DNA of 45,944 nucleotides from an uncultured Paracoccaceae bacterium. GTDB lineage: Bacteria; Pseudomonadota; Alphaproteobacteria; Rhodobacterales; Rhodobacteraceae. The number at the start of each line of letters is the position of its first letter. The stretch's first letter is position 1. The stretch is from positions 1 through 45,944 of the forward strand of contig CANMPL010000014.1 in assembly GCA_947499715.1 (NCBI GenBank), in the 5' to 3' direction. Below the pieces are notes generated by a model that had not been told where the DNA came from, did not search any database, and was given only the letters and a program-made list of their open reading frames with translations. Both the position numbers and the translations under genes were made by a program. This document shows, piece by piece, positions 1-45,944 of the stretch.

Positions 1-114
1 AAGTTCAACGTCGAGCTGATCGCGCCCATCGCGATGGAAGAAGGCCTCCGCTTCGCCATCCGCGAAGGCGGCCGCACCGTTGGCGCTGGCGTCGTTTCCA
101 AAATCACCGAGTGA
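1..114 (+). CDS. tuf: Elongation factor Tu, C-terminal end (partial)
   Basis: The open frame from base 1 to the TGA at 112-114 encodes the last 37 residues of EF-Tu: it begins [15 protein letters not shown] and ends [20 protein letters not shown], the universal C-terminus of domain 3. EF-Tu is the GTPase that delivers aminoacyl-tRNA to the ribosome. The gene begins outside the window. In many bacteria tuf leads directly into rpsJ; here a terminator at 198-228 and an unknown gene come between them. Confidence 0.97.
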
Positions 115-132
115 TTTTGAAACAGTGTGACG

Positions 133-172
133 CCCTGCGGCAGTGGTTTGCTTGCAAACCATGAGAGCAGGG
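133..172 (+). other. Nested hairpin in the tuf 3' UTR
   Basis: A perfect 8-bp stem (TGGTTTGC 144-151 with GCAAACCA 154-161, loop TT) sits inside an outer pairing of CCCTGC (133-138) with GCAGGG (167-172). It follows the tuf stop codon and precedes the T-tailed terminator. It may stabilise the abundant tuf mRNA 3' end. The function is inferred. Confidence 0.45.
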
Positions 173-197
173 GGGCAGCACCCGGTTGAGACAATCG

Positions 198-228
198 AAA
201 GGCCGCTGGAGCAATCCGGCGGCCTTTT
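198..228 (+). terminator. Rho-independent terminator after tuf
   Basis: Nine base pairs, GGCCGCTGG (201-209) with CCGGCGGCC (216-224) including one G-U pair, have an A-run before them (198-200) and TTTT after (225-228). It separates tuf from the following genes. It also overlaps the 5' part of the longest open frame of the next gene, which supports that gene starting at the ATG at 315 and not at 186. Confidence 0.8.
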
Positions 229-314
229 CTCGCTTTGCTTCGACAGGCAAATTTGGTTATTTTGGGAATCCGAGAGCAAAAAGCGATGATCATATTTTTC
301 TGGCTGGCGGTACA

Positions 315-1382
315 ATGAACGAGGTTGATAAGCACACCGACAATCCACCAATCTGGGGGGCGATTTGCGCTGCCCTTGGCTCAGAACATCGTCAAGCAAA
401 AGAGATTGTGGGCGCGAGTGGGTTGATCCATCCGGTTGAGGCAATTGGCGTCGATGAAGTGGGTAAGCGGTTAATCGTAATCTCATCTGAGACAAACCCG
501 CGAATTGCTGCGTTACTGCGTGGAGATATTCAGGCAACGACTTCAGATTTGCGGGTTCTGGTTGCGAGGCCTGTTGCAGTCAATCTCTCGCACGCCATCA
601 AAGCGAATTTCTTCACGCCAACAGGAACTCTCGATTTGGCAAAATTGATGGCGTTTGGCGGCGCCTTTGCGGAAACAAATGAGGAGAGTCAGGAAGCCCG
701 GCAGGAAAAAATAAGTGCATTGCTTGACGGGGTCGCAGCGCCGCAATTTCAGTCGGCAAAGAGAAGTGCGCTACCGATCCGGAACCACGTGTTCAATGTG
801 GTTGAGCAACTGCATGATATCGACTGGACAAGATTTGAAATTCCCAAAACGGACAATGTCTTACAGTTAGCAACTGAGTTACTGACCCAGTTCTCAAATC
901 TCGACACACTGTTGGGAGACCGTGAGCAAGGAATTTGCCCGCTTCCAACATACGAATTTCAGGAAACTGATTGGGAATTGTTTGCTAGCGGTACCGATCT
1001 TGACGCGGCAAAAGAACGCCTAAAAGACTTAGACATATACCAGTACTTCTATCCTCCTGCTGACAGTTTGGCGTTGGGTCTCATCGACAGGGGTGGAGCA
1101 TCTGATGCTCAATTAGGAACTGGATTTGACATAACTTGGGCTCAAGGTCATGAGATTACTGGCAACAGCTTAGTTGAAGAGACCAGCGATCTCGCTGAAA
1201 TTGTCGAGCAGCTGAAATCAAAGAACTACGTTATGGAAGGGGAGTTTTCGTTCGAGCTTACGGACGAAGGACGAAATGTAAGAAAATCGGTCAAATTTCG
1301 CCCAAGAGAAGGCCTGATCGCACGAATATCTCGGATCATTTCGGTCAAGGTTGACCTTAATCTCAAGGACATCCTGAAATAG
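315..1382 (+). CDS. Hypothetical protein (355 aa) between tuf and rpsJ
   Basis: I do not recognise the family. The frame is open from 186, but its first part lies across the tuf terminator. The ATG at 315, with a modest GGCGG 5 nt upstream, is the better start and gives MNEVDKHTDNPPIWGAICAAL. The product is acidic and looks soluble, with no signal peptide or obvious membrane segment. Residues about 20-110 look like an alpha/beta domain, and the last 45 residues (FSFELTDEGRNVRKSVKFRPREG onward) are more basic. Base composition is visibly more AT-rich than the ribosomal genes on either side, which suggests acquired DNA. It lies between the tuf terminator and the rpsJ promoter in the same direction, so it probably needs its own promoter or read-through. 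Confidence 0.6.
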   Translation: MNEVDKHTDNPPIWGAICAALGSEHRQAKEIVGASGLIHPVEAIGVDEVGKRLIVISSETNPRIAALLRGDIQATTSDLRVLVARPVAVNLSHAIKANFFTPTGTLDLAKLMAFGGAFAETNEESQEARQEKISALLDGVAAPQFQSAKRSALPIRNHVFNVVEQLHDIDWTRFEIPKTDNVLQLATELLTQFSNLDTLLGDREQGICPLPTYEFQETDWELFASGTDLDAAKERLKDLDIYQYFYPPADSLALGLIDRGGASDAQLGTGFDITWAQGHEITGNSLVEETSDLAEIVEQLKSKNYVMEGEFSFELTDEGRNVRKSVKFRPREGLIARISRIISVKVDLNLKDILK

Positions 1383-1403
1383 CTCCGCAAAGGCTGATTT
1401 ATC

Positions 1404-1432
1404 TTGCCAACCCCCCCGCAACCCCCTATACG
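1404..1432 (+). promoter_or_regulatory. Sigma-70-type promoter of rpsJ
   Basis: TTGCCA (1404-1409), a 17-bp C-rich spacer and TATACG (1427-1432) lie about 127 nt upstream of the rpsJ start. The -10 hexamer ends in G where the consensus has T. The same arrangement recurs at 5014, 12600 and 18574. No transcription start data are available. Confidence 0.75.
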
Positions 1433-1500
1433 CCCCTCATCCAACAGGGGTGCGCCTTGCCGCGCCCCTCTTACGTTGGACCATAAGACGCGAAGAGGGG
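1433..1500 (+). promoter_or_regulatory. Structured leader of the S10 segment
   Basis: Two hairpins lie in the predicted rpsJ leader. One pairs CCCCT (1433-1437) with AGGGG (1446-1450). The other pairs CCCCTCTT (1465-1472) with AAGAGGGG (1493-1500). The E. coli S10 leader is a target for autogenous control by L4. Whether this leader does the same cannot be decided from sequence alone. Confidence 0.4.
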
Positions 1501-1558
1501 GTCGGATGAGCTGGCCTCGTCCAATCCGTTAAGGCCCTGTTTGAAAGGGTGATGTCAC

Positions 1559-1870
1559 ATGGCAGCTAGCCAGAACATCCGCATTCGCCTCAAGGCGTTT
1601 GACTACCGCGTCCTTGACGCCTCAACGCAGGAAATCGTCTCCACCGCAAAGCGCACCGGCGCCAGCGTTCGTGGTCCGATCCCACTGCCCAACAAAATCG
1701 AAAAGTTCACCGTTCTGCGCGGTCCGCACATCGACAAGAAGTCGCGCGACCAGTTCGAGATCCGCACGCACAAGCGTCTGCTGGATATCGTCGACCCAAC
1801 TCCGCAGACCGTGGATGCCCTGATGAAGCTCGACCTCGCCGCTGGCGTGGACGTGCAGATCAGCGTGTAA
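1559..1870 (+). CDS. rpsJ: 30S ribosomal protein S10
   Basis: This 103-aa protein contains the S10 hallmark stretches [29 protein letters not shown] and [13 protein letters not shown]10 is a 30S head protein that also partners NusB in antitermination. It is the first gene of the first S10 segment, with rplC 12 nt downstream. The start is the ATG at 1559 and the length is normal for the family. Confidence 0.98.
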
Positions 1871-1882
1871 GGAGACACCCAA

Positions 1883-2740
1883 ATGCTCCGTACAGGATTG
1901 ATCGCAAAGAAAGTCGGCATGACCCGGCTTTTCATGGAAGACGGCAAGCAGATCCCTGTGACCGTTCTTTCGCTGGAAAAACTGCAGGTGGTCGCACAGC
2001 GGACATCTGACAAGGACGGCTACACCGCTGTTCAGCTGGGTGCCGGTGCCGCCAAGGTCCGTCGCGTCAGCAAGGCGATGAAAGGCCACTTCGCGGCTGC
2101 CAAGGTTGAACCCAAGCGCAAAGTTGCTGAGTTCCGCGTGGCCGAGGAAAACATGATCCCCGTTGGGGAGGAAATCATGGCCAACCACTACTTCGAAGGC
2201 CAGTACGTTGACGTCGCTGGTACGTCGATTGGTAAGGGTTTCCAGGGTGCCATGAAGCGTCACAACTTCGGCGGTTTGCGCGCGACACACGGTGTCTCGA
2301 TCAGCCACCGTTCGCACGGTTCAACCGGTCAGTGTCAGGATCCGGGCCGCGTCTTCAAAGGTAAGAAGATGGCGGGTCACATGGGTGCCGCACGCGTCAC
2401 AACGCAGAACCTGCAAGTGGTGCGCACCGATGCCGACCGTGGCCTGATCATGGTCAAAGGTGCCGTTCCCGGTTCCAAAGGTGGCTGGGTCACAATCAAG
2501 GACGCGGTGAAAAAGCCGACGCCCGAGAACGTGATTTACCCCGCTGGCCTGAAGTCCATGAAGGAAGAGGCTGAGAAGCTGGCTGCTGAAGCCGCCGCCG
2601 CTGCCGCCGCTGAAGAGGAAGCCGCCGCAAAGGCCGCAGCCGAAGCAGAACAGGCCGCACTGGAAGCCGCAGAAGCTGACGCCGCAAACGAAGCCCCGGC
2701 AGAAGACGCCGCAAACGAGGGTGACAAAAATGAAGGCTGA
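1883..2740 (+). CDS. rplC: 50S ribosomal protein L3 with long Ala/Glu-rich tail
   Basis: Residues 1-220 are a standard L3: it starts [17 protein letters not shown] and contains HGSTGQ, with Gln150 at the position methylated by PrmB in E. coli. E. coli L3 has 209 residues; this protein has 285. The extra 55-65 residues are an Ala/Glu-rich, probably helical or disordered tail encoded up to 2740. The tail's coding sequence overlaps the start of rplD. L3 binds 23S rRNA and seeds 50S assembly. An Ala/Glu tail is unusual against E. coli but may be common in this family. Confidence 0.97.
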
Positions 2741-3350
2741 TGCAATCAAGCTGGACGGCAAGAAAGCCGGTTCCGTCGACCTGGATGACGCGATTTTCGG
2801 CCTAGAGCCGCGCGCCGACATCCTGCACCGCGTTGTCCGCTGGCAGCGTAACAAGGCCATGGCAGGCACACACGACGTGCTTGGCCGGTCCGAGGTTAAG
2901 TTCTCGACCAAGAAGATCTATCGCCAAAAGGGCACCGGTGGCGCACGTCACGGCTCTCGCGGTGCGCCCATCTTCCGTGGTGGTGGTACCTACAAGGGCC
3001 CAACGCCCCGCAGCCACGCCCACGACCTGACCAAAAAGTTCCGCAAGCTGGGTCTGCGCCACGCGCTGTCCGCCAAGCAAGCGGCGGGTGAGCTGGTTGT
3101 GATCGACAGCATCGACATGAAGGACGCGAAAACATCCGCACTGGCCAAGACCCTTGGCGAACGCGGCTGGAAGCGTGCCCTGATCATCGACGGCGCCGAA
3201 GTCTCTGCAGATTTCCTGCGGGCCTCGCGCAACATCGAAACTGTAAACGTTCTGCCAAGCCAGGGCGCGAACGTCTATGACATCCTGAAGTCGGACACGC
3301 TTGTCCTGACCAAAGCCGGTGTCGAAGCATTGGAGGCTCGTCTGAAATGA
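2730..3350 (+). CDS. rplD: 50S ribosomal protein L4
   Basis: This 206-aa L4 has the typical sequence [24 protein letters not shown] followed by [26 protein letters not shown], the loop that lines the exit tunnel. I chose the ATG at 2730 because GAGG at 2717-2720 lies at proper distance; an in-frame GTG at 2721 is less likely. The start lies 11 nt inside the end of rplC, and its last codon overlaps rplW, so the three genes are translationally coupled. In E. coli L4 represses its own operon. Confidence 0.97.
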
Positions 3351-3643
3351 GCGCGAAAGCAGAACACTACGACGTGATCCGCAAGCCGATCATCACCGAG
3401 AAAGCAACTATGGCCTCTGAGGCCAACGCGGTTGTCTTTGAAGTGGCCATCGACGCCAACAAGCCGATGATCAAGCAAGCTGTTGAGGCGCTGTTTGACG
3501 TGAAGGTGAAAGCGGTCAACACCACGATCACCAAAGGCAAGGTCAAGCGTTTCCGCGGCTCCCTCGGCACCCGTAAGGACGTCAAGAAAGCCTACGTGAC
3601 GCTGGAAGAAGGCAACACGATCGACGTGAGCACAGGTCTGTAA
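3347..3643 (+). CDS. rplW: 50S ribosomal protein L23
   Basis: This 98-aa L23 is recognised by [15 protein letters not shown] and the [19 protein letters not shown] core. L23 sits at the exit tunnel mouth and docks trigger factor and SRP. It starts in a 4-nt ATGA overlap with rplD. In most bacteria rplB follows at once. Here a terminator ends the segment and rplB resumes 1.6 kb later. Confidence 0.97.
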
Positions 3644-3666
3644 GTCAGACCTGAGTGATGAATTGG

Positions 3667-3695
3667 AAAAGCCCTCGCATCTGCGGGGGCTTTTT
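3667..3695 (+). terminator. Terminator after rplW
   Basis: AAAA followed by GCCCTCGC (3671-3678), a short loop, GCGGGGGC (3683-3690) and TTTTT make a textbook intrinsic terminator (one G-U pair). It closes the rpsJ-rplC-rplD-rplW segment. Confidence 0.9.
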
Positions 3696-3962
3696 CGTTG
3701 GGGTGGAAGGAAGCCGGACGCGCGTCTGCCCGTGGGATGGCGCAGCAACGGCTCTTCTGCCGTGCTTTATGCCCGCTAAGCACATCTTCCAGACCCGCGA
3801 TGCTCCCAGCCCCACCAAAGCGCCAGCCCGCCGGAACGGACAGTCGCTCGCCCGGCGCCTTCGGCTTGATTCCGGGCGTTCCGAATTAACCCAAAACTAC
3901 TGTTGATGAGCCGTACAACCAACGAAGGCTCTCGCTAAGAGTTTCTGAACTGAAACACGAAA
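3696..3962. other. Intergenic stretch with no supported gene
   Basis: Only short frames without ribosome binding sites are present. An imperfect inverted repeat (CGGAACG near 3834 and CGTTCCG near 3878, enclosing CGCCCGG/CCGGGCG) lies in the middle. It could be a terminator for the opposite-strand gene or a remnant. Nothing else was recognised. Confidence 0.4.
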
Positions 3963-4805
3963 TCAATCGGAGTCGGCGATCAACACGGTATCGTCAAATC
4001 TCATTGCCAGAAGGTCTGCTTTTGAGATCAGAACCGCGAAATTCATGTCCGGTAATTGGAGTAATGGAAGCTCGCCAAAGTTCATAATACACATGTCGTA
4101 CTTCTGAAATTCCTCAAAAAATCTACGTTGATCCAGTTGCAACGGGCAAGCGTATCCGCCCAAATAAAACTCTGTATGAAACTGATCATCCCATATCTCA
4201 GTGCTAAGGATTTCATACAAGTCCACTATTCCGATTTCAGATTCGGGCAACTGCTGAAAGCGCTCGTAAATCCTTGAACCTTCCCAATGCGACATGGGGG
4301 GTAGTTGGTCCTTGGTCTCGCGGAATGTGATTGCTAGGGGGCTGTCCAGTATCTCGGGCTGGTAGATCGGGTATTTCGCGTGGGGCAATTGATATTGTGT
4401 TTCAACCAAATTATTGATTTCGTTGTGGTATACTAACTTAAATCCGGACCCGTTTTGAATGGGATAGCTTCCGTCTCTCCGATGCTCGCGTAAAAATGTT
4501 ATGCCTCTTTCATTGATGTCATTCGCCAAAAATAGTTGCAACAAACCCTTCTTTGGGAAGTTTGGAAGCGCGTGTTCTTCGCTGAAATTAATCTGGGCAA
4601 CAAAAACCATTGGCGCGCCTGACGAGTCGGTTGGGATGGGCTCGCCAGCGGGCCATACAATAGGTCCACCCAACCGACTGGCATTAGAGGAAAGCGGACG
4701 TTGGACCGGTCTGAGAAATTGAAGCTTTCTTGATAGTGTCTTTAGCTGATCGCTTGCAGTTGCTAGCTCATGGGCATACTTCTTTTTGAAAGTGTCCTTG
4801 TCCAT
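3963..4805 (-). CDS. DUF1963 (YwqG-like) family protein
   Basis: This 280-aa protein has the DUF1963 pattern: SRLGGPIVWPAGEPIP, then PMVFVAQINFSEE, LLQLFLAND, FYLGGYACPLQ, and a C-terminal FAVLISKADLLAMRFDD. The biochemical function of DUF1963 proteins is not established. Of the possible starts I chose the ATG at 4805 because GAGGA precedes it by 6 nt; a GTG at 4835 is less likely. It lies on the opposite strand to the ribosomal genes, is visibly AT-richer, and separates rplW from rplB, so it looks like inserted cargo. Confidence 0.8.
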   Translation of the reverse strand: MDKDTFKKKYAHELATASDQLKTLSRKLQFLRPVQRPLSSNASRLGGPIVWPAGEPIPTDSSGAPMVFVAQINFSEEHALPNFPKKGLLQLFLANDINERGITFLREHRRDGSYPIQNGSGFKLVYHNEINNLVETQYQLPHAKYPIYQPEILDSPLAITFRETKDQLPPMSHWEGSRIYERFQQLPESEIGIVDLYEILSTEIWDDQFHTEFYLGGYACPLQLDQRRFFEEFQKYDMCIMNFGELPLLQLPDMNFAVLISKADLLAMRFDDTVLIADSD

Positions 4806-4835
4806 CTCGTTCCTCGGGTATTTTTGCGACCGCAC

Positions 4836-5013
4836 TGTTGCACTGGGTTCGTCTGTTAGAGCAGGTTAACCATAGTAAATGCTTGTATGACCAAGTTTCT
4901 TTTGGATTTGCAGTTACCAGACATTTAGGCCTCGATTTTTTGCGGCATTGTTGTCCCGTAAAACCCGACATTTGCCTGTTGTCACTGATCTGTCAATGAA
5001 CACAGACTTCCCC
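4836..5013. other. Intergenic region upstream of the DUF1963 gene and rplB promoter
   Basis: This AT-rich stretch between the divergently oriented DUF1963 gene and the rplB promoter must hold the DUF1963 promoter. I see no clear hexamer pair. Confidence 0.4.
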
Positions 5014-5042
5014 TTGCCACCCCCACTCACGCCCCCTATAAG
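5014..5042 (+). promoter_or_regulatory. Sigma-70-type promoter of the rplB segment
   Basis: TTGCCA (5014-5019), a 17-bp C-rich spacer and TATAAG (5037-5042). It matches the rpsJ and rpmC promoters in hexamers, spacing and spacer composition, and again lacks T at the last -10 position. It allows rplB to be expressed after the terminator and opposite-strand cargo upstream. Confidence 0.78.
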
Positions 5043-5095
5043 CCGCCCATCTACCCAGCCTCGGATTCGTCCGGGGCTGTGTGTTTGTGGCGGTT

Positions 5096-5148
5096 GCCGG
5101 TCTAAAGCCCGGCCTACCAACACACCGTAGGCCGGGCTTTAGACCGGC
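5096..5148 (+). repeat. BIME-like paired palindrome in the rplB leader
   Basis: Two perfect 22-bp arms (5096-5117 and 5127-5148) face each other across a 9-nt loop. Read outward from the loop, each strand begins GTAG and continues into a smaller palindrome, GCCGG...CCGGC. That is two REP-like units in inverted orientation with central GTAG tetranucleotides. The element lies in the predicted rplB 5' UTR, about 85 nt before the start codon. A partner with the same design lies at 16128-16184. Confidence 0.75.
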
Positions 5149-5232
5149 TTGCACAACCAATCGGGCACCTACGGGGGCCTCAACCACATAGGGTTCCTTC
5201 AAGAACCCGCCAAGCAAACGGAAGAAGCTAAC

Positions 5233-6075
5233 ATGGCACTCAAGTCGTATAAACCGACGACGCCGGGCCAGCGTGGGCTGGTGCTGATCGACCGTTCGGA
5301 GCTTTGGAAAGGACGTCCCGTCAAATCCCTTACTCAGGGTTTGACCAAGTCGGGCGGCCGGAACAACACCGGACGGATCACCATGCGTCGCATTGGTGGG
5401 GGCGCAAAACGCCTTTACCGGATCGTTGATTTCAAGCGCAACAAGATGGACATGTCCGCTGTTGTCGCCCGCATCGAATACGATCCCAACCGGACCGCTT
5501 TCATCGCACTGATCCAGTACGAAGATGGCACACAGAATTACATCCTTGCACCACAGCGCCTTGCGATTGGTGACAAGGTGATCGCATCCGCCAAGGCTGA
5601 CATTAAGCCCGGCAACGCGATGCCCTTCAGCGGCATGCCTATCGGCACAATCGTTCACAACATCGAACTCAAGCCCGGCAAAGGCGGCCAGATCGCCCGT
5701 GCTGCTGGTACTTATGCACAGTTCGTTGGTCGTGACGGTGGCTACGCCCAGATCCGCCTGTCTTCTGGCGAGCTGCGTCTGGTCCGTCAGGAATGCATGG
5801 CCACCATCGGTGCCGTGTCCAACCCCGATAACTCCAACCAGAACTACGGTAAAGCCGGTCGTATGCGCCACAAGGGCGTGCGTCCGTCGGTCCGTGGTGT
5901 TGCGATGAACCCGATCGATCACCCGCACGGTGGTGGTGAAGGCCGCACATCCGGTGGCCGGACACCTGTGACCCCATGGGGCAAGGACACCAAGGGCTCT
6001 CGTACCCGTAACAAGAACAAGGCGTCGCAAAAGCTGATCATCCGCTCGCGTCACGCCAAGAAGAAAGGCCGTTAA
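5233..6075 (+). CDS. rplB: 50S ribosomal protein L2
   Basis: This 280-aa L2 starts [15 protein letters not shown] and carries the C-terminal [19 protein letters not shown] signature, whose His is close to the peptidyl transferase centre. The ATG at 5233 has AAGAAG a few nt upstream and matches the usual L2 N-terminus; the longer frame from 5149 would begin inside the leader. It is first in the rplB-rpsS-rplV-rpsC-rplP segment. Confidence 0.98.
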
Positions 6076-6077
6076 GA

Positions 6078-6356
6078 ATGGCACGTTCCGTCTGGAAAGG
6101 CCCGTTCGTCGACAGCTACGTCCTGAAAAAGGCCGAAGCCGTCCGCGAAAGCGGCCGCAACGAAGTGATCAAGATCTGGTCGCGTCGTTCCACCATCCTG
6201 CCTCAGTTCGTTGGTCTCACCTTTGGTGTGTACAACGGCAAGAAGCACATCCCCGTCAACGTCTCAGAAGACATGATCGGTCAGAAGTTCGGCGAATACA
6301 GCCCGACCCGCACCTATTATGGCCACGCTGCCGACAAAAAAGCGAAACGGAAGTAA
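6078..6356 (+). CDS. rpsS: 30S ribosomal protein S19
   Basis: This 92-aa S19 has [18 protein letters not shown] and TWSRRSTI-like [32 protein letters not shown]. It binds the 30S head with S13. It lies 2 nt after rplB and 3 nt before rplV. Confidence 0.98.
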
Positions 6357-6359
6357 GCC

Positions 6360-6739
6360 ATGAGCAAGGATAACAATCCCCGCCGCGTGGCTGACAACGA
6401 AGCAATGGCAAAACTGCGCATGCTTCGCACCAGCCCGCAAAAACTGAACCTCGTTGCCGGTCTGATCCGCGGCAAGAAAGTCGGCCAGGCTCTGAATGAC
6501 CTGACTTTCTCCAAAAAGCGGATCGCTGAGGATGTGAAGAAGTGCCTTCAGTCCGCCATCGCCAACGCTGAAAACAACCACAACCTGGATGTCGATGAGC
6601 TTGTCGTCGCCGAAGCTTACTGCGGTAAGAACCTGATCATGAAGCGCGGTCGTCCGCGGGCACGTGGTCGTTTCGGTAAGATCATCAAGCCATTCTCAGA
6701 GATCACCATCGTGGTCCGCCAGGTCGAGGAGCAAGCATA

Positions 6740-6740
<1 letters not shown>
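6360..6740 (+). CDS. rplV: 50S ribosomal protein L22
   Basis: This 126-aa L22 has the core [20 protein letters not shown] and the C-terminal beta-hairpin [17 protein letters not shown], which reaches into the exit tunnel where macrolide-resistance changes occur. Its stop codon overlaps the rpsC start by one base. Confidence 0.97.
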
Positions 6741-7441
<701 letters not shown>

Positions 7442-7455
7442 GGAGCTGACTAGAA

Positions 7456-7869
7456 ATGCTGCAACCAAAGCGTACAAAACACCGCAAACTGCACAAAGGC
7501 CGAATCAAAGGTCAGGCAAAGGGCGGGTCTGACCTGAACTTTGGCACCTATGGTCTGAAAGCGGTCGAGCCTGAGCGTATCACTGCGCGTCAGATCGAAG
7601 CCGCCCGTCGTGCGATGACCCGCCACATGAAGCGTCAGGGCCGCGTCTGGATCCGTATTTTCCCAGACACACCTGTGACGTCAAAGCCGGTCGAAGTCCG
7701 GATGGGTAAAGGTAAAGGTTCCATCGATTTTTGGGCATGCAAGGTCAAACCCGGCCGCGTGATGTTCGAAATTGACGGCGTGAACGAAGACATTGCCCGC
7801 GAGGCCCTGCGCCTTGCTGCGATGAAGCTTCCGATCAAGACCCGCACCATCGTTCGCGAAGACTGGTAA
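7456..7869 (+). CDS. rplP: 50S ribosomal protein L16
   Basis: This 137-aa L16 starts [19 protein letters not shown] and has the RMGKGKG core near the A-site tRNA elbow. It is the last gene of its segment. rpmC would normally follow directly, but a strong terminator and about 4.8 kb of other genes come between. Confidence 0.97.
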
Positions 7870-7907
7870 GGTCGGCCGGGCCGTCTGCCCAGCTTGCCAA
7901 CAAGATC

Positions 7908-7938
7908 AAAGCCCCCGCCCAACCGGCGGGGGTTTTTT
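7908..7938 (+). terminator. Terminator after rplP
   Basis: CCCCCGCC (7912-7919) pairs with GGCGGGGG (7925-7932), followed by six T (7933-7938) and preceded by AAA. It is a strong intrinsic terminator closing the rplB-rplP segment. Confidence 0.92.
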
Positions 7939-8044
7939 CGTGTCATGCCGTATGCGTCGGGTCGGCAATCTGCCCAGATACCAAAACACAAAAGCACGCG
8001 CCGAAGTTTCGCCAACGGCTCTTGCTGGGGCAACTGGTCGGGCG

Positions 8045-8413
8045 CTACCCGCGCCCCTGGGCCGCCATCGCAGAGACGTTCTCAATCAGATCCGCCTCGC
8101 GCACTGGCTTTGTCATGCGCTCGATCTTTGCAAACCGCTCTGGCAATTGTCCGGCACTTCCATAGCCGCTCAGGAACATGAAGGGCACATTTGCCGCCAG
8201 CAACCGATCGGCAAAGGATTCACTGGTCGCGCCATTGCCAAGATTGATGTCCAGCAAGGCGAGATCAAAGTCGTCGGCTTTGGTCTCATCCGCGCTTGCA
8301 AGGTCTGAAAACGGGCCGACCACCTCAAACCCATGTTTCTCAAGCGCCGCCTTGATTCCAAAGGCAATCATCATCTGGTCTTCTAACAAAAGTACTTTGG
8401 CCGTCGCCGTCAT
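8045..8413 (-). CDS. Single-domain response regulator (receiver)
   Basis: This 122-aa CheY-like receiver has the acidic pair E11/D12, phosphoacceptor D55 in LALLDINLG, S82 and K102 in TKP. It has no output domain, so it probably acts through protein contact or in a phosphorelay. It starts inside the last codons of the upstream HWE kinase (4-nt ATGA overlap), which makes that kinase its likely phosphodonor. The pair lies on the opposite strand, tail-to-tail with rplP. Confidence 0.9.
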   Translation of the reverse strand: MTATAKVLLLEDQMMIAFGIKAALEKHGFEVVGPFSDLASADETKADDFDLALLDINLGNGATSESFADRLLAANVPFMFLSGYGSAGQLPERFAKIERMTKPVREADLIENVSAMAAQGRG

Positions 8414-9447
8414 TTAGGTTGCTCCTCAAGGGTCGGGAAAGTCACTGAAAACCGCAGTCCGTCTGCGGTCAAGTCTCTGTCAATTCTCGCACCAATCTCT
8501 GCAGGCAGGATATTTTCAAGCAACATCGTGCCAAAGCCAGCGCCAGAGGTCGTGGTGGTGGGGATCGGGTGCGCAAGGGTTTCTTGCCAGATCATTTCAG
8601 AAACACCCTCGGCCACGCGGGTCGTCACGGTGACCCGGCCCGTTGATTGCGACAATGCGCCATATTTCACGGCGTTTGTCAGGAGTTCGTGAAAGACCAT
8701 GGAAAACGTCATGACGTTATGGGCCGGCACCGCAATCGGGTCGCCCGTCACCCTGACCCGATCCGGCTCGCTGCCCAGAAAATGCTCCGCCTCGCGGTCA
8801 AGCAGATGTTTCAGGTCAACATCGGACCATTCGTTGCGACGCAGGGTGTCATGGGACAAAGCAATCGCCCGTAACCTGTCTGACGCGGTGTTGTAATACT
8901 GGTCCACGTCTGTCTGCCCGATCCGCGACAGGTCCAGGACTGCAATCGCGGTTGCCAAGGTATTTTTGACCCGGTGCTCCAATTCATAAACCAGCACGTC
9001 ATTGCGTTCTTCCTGACGCTTCTCCTTTGTGACGTCCTGGACGATCCCCACCAGACGCACCGGGACATCGCCCTCAAAGAAACAGTCGGCGATTGCACGG
9101 ACCCAACGCATCGGATGTCCATCCAGCGGGAACAGCCGGTAGGTAATGTCCAGATGGCCGCTGCCCTTTGGATCAATCACCGCTGCGGTTGACGCGTCGT
9201 GAAAATCGCGGTCGGCGGGGTGCACACCCCGCATCACAAGGTCATAATTTGTGGGTTCTTCGGCCGAAACACCCCAAAGCGCGCGCAAACGATCATCCCA
9301 GAACGTCTCGCCTGAACGCGGCTCAAATTCGAATACACCAATCTCAGAGGCATGTAGCGCAACCTCGCGGCGCCGTTGCAGCGCATCGTCCATCCGCAAG
9401 ATACGCAGGGATTCGGCAGAGATTTGGCGCGACATGTGGTTGTCCAT
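8410..9447 (-). CDS. PAS-domain HWE-family sensor histidine kinase
   Basis: This kinase has about 345 aa and no membrane segments. Residues about 35-140 are a PAS fold (FEFEPRSGETFWDDRLRALWG through IVQDVTKEK). The dimerisation box ELEHRVKNTLA holds phospho-acceptor His158. The N-box HELLTNAVKYGAL (253 onward) and the W-Q-E triplet (287-289) are the defining HWE residues. The longest frame starts with TTG at 9531; ATG codons at 9447 and 9435 are both possible, neither with a clear ribosome binding site. The signal sensed is unknown. Its operon partner is the receiver at 8045. HWE kinases are typical of alphaproteobacteria. Confidence 0.88.
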   Translation of the reverse strand: MDNHMSRQISAESLRILRMDDALQRRREVALHASEIGVFEFEPRSGETFWDDRLRALWGVSAEEPTNYDLVMRGVHPADRDFHDASTAAVIDPKGSGHLDITYRLFPLDGHPMRWVRAIADCFFEGDVPVRLVGIVQDVTKEKRQEERNDVLVYELEHRVKNTLATAIAVLDLSRIGQTDVDQYYNTASDRLRAIALSHDTLRRNEWSDVDLKHLLDREAEHFLGSEPDRVRVTGDPIAVPAHNVMTFSMVFHELLTNAVKYGALSQSTGRVTVTTRVAEGVSEMIWQETLAHPIPTTTTSGAGFGTMLLENILPAEIGARIDRDLTADGLRFSVTFPTLEEQPK

Positions 9448-9637
9448 CTGCAGTGGTGGCAAAAACGATGCCAATTGAATCGCCAATGCTTCCCGACACT
9501 CTAACCCAGCACGCACAAGCAAACACCGCAAATCGTAAACGCTTTATTAACTCGCGCATATTCTGACCAAATACGCGCCCTCTAATATCCGCATTTCTTT
9601 GTCATGCTTATCGCAGAATAATTCGTTTGAGGCACAG

Positions 9638-10219
9638 ATGTCGTTGAAATCGCTTTATGTGGTCGCCGTTTTCGGCCTGTTCATGATCGCCGCCACGCTT
9701 TTTGCCTGGGGCCAGCCGTTGATTTGCACCTGTGGTCAGGTCAAGCTTTGGGTCGGTTCGGTCTTTGATGGTGGCAATTCGCAGCACATCGCGGATTGGT
9801 ATACCCTCAGCCATATCCTGCACGGCGTCCTGATCGCGCTGATTGGCCGGGTGTTCTTTCCGCAATTTGGCTTCAAGCCGCTTTTTGCCACCGCCATCGC
9901 GACCGGCGTAGGGTGGGAGGTGATCGAACACACCGATTTCGTCCTCGACGCCTTCCGCGCCACCACGATCAACGCAGGCTACCATGGCGACAGCGTGCTC
10001 AACGCCGTGGCTGACTACATCTGGATGATGGGTGGCTTCTTTGCCGCCTACCACTTACGCAAACGCGTCGTGATCGCGCTGGTCGCAGCGCTCGAACTGT
10101 CAGCCGCCTTCGTCGCCCGCGACAGCCTCGCGCTGTCGACGCTCATGCTGATCTACCCGCTGGACGCCGTTGAAGACTGGCAACAGGAAATCAACCCGAA
10201 CCGGCTCGCGTCAGCTTAA
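9638..10219 (+). CDS. DUF2585 (UPF0314) family membrane protein
   Basis: This 193-aa protein has several hydrophobic segments (about 5-25, 65-90, 125-145, 150-175) and the family pattern YTLSHILHG, GWEVIEHTDFVLDAFR, and TINAGYHGDSVLNAVADYIWM. The function of the family is unknown. The ATG at 9638 follows GAGG by 5 nt and beats the TTG at 9599. It diverges from the HWE kinase. Its 3' end overlaps the end of the convergent GXWXG gene by 29 nt. Confidence 0.85.
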   Translation: MSLKSLYVVAVFGLFMIAATLFAWGQPLICTCGQVKLWVGSVFDGGNSQHIADWYTLSHILHGVLIALIGRVFFPQFGFKPLFATAIATGVGWEVIEHTDFVLDAFRATTINAGYHGDSVLNAVADYIWMMGGFFAAYHLRKRVVIALVAALELSAAFVARDSLALSTLMLIYPLDAVEDWQQEINPNRLASA

Positions 10220-10682
10220 AAAAGAACGGCTCCGCCCCGCGTTGATCCATCAACCCCAGCACTGACGTCTCATCAATCCGACGGAACACATCGCAGATCG
10301 GCTTGGCATCATAGATCATCGTCGCCGACACGACCCCGCGATGTTCCATCATCCGCAAGCGCGCCTGCGGTTTGCGCGTCGCGATCAGCGGTCGGATCAG
10401 TGGAAAGGTCAGCCGCACAAGGGCAGGGGGCAGATGCACCACCAACCCCAACGGCAAAAGCGACGGGTTCACCGCCACGCGCCCCTCTGCCCCGTGCAAA
10501 AGCGGATGCACATCCTCCGCCCCGTCAAACGCCTTGCCCCACCAGCCTGCTGCTGGCAGCAAGGGGTCCATCTTATGCCCTGTCGGCACAACCTCACCCC
10601 GCCAGCGGCCCGACATCTCGTCTACGGTGGCCGGGCCCAACCCGTCAAACCACGCCAAAGCATCTGCCGGGGTCATTCCCAT
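10191..10682 (-). CDS. GXWXG / DUF4334 domain protein
   Basis: This 163-aa protein has the N-terminal GXWXG domain (EMSGRWRGEVVPTGHKMD, WWGKAF) followed by DUF4334 (RGVVSATMIYDAKPICDVFRRID, lipocalin-like end). No enzyme activity is established for the family. Its start lies 10 nt inside the end of the upstream oxygenase gene, so the two are a translational unit. Confidence 0.85.
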   Translation of the reverse strand: MGMTPADALAWFDGLGPATVDEMSGRWRGEVVPTGHKMDPLLPAAGWWGKAFDGAEDVHPLLHGAEGRVAVNPSLLPLGLVVHLPPALVRLTFPLIRPLIATRKPQARLRMMEHRGVVSATMIYDAKPICDVFRRIDETSVLGLMDQRGAEPFFFKLTRAGSG

Positions 10683-11275
10683 TTGTAATTGAACGACACG
10701 CTGATCCGCTCCTCCTCGGCCATGTTCATCGGGACCTCATGGCGCAGCCAGCTTTCCCACAGCAGTACATCGCCAACCTTCGGCTTGACGTAAACGAACT
10801 GCTTTAGGTGCTCTGGCGCGTCCTTTAACCGAGGCGGGGCAGCCATCATCATCTGCAACCGCGGGTCCTCGAACTTGATGGCAGAGGCCCCCTCCGGCAT
10901 CGCCACATATGTCGTCCCAGAGATCACTGAATGCGGATGAATATGCGCGGTATGAATGCCACCCTCCGGCAGGATGTTGATCCAAAGGTCCTCCAGCACG
11001 ACCTTTTTGTCGCCCAGATCAAAATGCAGGTCCTTCACAAAAGCGGCGACATGTTTGTCGAGCTCCTTCACCAACTCCGCAAAGATTGGAAACCGCCACG
11101 GCAGATCGGTGAGAGAGGCATAGGACGTATACCCCGGAAATTCATTCGCCTCACACCATTCCTGCCCCGCCTCATCGTCGTCGGCGATCACAAGGCAGGA
11201 TTGCTCCAGCTCAGCCGCGTCGATGGCTTTGAGGTTGGAGTGATAGAGCAGGGTGGAGAAGAGGTTTTTGGTCAT
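10673..11275 (-). CDS. TIGR02466-type putative 2OG-Fe(II) oxygenase
   Basis: This 200-aa protein has the double-stranded beta-helix features of the family: HTAHIHPHSVISGTTYV supplies metal-binding histidines, GDVLLWESWLRHEVPMN supplies the distal His, and RISVSFNYKW the 2-oxoglutarate-binding Arg. The annotation as an oxygenase is by family; the substrate is unknown. I chose the ATG at 11275 (MTKNLFSTLLY); the frame runs open further upstream across the opposite-strand antitoxin promoter, which is not plausible coding. Confidence 0.82.
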   Translation of the reverse strand: MTKNLFSTLLYHSNLKAIDAAELEQSCLVIADDDEAGQEWCEANEFPGYTSYASLTDLPWRFPIFAELVKELDKHVAAFVKDLHFDLGDKKVVLEDLWINILPEGGIHTAHIHPHSVISGTTYVAMPEGASAIKFEDPRLQMMMAAPPRLKDAPEHLKQFVYVKPKVGDVLLWESWLRHEVPMNMAEEERISVSFNYKWE

Positions 11276-11315
11276 ACCGTCTGATAACGTAGCCCGGCGG
11301 GCGGCGGTAGAGGCT

Positions 11316-11345
11316 TTGCAATTTCGTAGTTTTGCATGTATATAC
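11316..11345 (+). promoter_or_regulatory. Promoter/operator of the toxin-antitoxin module
   Basis: TTGCAA (11316-11321), 17 bp and TATATA (11339-11344). The -10 lies within the palindrome GTATATAC (11338-11345), a natural site for autorepression by the AbrB-type antitoxin. Confidence 0.55.
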
Positions 11346-11371
11346 GTATGAATACACAAAAGGCCTATGCC

Positions 11372-11602
11372 ATGATCCAATCCAAAATCCGCAAGGTCGG
11401 CAATTCCGCCGTGATGACCCTCACGACCGAGATGCTGACGATCCTTGACGCGAAAGAGGGCGACACCTTGCACGTCGTGCGGGGCGATGATGGGTCCCTG
11501 CGCATTATGGCCCACGATCCGTCTGTCGCGGCGGCGCTCGCGGCGGCAGAAGAGGTCATGGACGAAAATCGCGACCTGCTGCAAACGCTGGCCGACCGGT
11601 GA
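11372..11602 (+). CDS. AbrB/MazE-type antitoxin
   Basis: This 76-aa protein has an N-terminal swapped-hairpin AbrB domain (SKIRKVGNSAVMTLTTEMLTILDAKEGDTLHVV) and an acidic C-terminal tail that would neutralise the toxin. The ATG at 11372 is chosen because the candidate promoter would place the transcript start near 11351; the in-frame ATGs at 11336 and 11348 lie on or before it. It overlaps the toxin start by 4 nt (GTGA), the usual antitoxin-first coupling. Confidence 0.87.
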   Translation: MIQSKIRKVGNSAVMTLTTEMLTILDAKEGDTLHVVRGDDGSLRIMAHDPSVAAALAAAEEVMDENRDLLQTLADR

Positions 11603-11973
11603 TCTGGGTCCCGGCACCCGTCGTCATCATCATTCACGACCGCCAAATCGCCCGCCACGGCGGCGCTTCCGGCATCCGCGACCGCGGCGCGCTCGGGGCC
11701 GCTTGCGCCCGTCCCCTGAACAAACACGCCCACGGCGAAACTGATCTGGCCACTTTGGCCGCCGCCTACGCCTTTGGCCTCGCAAAGGCCCACGCCTTTG
11801 TTGATGGGAATAAGCGGACGGCGTTTGCAGTCGCCTTCACCTTCCTACGTCTATACGGAGTGGTGTTTCGCCCCGACCCATTAGAGGGCGTGCAGATGAT
11901 GGTAGACTTGGCAAGTGGTGAGGTGAGTGAGATGCGGTTCGGGCTCTGGATCGACAAGGAGCGACCAAAATGA
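11599..11973 (+). CDS. doc: Doc-type (Fic/Doc family) toxin
   Basis: This 124-aa protein carries the Doc signature HAFVDGNKR (residues 65-73), plus HDRQIARHGGASGIRDRGALGAA, typical of death-on-curing toxins. Doc from phage P1 inactivates EF-Tu by phosphorylation. This copy has the intact motif and so may be active. It starts with GTG at 11599. Its partner is AbrB-type where classic Doc is paired with Phd. A tuf gene lies 11 kb upstream, which is only a coincidence of position. Confidence 0.9.
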   Translation: MIWVPAPVVIIIHDRQIARHGGASGIRDRGALGAACARPLNKHAHGETDLATLAAAYAFGLAKAHAFVDGNKRTAFAVAFTFLRLYGVVFRPDPLEGVQMMVDLASGEVSEMRFGLWIDKERPK

Positions 11974-12527
11974 CGCGCCTCGGCTTGTTTACTTTTCTGG
12001 TTCTTTCCTCCGTCGCTTTGGGCGATCAAGTGCGAGCGGATCAATGGGGTTCAAAGGTCCTCGCACATTGTTACGACCTCGACAGTCAGAATTACTCCAA
12101 GCATATGTTTGTCAGGGTCTTCTGGACCGAGATCGGTGGTGGTCAGCTCAGACCAATTCAACGAGCCAATGAAGGCGTCACTGATTTATGGGATTTGGCA
12201 GAAGTACCATTCTCTTGCGCCATCGGCTCGCGTCAGTTTCTCTTCGAAGCCGTGGATTTCAGGCCGCAACGAGAAAGGGGTGCCTGTGCGTTGTGCGAGA
12301 GTACAGGGTTTCGTCTCAGTGTCGATGGAGTTGCAATATGGGACGTTGCTGCCCCGAAAATACTTGGCGGACCCATCTTCCGCGGAACACTTGATGTTGG
12401 TCGTGACGCGGCTCGTGTTTGCACCGAACGCTGGCTAACACATTCTGAATTGGAATTACTAAGCGAACCGGAAAGTAGCTCTGTCGATGTCAGCATCCTG
12501 ACATGTGAGAACATTTCCTATCATTGA
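11970..12527 (+). CDS. Secreted hypothetical protein after doc
   Basis: I do not recognise this 185-aa protein. Residues 1-23 look like a signal peptide (TRLGLFTFLVLSSVALG). The mature part has six cysteines, including C106-A-L-C109, that could form disulfides. It starts within the doc stop (ATGA overlap) and so is read from the same mRNA as the toxin-antitoxin pair. Base composition is AT-richer than the ribosomal genes. A role in the module is possible but unproven. Confidence 0.65.
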   Translation: MTRLGLFTFLVLSSVALGDQVRADQWGSKVLAHCYDLDSQNYSKHMFVRVFWTEIGGGQLRPIQRANEGVTDLWDLAEVPFSCAIGSRQFLFEAVDFRPQRERGACALCESTGFRLSVDGVAIWDVAAPKILGGPIFRGTLDVGRDAARVCTERWLTHSELELLSEPESSSVDVSILTCENISYH

Positions 12528-12599
12528 CTGGACGTTCTGATGGACGTTCATCAAAACACCGTTTGGCGCGTGAGTGTTTGATCCCCCCCAACAACCCCC

Positions 12600-12628
12600 T
12601 TGCCACATCCCCCCATCCCCCCTATACG
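12600..12628 (+). promoter_or_regulatory. Sigma-70-type promoter of the spc segment
   Basis: TTGCCA (12600-12605), a 17-bp C-rich spacer and TATACG (12623-12628), identical in hexamers to the rpsJ promoter. It restarts ribosomal transcription after the 4.8-kb insertion. Confidence 0.8.
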
Positions 12629-12646
12629 GCCCACTTCTACCCACTC

Positions 12647-12683
12647 CACCGGGAATCAGGTGACCTTTCGGGGCCTGCCGGTG
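12647..12683 (+). promoter_or_regulatory. Leader hairpin upstream of rpmC
   Basis: CACCGG (12647-12652) pairs with CCGGTG (12678-12683), with an inner CAGG/CCTG pairing. It lies in the predicted short leader just before the AAAAAGGAG ribosome binding site of rpmC. It may control translation. Confidence 0.4.
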
Positions 12684-12705
12684 ATGTTGAAAAAGGAGCC
12701 GTCCA

Positions 12706-12915
12706 ATGGACGCCAACGAACTGCGGGGCAAGACCCCTGATCAGCTACGCGAAGAGCTGACAAACTTGAAAAAAGAATCCTTCAACCTGCGCTTTCAGCA
12801 GGCCACAGGTCAGATGGAAAACACATCTGCGATCCGCGCCGCGCGCCGCAATGCCGCTCGCGTCAAAACGATCCTGAACCAAAAAGCAGCAGAAGCCGCA
12901 GGGGAGTCTAACTAA
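12706..12915 (+). CDS. rpmC: 50S ribosomal protein L29
   Basis: This 69-aa L29 has [26 protein letters not shown] and the second helix around [16 protein letters not shown]. It sits near the tunnel exit with L23. AAGGAG lies 9 nt before the ATG. It is the first gene after the inserted block and overlaps the rpsQ start by one base. Confidence 0.96.
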
Positions 12916-13142
12916 TGCCAAAGCGTATCCTGTCCGGTGTTGTCACAAGCAACCAGAACGCCCAGACCGTCACCGTGTCTGTCGAGCGCCGCTTCAAGCA
13001 CCCGCTGCTGCAGAAAACTGTGCGTAAGTCCAAGAAGTACCGCGCACATGACGAAAAGAACGCATTCAACGTGGGCGATCAGGTCCGCATCCAGGAATGT
13101 GCACCAAAGTCGAAAACCAAACGCTGGGAAGTGATCGCGTAA
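12915..13142 (+). CDS. rpsQ: 30S ribosomal protein S17
   Basis: This 75-aa S17 has [27 protein letters not shown] and [22 protein letters not shown]. It is a primary 16S rRNA binder. It starts in the TAATG junction with rpmC. An 80-bp gap containing a weak AACCC/GGGTT pairing precedes rplN. Confidence 0.97.
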
Positions 13143-13222
13143 GCGGTCCCCAACAGCACAATCGAAACCCTGGGGGCCCGGTCAGAAATCGGGGTTAACC
13201 TCATAGGTCGGAAGGAAACCAA

Positions 13223-13591
13223 ATGATCCAGATGCAGACCAATCTGGATGTTGCTGACAACAGCGGCGCACGCCGTGTTCAGTGCATCAAGGTTCTGGGT
13301 GGTTCTCACCGTCGTTACGCCAGTGTTGGAGACATCATTGTCGTATCGGTGAAAGAGGCCATTCCACGCGGTCGCGTGAAAAAAGGTGACGTGCGTAAAG
13401 CCGTCGTCGTACGCACTGCCAAAGAAGTACGCCGTGAAGATGGCACCGCGATCCGTTTTGATCGCAACGCCGCCGTGATCCTCAACAACAACGGTGAGCC
13501 GATCGGCACCCGTATTTTTGGGCCGGTTGTGCGCGAGCTGCGCGCCAAGAACTTCATGAAAATCATCTCGCTTGCTCCGGAGGTGCTGTAA
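13223..13591 (+). CDS. rplN: 50S ribosomal protein L14
   Basis: This 122-aa L14 begins [28 protein letters not shown] and ends REKNF-like [17 protein letters not shown]. It forms an intersubunit bridge and is the target of RsfS silencing. It is followed by rplX after 2 nt. Confidence 0.98.
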
Positions 13592-13593
13592 CC

Positions 13594-13899
13594 ATGGCTG
13601 CTAAACTCCGCAAAGGTGACAAGGTCATCGTGCTGGCTGGCAAGGACAAAGGCAAAACAGGCGAGATTTCGTCCGTGGACCCAACGTCTGGCAAGGCAAT
13701 CGTTGACGGTGTCAACATGGCCATCCGCCACGTAAAGCAATCCCAGAACGACCAGGGTGGTCGCACGCCAAAGGCGATGCCGATCCAGCTGTCCAATCTG
13801 GCAATCGTAGATGCAAACGGCAAAGCAACCCGCGTCGGCTTCCGCATGGATGGCGACAACAAGGTGCGTTACGCCAAGACAACAGGGGATGCGATCTAA
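13594..13899 (+). CDS. rplX: 50S ribosomal protein L24
   Basis: This 101-aa L24 has the KOW motif [19 protein letters not shown] and [20 protein letters not shown]. It is an assembly initiator. The last base of its stop is the first base of rplE. Confidence 0.97.
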
Positions 13900-14462
13900 T
13901 GCTTGATACCGCAAACTACACCCCGCGCCTGAAGACTCAGTATGCCGACACGATCCGTGCCGCCATGAAAGAGGAATTCGGCTACAAAAACGACATGCAG
14001 ATCCCGCGTCTGGACAAAATCGTCCTGAACATCGGCTGCGGTGCAGAAGCTGTCCGCGACAGCAAAAAGGCGAAGTCGGCTCAGGAAGACCTGACCACCA
14101 TCGCCGGTCAGAAGGCCATGACAACAACGGCTAAGAAGTCCATCGCTGGCTTCCGCGTCCGTGAAGACATGCCTCTGGGTGCTAAGGTCACACTGCGCGG
14201 CGACCGGATGTACGAATTCCTGGAGCGTCTGATCTATGTTGCAATGCCCCGTATCCGCGACTTCCGCGGCGTGTCGGGCAAATCTTTTGACGGTCGCGGC
14301 AACTACGCCACGGGCCTGAAAGAGCATCTGGTGTTCCCCGAGATCAACTTCGACAAGATCGATGAGAACTGGGGCATGGACATCGTCATCTGCACCACCG
14401 CCGCAACCGATGCTGAAGCAAAGAGCCTGTTGAAAGCTTTCAACATGCCCTTCAACAGCTAA
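13899..14462 (+). CDS. rplE: 50S ribosomal protein L5
   Basis: This 187-aa L5 has the 5S rRNA-binding core [48 protein letters not shown] and the closing [20 protein letters not shown]. The N-terminus [20 protein letters not shown] is normal for the group. Confidence 0.98.
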
Positions 14463-14482
14463 GCGTCAGGGAGAATTTAGAT

Positions 14483-14788
14483 ATGGCTAAGAAATCCATG
14501 CTCGCACGCGAGAAGAAGCGTGAAAAGCTGGTGGCGCAGTATGCTGAAAAGCGTGCAGCTCTGAAAGCAATCATCAACGACCAAGAGAAGCCTGTAGAAG
14601 AGCGCTTCAAGGCATCGCTGGAACTGGCGAAGCTGCCCCGCAACTCTTCTGCTGTGCGTCTGCACAATCGTTGCCAACTCACCGGGCGTCCACACGCCTA
14701 TTACCGTAAGCTGAAAATCAGCCGGATCGCCCTGCGGGACCTTGGTTCCAACGGTGAGATCCCCGGCATGGTTAAGTCGAGCTGGTAA
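14483..14788 (+). CDS. rpsN: 30S ribosomal protein S14 (zinc-independent type)
   Basis: This 101-aa S14 is the long, zinc-independent form: it has [26 protein letters not shown] but lacks the CxxC pairs of the short form. It lies 20 nt after rplE. Confidence 0.97.
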
Positions 14789-14803
14789 GGAGAGTATATT
14801 ATG

Positions 14804-15196
14804 ATGAACGATCCTATCGGTGACATGCTCACCCGTATCCGTAACAACCAAATGCGCGGCAAAGGCATGGTGGAAACACCTGCGTCCAAACTGCGGGCTT
14901 GGGTTCTGGATGTGCTGGCCGACGAAGGCTACATCCGCGGCTACAGCAAGATTGATGGCAAAGACGGTCACCCCGCGCTGCGCATCGAACTGAAGTACCA
15001 CGAAGGCACGCCCGTCATTCGCGAATTGAAGCGGGTTTCAAAGCCCGGTCGCCGCGTCTACATGGCCGCCAATGACATCCCAACAGTCCGTCAGGGCCTG
15101 GGCGTGTCGATTGTCAGCACGTCCAAGGGCGTGATGTCGGATGCAAATGCACGGGCGGCCAATGTTGGCGGCGAAGTGCTCTGCACAATCTTCTAA
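14804..15196 (+). CDS. rpsH: 30S ribosomal protein S8
   Basis: This 130-aa S8 starts [22 protein letters not shown] and ends with the RNA-binding [33 protein letters not shown]. Two ATGs stand in tandem (14801 and 14804); AAGGAG at 14787-14792 could serve either, and I chose 14804 because MNDPIGD is the usual N-terminus. In E. coli S8 represses the spc operon by binding near rplE. Confidence 0.96.
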
Positions 15197-15206
15197 GGGG
15201 CCTGAT

Positions 15207-15740
15207 ATGTCTCGTATTGGTAAAAAACCGGTCGAACTCCCCGCAGGAGTTGAGGCGAAAGTCTCCGGCCAGACCATCGAAGTGAAGGGCCCCAAGGGCG
15301 TCCGCACGTTCACGGCAACCGATGATGTCACAATCACCGTCGACGGTCAGTCCGTCTCTGTTGATCCCCGTGGTAAGTCCAAGCGCGCGCGCCAGCAGTG
15401 GGGCATGTCCCGCACGCAGGTCGCAAACCTTGTTGAAGGCGTGACAAACGGCTTCAAGAAAGAGCTTGAGATCAGCGGTGTTGGTTACCGGGCACAGATG
15501 CAGGGCAACACCCTGAAGCTGTCGCTGGGCTATAGCCACGACGTCAACTTTGAGGTGCCAGAGGGTGTGACGGTCAAAGCCGACAAGCCAACTGAAATCT
15601 CTGTGGAAGGTATCGACCAGCAGCTTGTGGGTCAGGTCGCGGCAAACATCCGCGAATGGCGCAAGCCCGAGCCGTATAAAGGCAAGGGTATCAAGTACAA
15701 GGACGAGTATGTCTTCCGCAAAGAAGGCAAGAAGAAGTAA
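15207..15740 (+). CDS. rplF: 50S ribosomal protein L6
   Basis: This 177-aa L6 starts [21 protein letters not shown] and ends with [28 protein letters not shown]. It lies by the factor-binding GTPase centre. The ATG at 15207 follows AAGGGG by about 8 nt; the longer frame from 15141 would overlap rpsH. Confidence 0.98.
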
Positions 15741-15751
15741 GGACGCAAATC

Positions 15752-16117
15752 ATGGCAAATTCAAAGAGACAACTGTTTCTGAAGCGCCGCATGCGCGTTC
15801 GGAACAAGCTGCGGAAAGTCACAGCAAACGTGGGTCGCCCACGTCTGTCCGTGCACCGTTCCAGCAAAAACATCAGCGTCCAGCTGATCGACGATGTGAA
15901 CGGCGTGACACTCGCGTCCGCTTCATCGCTCGAAAAAGGTCTGGGCGTGGTTGGCAAGAACAACCTCGAAGCCGCTGCCAAGGTGGGTGCTGCAATCGCA
16001 GAACGCGCCAAGAAGGCTGGCGTCGAAGTTGCTTATTTCGACCGCGGTGGCTTCCTCTTTCACGGCAAGGTCAAGGCTCTGGCCGACGCTGCCCGTGAAG
16101 GTGGTCTGAAGATCTAA
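15752..16117 (+). CDS. rplR: 50S ribosomal protein L18
   Basis: This 121-aa L18 has [36 protein letters not shown] and [24 protein letters not shown], the 5S rRNA-binding fold. rpsE normally follows within a few bases; here 145 bp containing a large palindrome intervene. Confidence 0.97.
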
Positions 16118-16127
16118 GAACAGGTGC

Positions 16128-16184
16128 GGTGCGTGTGAACACGCACCCTACCAACCCCCTGTAGGGTGTGTGCTTGCACGCACC
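16128..16184 (+). repeat. BIME-like paired palindrome between rplR and rpsE
   Basis: Two 24-nt arms (16128-16151 and 16161-16184) pair across a 9-nt loop with 20 Watson-Crick pairs, three G-U pairs and one mismatch. Each arm is itself a palindrome: GGTGCGTG/CACGCACC in the left arm (16128-16135 with 16140-16147), and GGTGTGT/ACGCACC in the right. Read outward from the loop each unit begins GTAG. The RNA could fold as one long hairpin or two short ones. The architecture matches the rplB-leader element although the stem sequences differ. Confidence 0.75.
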
Positions 16185-16262
16185 TCTCGATGACCGGGGC
16201 GGCAACGCACTGCGGTCGGACAACGGGCCTCAAACGCCCAATAGATAAAGGACGCCAGACAT

Positions 16263-16844
16263 ATGGCAGAACGTGAAAACCGCGGCCGTGGCCGCAACCG
16301 TGAAGAACAAACACCAGAGTTCGCCGACCGTCTGGTCGCGATCAACCGCGTGTCCAAGACAACCAAAGGCGGCAAGAACTTCGGTTTTGCAGCGCTGGTC
16401 GTTGTCGGTGACCAAAAGGGCCGCGTCGGCTTTGGCAAGGGTAAAGCCAAAGAAGTGCCAGAGGCGATCCGCAAGGCAACAGAGCAAGCCAAGCGCCAGA
16501 TGATCCGCGTCGCACTCAAGGACGGCCGCACCCTGCACCACGACGTCGAAGGACGTCACGGCGCTGGTAAAGTCGTCATGCGTCAGGCCCCACAAGGTAC
16601 CGGGATCATCGCAGGTGGTCCAATGCGTGCCGTGTTCGAAATGCTGGGCGTGCAAGACGTCGTGTCCAAGTCCATCGGCTCTGCCAACCCCTACAACATG
16701 ATCCGCGCCACCATGAACGGCCTGCAAAAAGAGCAGTCACCGCGCAATGTGGCCCAGCGTCGTGGCAAGAAAGTCGCCGACATCCTCCCCAAGCGGGATG
16801 ATGCACCGGCCGCCGACGCCGCACCTGCTGAAGCAGAAGCATAA
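16263..16844 (+). CDS. rpsE: 30S ribosomal protein S5
   Basis: This 193-aa S5 has [43 protein letters not shown] and [35 protein letters not shown]. It takes part in decoding accuracy. A short Ala/Pro-rich acidic tail ([15 protein letters not shown]) ends it. rpmD follows after 12 nt. Confidence 0.98.
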
Positions 16845-16856
16845 GGAGACCGCGAT

Positions 16857-17045
16857 ATGGCTAAAACAATCGTCGTCAAGCAGATCGGCTCCCCGATCCG
16901 CCGCCCCGAAAAGCAGCGCAAGACCCTCATCGGTCTTGGCCTGAACAAAATGAACCGCACCCGCGAGTTGGAAGACACCCCTTCCGTGCGCGGCATGGTC
17001 AACAAAATCCCCCACCTCGTCGAGATCATCGAAGAAAAGGGGTAA
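16857..17045 (+). CDS. rpmD: 50S ribosomal protein L30
   Basis: This 62-aa L30 has [47 protein letters not shown]. It is the last gene of its segment; its stop codon lies within a palindrome, and a terminator follows. Confidence 0.97.
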
Positions 17046-17088
17046 GCGCCGTCTTGGAAATGGTCCGGGGGACCATTTCAGGCGCTTA
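17043..17088 (+). other. Nested palindrome over the rpmD stop codon
   Basis: TAAGCGCC (17043-17050), which contains the rpmD stop TAA, pairs with GGCGCTTA (17081-17088). Inside it AAATGGTCC (17058-17066) pairs with GGACCATTT (17070-17078) across a GGG loop. There is no T-run, so it is more likely an mRNA 3'-end protector than a terminator. Confidence 0.5.
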
Positions 17089-17123
17089 CGGGCGGAGCCC
17101 AGGGGTTCGCTCGCACCAAATAC

Positions 17124-17154
17124 AAAAACCCCGGGCCAATGGTCCGGGGTTTTT
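17124..17154 (+). terminator. Terminator after rpmD
   Basis: AAAAACCCCGG (17124-17134) pairs with CCGGGGTTTTT (17144-17154). It ends the rpmC-rpmD segment 23 bp before the ilvA start codon, so ilvA needs read-through or a start site inside this region. Confidence 0.88.
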
Positions 17155-17177
17155 CGTTTCACCAAAGGGGTTCGCCC

Positions 17178-18392
17178 ATGTCGCTGACACTTGCCGATAT
17201 CCAATCCGCCCACGACGCGATCCGTGATGCGACGATCCTGACACCCACCGTGCGCGCCAACCGCCTGTCGCTGCACCTTGGCATCGACCTTTACCTCAAG
17301 CTGGAAAACCTCCAGCACACGAACGCCTTCAAGGCCCGTGGCGCGCTGGCCAAACTATTGACGCTGACGGATGCCCAAAAATCCGCAGGCGTCATCGCCT
17401 GTTCTGCGGGCAATCATGCCCAGGGCCTCGCCTATCACGCCCAACGCCTCGGCATCGCCGCCACCATCGTCATGCCCAAGGGCACTCCGTTCAATAAAGT
17501 CCAGCGGACCGAAGAGCTTGGCGCACGCGTCATCCTGCACGGCACCGGATTTGACGACAGCGTGGCCTTTACCAACGACCTCGCGGCCTCCGACGGGCTG
17601 ACCTTTGTGCATCCCTTCGATGATCCCATCGTGGCGGCAGGGCAGGGGACAGTCGCGCTCGAGATGCTGGACCAACAGCCTGACCTCGACGTGATCGTCG
17701 TGCCCATCGGCGGCGGCGGCCTGATCGCGGGCATGGCCGTGGCCGCAAAGGGTATCAAGCCGGACGTGCAGGTGATCGGCGCGCAAGCCCACCTCTTTGA
17801 CGCGGTCAAAGCCGAGTTCGACGGCTCCGACACCCACTTCGACGGCGCGACCCTCGCCGAAGGCATCGCCGTCCGCGCCCCCTCTGCCGCCAACGTCGCG
17901 GTAATCCGCGATACCGTCGACCACGTCTATTCCGTGAGTGAGGCCGCTATCGAAGACGCGGTCTTTGACCTCTTGTCCAACGAAAAGCTGGTCGTCGAAG
18001 GTGCTCCGGGTGCAGGCCTCGCCGTCATCAAGGAACATCTGGACGAACTACGCGGCAAAAAGGTCGGCCTCGTGATCTGCGGCGGCAATATCGACAGTCG
18101 GTTGCTCTCAACTCTGATCCTGCGCGGTCTCGTCCGCGACGGCCGCATCAGCCGCCTGACGTTCGAGATTGACGACACCCCCGGCCAACTCTCGACCATC
18201 AGCCGCATCATCGGCGAGGCCGGTGCCAACGTGATCGAAGTCATCCACCAGCGCATGATGCAATCGGTCAGCCTCAAACAAGCCGAACTCGACGTCGTCA
18301 TCGAAGCCCGCGACGCCCACCACGTCCGAAAGATCGTCACCGCCCTGCGCGATGCAGGGTTCAGGTTGCGATGTGATGTTGATGGCGTCTGA
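17178..18392 (+). CDS. Threonine ammonia-lyase (ilvA/tdcB type, with ACT domain)
   Basis: This 404-aa PLP enzyme converts threonine to 2-oxobutanoate and ammonia. Fold-type II landmarks are the Schiff-base Lys52 in HTNAFKARGA, the substrate loop SAGNHAQG (76-83) and the phosphate-binding GGGGL (178-182). Residues about 330-404 form an ACT-like domain (LTFEIDDTPGQLSTISRIIGEAGANVIEV). The length and single ACT domain fit the short TdcB-with-ACT class better than the 514-aa biosynthetic IlvA. The ATG at 17178 follows AAAGGGG by 8 nt. It lies between rpmD and rplO, where no amino-acid enzyme is found in the canonical spc operon. Confidence 0.92.
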   Translation: MSLTLADIQSAHDAIRDATILTPTVRANRLSLHLGIDLYLKLENLQHTNAFKARGALAKLLTLTDAQKSAGVIACSAGNHAQGLAYHAQRLGIAATIVMPKGTPFNKVQRTEELGARVILHGTGFDDSVAFTNDLAASDGLTFVHPFDDPIVAAGQGTVALEMLDQQPDLDVIVVPIGGGGLIAGMAVAAKGIKPDVQVIGAQAHLFDAVKAEFDGSDTHFDGATLAEGIAVRAPSAANVAVIRDTVDHVYSVSEAAIEDAVFDLLSNEKLVVEGAPGAGLAVIKEHLDELRGKKVGLVICGGNIDSRLLSTLILRGLVRDGRISRLTFEIDDTPGQLSTISRIIGEAGANVIEVIHQRMMQSVSLKQAELDVVIEARDAHHVRKIVTALRDAGFRLRCDVDGV

Positions 18393-18573
18393 GACAGCGA
18401 TACTGCGCGACATTCATCTTCAAATTGGTGCCGCAAATAGGTCGTGACCGCACGGTCGATTAACCATCTTACGGGCGCCCATCATGCGCATTGGTTGTGC
18501 ATCACCTGTGTCTGGGTTGTGCCATCGGTTTTTGCCTTATTCTTAACGGCGTTAAACAAATCGGGCATCCCTC
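18393..18573. other. Gap between ilvA-type gene and rplO promoter
   Basis: About 180 bp with no supported gene and no clear terminator. The only distinct signal is the rplO promoter at its downstream edge. Confidence 0.4.
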
Positions 18574-18602
18574 TTGATCCACCACCGCCGCCCCGCTATA
18601 CG
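18574..18602 (+). promoter_or_regulatory. Sigma-70-type promoter of the rplO segment
   Basis: TTGATC (18574-18579), 17 bp rich in C, and TATACG (18597-18602). The -10 is identical to those of rpsJ and rpmC, again with G at the last position. GTCGG/CCGAC can form a small hairpin just downstream (about 18610-18629). Confidence 0.75.
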
Positions 18603-18697
18603 CCGCTAGTCGGGGTTACGATTCCGACTCAACGCAACGCCGTGTGCCCCGTTTTCCGATCGCTTCGGTGGGGTCTTCCGGCAAGAGGAGAAGCGAT

Positions 18698-19171
18698 ATG
18701 AAACTGAATGAACTGCGCGACAACGAAGGCGCAACACACCGCAAGAAACGCATTGGCCGTGGTCCGGGTTCGGGCAAAGGTAAGATGGGTGGCCGTGGTA
18801 TCAAAGGTCAAAAGTCCCGTTCGGGCGTGGCGATCAAGGGCTACGAAGGCGGTCAGATGCCATTGTACCAGCGCCTGCCAAAGCGCGGCTTTAACAACAT
18901 CAATTCAAAGACTTACTCTGTCGTGAACCTGGGCCTGATCCAGAAATTCATCGACGAAGGCAAGATCGACGTCAAGGCAGAGATCACCGAAGATGCACTG
19001 ATTGCATCCGGTCTGGTCCGCCGCAAAAAGGACGGCATCCGCGTTCTGGCCAAGGGCGAATTTTCCGCCAAAGCTAAGATCTCGGTCACTGGCGCTTCCA
19101 AGGGCGCGGTCGCCGCGGTCGAGAAAGCTGGCGGTTCACTGACTGTCACATCTGCACCAGCAGCAGAGTAA
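18698..19171 (+). CDS. rplO: 50S ribosomal protein L15
   Basis: This 157-aa L15 starts [43 protein letters not shown] and contains [25 protein letters not shown] lies 8 nt before the ATG at 18698. It opens the rplO-secY-adk segment. Confidence 0.98.
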
Positions 19172-19222
19172 CGTCTTGTGAGCGGCCCATGCGTCGCTTA
19201 CATAAGCATCTGATTTCCCAAT

Positions 19223-19255
19223 CGCCGCGCCCGGGAAACCGTGGCGCGGCGTTTT
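19223..19255 (+). terminator. Terminator or attenuator between rplO and secY
   Basis: CGCCGCGCC (19223-19231) pairs perfectly with GGCGCGGCG (19243-19251), followed by TTTT. It lies 18 bp before secY with no visible promoter in between, so partial read-through is expected: it would set a high L15-to-SecY ratio. Confidence 0.75.
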
Positions 19256-19272
19256 CCTGACAAGGGGCAAAA

Positions 19273-20637
19273 ATGGCATCCGCAGCAGAACAAATGGCCG
19301 CCAACATGAGCTGGGGCGCTTTCGGTAAAGCCACCGAATTGCGTCAACGCATCCTGTTCACACTGGGCCTCCTGATCGTCTATCGCTTGGGCACCTATAT
19401 TCCGGTTCCGGGCATCGACGGTGTCGAATTGCGGGCCTTTATGGAAGACGCAGCGGCTGGGATCGGTGGCATCCTGTCGATGTTCACCGGTGGCGCGCTG
19501 AGCCGGATGGGCATCTTTGCCCTTGGCATCATGCCCTATATCTCGGCCTCGATCATCGTGCAGCTTCTCGGCTCCATGTGGGAACCGCTCAAGAACCTCA
19601 AGAAAGAGGGTGAGCAGGGCCGCCGCAAGCTGAACCAATATACCCGCTACGGCACCGTGGTACTGGCAACCGCGCAGGCTTACGGCCTTGCCAAGTCGCT
19701 GGAAGCGGGCGGTCTGGCCTCTGATCCGGGTCTCTTCTTCACCGCATCCTGCGTGATTACCATCGTCGGCGGCACCATGTTCCTGATGTGGCTGGGCGAA
19801 CAAATCACTGCACGCGGCATCGGCAACGGTATTTCATTGATCATCTTTGTTGGCATCATTGCTGAAATTCCTGCCGCCCTGGCGCAGTTCTTGTCACAGG
19901 GTCAGTCTGGTGCGATCAGCCCGGCGGTTGTAGTCGGCGTGATCCTGATGGTCATTGTGACGCTGACCTTTGTGGTCTTCATGGAACGCTCTCTGCGCAA
20001 GATCCATATCCAATATCCGCGCCAGCAGCGCGGCATGAAGGTCTATGACGGATCATCCAGCCACTTGCCGATCAAGGTAAACCCGGCAGGCGTGATCCCC
20101 GCGATCTTTGCATCTGCCTTGCTGCTGTTGCCGACGACGATTAGCACGTTTAGCGGTGGGTCCAACAGCCCGATCATGTCGACGATCCTTGCGTATTTCG
20201 GCCCCGGCCAACCTGCTTACCTGATCTTCTTCTCGGCGATGATCATCTTCTTCACCTACTTCTATACCAAAGAAGTGGCGTTCAAAGTTGACGACGTGGC
20301 CGACAACCTCAAGAACCAGAACGGCTTTGTTCCCGGTATCCGTCCGGGCAAGAAGACAGCGGAATACCTTGACTACGTCGTCACCCGCATCCTTGTTCTG
20401 GGCTCTGGCTATCTGGCGCTTGTTGCGCTTCTGCCGGAAATCCTGCGGGCACAATTATCTATTCCTTTCTATTTTGGCGGTACCTCGGTTCTGATTATTG
20501 TGAGCGTAGGGATGGACACGATCCAACAAATCCAGTCACATCTGCTCGCCCATCAATACGAAGGGTTGATTGAGAAGTCTCAGTTGCGCGGCAAGCGCGG
20601 CTCGGGCGCCAAAAAGAAGGGGCCAGCGCGTCGATGA
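19273..20637 (+). CDS. secY: Protein translocase subunit SecY
   Basis: This 454-aa protein forms the SecYEG channel in the inner membrane. It has ten predicted membrane segments, the first around [21 protein letters not shown] with the plug following ([24 protein letters not shown]). Cytoplasmic loops with [33 protein letters not shown] and [11 protein letters not shown] are diagnostic. The stop codon overlaps adk by 4 nt. Confidence 0.98.
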
Positions 20638-21293
20638 ACATTATTCTTTTGGGGCCTCCGGGCGCAGGTAAAGGCACGCAGGCGCGTCGTCTGGTTGATG
20701 AACGCGGCATGATGCAGCTTAGCACGGGCGATATGCTGCGCGCGGCGCGGACCTCTGGCACGGAAATGGGCAAAAAGGTCGCCGCCGTGATGGATGCGGG
20801 CCAACTTGTCACCGATGAGATTGTGATCGGCCTGATCCGCGAACAACTGGAAACAGACGCGGTTGAAGGTGGCCACGAAGGCGGGTTCATCTTTGATGGG
20901 TTCCCCCGGACCTTGGCGCAGGCAGATGCCTTGGGTGCCCTGTTAAAGGAACTCGACCAGCCGCTGGACCGTGTGGTCGAAATGCAGGTCGATGACGAGG
21001 CGCTTGTTGATCGCATCACAGCACGTTCAACCTGTGCCAATTGTGGTGAGGTTTACAACGACCACACCAAAGCACCGCCCGCTGATGGCGTTTGCACCAA
21101 TTGCGGTGAAAAGGCCGAATTCACCCGCCGCGCCGACGATAACGAAGACTCGCTGCGCACCCGGCTGTTGGCCTATTACAAACAGACCTCGCCGTTGATT
21201 GGCTATTATTATGCCAAGGGTGATCTGGTGTCTGTTGATGGTCTGGCCAGCATGGATGATGTGGCTGGGTCGATCAAAGACGCGCTATCCTAG
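20634..21293 (+). CDS. adk: Adenylate kinase (zinc-lid form)
   Basis: This 219-aa enzyme interconverts AMP + ATP and 2 ADP. It has the P-loop GPPGAGKGT (7-15), the AMP-binding STGDMLR and [10 protein letters not shown], and a lid with four cysteines (134, 137, 154, 157) that should bind zinc, as in many Gram-positive and alphaproteobacterial forms. It starts within the secY stop (ATGA). The secY-adk order is widely conserved. Confidence 0.97.
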
Positions 21294-21669
21294 TCAGGAC
21301 GACAACGTCTCTGATCCCTGATGAACTTTAGGTTCACCATGACGCAGACGTGCGCGCCGATGCTGCGTTGCAGGTGATAAGGCGGGCTAGGCAAAATGCC
21401 TTCATTATTCGTGTCGGCTTTGGCTTGGCTGGCATGCTTATCTTTCTCAATTTCGACCTTGGTTTTTTGGATCAATATAGCCGCCGGTTTGTGCTTTTTG
21501 GGCTCGCTCTTTCCGACCGTCCCACGAACGAACGAGAACGCGAGCTGGATCAGAATCAAATCGCGGCTGGGCGTTAATTTAGTGCTCATGATCTGGCAAT
21601 TGGCCCTGACCCATGTGGTCACGGAAGCGTCTACCCGGCGTCATGGCTGCCGGGGGAAAAGGCAAGGGG
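21294..21669. other. Gap between adk and the rpsM promoter
   Basis: About 375 bp without a gene I can support. Short frames overlap on both strands. The best is a plus-strand frame from ATG 21396 with two hydrophobic stretches (LFVSALAWLACLSFSIS, WINIAAGLCFLGSL) and a weak AAGG upstream; an opposite-strand frame from 21589 is highly charged. Either may be a shadow of the other. No terminator for adk was identified. Confidence 0.35.
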
Positions 21670-21698
21670 TTGACCCTGTCGTCACCCCGCCATAAATA
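21670..21698 (+). promoter_or_regulatory. Promoter of the alpha (rpsM) segment
   Basis: TTGACC (21670-21675), 17 bp and TAAATA (21693-21698). The spacing equals the other four ribosomal promoters, and again the last -10 base is not T. A hairpin ATGGGG/CCCCAT (21722-21738) lies in the predicted leader. Confidence 0.65.
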
Positions 21699-21843
21699 GC
21701 GCCATCCCGCAAGGGAATCGCATGGGGTCGCGCCCCATTTGAACACCTGAATATGACGCAGCCCGGCGCCTTTCATAGCCCGGGCTTCCGTTGTGAAAAA
21801 AGGGTCTGGAATGACGGACCCGCAACGAAAAGGAATTGCACAC

Positions 21844-22212
21844 GTGGCACGTATTGCCGGCGTAAACATCCCGACTGCAAAGCGGGTTCCAATCGCCCTT
21901 ACCTATATCACTGGCATCGGTAACACGACTGCTGAAAAGATCTGCAACGACACTGGCATCGACTTCACGCGCCGCGTGAATGATCTGTCTGACGCCGAAG
22001 TCCTCAAGATCCGCGAATACATCGACGAGCATCTGTCCGTCGAAGGTGACCTGCGCCGCGAGACGCAGATGAACATCAAGCGTCTGATGGACCTTGGTTG
22101 CTACCGTGGCCTGCGCCACCGTCGTAACCTGCCTGTCCGCGGTCAGCGCACACACACCAACGCACGCACACGCAAGGGCCCCGCAAAGGCCATTGCTGGC
22201 AAGAAGAAATAA
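21844..22212 (+). CDS. rpsM: 30S ribosomal protein S13
   Basis: This 122-aa S13 starts with GTG at 21844 ([22 protein letters not shown], the standard N-terminus), with AAGGA about 10 nt upstream; the longer frame from 21793 adds a non-homologous extension. [28 protein letters not shown] is the C-terminal signature. It contacts P-site tRNA in the 30S head. Confidence 0.96.
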
Positions 22213-22224
22213 GGAGGCTCCGTC

Positions 22225-22617
22225 ATGGCTCGTGATACTCGCCGGACCGGTAAGCGTAAGGTCTCCAAGAACATCGCCGCTGGGGTTGCACACGTAAACT
22301 CTAGCTTCAACAACACCAAGATCCTGATCTCTGATGTGCAGGGCAACGCCATTTCCTGGTCGTCTGCTGGCACCATGGGCTTTAAGGGTTCGCGGAAATC
22401 CACACCCTATGCGGCCCAAATGGCTGCAGAGGATGCGGGCAAGAAAGCACAAGAGCACGGCGTCAAGACGCTGGAAGTCGAAGTGCAGGGCCCCGGTTCC
22501 GGTCGTGAAAGTGCGCTGCGCGCACTTGCGGCGGTTGGTTTCAACATTACATCGATCCGTGATGTGACACCGATGGCGCACAACGGCTGCCGCCCACCAA
22601 AGCGCCGCCGCGTCTAA
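22225..22617 (+). CDS. rpsK: 30S ribosomal protein S11
   Basis: This 130-aa S11 has [30 protein letters not shown] and ends [27 protein letters not shown] precedes the ATG. In many bacteria rpsD lies between rpsK and rpoA; it is missing here. Confidence 0.98.
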
Positions 22618-22631
22618 GCACACCCAACGCC

Positions 22632-22660
22632 TTGGGGTCGTGGTTTTTCCACGGCCCCAA
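22632..22660 (+). terminator. Hairpin between rpsK and rpoA
   Basis: TTGGGGTCGTGG (22632-22643) pairs with CCACGGCCCCAA (22649-22660) with one G-U pair and a TTTTT loop. It has no T-tail directly after it, so it may be an attenuator, a processing site or a 3'-end stabiliser separating rpsM-rpsK from rpoA. Confidence 0.55.
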
Positions 22661-22725
22661 TCCGTCATTTTAACCTCGGGCGTTTGCCTTTTTGGACATG
22701 AAGGCAGACAAGTATGGAGGGACAT

Positions 22726-23742
22726 ATGATCCACAAGAACTGGGCAGAACTGATCAAGCCAAACCAGCTTGAAGTCAAACCGGGCAACGATCCTGCACGT
22801 CAGGCCACTGTCATCGCCGAACCGCTGGAACGCGGCTTTGGTCTGACAATGGGCAACGCGCTGCGCCGCATCCTGATGTCGTCGCTGCAAGGTGCCGCCA
22901 TCACGGCCGTGCAGATCGACAACGTGCTGCACGAGTTTTCATCCGTGGCCGGTGTGCGTGAAGACGTCACCGACATCGTGCTGAACCTCAAAGGTGTCGC
23001 GATCCGTATGGAAGTCGAAGGCCCCAAGCGTCTGAGCGTTCAGGCCAAAGGCCCTGGCGTTGTAACCGCTGGTGACATTTCTGAAACCGCTGGCATCGAG
23101 ATCCTGAACAAGGAACACGTCATCTGTCACCTCGACGATGGCGCTGACCTTTATATGGAACTGACCGTCAACACCGGTAAGGGCTATGTCTCGGCCGACA
23201 AGAACAAGCCAGAAGACGCGCCTATCGGCATGATGTCGATTGATGCGATCTACTCGCCGATCAAAAAGGTGTCTTATGACGTGCAGCCGACCCGCGAAGG
23301 TCAGGTGCTCGACTATGACAAGCTGACCATGAAGGTCGAAACTGATGGCTCCATCACGCCGGACGACGCTGTGGCCTATGCCGCACGCATCCTGCAGGAT
23401 CAGCTGTCGATCTTCGTCAACTTTGATGAGCCTGAGTCCGCTTCTGCTGGTCAGGACGACGACGGTCTGGAATTCAACCCGCTTCTGCTGAAGAAGGTTG
23501 ATGAGCTAGAGTTGTCTGTGCGTTCCGCGAACTGCCTGAAGAACGACAACATCGTCTATATCGGTGATCTGATCCAGAAAACCGAAGCCGAAATGCTGCG
23601 CACGCCGAACTTTGGCCGCAAATCCTTGAACGAAATCAAGGAAGTGCTGTCTGGCATGGGGCTGCACCTTGGCATGGACGTCGAAGATTGGCCGCCAGAC
23701 AACATCGAAGATCTGGCCAAGAAATTCGAAGACCAGTTCTAA
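22726..23742 (+). CDS. rpoA: RNA polymerase alpha subunit
   Basis: This 338-aa alpha subunit has an N-terminal dimerisation domain ([30 protein letters not shown]) and a C-terminal domain ([36 protein letters not shown]) that binds UP elements and activators. The ATG at 22726 follows GGAGG by 6 nt. Confidence 0.98.
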
Positions 23743-23750
23743 AGAAATCT

Positions 23751-23770
23751 GGGCGGGGATGTCCCCGCCC
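23751..23770 (+). other. Hairpin between rpoA and rplQ
   Basis: GGGCGGGG (23751-23758) pairs with CCCCGCCC (23763-23770) across ATGT. No T-run follows. It may partly separate or stabilise rpoA mRNA from rplQ 88 bp downstream. Confidence 0.5.
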
Positions 23771-23857
23771 GATCACGACCCGGGCATGGTGCCCCAATAA
23801 CGGAGTTGGCGTCTACGCAGCGCACAACCCACCCTAATACGAAATGGAGACTTCATC

Positions 23858-24277
23858 ATGCGTCACGCACGTGGTTACCGCCGCCTCAACCGCACACATG
23901 AGCACCGTAAGGCGCTGTTTGCGAACATGGCAGGCTCGCTCATTGAACATGAGCAAATCAAAACAACTTTGCCAAAGGCAAAAGAACTCAAGCGCGTCAT
24001 CGATAAGCTGGTCACACTTGGCAAGCGCGGCGATCTGCACGCCCGCCGTCAGGCCGCAAGCCGTCTGAAGCAGGACATGCACGTTGCCAAACTGTTTGAG
24101 GTTCTGGGCCCACGCTACAAGGACCGTCAGGGCGGCTATGTCCGCGTCATGAAAGCCGGTTTCCGTTACGGTGACATGGCCCCGATGGCGATCATCGAAT
24201 TCGTTGACCGCGATGTCGACGCCAAAGGTGCGGCAGACAAGGCGCGTCTGGCGGAATTTGACGCAGCGGAAGAATAA
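23858..24277 (+). CDS. rplQ: 50S ribosomal protein L17
   Basis: This 139-aa L17 has [43 protein letters not shown] and ends with [25 protein letters not shown]. It closes the alpha operon and the ribosomal block. Confidence 0.98.
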
Positions 24278-24301
24278 GGCCAACCGGCCCACTAAGACGC
24301 G

Positions 24302-24329
24302 AAAGGCCCTGTCATCGACAGGGCCTTTT
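24302..24329 (+). terminator. Terminator after rplQ (probably bidirectional)
   Basis: AAAGGCCCTGTC (24302-24313) pairs perfectly with GACAGGGCCTTT (24317-24328). The stop codon of the convergent small gene lies at its downstream edge (24328-24330), so the same palindrome with its A and T ends can serve both strands. Confidence 0.92.
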
Positions 24330-24504
24330 ATGTTTCGGAATTGGGGTTCTGATGTTGCTCGGGTGGGTCCACTTTTTTGTCTGGATCTTCTGATTTTGTT
24401 GACTTTTTTGTGGTTTGACCTTCTGGAAACAGAAATGACCTCAATGCTTTCGCCTGTGACTGGGTCAGCCGCCGTAGTTGCCGTATGATGTCGATTTCCG
24501 CCAT
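24328..24504 (-). CDS. Small hypothetical protein (58 aa)
   Basis: I do not recognise this protein. Its start ATG at 24504 is preceded by AAGGAG 7 nt upstream, which strongly supports translation; the longer frame from 24549 lacks such a site. Residues 1-27 (MAEIDIIRQLRRLTQSQAKAL) look like one amphipathic helix, and the rest is a hydrophilic Lys/Pro/Asp/Glu-rich tail. It is divergent from the luxR gene, and the two starts are 68 bp apart. Confidence 0.65.
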   Translation of the reverse strand: MAEIDIIRQLRRLTQSQAKALRSFLFPEGQTTKKSTKSEDPDKKVDPPEQHQNPNSET

Positions 24505-24572
24505 GTTGCGGCTCCTTGCTGATTGGCGCAATTTACGGTTGACGGCCACACAGGCAACTTGTCTAAAAAGAT

Positions 24573-25184
24573 ATGTCCATTCAGTCTGTTATAGAATTTC
24601 ATACTCGCAAACTTTCCTACTGCGCGCCGGATGGGTTTTTCTTTGCCCTACACATCCGCTTTGCGTTGCCGCTCTTGCATCATCAGACCTATCCCGACGG
24701 CTGGACGACGCTTTATACTGAACAAGCATTCGCACTGCGTGACCCGATCATTGCCTGGGGCTTTGGTCAGGAAGGCACGCAGCGTTGGTCCGAAATCGAT
24801 ATTCCGGATCCGTTTGATATTCTGGGGCAGGCGAAACAGTTTGACATGAACTACGGCTTTGCGGTTTCAACCGGGCCGATCAATTCGCGGTCAATCGCAT
24901 CGGCGTCGCGGCCAGACCGCGAATTCACTGACGACGAAATGATCGAGTTTTCGAAGATCATCCAGCAATTGCACGTCGCGACCGAACCGCCGAAATCCCT
25001 GACCGATGCACAGGTCGCTGCCCTTAGGTTAATTGCCGACGGCGACCGTCACGCGGCGGCTGCCGCAAAGCTTGGCATCTCTGAAAGTGCCCTGAAGGCA
25101 AGGCTTTCTGCGGCCAGAAACAGCCTTTTGGCCCGCACCACGGCAGAGGCAATTCAGCGGGCGCGCGACTACCGCCTGCTATGA
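24573..25184 (+). CDS. luxR: LuxR-family acyl-homoserine-lactone receptor/regulator
   Basis: This 203-aa regulator keeps the six residues of the AHL pocket in TraR spacing: W44, Y48, D57, P58, W72 and G100. The C-terminal LuxR helix-turn-helix (about 140-203: SLTDAQVAALRLIADG, AAAAKLGISESALKARLSAA) is divergent: Gln stands where the almost invariant Glu occurs, and the recognition helix is Ala/Arg-rich. It is shorter than typical 230-250-aa LuxR proteins. The neighbouring synthase makes its probable ligand. A weak TTGACG lies at 24539; a start close to the ATG (leaderless mRNA) is possible. Confidence 0.88.
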   Translation: MSIQSVIEFHTRKLSYCAPDGFFFALHIRFALPLLHHQTYPDGWTTLYTEQAFALRDPIIAWGFGQEGTQRWSEIDIPDPFDILGQAKQFDMNYGFAVSTGPINSRSIASASRPDREFTDDEMIEFSKIIQQLHVATEPPKSLTDAQVAALRLIADGDRHAAAAAKLGISESALKARLSAARNSLLARTTAEAIQRARDYRLL

Positions 25185-25210
25185 TGCCATTCCTTATTGT
25201 CACCGGTTGG

Positions 25211-25231
25211 GTTAACCAGAAGTACGTTAAC
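25211..25231 (+). promoter_or_regulatory. Candidate LuxR operator upstream of luxI
   Basis: Two copies of the palindrome GTTAAC (25211-25216 and 25226-25231) are separated by 9 bp, forming a 21-bp dyad in the 67-bp gap between luxR and luxI. The size fits a lux box, but the sequence does not match the classic box, and no binding data exist. Confidence 0.45.
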
Positions 25232-25251
25232 TACTGAACCGGAGAAGCCCT

Positions 25252-25842
25252 ATGCAGGCCACCACACTCTCTTTTGCCAACATCCACAACCATGGCGAGT
25301 TGTTCGCAAATGTTCTTCGCGCAAGGCGCGAATCTTTCATCGTCAAAAACAAATGGGATCTGCCCCAAACCATGGGGATGGAGTACGATCAATACGACAC
25401 GCCACAATCCCGTTGGCTTGCCGTGCACGACGACACAGGTCGTGTGCTCGCTGGGGTCCGGCTGACGCCAACAACGGCGCAATGCGGGATCTACAGCTAC
25501 ATGATCAAGGACGCACAGAACGGGTTACTCAACTCGATCCCAACGGATCTTCTGTATGAGGACGCGCCAATTGACGAGGCCACATGGGAAGTCACCCGTG
25601 GGTTCGTGGCCAATGATATCCCCACCAGCATCAGACGCAAGGTTCATCTGCGCCTTGTGCATCAAATGCTGCGGACCAGCCGGGAAGAGGGGATTGGTCG
25701 ATTGCTAGCGCTCTTGCCATCCAACTGGAGCCGCTGGAGCGCGCGTTGTCAGCTTGAAATGAAGGCTGCAGGGCGCAACATGAACATGGGTGGGATTGAT
25801 TATCAGGCTGTTTGGATCGACTTCTCGACCCAATTGCACTGA
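25252..25842 (+). CDS. luxI: Acyl-homoserine-lactone synthase
   Basis: This 196-aa LuxI-type enzyme makes the AHL signal from S-adenosylmethionine and an acyl carrier. The conserved catalytic residues are present with family spacing: R25, F29, W35, E44, D46, D49, R70, E113 and R116. It is co-directional with luxR. The acyl chain length cannot be read from the sequence. GGAG lies before the ATG. Confidence 0.93.
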   Translation: MQATTLSFANIHNHGELFANVLRARRESFIVKNKWDLPQTMGMEYDQYDTPQSRWLAVHDDTGRVLAGVRLTPTTAQCGIYSYMIKDAQNGLLNSIPTDLLYEDAPIDEATWEVTRGFVANDIPTSIRRKVHLRLVHQMLRTSREEGIGRLLALLPSNWSRWSARCQLEMKAAGRNMNMGGIDYQAVWIDFSTQLH

Positions 25843-25881
25843 TGCTTTGCCAAGCCCCTGTTGGCAGCTTAGAAACCGGCC

Positions 25882-27201
25882 ATGGCCGATCTTTTTGCAG
25901 CTGCCCCGTCCGATACACCACCCAGCGGTCCCCGACCGCTGGCCGACCGCTTACGGCCTGCAAGGTTGGCGGATGTTATTGGGCAGGAACAGGTGCTTGG
26001 CCCCGACGCGCCTCTGGGCGCGATGCTCGCCGCCGGATCGCTGTCTTCACTTATCCTGTGGGGACCGCCCGGCGTCGGCAAGACCACCATCGCGCGGCTG
26101 CTGGCAGATGAAACCGATCTGCACTTTGTGCAGATCTCTGCGATCTTCACCGGTGTGCCGGACCTGCGAAAAGTCTTTGAAGCCGCCAAGATAAGGCGCG
26201 CCAATGGCAAGGGCACTTTGCTCTTCGTGGATGAGATTCACCGCTTTAACAAAGCGCAGCAAGACGGGTTCCTGCCTCATATGGAGGACGGAACGATTCT
26301 CTTGGTGGGGGCCACCACAGAGAACCCAAGCTTTGAATTGAACGCCGCTGTCCTGTCGCGGGCGCAAGTGCTTGTGCTCAATCGGCTGAATTCCGCCGAT
26401 CTGGAACGGCTCGCCCAACGGGCCGAGGCTGACATCGGACGCGATCTTCCGCTGGAGGATGGCGCGCGCGCGGCATTGATCGAGATGGCCGATGGCGACG
26501 GGCGGGCGCTGCTGAATTTGATTGAACAGGTGACCGCCTGGAAGGATGACAAGATCCTGACCACAGACACGCTGACCACGCGTCTGATGAAACGGGCGAC
26601 GAAATACGACAAATCCGGCGATGAACATTACAACCTGATCTCTGCGTTGCATAAATCCATGCGCGGATCTGATCCCGATGCCGCCCTTTATTGGTTCGCG
26701 CGGATGCTCAAGGGTGGCGAGGATCCCCGCTATCTGGCCCGCCGGATCACCCGCATGGCGGTCGAGGATGTGGGCCTTGCCGATCCGCAGGCACACCGGA
26801 TCTGTCTTGACGCTTGGGAAACCTACGAACGCCTCGGCAGCCCCGAGGGAGAGCTCGCCCTGGCGCAAGCGCTGACCTATCTCGCGCTCGCCCCGAAATC
26901 CAACGCGGGCTACGTGGCCTACAAGGCTGCAACCCGCGCCGCGGCCAAATTTGGTTCGGAACCACCGCCCAAACATATCCTCAACGCGGCGACCGCGATG
27001 ATGAAGGATCAGGGCTATGGCGCAGGCTATGCCTATGATCACGATGCCGAAGATGGCTTTTCGGGGCAGAACTACTTTCCCGACACCATGTCCCGAGAAA
27101 CCTACTACCAACCGGTTGATCGCGGGTTTGAACGGGATTTGAAGAAACGCACCGAATATTTCGCTACGTTGCGGGCCAAACGGAACAGCGGCAAGAATTG
27201 A
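25882..27201 (+). CDS. rarA: Replication-associated recombination protein A (RarA/MgsA)
   Basis: This 439-aa AAA+ ATPase acts at stalled forks with SSB and RecA. It has Walker A GPPGVGKT (61-68), Walker B LLFVDEIHRFNKAQQD, sensor 1 GATTENPSFELN, and the RarA C-terminal domain (HYNLISALHKSMRGSDPDAALYW, LAPKSNAGYVAY). It starts 40 bp after luxI. Confidence 0.95.
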   Translation: MADLFAAAPSDTPPSGPRPLADRLRPARLADVIGQEQVLGPDAPLGAMLAAGSLSSLILWGPPGVGKTTIARLLADETDLHFVQISAIFTGVPDLRKVFEAAKIRRANGKGTLLFVDEIHRFNKAQQDGFLPHMEDGTILLVGATTENPSFELNAAVLSRAQVLVLNRLNSADLERLAQRAEADIGRDLPLEDGARAALIEMADGDGRALLNLIEQVTAWKDDKILTTDTLTTRLMKRATKYDKSGDEHYNLISALHKSMRGSDPDAALYWFARMLKGGEDPRYLARRITRMAVEDVGLADPQAHRICLDAWETYERLGSPEGELALAQALTYLALAPKSNAGYVAYKAATRAAAKFGSEPPPKHILNAATAMMKDQGYGAGYAYDHDAEDGFSGQNYFPDTMSRETYYQPVDRGFERDLKKRTEYFATLRAKRNSGKN

Positions 27202-27233
27202 CATCCCCCGCACAGGGGGCCAAGGGATGCCCC

Positions 27234-27611
27234 ATGTTAACAACGCTTCTTCAGGTCGCCCTTGGCGGGGCCATTGGTGCCGCGCTGCGCTTTATCAGCG
27301 GCGTGGCTGTGCTGCGCGTGTGGCAGGGCAATTTCCCCGTGGCGATCCTGTCGGTCAACGTGCTGGGGTCATTCCTGATGGGGCTTTTTGTGGTCTGGTC
27401 GTTCCAACGCGGGATGGGGCATCTCAACCCATTCGTCATGACGGGCCTGTTGGGTGGGTTCACCACATTTTCCGCATTCTCGCTCGAGGCTTATACGTTG
27501 TTTGAAAAAGGGCAGGTGGGGGCTGCGGGGCTCTACGTGGGCCTGTCGGTTGTGTGCAGCATTCTGGGGCTGATGGCAGGCGTTTTGATCGCAAGGGGGC
27601 TCTGGGCATGA
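27234..27611 (+). CDS. crcB: Fluoride channel CrcB/FluC
   Basis: This 125-aa protein has four membrane segments and the FluC signature GLLGGFTTFSAFSLE, with the polar pore stretch VNVLGSF. It exports fluoride as an antiparallel dimer. The ATG at 27234 follows AAGGG by 8 nt; a TTG start at 27198 is possible but adds a non-family extension. I saw no fluoride riboswitch in the short gap upstream. It overlaps the next gene by 4 nt. Confidence 0.93.
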   Translation: MLTTLLQVALGGAIGAALRFISGVAVLRVWQGNFPVAILSVNVLGSFLMGLFVVWSFQRGMGHLNPFVMTGLLGGFTTFSAFSLEAYTLFEKGQVGAAGLYVGLSVVCSILGLMAGVLIARGLWA

Positions 27612-28660
27612 GCGGTGTGCAAACAAGGGTCATTGGCCCGGACGATGGCGATCAACGCGTTGACCGCTACCTGCGGCGGCTCTTTCCGCATCTGACGCAA
27701 GGACGCATTGAAAAGATGTGCCGCAAGGGCGAATTGCGCGTCGATGGCGGGCGGGTCAAGACCAACACCCGGCTAGAAGCGGGCCAGACCATCCGCATTC
27801 CGCCGATTCCGTCAGAGGCAGAGGTTGAAGCCGCACGCGCCCTGCAAAAGCATGGTGTGACCAAGGCGGATGCCAAGCTGATCCAGTCCTGCGTGATCTA
27901 CCGCGACGATCATATCATTGCGATCAACAAGCCCGCCGGTCTGGCCACACAAGGGGGCTCCAAAACCACGCGCCACGTCGATGGCATGGCCGAGGCGCTG
28001 ACGTTTGGCTACGACGAAAAGCCGCGTCTGGTGCACCGCTTGGACAAAGATACCTCGGGCGTGTTGCTACTGGCACGCACCCGGCTGATGGCCAAGCAAT
28101 TGACCGAGAACCTCAAGCATCATGCAACGCGCAAGATCTACTGGGCCGCCGTTGCAGGTGTCCCGCATCCGCGTGCCGCCACGATCAAATACGGTCTGGT
28201 CAAATCCCCCGGCCACGGCAAAAGCGGCGAGAACGAGAAGATGCGCTGCGTGCATCCCCGTGACGTCGACAAGACCGAAGGGGCGAAACGTGCCACTTCT
28301 GACTACGCCGTGATGGACAAGCTCGCCAGTCGTGCCGCTTGGGTCGCCCTTGTGCCGATCACCGGCCGGACCCATCAGTTGCGTGCCCATATGGCCGAAA
28401 TCGGTCATCCGATCATTGGCGATGGCAAATATGGCGGGTCCTCTCAGGAAAACCTTGGCGATGGTTGGGGCGCTGGCATGGGCGAAGAGATTGGCCGCAA
28501 AATGCATCTGCACGCCCGGTCCCTGACCATCGAACACCCCGCGACCGGCGCGACGCTGCATCTGACAGCGCCACTGCCCGACCACATGACCCACACCTGG
28601 GATTTTGTCGGCTGGCACGTCAGCCACGCCCCGGTTGATCCATTCAACATGCCCGAATGA
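27608..28660 (+). CDS. rluC: RluC-type 23S rRNA pseudouridine synthase
   Basis: This 350-aa protein has an N-terminal S4 RNA-binding domain (QRVDRYLRRLFPHLTQGRIEKMCRKGELRVDG) and an RluA/C-type catalytic core with LVHRLDKDTSGVLLLA, catalytic Asp146, and PITGRTHQLRAHM. Family members modify 23S rRNA; RluC or RluD specificity cannot be decided safely. It overlaps crcB and the following HAD gene by 4 nt each. Confidence 0.93.
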   Translation: MSGVQTRVIGPDDGDQRVDRYLRRLFPHLTQGRIEKMCRKGELRVDGGRVKTNTRLEAGQTIRIPPIPSEAEVEAARALQKHGVTKADAKLIQSCVIYRDDHIIAINKPAGLATQGGSKTTRHVDGMAEALTFGYDEKPRLVHRLDKDTSGVLLLARTRLMAKQLTENLKHHATRKIYWAAVAGVPHPRAATIKYGLVKSPGHGKSGENEKMRCVHPRDVDKTEGAKRATSDYAVMDKLASRAAWVALVPITGRTHQLRAHMAEIGHPIIGDGKYGGSSQENLGDGWGAGMGEEIGRKMHLHARSLTIEHPATGATLHLTAPLPDHMTHTWDFVGWHVSHAPVDPFNMPE

Positions 28661-29322
28661 CCGACCTGCGGCTGGTGATATTCGATGTGGATGGCACCCT
28701 CGTGGACAGCCAGGACATGATCTTTGCCGCCTTTGAGTTCGCCTACGAGGGGCAGGGGCTGCCGGTGCCGGACCGCGCCCATGCGCTGTCCTATGTGGGC
28801 ATGTCGCTCGACCTGATCTTTCCGCGCCTGTCGCCGGAATTGAACACTGATCAGCACAAGGGTCTGATCCAAGGCTACCGCGACGCCTATTTCCATATCC
28901 GTGAAACCCGCGGTAGCAATGCCACCTCGCCGTTTTATCCCGGTGCGCGGGCCGCACTTGATGCGCTGCGGGCGCAGGACTGGACCTTGCTGGCGGTGGC
29001 TACCGGCAAATCCAAGCGGGGCCTTGATAAGCTGATCGAAGGCCATGCCTTGCGGGGCTATTTCATCAGCGAACAAACGGCCGATTTCCACCCCTCCAAA
29101 CCGCACCCCTCTATGATCCAAAAGGCGATGGCCGACGCCGGGGTCGAGGCCGCGCAGACCGTCATGGTGGGCGACACCAGCTATGACATGGACATGGGCC
29201 GCGCGGCGGGGGTCAAGACCATTGGCGTGACATGGGGCTATCATGATGCGAACACCCTTGACGCCGATCGCATGATTGGCGATTTCGCCGATCTGACAAA
29301 AGCCGTGGATGAGTTGATATGA
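28657..29322 (+). CDS. HAD-superfamily hydrolase (Gph-like phosphatase)
   Basis: This 221-aa HAD-IA protein has FDVDGTLVDSQ (nucleophile D10, general acid D12), the cap helix region, AVATGKSKRGL with motif II Thr, a Lys near HPSKPHP, and VGDTSYDMDMGRAAG for metal binding. It resembles phosphoglycolate phosphatases, but the substrate is not certain. It has ATGA overlaps at both ends. Confidence 0.9.
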   Translation: MTDLRLVIFDVDGTLVDSQDMIFAAFEFAYEGQGLPVPDRAHALSYVGMSLDLIFPRLSPELNTDQHKGLIQGYRDAYFHIRETRGSNATSPFYPGARAALDALRAQDWTLLAVATGKSKRGLDKLIEGHALRGYFISEQTADFHPSKPHPSMIQKAMADAGVEAAQTVMVGDTSYDMDMGRAAGVKTIGVTWGYHDANTLDADRMIGDFADLTKAVDELI

Positions 29323-30029
29323 GCGATTGGGCCGCCAAGCGATTTTGGGATGCAGCGTCCGTGGAAACGGCGACAGGCGGTTTTACCGTGCATCTGGACG
29401 GACGTCCTGTCCGCACGCCTGGCAAATCGCCACTGATCGTGCCGACCCATGCGATGGCCGCCGGGATCGCGGCAGAGTGGGACGCGCAGGACGGCGTGAT
29501 TGACCCCAACAGCATGCCCATCACCCGTGCGGCCAATTCCGCGATTGAAAAAGTCGCCCCACAAATGGACGCCGTGGTGACCGAACTGTCGGGCTATGGC
29601 AAAAGTGACTTGATCTGCTACCGTGCTACCGGGCCGGATGCGCTGATTGAGCAGCAGGCTGCCGCCTGGGATCCCTGGCTGGCTTGGGTGGCCAATGCGC
29701 TGGACGCGCCTTTGGTCGCCACCCAAGGCGTCATGCCTGTCGCGCAGCCCGCGCCCTCGCTCAGACGGCTTCGTGCCGAGGTGGCGAAACTTGATCATTT
29801 CCAACTTGCAGGCTTCCATGACCTTGTGGCGATTTCGGGATCATTGGTCCTGTCACTGGCCGTGACCCATGGCAAACTTGATGCCGATACCGCTTGGGAT
29901 CTTAGCCGAGTCGACGAAGTTTGGCAGATTTCGCAGTGGGGCGCCGATGAAGAGGCCGCCGCCCACGCCGCGCTGAAACGCCAAGGGTTTCTGAACGGCG
30001 CACGATTCTTTGAATTGAGCGTGACGTAA
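29319..30029 (+). CDS. ATP12-family F1-ATPase assembly chaperone
   Basis: This 236-aa protein has the ATP12 pattern: KRFWDAASVE, VHLDGRPVRTPGKSPLIVPT, AAEWDAQDGVIDPNSMPITRAANSAIEK, and DLICYRATGPDALIEQQAAAWDPWLAW. In mitochondria ATP12 binds the F1 alpha subunit during assembly; the alphaproteobacterial homologue is thought to do the same. It ends the overlapping crcB-rluC-HAD-ATP12 run. Confidence 0.94.
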   Translation: MSDWAAKRFWDAASVETATGGFTVHLDGRPVRTPGKSPLIVPTHAMAAGIAAEWDAQDGVIDPNSMPITRAANSAIEKVAPQMDAVVTELSGYGKSDLICYRATGPDALIEQQAAAWDPWLAWVANALDAPLVATQGVMPVAQPAPSLRRLRAEVAKLDHFQLAGFHDLVAISGSLVLSLAVTHGKLDADTAWDLSRVDEVWQISQWGADEEAAAHAALKRQGFLNGARFFELSVT

Positions 30030-30095
30030 CGGCAGGTTGCCTTTGTCTTGGACAATCCGACCAAAATATAACTTTTGTGCGCAATTAGGTCCGGT

Positions 30096-30124
30096 TTGAT
30101 CATGTCGCACTCTTGACCTGTATA
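30096..30124 (+). promoter_or_regulatory. Candidate promoter of aapJQMP
   Basis: TTGATC (30096-30101), 17 bp and TGTATA (30119-30124), giving a leader of about 110 nt before aapJ. It is the best-spaced pair in the 212-bp gap. Nearby TTGACC and TATAAC sequences do not pair at proper distance. Confidence 0.5.
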
Positions 30125-30241
30125 GGGCGAATCCGGCAAGGTCCCGCCACTGGGGATCACTCTCCCCTTTCGCAACGTTTGCCCAAAAAGGGCGACATAC
30201 CACCGTCCCCGCCCGGGGCGGAAACTCAGGAAGAGGTAAAA

Positions 30242-31261
30242 ATGAAAAACACCGTATTCTTCGGCGCACTGGCTGTTGCTGGTCTGTCCGCAGGTGCCGC
30301 TGCCGCTGGCACGCTTGACGACGTCAAGGCCCGTGGCACACTGAACTGTGGCGTGACCACCGGTCTTGTTGGCTTCGCAGCTCCCGACGCGAATGGCGTT
30401 TGGGAAGGCTTCGACGTTGGCATTTGCCGCGCTGTTGCTGCCGCTGTGCTTGGCGACGCGGATGCTGTCGAATTCATCCCAACAACCGGCAAGACACGCT
30501 TTACCGCGCTTGCTTCGGGTGAAATTGACATGCTGGCCCGTAACACCACATGGACATTCAGCCGTGACGTCGATCTGAAGTTCGAATTTGTCGGCATCAA
30601 CTACTACGACGGTCAGGGCTTCCTTGCTCCTAAAGCATTGGGCGTGACCTCGGCCAAAGACCTTGATGGCGCAACTGTCTGCGTGCAGACTGGCACCACA
30701 ACAGAGCTGAACCTGGCCGACTTCTTCCGCGCCAACAACATCTCTTACGAGCCTGTGCCAATCGAAACCAACGCTGAAGGTCAGCAGCAGTACCTTGCCG
30801 GTGCCTGCGACACATACACCACTGACGCATCCGGTCTGGCTGCGACACGTGCGACCTTTGAAAACCCAGGCGATCACATCCTGTTGCCCGAGATCATCTC
30901 CAAAGAGCCTCTGGGCCCATTGGTCCGTCACGGCGACAACGACTGGGGCGACACCGTGCGTTGGACATTGAACGCGCTGATCACAGCTGAAGAGCTGGGC
31001 GTGACATCTGCCAACATCGAAGAGCTGGCAGCAGCACCAACCAACAACCCTGAAATCAACCGTCTGCTGGGCACCGCTGGTGAACTGGGCGCGATGCTGG
31101 GTCTGGAGCCGAACTGGGCGATGATGGCCATCAAAGCTGGCGGCAACTACGGTGAGCTGTTTGAAAAGAACATCGGTGAGAACACACCGATTGGTCTGGC
31201 ACGTGGCCTGAACGCCATGTGGACCGAAGGCGGCCTGATCTACTCGCCTCCTTTCCGCTAA
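30242..31261 (+). CDS. aapJ: General L-amino-acid ABC transporter, periplasmic binding protein
   Basis: This 339-aa protein has a signal peptide (residues 1-22, FFGALAVAGLSAGAAAA) and the AapJ/BztA core: TLDDVKARGTLNCGVTTGLVGFAAPDANGVWEGFDVG, GKTRFTALASGEIDMLARNTTWT, and the closing LARGLNAMWTEGGLIYSPPFR. It captures a broad range of L-amino acids, glutamate and aspartate among them, for AapQMP. GGAAGAGG precedes the ATG. Confidence 0.95.
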   Translation: MKNTVFFGALAVAGLSAGAAAAGTLDDVKARGTLNCGVTTGLVGFAAPDANGVWEGFDVGICRAVAAAVLGDADAVEFIPTTGKTRFTALASGEIDMLARNTTWTFSRDVDLKFEFVGINYYDGQGFLAPKALGVTSAKDLDGATVCVQTGTTTELNLADFFRANNISYEPVPIETNAEGQQQYLAGACDTYTTDASGLAATRATFENPGDHILLPEIISKEPLGPLVRHGDNDWGDTVRWTLNALITAEELGVTSANIEELAAAPTNNPEINRLLGTAGELGAMLGLEPNWAMMAIKAGGNYGELFEKNIGENTPIGLARGLNAMWTEGGLIYSPPFR

Positions 31262-31276
31262 GACCGGAACACAACC

Positions 31277-31304
31277 AAAGGGCGCGGCGAAAGCCGCGCC
31301 CTTT
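31277..31304 (+). other. Post-aapJ hairpin with GAAA tetraloop
   Basis: AAAGGGCGCGGC (31277-31288) pairs perfectly with GCCGCGCCCTTT (31293-31304) across GAAA. No further T-run follows. Such hairpins after binding-protein genes typically protect the upstream mRNA so that the binding protein exceeds the membrane subunits. Confidence 0.75.
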
Positions 31305-31390
31305 CACCAACAGCCAACAGAATTTCTGATCAAAGAGCAGACGGCCGTCAAAAGAGCCGCTGACATGTTCGGACCAGTGGGGAAAACATT

Positions 31391-32629
31391 ATGAGTGCGA
31401 TTACCGACCCGCCACAGGGGTCTTTCCGCCTTTCGATGCTCATCAACGATACGCGTTATCGTTCTTACACATTCCAAGCCCTAGCAGCCATCGTTCTCGC
31501 GCTCTGTCTTGGGTTCTTTTATGCGAACGTCAGCACCAACCTTGCTGCCGCGGGCCTGAATATTTCTTATGATTTCCTCGGCTCGCCCGCCGGTTATGAC
31601 ATCAACCAGCGCCTGATCGAGTATGATAGCCAATCCTCGAACGCCCGTGCGGCCGTCGTTGGCATCCTCAACACGCTGCTTGTGGCCTTTCTGGCCTGTG
31701 TGACCGCCACCGTCTTTGGTGTGCTGGCCGGTGTGCTGCGCCTGTCCAACAACTGGCTCGTCAGCAAGCTGATGGCCTTTTATGTTGAAATTTTCCGCAA
31801 CATCCCCGTGCTGATCTGGATCCTGATCATCTTTACCATCATGATCGCCGTCCTGCCGGGGCCGCGGGCCTTCCGCGGTGACGAACCCGAAGCGCGCATG
31901 TTGCTGGACCTTTTTGCCTTTACCAACCGTGGTGTGTACACGCCGGGGCCCTACTTTACGCGTGGCCTCGGGCTCGAGGGGAACGGCGGCATCAACTGGC
32001 TGATCGTTCTCGGGGTGCTCGTGGCGTCGTTCTTTGGAACGCGCGCCGTCACGGCCCGCGCCAATGCCACGCAAGAGGCGACAGGCATCCGTCCCAACAC
32101 GCTGTGGACCAACCTTGCGATCTGGTTCCTGCCGGTGATCGTGCTGCTCTTTGTTCTTGGCCTCAAGTGGGACATCCCAGAGTTGAAGGGCTTTAACTTT
32201 GCAGGCGGTATCAAGGTCGGTGGCCCGCTCATCGCACTGTGGTTTGCGCTTTCAATCTACACCGGTGCTTTCATCGCCGAAAACGTCCGCGCCGGTATTC
32301 AGGCCGTGTCCAAAGGCCAGACCGAAGCGGCTGGTGCGCTGGGCCTGCGTCCGGGCCGGATCATGAGCCTCGTGGTGCTGCCACAGGCGCTGCGGGTGAT
32401 TATCCCGCCGCTGATCTCGCAGTACCTCAACATCACCAAGAACTCTTCCTTGGCGATCGCCGTGGGCTACGCAGACATCACCGCGACGCTGGGCGGCATT
32501 ACGCTGAACCAGACCGGTCGCGCGATCGAATGCGTGCTTTTGTTGATGCTCTTCTACCTCACGATCTCACTTCTGATCTCGACGTTCATGAACATCTACA
32601 ACAACTCCGTTAAGTTGAAGGAGCGATAG
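31391..32629 (+). CDS. aapQ: General L-amino-acid ABC transporter permease AapQ
   Basis: This 412-aa inner-membrane protein has multiple hydrophobic segments and the His/Glu/Gln-family permease motif: ILNTLLVAFLACVTATVFGVLAGVLRLS, FVEIFRNIP-like YVEIFRNIPVL, and the EAA loop EAAGALGLRPGRIMSLVVLPQALRVIIPPL. It pairs with AapM. It lies 129 bp after aapJ, separated by the hairpin. Confidence 0.95.
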   Translation: MSAITDPPQGSFRLSMLINDTRYRSYTFQALAAIVLALCLGFFYANVSTNLAAAGLNISYDFLGSPAGYDINQRLIEYDSQSSNARAAVVGILNTLLVAFLACVTATVFGVLAGVLRLSNNWLVSKLMAFYVEIFRNIPVLIWILIIFTIMIAVLPGPRAFRGDEPEARMLLDLFAFTNRGVYTPGPYFTRGLGLEGNGGINWLIVLGVLVASFFGTRAVTARANATQEATGIRPNTLWTNLAIWFLPVIVLLFVLGLKWDIPELKGFNFAGGIKVGGPLIALWFALSIYTGAFIAENVRAGIQAVSKGQTEAAGALGLRPGRIMSLVVLPQALRVIIPPLISQYLNITKNSSLAIAVGYADITATLGGITLNQTGRAIECVLLLMLFYLTISLLISTFMNIYNNSVKLKER

Positions 32630-32630
32630 G

Positions 32631-33929
32631 ATGTCTGACACCCAAGCGCATATGGCGGCCTTCGTCCGCACAGAAACCCTTCCGCAACTGGATCCACCCG
32701 TCACAGAACGCGGGATCGTCAAATGGATGCGCGAGAACCTGTTCTCGTCCATCCCCAACGGCATCCTGACACTGGCGGCCTTTGCAGTGATCTATTCCAT
32801 CCTCAGCTCGGCCCTGCCGTGGATCCTGAACGGGGTCTGGACCACCAGCAGCCTGTCAGAATGCCGCGAGGTGCTGGAGGGCGCAACGGGGGCCTGTTTC
32901 TCGGTCCTGACAGAGCGCTGGAACCAGCTGATGTTCGGCTTTGTCTACCCGTCAGACCAATACTGGCGGCCAACATTGGCCTTTGTCTTGCTGTTTGTCG
33001 CCGCTGCACCGGTGATGTTCTTTGATCTGCCGCGCAAGCTGCTGATCTTTACGGCGCTCTTCCCGTTCATCGCCTACTACCTGATCTGGGGCGGCACGAT
33101 CCTTGTGCCAATTCTGGCTCTGGTGGGTGTTGTCGCGGGCGTCATGGTCTATCGTCAACTGGTCGCTGGTAGCTTTGCCATGGGCTTTTTCGGTGGTGTG
33201 GTAGCCGCAGTGGTCGTCTGGGCCATCGGCGGGCTTTTGATCCCCGACGGCGCCAACGACACTGCAGCCCTGCAGGCGGTGCCAAGCCGTGATCTGGGGG
33301 GCTTTATGCTCAACATGATGCTGGGCGTGGTCTGTGTGTCCCTGTCGATCCCGCTGGGGATTGCCTTGGCGCTGGGCCGTCAGTCGTCGATGCCGCTGAT
33401 CAAATGGATCTGCGTGATCTTCATCGAGTTTATTCGCGGCGTGCCGCTGATTACGCTGCTCTTTGTGGCCTCGGTGATGCTGGCCTATCTGTTCCCTCCG
33501 GGCACAACGACGGACCTGTTCCTGCGCGTTGTGATCATGATCACCATGTTCTCCTCGGCCTATATCGCCGAGGTGATCCGTGGTGGTCTGGCCGCCTTGC
33601 CAAAGGGGCAATACGAGGCCGCCGACAGCCTTGGCCTTGATTATGCCCAAGCCATGCGCCTGATCATCCTGCCGCAAGCGCTCAAGATCTCCATTCCGGG
33701 GATCGTGAACATTGCCGTGGGCCTGTTCAAGGACACGACGCTTGTGTCGGTTATCTCGATGTTCGACGTCGTCGGCATGATCCGTGGCCCGCTGTCTGCG
33801 GCCACGGAATGGAACGGCATCTACTGGGAACTTTACGGCTTTGCCGCCCTGCTGTTCTTCGTCGTCTGCTACGGCATCTCGCAATACTCACAATGGTTGG
33901 AGCGTCGTCTCGCAACCGACCACCGTTAA
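32631..33929 (+). CDS. aapM: General L-amino-acid ABC transporter permease AapM
   Basis: This 432-aa permease has the C-terminal transport domain with FIEFIRGVPLITLLFVASVMLAYLFPPG and the EAA loop YEAADSLGLDYAQAMRLIILPQALKISIPGIVN. A region of extra hydrophobic segments precedes it, as is usual for AapM/BztC. It starts 1 nt after the aapQ stop. Confidence 0.95.
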   Translation: MSDTQAHMAAFVRTETLPQLDPPVTERGIVKWMRENLFSSIPNGILTLAAFAVIYSILSSALPWILNGVWTTSSLSECREVLEGATGACFSVLTERWNQLMFGFVYPSDQYWRPTLAFVLLFVAAAPVMFFDLPRKLLIFTALFPFIAYYLIWGGTILVPILALVGVVAGVMVYRQLVAGSFAMGFFGGVVAAVVVWAIGGLLIPDGANDTAALQAVPSRDLGGFMLNMMLGVVCVSLSIPLGIALALGRQSSMPLIKWICVIFIEFIRGVPLITLLFVASVMLAYLFPPGTTTDLFLRVVIMITMFSSAYIAEVIRGGLAALPKGQYEAADSLGLDYAQAMRLIILPQALKISIPGIVNIAVGLFKDTTLVSVISMFDVVGMIRGPLSAATEWNGIYWELYGFAALLFFVVCYGISQYSQWLERRLATDHR

Positions 33930-33944
33930 TGAAAGGTCTCAATC

Positions 33945-34712
33945 ATGGCTGAAGCAGCTCAAATGCAGGTCTCTGACGAGATCGCCATCACTATCGACAA
34001 CATGAACAAATGGTACGGCACGTTCCATGTTCTGCGTGACATCAACCTGACCGTGAACCGGGGCGAACGGATCGTGATCTGTGGCCCGTCTGGTTCGGGC
34101 AAGTCCACGCTGATCCGCTGCATCAACGCACTGGAAGAACACCAGCAGGGCAAGATCACCGTGGACGGCACGCTGTTGTCCTCGGACCTCAAGAACATCG
34201 ACAAGATCCGGTCAGAGGTCGGCATGTGCTTTCAGCACTTCAACCTCTTCCCGCACCTGACGATCCTTGAGAACTGCACGCTGGCCCCGATCTGGGTGCG
34301 CAAAACGCCCAAGAAGGAAGCCGAAGAAACGGCGATGCATTTCCTTGAAAAGGTAAAGATCCCTGAACAGGCCGACAAATACCCCGGCCAGTTGTCGGGT
34401 GGTCAGCAGCAGCGTGTGGCGATTGCGCGGTCCTTGTGCATGCGCCCACGGATCATGCTGTTTGACGAACCCACCTCGGCCCTTGACCCCGAGATGATCA
34501 AAGAGGTGCTGGACACCATGATCGAGCTTGCCGAAGAGGGCATGACCATGCTCTGCGTGACGCACGAGATGGGCTTTGCCCGTCAGGTCGCCAACCGCGT
34601 GATCTTCATGGACCAGGGCCAGATCGTCGAACAAAACGAACCTGAAGAGTTCTTCAACAACCCCAAATCCGACCGGACCCAGCTGTTCCTCAGCCAGATC
34701 CTCGGCCACTAG
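33945..34712 (+). CDS. aapP: General L-amino-acid ABC transporter ATPase AapP
   Basis: This 255-aa ATPase has Walker [10 protein letters not shown], the Q-loop [12 protein letters not shown], the signature [15 protein letters not shown], Walker [15 protein letters not shown], and the switch His in CVTHEMGFA. It powers AapQM. Tandem hairpins with a T-rich tail follow and end the operon. Confidence 0.97.
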
Positions 34713-34718
34713 CGGGGT

Positions 34719-34773
34719 CGAATTTTCGGCGAAAATTCGGGGCCGTCGCGTTATGCGACGGCCCTATTCTTTT
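34719..34773 (+). terminator. Tandem hairpin terminator of aapJQMP
   Basis: CGAATTTTC (34719-34727) pairs with GAAAATTCG (34731-34739). Directly after it GGGCCGTCGC (34740-34749) pairs with GCGACGGCCC (34755-34764), followed by TATTCTTTT. The second stem is the likely terminator; it may also face the convergent FGE transcript. Confidence 0.85.
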
Positions 34774-34881
34774 GCTGCGCTCATATCGCACGAATGTCCG
34801 TTCGGAGCCCGAATTTGTCGATTTTCTGCGTTGCTGCGTATGTCTAGTTGGGAAGCTGGCGAGCTTGCGGGATGGGCGGGA

Positions 34882-35817
34882 TCACACCAGGTCCCACGCT
34901 ATGCGGAGGCCTTGAAAGCCGGTACTGCTTTCAGGTGAATTGCCCGTGCGCGCCGCAATTCTGTAGCGGTAGCAATAACTCTTATGGCACAGAGCCGATC
35001 CGCCCTTGAGCAATTTGAAACCCTTCATTTGGGTCAGCTTTTCTTTGACGCTCTTCTTGAGGGAATTGACTTTGAATGGCTCCGCCGTCCATTCCCAGTT
35101 GTTGCCAACCATGTTGTAAAGGCCAAAGCCATTGGGTTGGAATGACATTGCCGGGGCCAAACCGGTATATCCATCACCACCGGTGTTGGCGTTGGGAAAG
35201 GCGCCCTGCCAGATGTTGCAGGGGAAATGATCGGTGTCATTAGGTTCCCGCGCACCCCACGGAAAAGGCACATCGCCCAAACCGCCACGTGCGGCATGTT
35301 CCCATTCTGCCTCTGTCGGAAGACGCCCGCCGACCCATGCAGCATAGGCAAGCGCATCGTTCCAGGACAGGTGAACGACGGGCAGGTCCGGAGCATCTTT
35401 TTCCGTATCTTGGCCGCAACCGTTAGGGTCGCGCCAATTGGCCCCATCGACCTTGCGCCACCATTCCAGGCCAGCGATCCCTTCGGTTTTGAGGTGATCA
35501 GGAACCTGCGACCAAAACACAAACGACCAGCCGAACTGCTCTGCCTCTGTCCGATAGTCTGTGGCCTGCACGAAGCGCGCAAAGGACTGGTTTGTGACGC
35601 ATGTCTTGCCCAACCGAAACGGCTTTATGCGCCGTTTGCGCAGGGGGCCTTCGCCGTCCAGGGGAATACAGGGCGTATCCGTGCCGATGAGGGCAATGCC
35701 GCCGGGGATATCGACGGTATCGGCCTCAAGATCCCCTTCGCTGCAGGCATCAGGGAGAGGCGCGACGCCGCCGTTGGTCCCGGATGGGCGGCTCGGTGTG
35801 CAGCACCCTTTGGTCAC
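34882..35817 (-). CDS. Formylglycine-generating enzyme (sulfatase-activating)
   Basis: This 311-aa FGE-sulfatase-domain protein oxidises the active-site Cys of sulfatases to formylglycine. It keeps the catalytic cysteine pair in CHKSYC (Cys277 and Cys282), the same motif as the aerobic human and Streptomyces enzymes, plus the family core GGRLPTEAEWEHAARGG and YNMVGNNWEWTAEPF. No signal peptide is present, so it acts in the cytoplasm. It starts with GTG at 35817 in a 4-nt overlap with the sulfatase gene, a direct link between enzyme and client. Confidence 0.94.
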   Translation of the reverse strand: MTKGCCTPSRPSGTNGGVAPLPDACSEGDLEADTVDIPGGIALIGTDTPCIPLDGEGPLRKRRIKPFRLGKTCVTNQSFARFVQATDYRTEAEQFGWSFVFWSQVPDHLKTEGIAGLEWWRKVDGANWRDPNGCGQDTEKDAPDLPVVHLSWNDALAYAAWVGGRLPTEAEWEHAARGGLGDVPFPWGAREPNDTDHFPCNIWQGAFPNANTGGDGYTGLAPAMSFQPNGFGLYNMVGNNWEWTAEPFKVNSLKKSVKEKLTQMKGFKLLKGGSALCHKSYCYRYRIAARTGNSPESSTGFQGLRIAWDLV

Positions 35818-37337
35818 GCGGTTCCGACCGGCACCTGATCGGGCAGAACGTCGCTTGGGCGGCTGACGATATAGCTTTTCAACTTGGCCTGAACCTCGGC
35901 GGCTTCCGGCGCATCGAAGAGGTTCACCATCTCATCGGGGTCTGCGTCTAGATCGTACATCTCACCCGCGCCTGAAATCAGATCCAGGGTAAGCTTATGG
36001 GTGCGTGTGCGGACTGTGCGTAGTTCCAAAGCCACCCCGACGCGCCCGGGCAAGAGCCCCCATTCGTTGCGCGCAAAGTCGCGGGTCGCGTCCCCTTCGA
36101 TCAGCGGGCGCAGGCTTTCACCATGTTGGGTCAATTGCGGGTCCGCGCCGCCGTAGTCAAAGAATGTCGGCCCAAGATCGAGGGTCGACACCGGTTCATT
36201 TACGACTTTACCAGCAGGCACGCCGGGCCCTTTGACGATCATCGGCACTTTCAACAGCCCCTCATAGTGCATCGGCCCTTTCAGGATCAGCCCGTGGTCG
36301 CCCATCCAATCGCCGTGGTCCGAGATATAGATGACGATGGTGTTTTCGTCCAAGCCTTCTTCCAGCAGCGTGTTCATGATCCGACCGACCTGATGGTCGA
36401 TAAAGGCGATCTGGCCGTAGGTATTGGCGATAATTTCGCGCAATTGTTCATCTGTCTGGGGCGGGATGCGGCTGTAGGCTTTGCGGATGTCGGCAAATTT
36501 GGGATCAGCCGGTTCGCCCTCCATCGCGGCTTCGTGCCACCACGGTTTACCCGCGTAAGACCGCGTGCGGTTCTCGGGCAGATCAACCTCGGCCGGATCA
36601 TGCAGGCGCGACCAAGGCTCTGGGCAGTCGAAGGGGTGGTGCGGGTCAGGAAAACTGACCCATGTGCAAAACGGTTTGTCATCGTCGCGGCCATGGCGCA
36701 GCCATTCAATCGCGCGGTCGGCTGTCCACGGTGTGTTGTGGTAAGCCACAGGGAGTTTTGAGTGCCAGACTTGCGCGGCCCCTTTGGTGTCGCCTGCGTT
36801 TTCCCACATCAGTTTGGTGCGCGCGTCGCCTTTGCCGTCGCGATGGTAGAACCGTTCATAATGCTGGCCTGCGGGTGGCTTTTCGGGCGCCCACCAGTTG
36901 TGACCGACGAGCATCAATTCAACATGCTCGAACCCCATATAGGGGCCGTTCCATGTGTCTGGGTAGCTTGCAGAAGAGAGCAAGCATTCCGGCGTGCCGG
37001 TGGGTTCATAGGTGTGGTAGGTGGAAAAATGCGCCTTGCCGAAATAGCTGGTCTGATAGCCCGCCGCCGCCATGGCCCCCGCAAACCCTTTTTCACCGAT
37101 CTCGGGCGGCAGGTCGATCCCGTTGTCATGAACCCCGTGCGTGCGGCAGAGTTGCCCCGTCAGGATGGATGCCCGCGCAGGCTGACAGACGACCGAAGGT
37201 GTAATGCAGGCGTCAAACACCGTCCCGTCGGCGGCCAGTTGATCCAGATGCGGCGTCTTGATCTTGCGGCCCTTGAAGCCCATGAAATCAGCACGGTGTT
37301 GATCGGCAGAGATCAGGATGATGTTGGGTCGGCTCAT
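35814..37337 (-). CDS. Cytoplasmic type I sulfatase (formylglycine type)
   Basis: This 507-aa sulfatase carries the modification motif C-Q-P-A-R with Cys51 in SVVCQPARASILTG, metal-site regions ILISADQHRADFMG and YISDHGDWMGDHGLILKG, and substrate-side His in DPHHPFDCP. No signal peptide was seen, so the substrate must be imported. Its start overlaps the tctA stop by 4 nt and its end overlaps the FGE gene. The substrate is unknown; a small sulfate ester carrying a carboxylate is inferred from the transporter. Confidence 0.92.
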   Translation of the reverse strand: MSRPNIILISADQHRADFMGFKGRKIKTPHLDQLAADGTVFDACITPSVVCQPARASILTGQLCRTHGVHDNGIDLPPEIGEKGFAGAMAAAGYQTSYFGKAHFSTYHTYEPTGTPECLLSSASYPDTWNGPYMGFEHVELMLVGHNWWAPEKPPAGQHYERFYHRDGKGDARTKLMWENAGDTKGAAQVWHSKLPVAYHNTPWTADRAIEWLRHGRDDDKPFCTWVSFPDPHHPFDCPEPWSRLHDPAEVDLPENRTRSYAGKPWWHEAAMEGEPADPKFADIRKAYSRIPPQTDEQLREIIANTYGQIAFIDHQVGRIMNTLLEEGLDENTIVIYISDHGDWMGDHGLILKGPMHYEGLLKVPMIVKGPGVPAGKVVNEPVSTLDLGPTFFDYGGADPQLTQHGESLRPLIEGDATRDFARNEWGLLPGRVGVALELRTVRTRTHKLTLDLISGAGEMYDLDADPDEMVNLFDAPEAAEVQAKLKSYIVSRPSDVLPDQVPVGTA

Positions 37338-38926
37338 GGCGCGGTTCCTTTTGGTTTTCGCCCGGCAAAGATAATCACGGCAACGGACATGAGGATAAAG
37401 ATCAGGGCGATGGGGTTGTTGAACAGAAAAAACGGATCGTTGCCCGTGGCCGAATAGGCCTGACGCGCCGTTTCCTCGAGGCTGCGGCCAAGGATGAAGG
37501 CGATCACAAATGGCAGCGGTGATATGGTCAGCACCCGCATGACGTAGCCCAAGACGCCAAAGCCAAGTGCGAACCAGATCGCCTCGAGCCGGGTTTCTTG
37601 CACGTAGATCGCGGTGAGGGTCAGCAGCAGGACGGCGGGCAGCAGCAGCGTTTTGGGGATGTTGATCATAAACCCCATCGAGCGCATGAAGACACCGCCA
37701 ATGGTCCAGTTGAACAGGTTGGCGATCGTCATGCAGGTGAACAGGCCAAACGCGATGACAAGTTCGGGGTTCACGACATCGGGCGAAAAGCGGAACACAG
37801 CGGGGCCCGGGTTGAATCCGCCGATGGATTCAGCGGCCAAAATCAGGAACACAGCCGCCGCATTGCCGGGAATGCCGAGCGACAGCACCGGGATCAGGTT
37901 GGCGCCGGAAACGGCACTGTTGGCAGCCTCTGTCGCGGCGATGCCTTCGGGTGTTCCGTCCCCAAAACTGGGCGCGTCGGCGGCTTTCGTTTTTTGGTGG
38001 CGGGCGCGCCCGACGGAATAGCCAAGGGTCGCCGCCAACGTCGAGCCGACGCCGGGCAGCGCGCCAATCGCGGTGCCAATAAAGGCCGAACGTGCGATGA
38101 ACGGAAACAGCCGTTTGATGTCGGGCCAGTGCAGTTTCTGGTCGCCGGACTGCGTGGGGACTTTGGCGGGCCTGTTCTGTCCCGTTTCGCGCCACGCCTC
38201 TTCCAACTCCTTGAACACAGCCCCGATAATCAACACCCCAAGGACGGCTGTTGTGATGGGGAATCCGCGCGAAAGACCGTCTGCCCCCATCGACAGACGA
38301 GGGTAGAAATCCTCGCCCGTGCCGACATAGACGGCCAGCAGACCTAACCCGATTGAAATGAGGCCCTTGCCCGCCGATCCGCCGATGACCGCGGCAATGA
38401 AGCTGAGCGAGAGGATCAAAAGGCCGGTCTTTTCAGGCAGATCGAGGTAGCTTTCGACGATGATCGCAAGGAAGGGCGCGCAGACGAACAGCACGATGTC
38501 CGAGAAGGTATCGCCAGAGGCCGAGGAGAAATGCGCAACACGCAGCGCCTTTTTCGCCTGACCTTTTTGAGCCATCGGAAAGCCGTCCAATGTGGTCATG
38601 AAGGCGTCGGGCGTGCCGGGGGTGTTGAACAGGATCGCAGGCACCGCGCCGCCGATGGTGGCACCTTTCATGATGCCAATCAAAAAGCCCAAGACGGGCA
38701 GCAGCGCATCGGGCGAATAGCCGAACACCGAGATCAGGATCGGCAGGGAAATGGCCATGGCGAAGGGTCCAGCCAGCCCCGGTGTGGCCCCAACGACGAT
38801 ACCAAACAGGAAGCCGGACAAGACCATCATCACCGTGATCGAGATGGACATGCCCAAGATGCTAAAGGCCTCGGGGCCCAAAAAGACAGCCTGAACGCCA
38901 AGCCAGATATACCCCAGAATGTCCAT
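37334..38926 (-). CDS. tctA: Tripartite tricarboxylate transporter large permease TctA
   Basis: This 530-aa permease has about 12 membrane segments and the TctA landmarks GIVVGATPGLAGPFAMAISLP, GGAVPAILFNTPGTPDAFMTTLDGFPMAQKGQA, and LGIPGNAAAVFLILAAE. With TctB it imports carboxylates in a secondary, receptor-fed way. It shares one base with the tctB stop and overlaps the sulfatase gene downstream. Confidence 0.94.
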   Translation of the reverse strand: MDILGYIWLGVQAVFLGPEAFSILGMSISITVMMVLSGFLFGIVVGATPGLAGPFAMAISLPILISVFGYSPDALLPVLGFLIGIMKGATIGGAVPAILFNTPGTPDAFMTTLDGFPMAQKGQAKKALRVAHFSSASGDTFSDIVLFVCAPFLAIIVESYLDLPEKTGLLILSLSFIAAVIGGSAGKGLISIGLGLLAVYVGTGEDFYPRLSMGADGLSRGFPITTAVLGVLIIGAVFKELEEAWRETGQNRPAKVPTQSGDQKLHWPDIKRLFPFIARSAFIGTAIGALPGVGSTLAATLGYSVGRARHQKTKAADAPSFGDGTPEGIAATEAANSAVSGANLIPVLSLGIPGNAAAVFLILAAESIGGFNPGPAVFRFSPDVVNPELVIAFGLFTCMTIANLFNWTIGGVFMRSMGFMINIPKTLLLPAVLLLTLTAIYVQETRLEAIWFALGFGVLGYVMRVLTISPLPFVIAFILGRSLEETARQAYSATGNDPFFLFNNPIALIFILMSVAVIIFAGRKPKGTAP

Positions 38927-39492
38927 CAGACATCCCCGTTGGGCGGCAAGAGCAAGTCTTCGAATGGAAGATCAAACACGGCAATCAAGACGACGGCCGT
39001 GATGATGCCTGTCAAAACGGCGCGGCGCGTCAGCTTGCGTTCGACGACCGAAACGAGCCCGGCAACCATGATGGCGCCGCCCAGGAAGAACCCGATGTGT
39101 TTCCAGCCCGGCGTGGCGCGCAGCAGGCGGTATTCCATCGGCTCTGCCCGAAAGAGATTGGCGATTTCGACAGCGGCAGGTCCGACAAATCGCATGATCG
39201 CAAGGCCGACAATGACGAGTGCAGTCAGGCTGGCCACGAACTTGACTTGAGTTCTGCTTATGGTGGGTTGATCGGCCACCTTTCGTTCGAAAACCGACAC
39301 CACCAGACCGCCCAAAAGGATAAAGCCTGCGGCGACCGTTGGGGCCAGCGCGTCGCCGATAACGAACTTGCCGCGTGCTTTTTCAACGATGCCGGTCTTT
39401 GTGTCCAACGGGATCCAGATGAAAATCAGCAGCAAAGCGAAGGCGACGCAAAGCAGCCCAAGATAAAGGTTGGATCGTGACTGACCTTGCAT
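38926..39492 (-). CDS. tctB: Tripartite tricarboxylate transporter small permease TctB
   Basis: This 188-aa protein has four hydrophobic segments (about 10-28, 50-68, 88-108 and 135-185) in the usual TctB layout. I chose the ATG at 39492 because AAGGGGGG lies 7 nt upstream; the frame is open further. It lies between tctC and tctA. Confidence 0.85.
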   Translation of the reverse strand: MQGQSRSNLYLGLLCVAFALLLIFIWIPLDTKTGIVEKARGKFVIGDALAPTVAAGFILLGGLVVSVFERKVADQPTISRTQVKFVASLTALVIVGLAIMRFVGPAAVEIANLFRAEPMEYRLLRATPGWKHIGFFLGGAIMVAGLVSVVERKLTRRAVLTGIITAVVLIAVFDLPFEDLLLPPNGDV

Positions 39493-39516
39493 GTGACGTC
39501 CCCCCTTGATGCACCA

Positions 39517-39540
39517 CGGGCGCCCCGTTTGGGACGCCCG
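39517..39540 (-). other. Hairpin between tctC and tctB
   Basis: On the minus strand CGGGCGTCCC pairs with GGGGCGCCCG (one G-U pair) across AAAC, directly after the tctC stop. Placement mirrors the hairpin after aapJ and probably stabilises tctC mRNA so the receptor is made in excess. Confidence 0.6.
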
Positions 39541-39553
39541 CAAAGACGTGGAT

Positions 39554-40504
39554 TTATTCCGACGCCGCTTCGATCAGGGCTTCAGAGTCGGCAAAGTCGC
39601 GCATCACCAACGCATCAAGCTCTGCCCCTTGGATGTTCATTGGTCCCCCAAACGCACGGGCGATCAACGCGCCAACCTCTGTTTCAGGGTCAGATGTGAC
39701 TTCGGTGATTGCCGCAGCGATTGCGTTGCGCGCGTCTTCCGGCATGCCCCCTGGTCCTGCGAACAAAAAGACCGCAGCTGCATCAAAATCGACACCCAGA
39801 TCCGGAAGCGTTGGCGCATCAGGTGTTTGGGTCAGTGGTTGCGCCATCGCCGACGCGAGGTTCACAAGGTCGCCAGCTTCAACGCCCGGCGCTTGGATCC
39901 CGGCCATAAAGCCCACATCCATGTCGCCCGCAGTCACGCCATTCAACACCGCACGCCCGCCTTGAACGGAGATGATATTCAGATCAATCCCCTGCTCTTT
40001 GCCCAGAAGATAGGCAATTTCACCCAAGCGTTGGCTCATTACGCCAAAGCGGATGTCTTGTCCGCCTTTGGCTGCTGCAACCATGTCATCAAATGATGTC
40101 CAGCCCGTAGCGGCACCGGCGACGACGCCCATCTGGGTGCCTGCTGTCGTGACGATCGGGGTGAAGTCCTCCGGTGTGAGGCCAATATCCGCCGTGTAAA
40201 GGTTATAACCCAACGACTCTGTGACGATCATGCCAATGACCGTGCCGTCATTGGGTTCGTCCTGCATTTCAACCAGCAGGTTGACGCCCCCTTTGCCGGT
40301 GACTTGTTCGGGAATGAATTCCCAACCCAAGCGGTTCTCAAGCTCGGTGGCGATCAGGCGGGCTTGCGTATCCGCGCCACCGCCTGCAGCGAAGGCGATC
40401 ATCAGCTTGATTGGACCCGGCGGCGTCCATTCCTGAGCTTGAACGGACATAGCAGATGCTGCAATTGAGATGGCCGCGGCGGCGGCGGTGAACAGGTTTT
40501 TCAT
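39554..40504 (-). CDS. tctC: Tripartite tricarboxylate transporter substrate-binding protein TctC
   Basis: This 316-aa periplasmic receptor has a signal peptide (1-23, ending SVQA) and the TctC/Bug fold: GPIKLMIAFAAGGGADTQARLIATELE, GKGGVNLLVEM, FTPIVTTAGTQMGVV. Bug receptors bind carboxylates through water-bridged loops. I chose the ATG at 40504 because GGAGG lies 6 nt upstream. It leads the minus-strand operon opposite marR. Confidence 0.92.
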   Translation of the reverse strand: MKNLFTAAAAAISIAASAMSVQAQEWTPPGPIKLMIAFAAGGGADTQARLIATELENRLGWEFIPEQVTGKGGVNLLVEMQDEPNDGTVIGMIVTESLGYNLYTADIGLTPEDFTPIVTTAGTQMGVVAGAATGWTSFDDMVAAAKGGQDIRFGVMSQRLGEIAYLLGKEQGIDLNIISVQGGRAVLNGVTAGDMDVGFMAGIQAPGVEAGDLVNLASAMAQPLTQTPDAPTLPDLGVDFDAAAVFLFAGPGGMPEDARNAIAAAITEVTSDPETEVGALIARAFGGPMNIQGAELDALVMRDFADSEALIEAASE

Positions 40505-40541
40505 AGAATCCTCCCAGATATGCGAGCAGGAAGTCACAAGA

Positions 40542-40590
40542 TAGTTGTCCCGTCAACCATTTAGTTGTCACGTCAACTAAATGGTTGACG
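40542..40590. promoter_or_regulatory. MarR operator palindrome between tctC and marR
   Basis: A perfect palindrome with 17-bp arms (40551-40567 and 40574-40590) around the 6-bp centre TCACGT. The core TAGTTG-TCACGT-CAACTA has a typical MarR-site shape. A second copy of the half-pattern, AGTTGTCCCGTCAAC, overlaps at 40542-40556. It lies 37 bp before the tctC ATG and about 40 bp before the marR ATG, so one regulator bound here could control both directions. Confidence 0.85.
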
Positions 40591-40631
40591 GACCTCTGCC
40601 TTGTGGTGATGGTTGAGCCAAGAGGTGGAAT

Positions 40632-41105
40632 ATGAATGACGAGACCCCAAAAGACTTCAACCCGCAGCTGGCCCAGCTCAGCAACTTCTTAACCTACCGT
40701 ATTTCGCGCCTGCACCAAAAGCTGAACACGCAGGCGAGCAAGATTTTGAGCGAATCCGTCGGGGTGACCCTGAACCAATGGCGCATGATTGCGTTTATCG
40801 GAGGGGCCGGGAACGTCACCGCCTCCAAGCTGGTCAGATATACCGCGATGGATAAGGGACTTGTCAGTCGCAACGTGAAGTCACTGATCGAAAGCGGGCT
40901 TGTCGCGTCGTCAGAGCACGCAAAGGACAATAGGGTGCATGTTCTGAGCCTGTCGCCCGAGGGTCAAAGGGTTTTCGACACGGCCCTGCCCATGATGCGT
41001 CGCCGTCAGGAAAACCTGCGATCAGATCTGAGCGACGACGACGTCGCCAACCTGCGCCGGATGCTGGATATTCTGGAAATTGCCGCAGACGATATCGTCA
41101 TCTGA
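40632..41105 (+). CDS. MarR-family transcriptional regulator
   Basis: This 157-aa regulator has a winged helix-turn-helix (TLNQWRMIAFIGGAGNVTASKLVRYTAMDKGLVSRNVKSLIESGLVASSE, then the wing DNRVHVLSLS) and dimerisation helices at both ends. MarR proteins usually repress a divergent gene and release it on binding a small aromatic or acidic ligand. The palindrome at 40551-40590 is its likely site. Its stop overlaps the second sulfatase start by one base. Confidence 0.92.
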   Translation: MNDETPKDFNPQLAQLSNFLTYRISRLHQKLNTQASKILSESVGVTLNQWRMIAFIGGAGNVTASKLVRYTAMDKGLVSRNVKSLIESGLVASSEHAKDNRVHVLSLSPEGQRVFDTALPMMRRRQENLRSDLSDDDVANLRRMLDILEIAADDIVI

Positions 41106-42523
41106 TGCGGTCAAACCTTTTGGTCATTTTGTCCGACGAACATCAGGCCCGCGCCATGGGATGCGCAGGCCACCCCTTTGTGAAAACGCCCCACCTTGAT
41201 GCCTTGGCGGCGCGGGGCACGCGGTTCACGGATGCCTATACACCGTCGCCGATTTGTGTGCCCGCACGGGCGAGTTTCGCCACCGGACAATATGCGCACC
41301 AAAACCGCCTTTGGGACAATGCCATGCCGTATCATGGGCAAATCCCCGGCTGGGGGCATTGCTTACAGAAGGCGGGTGTTCCGGTAGAAAGCATCGGCAA
41401 GCTTCATTACCGCAAGGTGGGCGATCCTGCCGGATTTGATCGCGAACATATCCCCATGCATGTTGCGGGCGGTGTTGGGATGGTTTGGGGGTCGATCAGG
41501 GCAGAAAGTGAACGGGTTTCACCCCAGCCCCGTATGCTTGGGGAATACATTGGACCTGGCAGCAGCAAATACACCGATTACGACAGGGCGGTGACCGGTC
41601 GCGCCGAAGAATGGCTGGCGGATCATGCCGAAGATGACCGCCCGTGGTGCCTTTATGTTGGTCTTGTTGCCCCGCATTTCCCGCTTGTCGTGCCGCAAGA
41701 ATTTTTTGACCTCTACCCGCCAGAGAGCCTGCCCGCTCCCAAGATGAACCCCAAAGACGGTTATGTGCGCCATCCATGGGTTGAGCTGCAAAATGCCCAG
41801 ATGGACAGCGACGCAGCATTCACATCTGATGCGGAACGACGGGACGCGGTGGCGGCCTATTACGGGCTTGTCAGCTGGATGGACCACAACGTGGGGCGGA
41901 TCATGGTCGCGCTTGATGCGGCTGGAATGGCGGACACAACGACCGTGATCTATTCCTCCGACCATGGCGATAACCTCGGCGCGCGGGGGCTTTGGGGGAA
42001 GTCGAACCTTTATCAGGAATCTGTCTCAGTTCCTTTGATCATGGCAGGCCCCGATGTGCCTGTGGACACATGCAATACAGCGGTCGACCTGCTGGACATT
42101 TCGGCGACGATCCCGGCCCATTTCGGATTGGAATTTGAATGCGCAGGCCAGCCGCTGATGGATATTGCAGCACAGGCCGAAAACCGCGACCGTGTGATCT
42201 TTAGCGAATACCATGCAGTTGGGGCCGTTTCGGCGGCCTATATGCTGCGCAAGGGCCGCTTTAAACTCAACACCTATATTGGCTTCGCACCAGAGCTGTT
42301 TGATCTGGTCGCTGACCCGGAAGAGGCCACCAATCTCGCGTCCAATCCGGCCTATGCGGATGTGATGACCGAACTTACATCGGAGCTTCACAAGATCGTT
42401 GACCCCCAAGCAACCAATGCGCAGGCCTTTGCGGATCAGGCCGCCTTGATCGAATACCATGGCGGCAAAGACGCGGCATTGAAACTTGGCGCGCCCGGGG
42501 CGACACCCCCGCCGACCACATGA
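41105..42523 (+). CDS. Second cytoplasmic type I sulfatase
   Basis: This 472-aa sulfatase has the C-V-P-A-R motif with Cys51 in SPICVPARASFATG, metal-site regions LVILSDEHQARAMG and YSSDHGDNLGARGLWGK, and the substrate side VGLVAPHFPLV. It resembles choline-sulfatase-type enzymes only in general features. No signal peptide is present. It differs clearly from the 35814 sulfatase, so it is not a recent duplicate. It is cotranscribed with marR and overlaps the next gene by 4 nt. Confidence 0.92.
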   Translation: MRSNLLVILSDEHQARAMGCAGHPFVKTPHLDALAARGTRFTDAYTPSPICVPARASFATGQYAHQNRLWDNAMPYHGQIPGWGHCLQKAGVPVESIGKLHYRKVGDPAGFDREHIPMHVAGGVGMVWGSIRAESERVSPQPRMLGEYIGPGSSKYTDYDRAVTGRAEEWLADHAEDDRPWCLYVGLVAPHFPLVVPQEFFDLYPPESLPAPKMNPKDGYVRHPWVELQNAQMDSDAAFTSDAERRDAVAAYYGLVSWMDHNVGRIMVALDAAGMADTTTVIYSSDHGDNLGARGLWGKSNLYQESVSVPLIMAGPDVPVDTCNTAVDLLDISATIPAHFGLEFECAGQPLMDIAAQAENRDRVIFSEYHAVGAVSAAYMLRKGRFKLNTYIGFAPELFDLVADPEEATNLASNPAYADVMTELTSELHKIVDPQATNAQAFADQAALIEYHGGKDAALKLGAPGATPPPTT

Positions 42524-43368
42524 GGCTCACGGTCCTGGGATCCGGCTCTCCAGAGGCCTATGCCCGCCGCGCGTCGTCGGGGTTCCTTTTGGAAATAGGG
42601 GACGACCGGATCTTGTTGGATTGCGGCGGTGGTGTTGTGGATAATCTGATCCGCTCGGGCCGGCTGCCGCGTGACATTACGCATCTGTTCTTCACCCACT
42701 ATCACAGCGACCACATGATGGACTACGCGCGTCTTGTGCATGCGGCATGGGACGAAGGTGCGGCCCCGCTGAACGTGTTTGGACCAACGCCGTTGGCGGC
42801 CATCACCGACGGATATTTCGGCCGTAACGGCGTGCTGAACAATGACCTTCGCGCCCGGACGGAGCTGCCACAAAGCCAGCAAGTCTGGGTCGCGCGCGGC
42901 GGCACCTTACCGCGCCCCTGGCCCGCACCCGTCGTCACGGAAATCCAAGCCGGTTTTACGTACCAAGGCAGCGGTTGGAGGCTTTCAACCGCGCAGGCGA
43001 CCCACGCAGAACCGATCCTTGATTGCCTTGCCTTCGCGGTTGAGGCGGGGGGCAAGAAATTCGTCTATTCAGGGGATACAGGGCTGTGCGACGACATTGC
43101 CGACCTGTGCCGCGATGCTGATTTCCTGATCCATTGGTGCTATCGCGGGTCAGGAGAGCAGTTGCACCCAGCCACTCAGATCTACTGCCCCGATCCTGCG
43201 CAGGTGGCGGATATGGCGCAGGGTGTCGGGGTCAAACGGCTCTACCTGAGCCATTTTCGCGTCCACATGGACACTCCGGAGCACCATGAAAAGGCGCTTG
43301 TCGATCTGAGGGATCGATTTGGGAACGCAGCTGGCATTGTGGAAGACTTGGACGTTTTTGACATTTGA
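42520..43368 (+). CDS. Metallo-beta-lactamase-fold hydrolase (RNase Z/arylsulfatase-like group)
   Basis: This 282-aa protein has the metal motif HYHSDH (H60, H62, D64, H65), a distal His in ATHAEPILDC, Asp in VYSGDTGLCDD, and the final LYLSHFRVH. This is the RNase Z-like branch, which also includes zinc-dependent arylsulfatases (AtsA of Pseudoalteromonas). Its place after a formylglycine sulfatase makes a third sulfatase possible; a lactonase or esterase acting after desulfation is equally possible. It overlaps the sulfatase gene by 4 nt. Confidence 0.85.
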   Translation: MRLTVLGSGSPEAYARRASSGFLLEIGDDRILLDCGGGVVDNLIRSGRLPRDITHLFFTHYHSDHMMDYARLVHAAWDEGAAPLNVFGPTPLAAITDGYFGRNGVLNNDLRARTELPQSQQVWVARGGTLPRPWPAPVVTEIQAGFTYQGSGWRLSTAQATHAEPILDCLAFAVEAGGKKFVYSGDTGLCDDIADLCRDADFLIHWCYRGSGEQLHPATQIYCPDPAQVADMAQGVGVKRLYLSHFRVHMDTPEHHEKALVDLRDRFGNAAGIVEDLDVFDI

Positions 43369-43498
43369 CATTCGCGTAGCGCGCCCTTGGCAGCTTTGCC
43401 AAAAACCAACCTAACCTCTCAAACGCCACAAATGCAGGCGTTGGGGCCGCTGCAGCGAAAGCTCACTTCAGAGCGCACAGCGGACCCTCAACAATCGC

Positions 43499-44083
43499 CT
43501 ATCGTTTGCCGCAGGCCCGCAGTTGCTGGTCATAGAGCACGGCGCGGCTTTCGACCTCGCCGGCGATGCGGATCAGCCAGCTTTTGGACTTCCATGTGCC
43601 ACGACGATACCCGGTGCGGCCATCGTGGTAGGCCAGATACTGGTTACGGATATCGTAGATCGGGATGCCGTTTTCGGCCACGGTCTGGACCATATACCAG
43701 CCCATAAAGTCGGTGGCGTCGTCGATATCGTCCCGTTTGGCACCGCGTTTGCCGGTTTCGGCCTTGTATTCGGCCCATGTGCCATCAAGCGCCTGACTAT
43801 AGCCCACCGCCGAGGATTGTCGCCCCAGCGGGATCACACCCAGCGCAAAACGATGCGGCGGGCGGTTGTTCGAGATGAATTTGCTTTCCTGATAGATCAT
43901 CGCCATCAGGCCGGGCACCGGCACGCCGTACTTCCGTTCTACCCGCTTGAAAGCACGCAGGTATTCGGGGCGCTCGCTCACAATTGAGCAGGCATTGTCG
44001 AGATTGCGGGGCGCAGATCCATAGCTGCTGGAACACGACCCCAGAAGCACCATCAGGAACAATGCGCGAAAGAAACTGCTCAT
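43499..44083 (-). CDS. Lipoprotein lytic transglycosylase (SLT-like)
   Basis: This 194-aa protein has a lipobox LLGSC with lipidated Cys17, then a transglycosylase domain: GLMAMIYQESKFI with catalytic Glu66, SAVGYSQALDGTWAEYK, and AYHDGRTGYRRGTW. It should cleave peptidoglycan from the outer membrane, giving anhydromuramyl ends. It is monocistronic and convergent with the MBL gene. Confidence 0.88.
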   Translation of the reverse strand: MSSFFRALFLMVLLGSCSSSYGSAPRNLDNACSIVSERPEYLRAFKRVERKYGVPVPGLMAMIYQESKFISNNRPPHRFALGVIPLGRQSSAVGYSQALDGTWAEYKAETGKRGAKRDDIDDATDFMGWYMVQTVAENGIPIYDIRNQYLAYHDGRTGYRRGTWKSKSWLIRIAGEVESRAVLYDQQLRACGKR

Positions 44084-44162
44084 CTGCCTCTCGCTTTTTA
44101 TTTATATTTTGAGGCGACCATAGCGCGGAAATTGCGATCTGTGAACGGGCAATGGCGCCAAA

Positions 44163-45044
44163 TCAGATCACAAATGAGAGGATAAGCGGTAATGTGACCA
44201 CCGAAATCAGCGTGGACACGACCACAAGGCCCGCCACGGGTTGCGCGTCGGTGCCATATTTTTCGGCCAGCATATAGGATGTGACGGCGACCGGCGTGGC
44301 GACCTGCACGATCAAAACGGCGGCAGCAACGGGGGGCAGGGCGAACCAGGTGGCCACGGCCCAAGCGGCCGATACGCAGATCGCCACCTTCACAAGTGAC
44401 AGGGCAATGGCCTGCCCGTAGCCCGAAATCTCAAGCCGGGCGACGGCGACACCAAGCGTGATCAGCATCAGCGGGATCGCCATTTGGCCGATCAATTCAA
44501 GCGTGTTGGTCACAAAAAGCGGCGTTTCCCAGCCCTGCCACAAGAAAAGCGCACCCAAAAGCGTGGCCGCCACCATCGGCTCTTTCAACACACGGCTCAG
44601 CGATCCGGCCCCGGCCACCAGCCAGATCCCAAAGGTGAAAGAGATCACGGCCATCACCGCAAAGACCACCACCGCATAGCCCAACCCGGTATCGCCAAAG
44701 GCAAATAGCGCCAGCGGCAGGCCAAGGTTGCCTGTATTGCCAAAGATCAGCGGGGCCAGATAGGTCGGCACATGCAGCCGCATCACCTTGACCAGCACAA
44801 AGCAGGCCGCGGTGACCAGCGCATAGGCCGCCATGCTGGCCAAAGACAGATCAGCAAGCGCGGCGGGATCCACGTCAGATGTCATCAAGGCCACAAAGAT
44901 CAGGCAAGGCACCGAAAGCGTCATTGCAAGGCGGGTGACAAAGGCCACGCGGTACTCAAATCCCAGCTTAACCCAAGCGAAACCAATGGCCGCCAACAGA
45001 AAAACCGGGGCGGTGATGTTCAGGACTGTCAGTGTCAGGTTCAC
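44163..45044 (-). CDS. AEC-family (auxin efflux carrier-like) permease
   Basis: This 293-aa protein has about ten membrane segments: it opens LTVLNITAPVFLLAAIGFAWVKLGF, has GNTGNLGLPLALFAFG in the first half, and ends with a repeat of the topology (VATPVAVTSYMLAEKYG). Bacterial AEC members carry malate, malonate and other acids; the substrate here is unknown. It diverges from hspQ. Confidence 0.9.
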   Translation of the reverse strand: MNLTLTVLNITAPVFLLAAIGFAWVKLGFEYRVAFVTRLAMTLSVPCLIFVALMTSDVDPAALADLSLASMAAYALVTAACFVLVKVMRLHVPTYLAPLIFGNTGNLGLPLALFAFGDTGLGYAVVVFAVMAVISFTFGIWLVAGAGSLSRVLKEPMVAATLLGALFLWQGWETPLFVTNTLELIGQMAIPLMLITLGVAVARLEISGYGQAIALSLVKVAICVSAAWAVATWFALPPVAAAVLIVQVATPVAVTSYMLAEKYGTDAQPVAGLVVVSTLISVVTLPLILSFVI

Positions 45045-45127
45045 AGACTGTTTCCTTCTTTTCGGCCCGGTTGGCGTGGACTCTGACCCGTTTGGGGGCG
45101 TAGAAGGGCCTTGGGGGTACGTCAGTT

Positions 45128-45454
45128 ATGTTTAAAACGCGTGCAAAATATCATCTGGGACAAGTTGTCCGCCACCGCAAGCATCCTTTTCGCGGCGTGG
45201 TCTTTGATGTGGATGCAATGTTTTCGAACACTGATGCCTGGTACGAGGCGATCCCAGAGGAAAGCCGCCCCGCCAAGGAACAGCCGTTTTACCATCTGCT
45301 GGCTGAGAATGACCAAAGCTACTACGTGGCTTATGTGTCAGAACAGAACCTTGTTGCCGACTATAGCGGCGAACCGGTAGAACACCCCGATCTCGATGAT
45401 CTTTTTGGCCCGTTTGAAGATGGGCACTACCCGTTGCAGGTGCAACTGAACTAG
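45128..45454 (+). CDS. hspQ: Heat shock protein HspQ
   Basis: This 108-aa protein has the HspQ/YccV pattern: KYHLGQVVRHRKHPFRGVVFDVDAMFSNTDAWYEAIPEESRPAKEQPFYHLLAEND and YVAYVSEQNLVADYSGEPVEHP. In enterobacteria HspQ promotes Lon substrate degradation and turnover of DnaA. The ATG at 45128 has only a weak ribosome binding site. Confidence 0.93.
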   Translation: MFKTRAKYHLGQVVRHRKHPFRGVVFDVDAMFSNTDAWYEAIPEESRPAKEQPFYHLLAENDQSYYVAYVSEQNLVADYSGEPVEHPDLDDLFGPFEDGHYPLQVQLN

Positions 45455-45868
45455 CGCCGATCCGGCAGCTGCATCAGACCGAGCTGGGATTTGCGGCATG
45501 AGTATTGGCGTGGCGCATGCTGCAATCCACACCCACAATCGTATCCGACGTCCGCATTGCGCCCGACCTGCTCATTGGTCGGGTTGCAGAACATGACTGG
45601 CTCTAGAATATCTCGCATCCGTCGTGTCGCGCCTAACTTAGGTCCGAAAAGACGAATTTGACCCGAGGCGTAAGTGCTGAACTTTCGCTCACGGCGGATT
45701 GCGGCATCCGTCAGAGACGCGACCACTTTGAGCCGCTCCAACCAAGACGTATCTGCAACCAAGTTGGTCTTGGCGCTATGAGCTTCCAAACGTCGCCAGA
45801 GAGCGTGGACACAAAACTGAATGTGCAATGGGGGGGGCACCGAAAAGATGCACCCGGCCCATGCTATG
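45455..45868. other. Non-coding or degenerate stretch before the IS
   Basis: I see no gene I can support. A minus-strand frame (45451-45918) has no ribosome binding site and runs through the IS end. Near 45808-45842, GTGGACAC followed by GGGGGGGGCACC resembles the right end of an IS3-type element and may be a remnant. Confidence 0.4.
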
Positions 45869-45944
45869 TGAGGTGCCCCTAGATTTGTAGACACTTTGCT
45901 TGGTAATTTTGGAACCAAGGAGAGACGGATATGAACAAAGGAAT
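45869..45944 (+). mobile_element. IS3-like insertion sequence, left end (cut by window edge)
   Basis: TGAGGTGCCCCTAG at 45869 followed by TTGTAGACAC resembles the left inverted repeat of IS3-family elements (5'-TGA...GCCCC...GGACAC type). An open frame begins 62 bp inside, at ATG 45931 (MNKG...), with AAGGAGAG 10 nt upstream, the place of orfA. Only five codons are in the window, so the family assignment rests on the end sequence and layout. Confidence 0.6.
45931..45944 (+). CDS. Probable IS transposase orfA (partial, first codons)
   Basis: ATG at 45931 with AAGGAGAG upstream starts a frame MNKG that leaves the window. Its position just inside the IS end suggests the helix-turn-helix orfA of an IS3-type transposase. 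Nothing of the domain is visible. Confidence 0.45.

Follow-up and report, generated by a model that had tools for sequence, protein, structure and literature searches.

The bacterial sulfatases described so far mostly work on polysaccharides, outside the cytoplasm. Which compound would be handled by a gene cluster that encodes a tripartite tricarboxylate transporter (TTT) together with two sulfatases without a visible signal peptide? This cluster lies at 34882..43368 of a 45,944-nt stretch (contig CANMPL010000014.1) from an uncultured Paracoccaceae bacterium, the whole of which is termed here the window.

Gene content of the cluster

Pfam profiles and coordinates bore out the gene order given in a preliminary description of this DNA, in which tctC-tctB-tctA-sulfatase-FGE (minus strand) faces marR-sulfatase-MBL (plus strand):

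34882..35817, minus: FGE, formylglycine-generating enzyme (GTG start; PF03781, 227.5 bits)
35814..37337, minus: S1, formylglycine-type sulfatase, 507 aa, C51-Q-P-A-R (PF00884, 154.5 bits, and SGSH_C)
37334..38926, minus: TctA, large membrane subunit of the TTT (PF01970, 314.6 bits)
38926..39492, minus: TctB, small membrane subunit (PF07331, 21.8 bits, Pfam cut-off 29.1; synteny in relatives)
39554..40504, minus: TctC, substrate-binding protein (PF03401, 45.9 bits; ATG at 40504)
40544..40577, no strand: candidate operator for MarR, a pair of near-palindromes GTTGTCNCGTCAAC that start at 40544 and at 40564 (spacing 20 bp)
40632..41105, plus: MarR-family regulator (PF12802, 50.1 bits)
41105..42523, plus: S2, formylglycine-type sulfatase, 472 aa, C51-V-P-A-R (PF00884, 141.1 bits)
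42520..43368, plus: MBL-fold hydrolase, 282 aa, HxHxDH metal site (PF12706, 58.7 bits)

The gene overlaps reported earlier were also recovered. In the minus operon tctB and tctA share 1 nt (38926), tctA and S1 4 nt (37334-37337) and S1 and FGE 4 nt (35814-35817); in the plus operon marR and S2 share 1 nt (41105), and S2 and MBL 4 nt (42520-42523). These values were derived from gene coordinates, and the bases were checked at the S1/FGE and S2/MBL junctions. The three transporter subunits are encoded together, with TctA and TctC scoring over the Pfam cut-off; TctB falls below it and is assigned by synteny, yet its position and the relatives found at the same place fit TctB. Its start was set by eye at the ATG at 39492 rather than at the longer TTG ORF start at 39543. 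The start of TctC resembles a signal peptide by eye, and its nearest solved structures, TctC/Bug proteins (best E 3e-12), are too distant for a substrate to be inferred from them. The alignment of FGE with solved FGEs (E 6e-83) spans the C-H-K-S-Y-C active site; the protein has the paired active-site Cys and scores below the EgtB and SenA cut-offs.

Active-site residues of S1 and S2, and the MBL protein

Both S1 and S2 carry a CxPxR site with Cys at residue 51, as had been proposed, and C51 is invariant in the aligned sequences (17/17 for S1 and 25/25 for S2). The Lys-X-His motif, which we take to be the sulfatase form, is invariant in the same alignments (G-K-A-H in S1 and G-K-L-H in S2). S1 also shows invariant N72, K101, H103 and K353 among its 17 aligned sequences, the equivalence to the catalytic Asn, Lys, His and Lys being set by eye. 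The nearest solved relative of S1 is the S1-family carrageenan sulfatase 6pt4, and that of S2 is choline sulfatase 6fny. S2 residues C51, N72, K99, H191 and K299 align with C54, N75, K102, H201 and K309 of choline sulfatase (6fny), whose active-site roles were taken from passages of PMC5870055. As judged from these alignments, S1 and S2 keep the catalytic residues of type I (formylglycine) sulfatases. The earlier claim that S1, S2 and FGE are leaderless agrees with our inspection by eye: a signal peptide is not visible, because in S1 and S2 the first strand of the sulfatase fold stands right at the N terminus, and FGE lacks a hydrophobic leader.

The last gene of the plus operon had been described as an MBL hydrolase. 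The fold stands; the enzyme may itself be sulfatase-like, since the MBL arylsulfatase 8gyg is the top match of its family profile (105 bits), with 1zkp (uncharacterised, 98.6 bits) and RNase Z (93.8 bits) close behind. In a single-sequence search 8gyg ranked 11th of 18, and RNase Z topped the NCBIfam profiles, far below cut-off. The MBL protein may represent a third sulfatase-like hydrolase, less clearly so by single sequence than by profile.

Recurrence of the cluster in other genomes

The preliminary description had made its reading depend on the cluster recurring in other genomes, and on this point the reading was not refuted: the arrangement recurs far above chance. The 80 named loci are those that ranked best among 559, so that the counts describe close relatives; neighboring genes were called with a purpose-built codon-weighted caller, for which small neighbors and start sites are approximate. 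After merging of 17 duplicate loci, tctABC was present in 85 of the 95 distinct S2 loci. Among these 85 complete loci, marR was found in 77, S1 in 64 and MBL in 63; as 21 loci lack S1 and 22 lack MBL, neither is indispensable. More divergent S2 relatives (L064-L072, 43-47% identity) were inspected and left out of the counts. The ten loci without complete tctABC include L117 and L131, on short contigs, L062, L063 and L114, with a more distant TTT, and L122 and L145, where a TTT was not found in the available stretch.

The same pairing was seen from the transporter side. S1 or S2 adjoins 33 of the 34 TctA relatives found with at least 58% identity, where by our own estimate ∼2% would be expected by chance for one gene. 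A close TctA relative at L162 is accompanied by TctB, TctC and MarR, with no sulfatase within ∼9 kb. The two next TctA relatives (54% identity; G128 and G192) pair with an enzyme that, by eye, resembles gamma-glutamyltransferase, and no sulfatase was seen in the stretch read there. That every TTT has a sulfatase partner was rejected: of the 73 TctA genes in 21 genomes (20 relatives and the genome of the window), only 6 have a sulfatase within 3 kb (0.85 expected; 5 of 72 without the window's TctA), a modest excess. The genome of the window carries a second TTT-sulfatase operon on contig 25. A ComA-family gene (PF02679) was observed near the cluster in five loci; in four of them it occupies the S1 position, just downstream of tctA.

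The importer-sulfatase module occurs in many marine alphaproteobacteria and in two gammaproteobacterial bins; cultured marine carriers include Shimia ponticola, Marimonas lutisalis and Phaeobacter marinintestinus. On these comparisons, the cluster is a widely conserved module in which the transporter and the leaderless sulfatases form a conserved pair. The activating enzyme, earlier counted as a member of the system, does not belong to this core: FGE adjoins only 4 of the 85 complete loci and is better viewed as an occasional passenger. In six genomes that bear the cluster, the FGE family had no match at E ≤ 1e-10, and anSME none over cut-off. No FGE-family match was found in Shimia ponticola. 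Such hosts raise a testable question, namely how formylglycine is made without FGE.

A conserved tandem near-palindrome in the divergent promoter

The promoter between tctC and marR contains a tandem near-palindrome of the GTTGAC-NN-GTCAAC type, with the two copies ∼20 bp apart; in the window, the candidate operator (40544-40577) overlaps a perfect inverted repeat (40550-40591). For comparison we used the loci in which tctC and marR were each called once, in divergent orientation and 40-260 bp apart (56 of 81 loci, counting the window and the 80 named ones), which gave 55 regions after removal of one identical region. At least one near-palindrome was present in 54 of the 55 (shuffle mean 3.5), and a pair spaced 19-21 bp in 40, compared with none in 50 shuffles. 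In its strict form, GTTGAYNNRTCAAC, the motif occurs in 34 of the 55 regions, but is absent from the window's own. The conserved tandem near-palindrome in the divergent promoter is new here. Its conservation in a shared promoter suggests, at the sequence level, that both operons are under one MarR switch, and it raises the testable question of which inducer operates that switch.

Proposed mechanism and substrate class

In our judgment, the cluster is probably best explained by a MarR-type switch that governs the import of a small, anionic, carboxylate-bearing organosulfate and the removal of its sulfate within the cell. TctC would capture such a carboxylate-bearing compound in the periplasm, and TctAB would import the ester intact. 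Cytoplasmic S2 and S1, activated by formylglycine at Cys51, would then release sulfate, and the MBL protein might catalyze an additional hydrolytic step, perhaps on a sulfate ester of a related kind. MarR would bind the tandem near-palindrome between the operons until released by the substrate or the product.

The substrate class can be proposed only tentatively. In eight related loci the operon includes a gene for a 2-hydroxyacid dehydrogenase, set off by gaps of 8-72 bp:

LldD-like: L075 (=L033), L058, L059
GlcD-like: L146 (=L052), L054, L057, L060
YdiJ-like: L063

Because of these insertions an O-sulfated 2-hydroxy acid is suggested, and a 2-hydroxy acid O-sulfate of the lactate- or glycolate-sulfate type may be the likeliest class; its desulfated product would feed the 2-hydroxyacid dehydrogenases. 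Six of the eight cases belong to a single clade that comprises ten S2 rows, and thus may point to a subfamily that acts on a substrate of its own; in the window no dehydrogenase is adjacent to the cluster. The gene set, the conserved pairing, the active-site residues and the conserved promoter motif are shown by comparison of sequences and gene neighborhoods, and from these we infer the import of the intact ester, the cytoplasmic action, the binding of MarR and the substrate class.

Sulfated phenolic acids, a class named in the preliminary description, are one of two live options; the operon insertions point somewhat more to a sulfated 2-hydroxy acid. With the mechanism unchanged, the substrate could be a sulfated aromatic carboxylic acid, phenolic or tryptophan-derived (e.g., sulfated hydroxykynurenine or hydroxycinnamate), which we regard as possible and on the unlikely side. 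Aromatic acids are often sensed by MarR regulators; tryptophan 2,3-dioxygenase and kynureninase genes directly follow S1 in L147, at the distant relative L062 genes of this kind are part of the same run, others like them lie near L099, L132 and L150, and an AMP-binding ligase follows in L132. Pfam supports the L147 kynureninase and the L062 dioxygenase only, the others being named by clustering or by eye. However, such genes accompany 3 of the 85 complete loci (plus L062 and L150 by eye), are convergent in L099 and several genes away in L132, and none is near the window. Known TTT ligands are unsulfated acids, and with L162 in mind the TTT could import an unsulfated carboxylate, the sulfatases serving separately (e.g., in sulfur scavenging from another ester) and being joined to it by a common regulator. 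This is improbable given the sulfatase linkage of 33 of 34 close TctA relatives, the 4-nt tctA/S1 overlap and the tandem motif common to both operons.

The enzymes themselves also admit other readings. The formylglycine-enzyme superfamily is promiscuous, S1 and S2 give weak PehA matches (NF045661, 160.7 and 152.5 bits vs. a cut-off of 900), and phosphonate monoester hydrolases are among their weaker PDB matches; nevertheless, the invariant Lys-X-His in both proteins, the sulfatase form, and closest solved relatives that are named sulfatases make it scarcely probable that they are phosphoesterases or phosphonate monoester hydrolases. A choline-O-sulfate system, to which the kinship of S2 with 6fny might point, is practically excluded. 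S2 scores 265.3 and S1 206.1 against the TIGR03417 cut-off of 433.45, whereas a true BetC on contig 3 of the same genome, among bet-type genes, scores 896.4; the cluster holds no bet-type gene. The choline-binding Glu386 is replaced by V, A, T or I in 25/25 aligned S2 sequences, and the match to 6fny ends at chain residue 465 of 515, leaving the C-terminal tail of choline sulfatase unmatched. Since BetC is encoded elsewhere and none of these relatives retains the choline-binding Glu, S2 was rejected as a choline sulfatase.

In the preferred reading, uptake is followed by intracellular desulfation: the gene set, present in many marine bacteria, probably allows a small sulfated organic acid to enter intact and to lose its sulfate inside the cell, under one shared switch. 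If true, small organosulfates would form an overlooked dissolved pool that is consumed without prior breakdown.

Comparison with known systems

Within the literature searched (titles and abstract openings), no description of a TTT-sulfatase system and nothing applicable on organosulfate uptake was found. Transporters with a solved TctC (TctC/Bug proteins, terephthalate-binding protein) share the transporter type and the TctC family with the present one, but this TctC is only distantly related to them (best E 3e-12) and has a sulfatase as genetic partner.

A lactate-2-sulfatase type of activity was reportedly described in 1984 in Pseudomonas syringae GG, and is alike, by its name, to the reaction proposed for S1 and S2 on a 2-hydroxy acid O-sulfate. 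We know of no gene for it. A bolder reading, which we consider doubtful as a whole, is that the cluster encodes a dedicated pathway for O-sulfated 2-hydroxy acids, in which an organosulfate-specific TTT and cytoplasmic sulfatases of the formylglycine and metal-dependent MBL types would supply genes for this type of activity, and that several hosts mature Cys-type sulfatases without FGE or a recognizable anSME. If so, these hosts would offer a natural system for finding a missing third maturation route.

BetC-type choline-O-sulfate catabolism (passages of PMC5870055) likewise uses a formylglycine sulfatase on a small alkyl sulfate ester. S2 falls in the same branch, with the catalytic residues kept. 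In contrast, the present cluster has a TTT, two sulfatases plus MBL, and MarR, and its S2 lacks the choline-binding Glu and a match to the C-terminal tail. Acesulfame degradation in Bosea/Chelatococcus and Shinella is similar by description, in that a sulfatase of either the MBL type or the formylglycine-dependent type acts there on an organosulfur anion, and an FGE encoded elsewhere has been proposed for activation (PMC11500405). That system differs in being plasmid-borne and in having an amidase and TauE/SafE, and a TTT is not named in the passages of PMC11500405 consulted. There, MBL-type and formylglycine-dependent sulfatases are alternatives (PMC11500405, same passages); in the present cluster they are neighbors.

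Organization of the Cluster

The genome containing the window comprises 4.02 Mb in 44 contigs. The cluster is formed by two divergent operons, placed between ABC transporter and lytic transglycosylase genes. Domain searches backed each gene assignment of the preliminary description, with the TctB score under the formal cut-off, and the 1- or 4-nt gene overlaps claimed there were found with the same values. Sequence alignments also confirmed CxPxR with Cys51 in both formylglycine-type sulfatases (S1 and S2).

Genes of the cluster and its flanks
One flank: amino-acid-type ABC transporter (named by eye from sequences)
Minus operon (-): tctC, tctB, tctA, S1 (sulfatase, 35814..37337), FGE (formylglycine-generating enzyme, 34882..35817); domain searches
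Plus operon (+): marR, S2 (sulfatase, 41105..42523), MBL (MBL-fold hydrolase, 42520..43368); domain searches
Other flank: lytic transglycosylase (PF19489)

Conservation of the Gene Set

S2 was searched for in 394 genomes of the family and, by profile, in a named genome collection (best 80 of 559 relatives). The window, 31 loci from the 394-genome search and the 80 named loci yielded 95 distinct loci after 17 duplicates were merged. The gene set, described at the outset as one system, recurs in other genomes: tctA, tctB and tctC were all present in 85 of these 95 S2 loci (best 80 of 559 included). Among the 85, a set likewise including the best 80 of 559, marR was found at 77, S1 at 64, MBL at 63 and FGE at only 4. 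The named loci (best 80 of 559 relatives) include ones from Sulfitobacter, Shimia, Ruegeria, Tritonibacter, Phaeobacter, Hoeflea, Nitratireductor and Thalassospira, as well as from bins labelled Chromatiales and Granulosicoccaceae.

When the 394 genomes were searched with TctA, 34 relatives with at least 58% identity were obtained. S2 was on the same stretch for 30 of the 34 (two search results compared by hand), S1 accompanied three (L161, L165 and L166), and at one locus (L162) neither was found within about 9 kb. Random placement would give about 2% each by our estimate, which assumes five sulfatases per 4.2 Mb. With TctA genes of any kind, 6 of 73 were within 3 kb of a sulfatase vs. 0.85 expected (21 genomes); the tight pairing is therefore a property of this TctA clade.

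Other transporter-sulfatase arrangements were observed. A second TctC-TctB-TctA-sulfatase operon lies on contig 25 of the window's genome (L167:786-5518). Its transporter differs (35% identity for TctA), and its sulfatase, 539 aa long and again with no visible signal peptide, is of another type. On contig 6 (L169:5365-13601), a transporter judged by eye to be TRAP-TAXI-like adjoins two sulfatases and an MBL protein that looks, also by eye, similar to alkylsulfatases; the MBL protein had no NCBIfam match at E≤1e-40. This is a further transporter-sulfatase group. In another locus (L078:11749-17272), the cluster is followed downstream by a second TctABC set, which is accompanied by an additional sulfatase and a PdxA-family protein.

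Divergent Promoter Region

In the 127-bp divergent region, two near-palindromes, GTTGTCNCGTCAAC, begin at 40544 and 40564. We compared 55 different tctC/marR regions, many of them from related genomes and hence not independent samples. The strict form GTTGAYNNRTCAAC was present in 34 of the 55 (shuffle mean 0.01) and was not found in the window's own region. At least one site with nine or more of the 12 consensus bases was detected in 54 of 55 (shuffle mean 3.5), and pairs 19–21 bp apart in 40 of 55 vs. 0 in 50 shuffles, 33 of the pairs being spaced by exactly 20. Elsewhere in the window, a looser version of the motif, GTTG-N6-CAAC, is also present at 10241 and 45433. The simplest reading would be that two MarR dimers control both operons via these putative sites.

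Formylglycine Formation

The FGE can be aligned with solved FGEs across the paired active-site cysteines. Its N-terminus reads M-T-K-G-C-C-T-P-S-R, and it therefore bears C-x-P-x-R, the motif found in its substrates. The motif is at the FGE start in three of four cases (the window, L073 with CCTPSR and L059 with CCSPSR); CCGPPTR of L033 breaks it.

The TctA search defined 31 cluster-bearing family genomes (34 less G128, G192 and G177). FGEs similar to that of the window (E≤1e-50) were found in 17 of the 31, compared with 62 of the other 363 genomes (p 7e-6 by Fisher's test, relatedness ignored). Among the remaining 14, eight have a weaker FGE-family match, and six (G070, G102, G126, G181, G227 and G230) have none at E≤1e-10. 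The other type of sulfatase-maturing enzyme sought, anSME, was over the cut-off in none of 17 genomes (the same 14 together with G204, G213 and the genome of the window); G126 has a sub-threshold relative (174.7 bits). G102, G181 and G227 are drafts (95, 86 and 96% completeness). The six genomes may use an unknown formylglycine route or an active enzyme with unmodified Cys or, in drafts, lack the relevant stretch. According to PMC6189696, the machinery that makes this modification in E. coli is yet to be identified, and evidence pointing to a third maturation system is cited there; the E. coli enzyme is also spoken of as unknown in a section of PMC5870055.

Candidate Activities and Substrates

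The nearest solved relative of S2 is choline sulfatase, with which its catalytic residues agree by sequence comparison (residue roles from portions of PMC5870055). Glu386, tied there to choline-O-sulfate hydrolysis, is replaced by V, A, T or I in 25 of 25 aligned S2 sequences, and the choline sulfatase C-terminal tail has no match in S2. The window's genome encodes a high-scoring choline sulfatase elsewhere, on contig 3, adjoining genes resembling betA, betB and betI (by eye). At two positions S2 has an invariant basic residue that differs from the one in choline sulfatase, R103 (beside Lys-X-His) and H370; both are candidates for carboxylate binding. With the MBL family profile, arylsulfatase 8gyg ranked top (105 bits), followed by 1zkp (98.6) and RNase Z (93.8), and with a single sequence 8gyg was only 11th of 18. 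Judged from these matches, MBL might provide a third sulfatase-like activity.

At eight loci, a 2-hydroxyacid dehydrogenase gene lies within an operon, the intergenic gaps measuring 8–72 bp.

Dehydrogenases in the operon
LldD-like: L075, L058, L059 (L058 by domain search, others by similarity)
GlcD-like: L146, L054, L057, L060 (L054 and L060 by domain search, others by similarity)
YdiJ-like: L063 (domain search)

Six of the eight fall within a single S2 clade of ten, with L075 and L063 outside. Away from the cluster, the window's genome does have genes of this kind, with four PF02913 and four PF01070 matches over the cut-off, one being an LldD relative at contig 2. The abstract of PMC12224290, titled on C2-3 organosulfates in atmospheric aerosols, contains the terms for glycolic and lactic acid sulfates; going by this one source, both would occur in nature.

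We consider that (i) the cluster probably imports a sulfated carboxylic acid and desulfates it intracellularly; and (ii) a 2-hydroxy acid is a tentative candidate for the substrate class, with aromatic acids a somewhat less likely one. Tryptophan dioxygenase and kynureninase genes directly follow S1 at L147, and kynurenine-type genes are in one run with L062 (a distant relative) and near L099, L132 and L150; together, these loci count against one single substrate answer.

Two further families were noted among the 85 tctABC-bearing loci (best 80 of 559 included), a universal-stress-family gene at 8 and a ComA-family gene (phosphosulfolactate synthase, PF02679) at 5. The former is built into the operons of L082, L087, L089, L094, L099, L106, L132, L150 and L062 (Pfam: L082 and L062 copies). 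The latter is near the cluster in L042, L079, L102, L105 and L109 (Pfam: L079 copy), and in L042, L079, L102 and L109 it takes the usual S1 place, directly downstream of tctA.

Comparison With Known Systems

Text searches of an open-access literature collection found no description of this TTT (tripartite tricarboxylate transporter)-sulfatase system. Choline-O-sulfate is an already-known case of a formylglycine sulfatase desulfating a small alkyl sulfate. To our knowledge, the combination of a TTT importer, a two-sulfatase-plus-MBL set and a tandem promoter motif is new.
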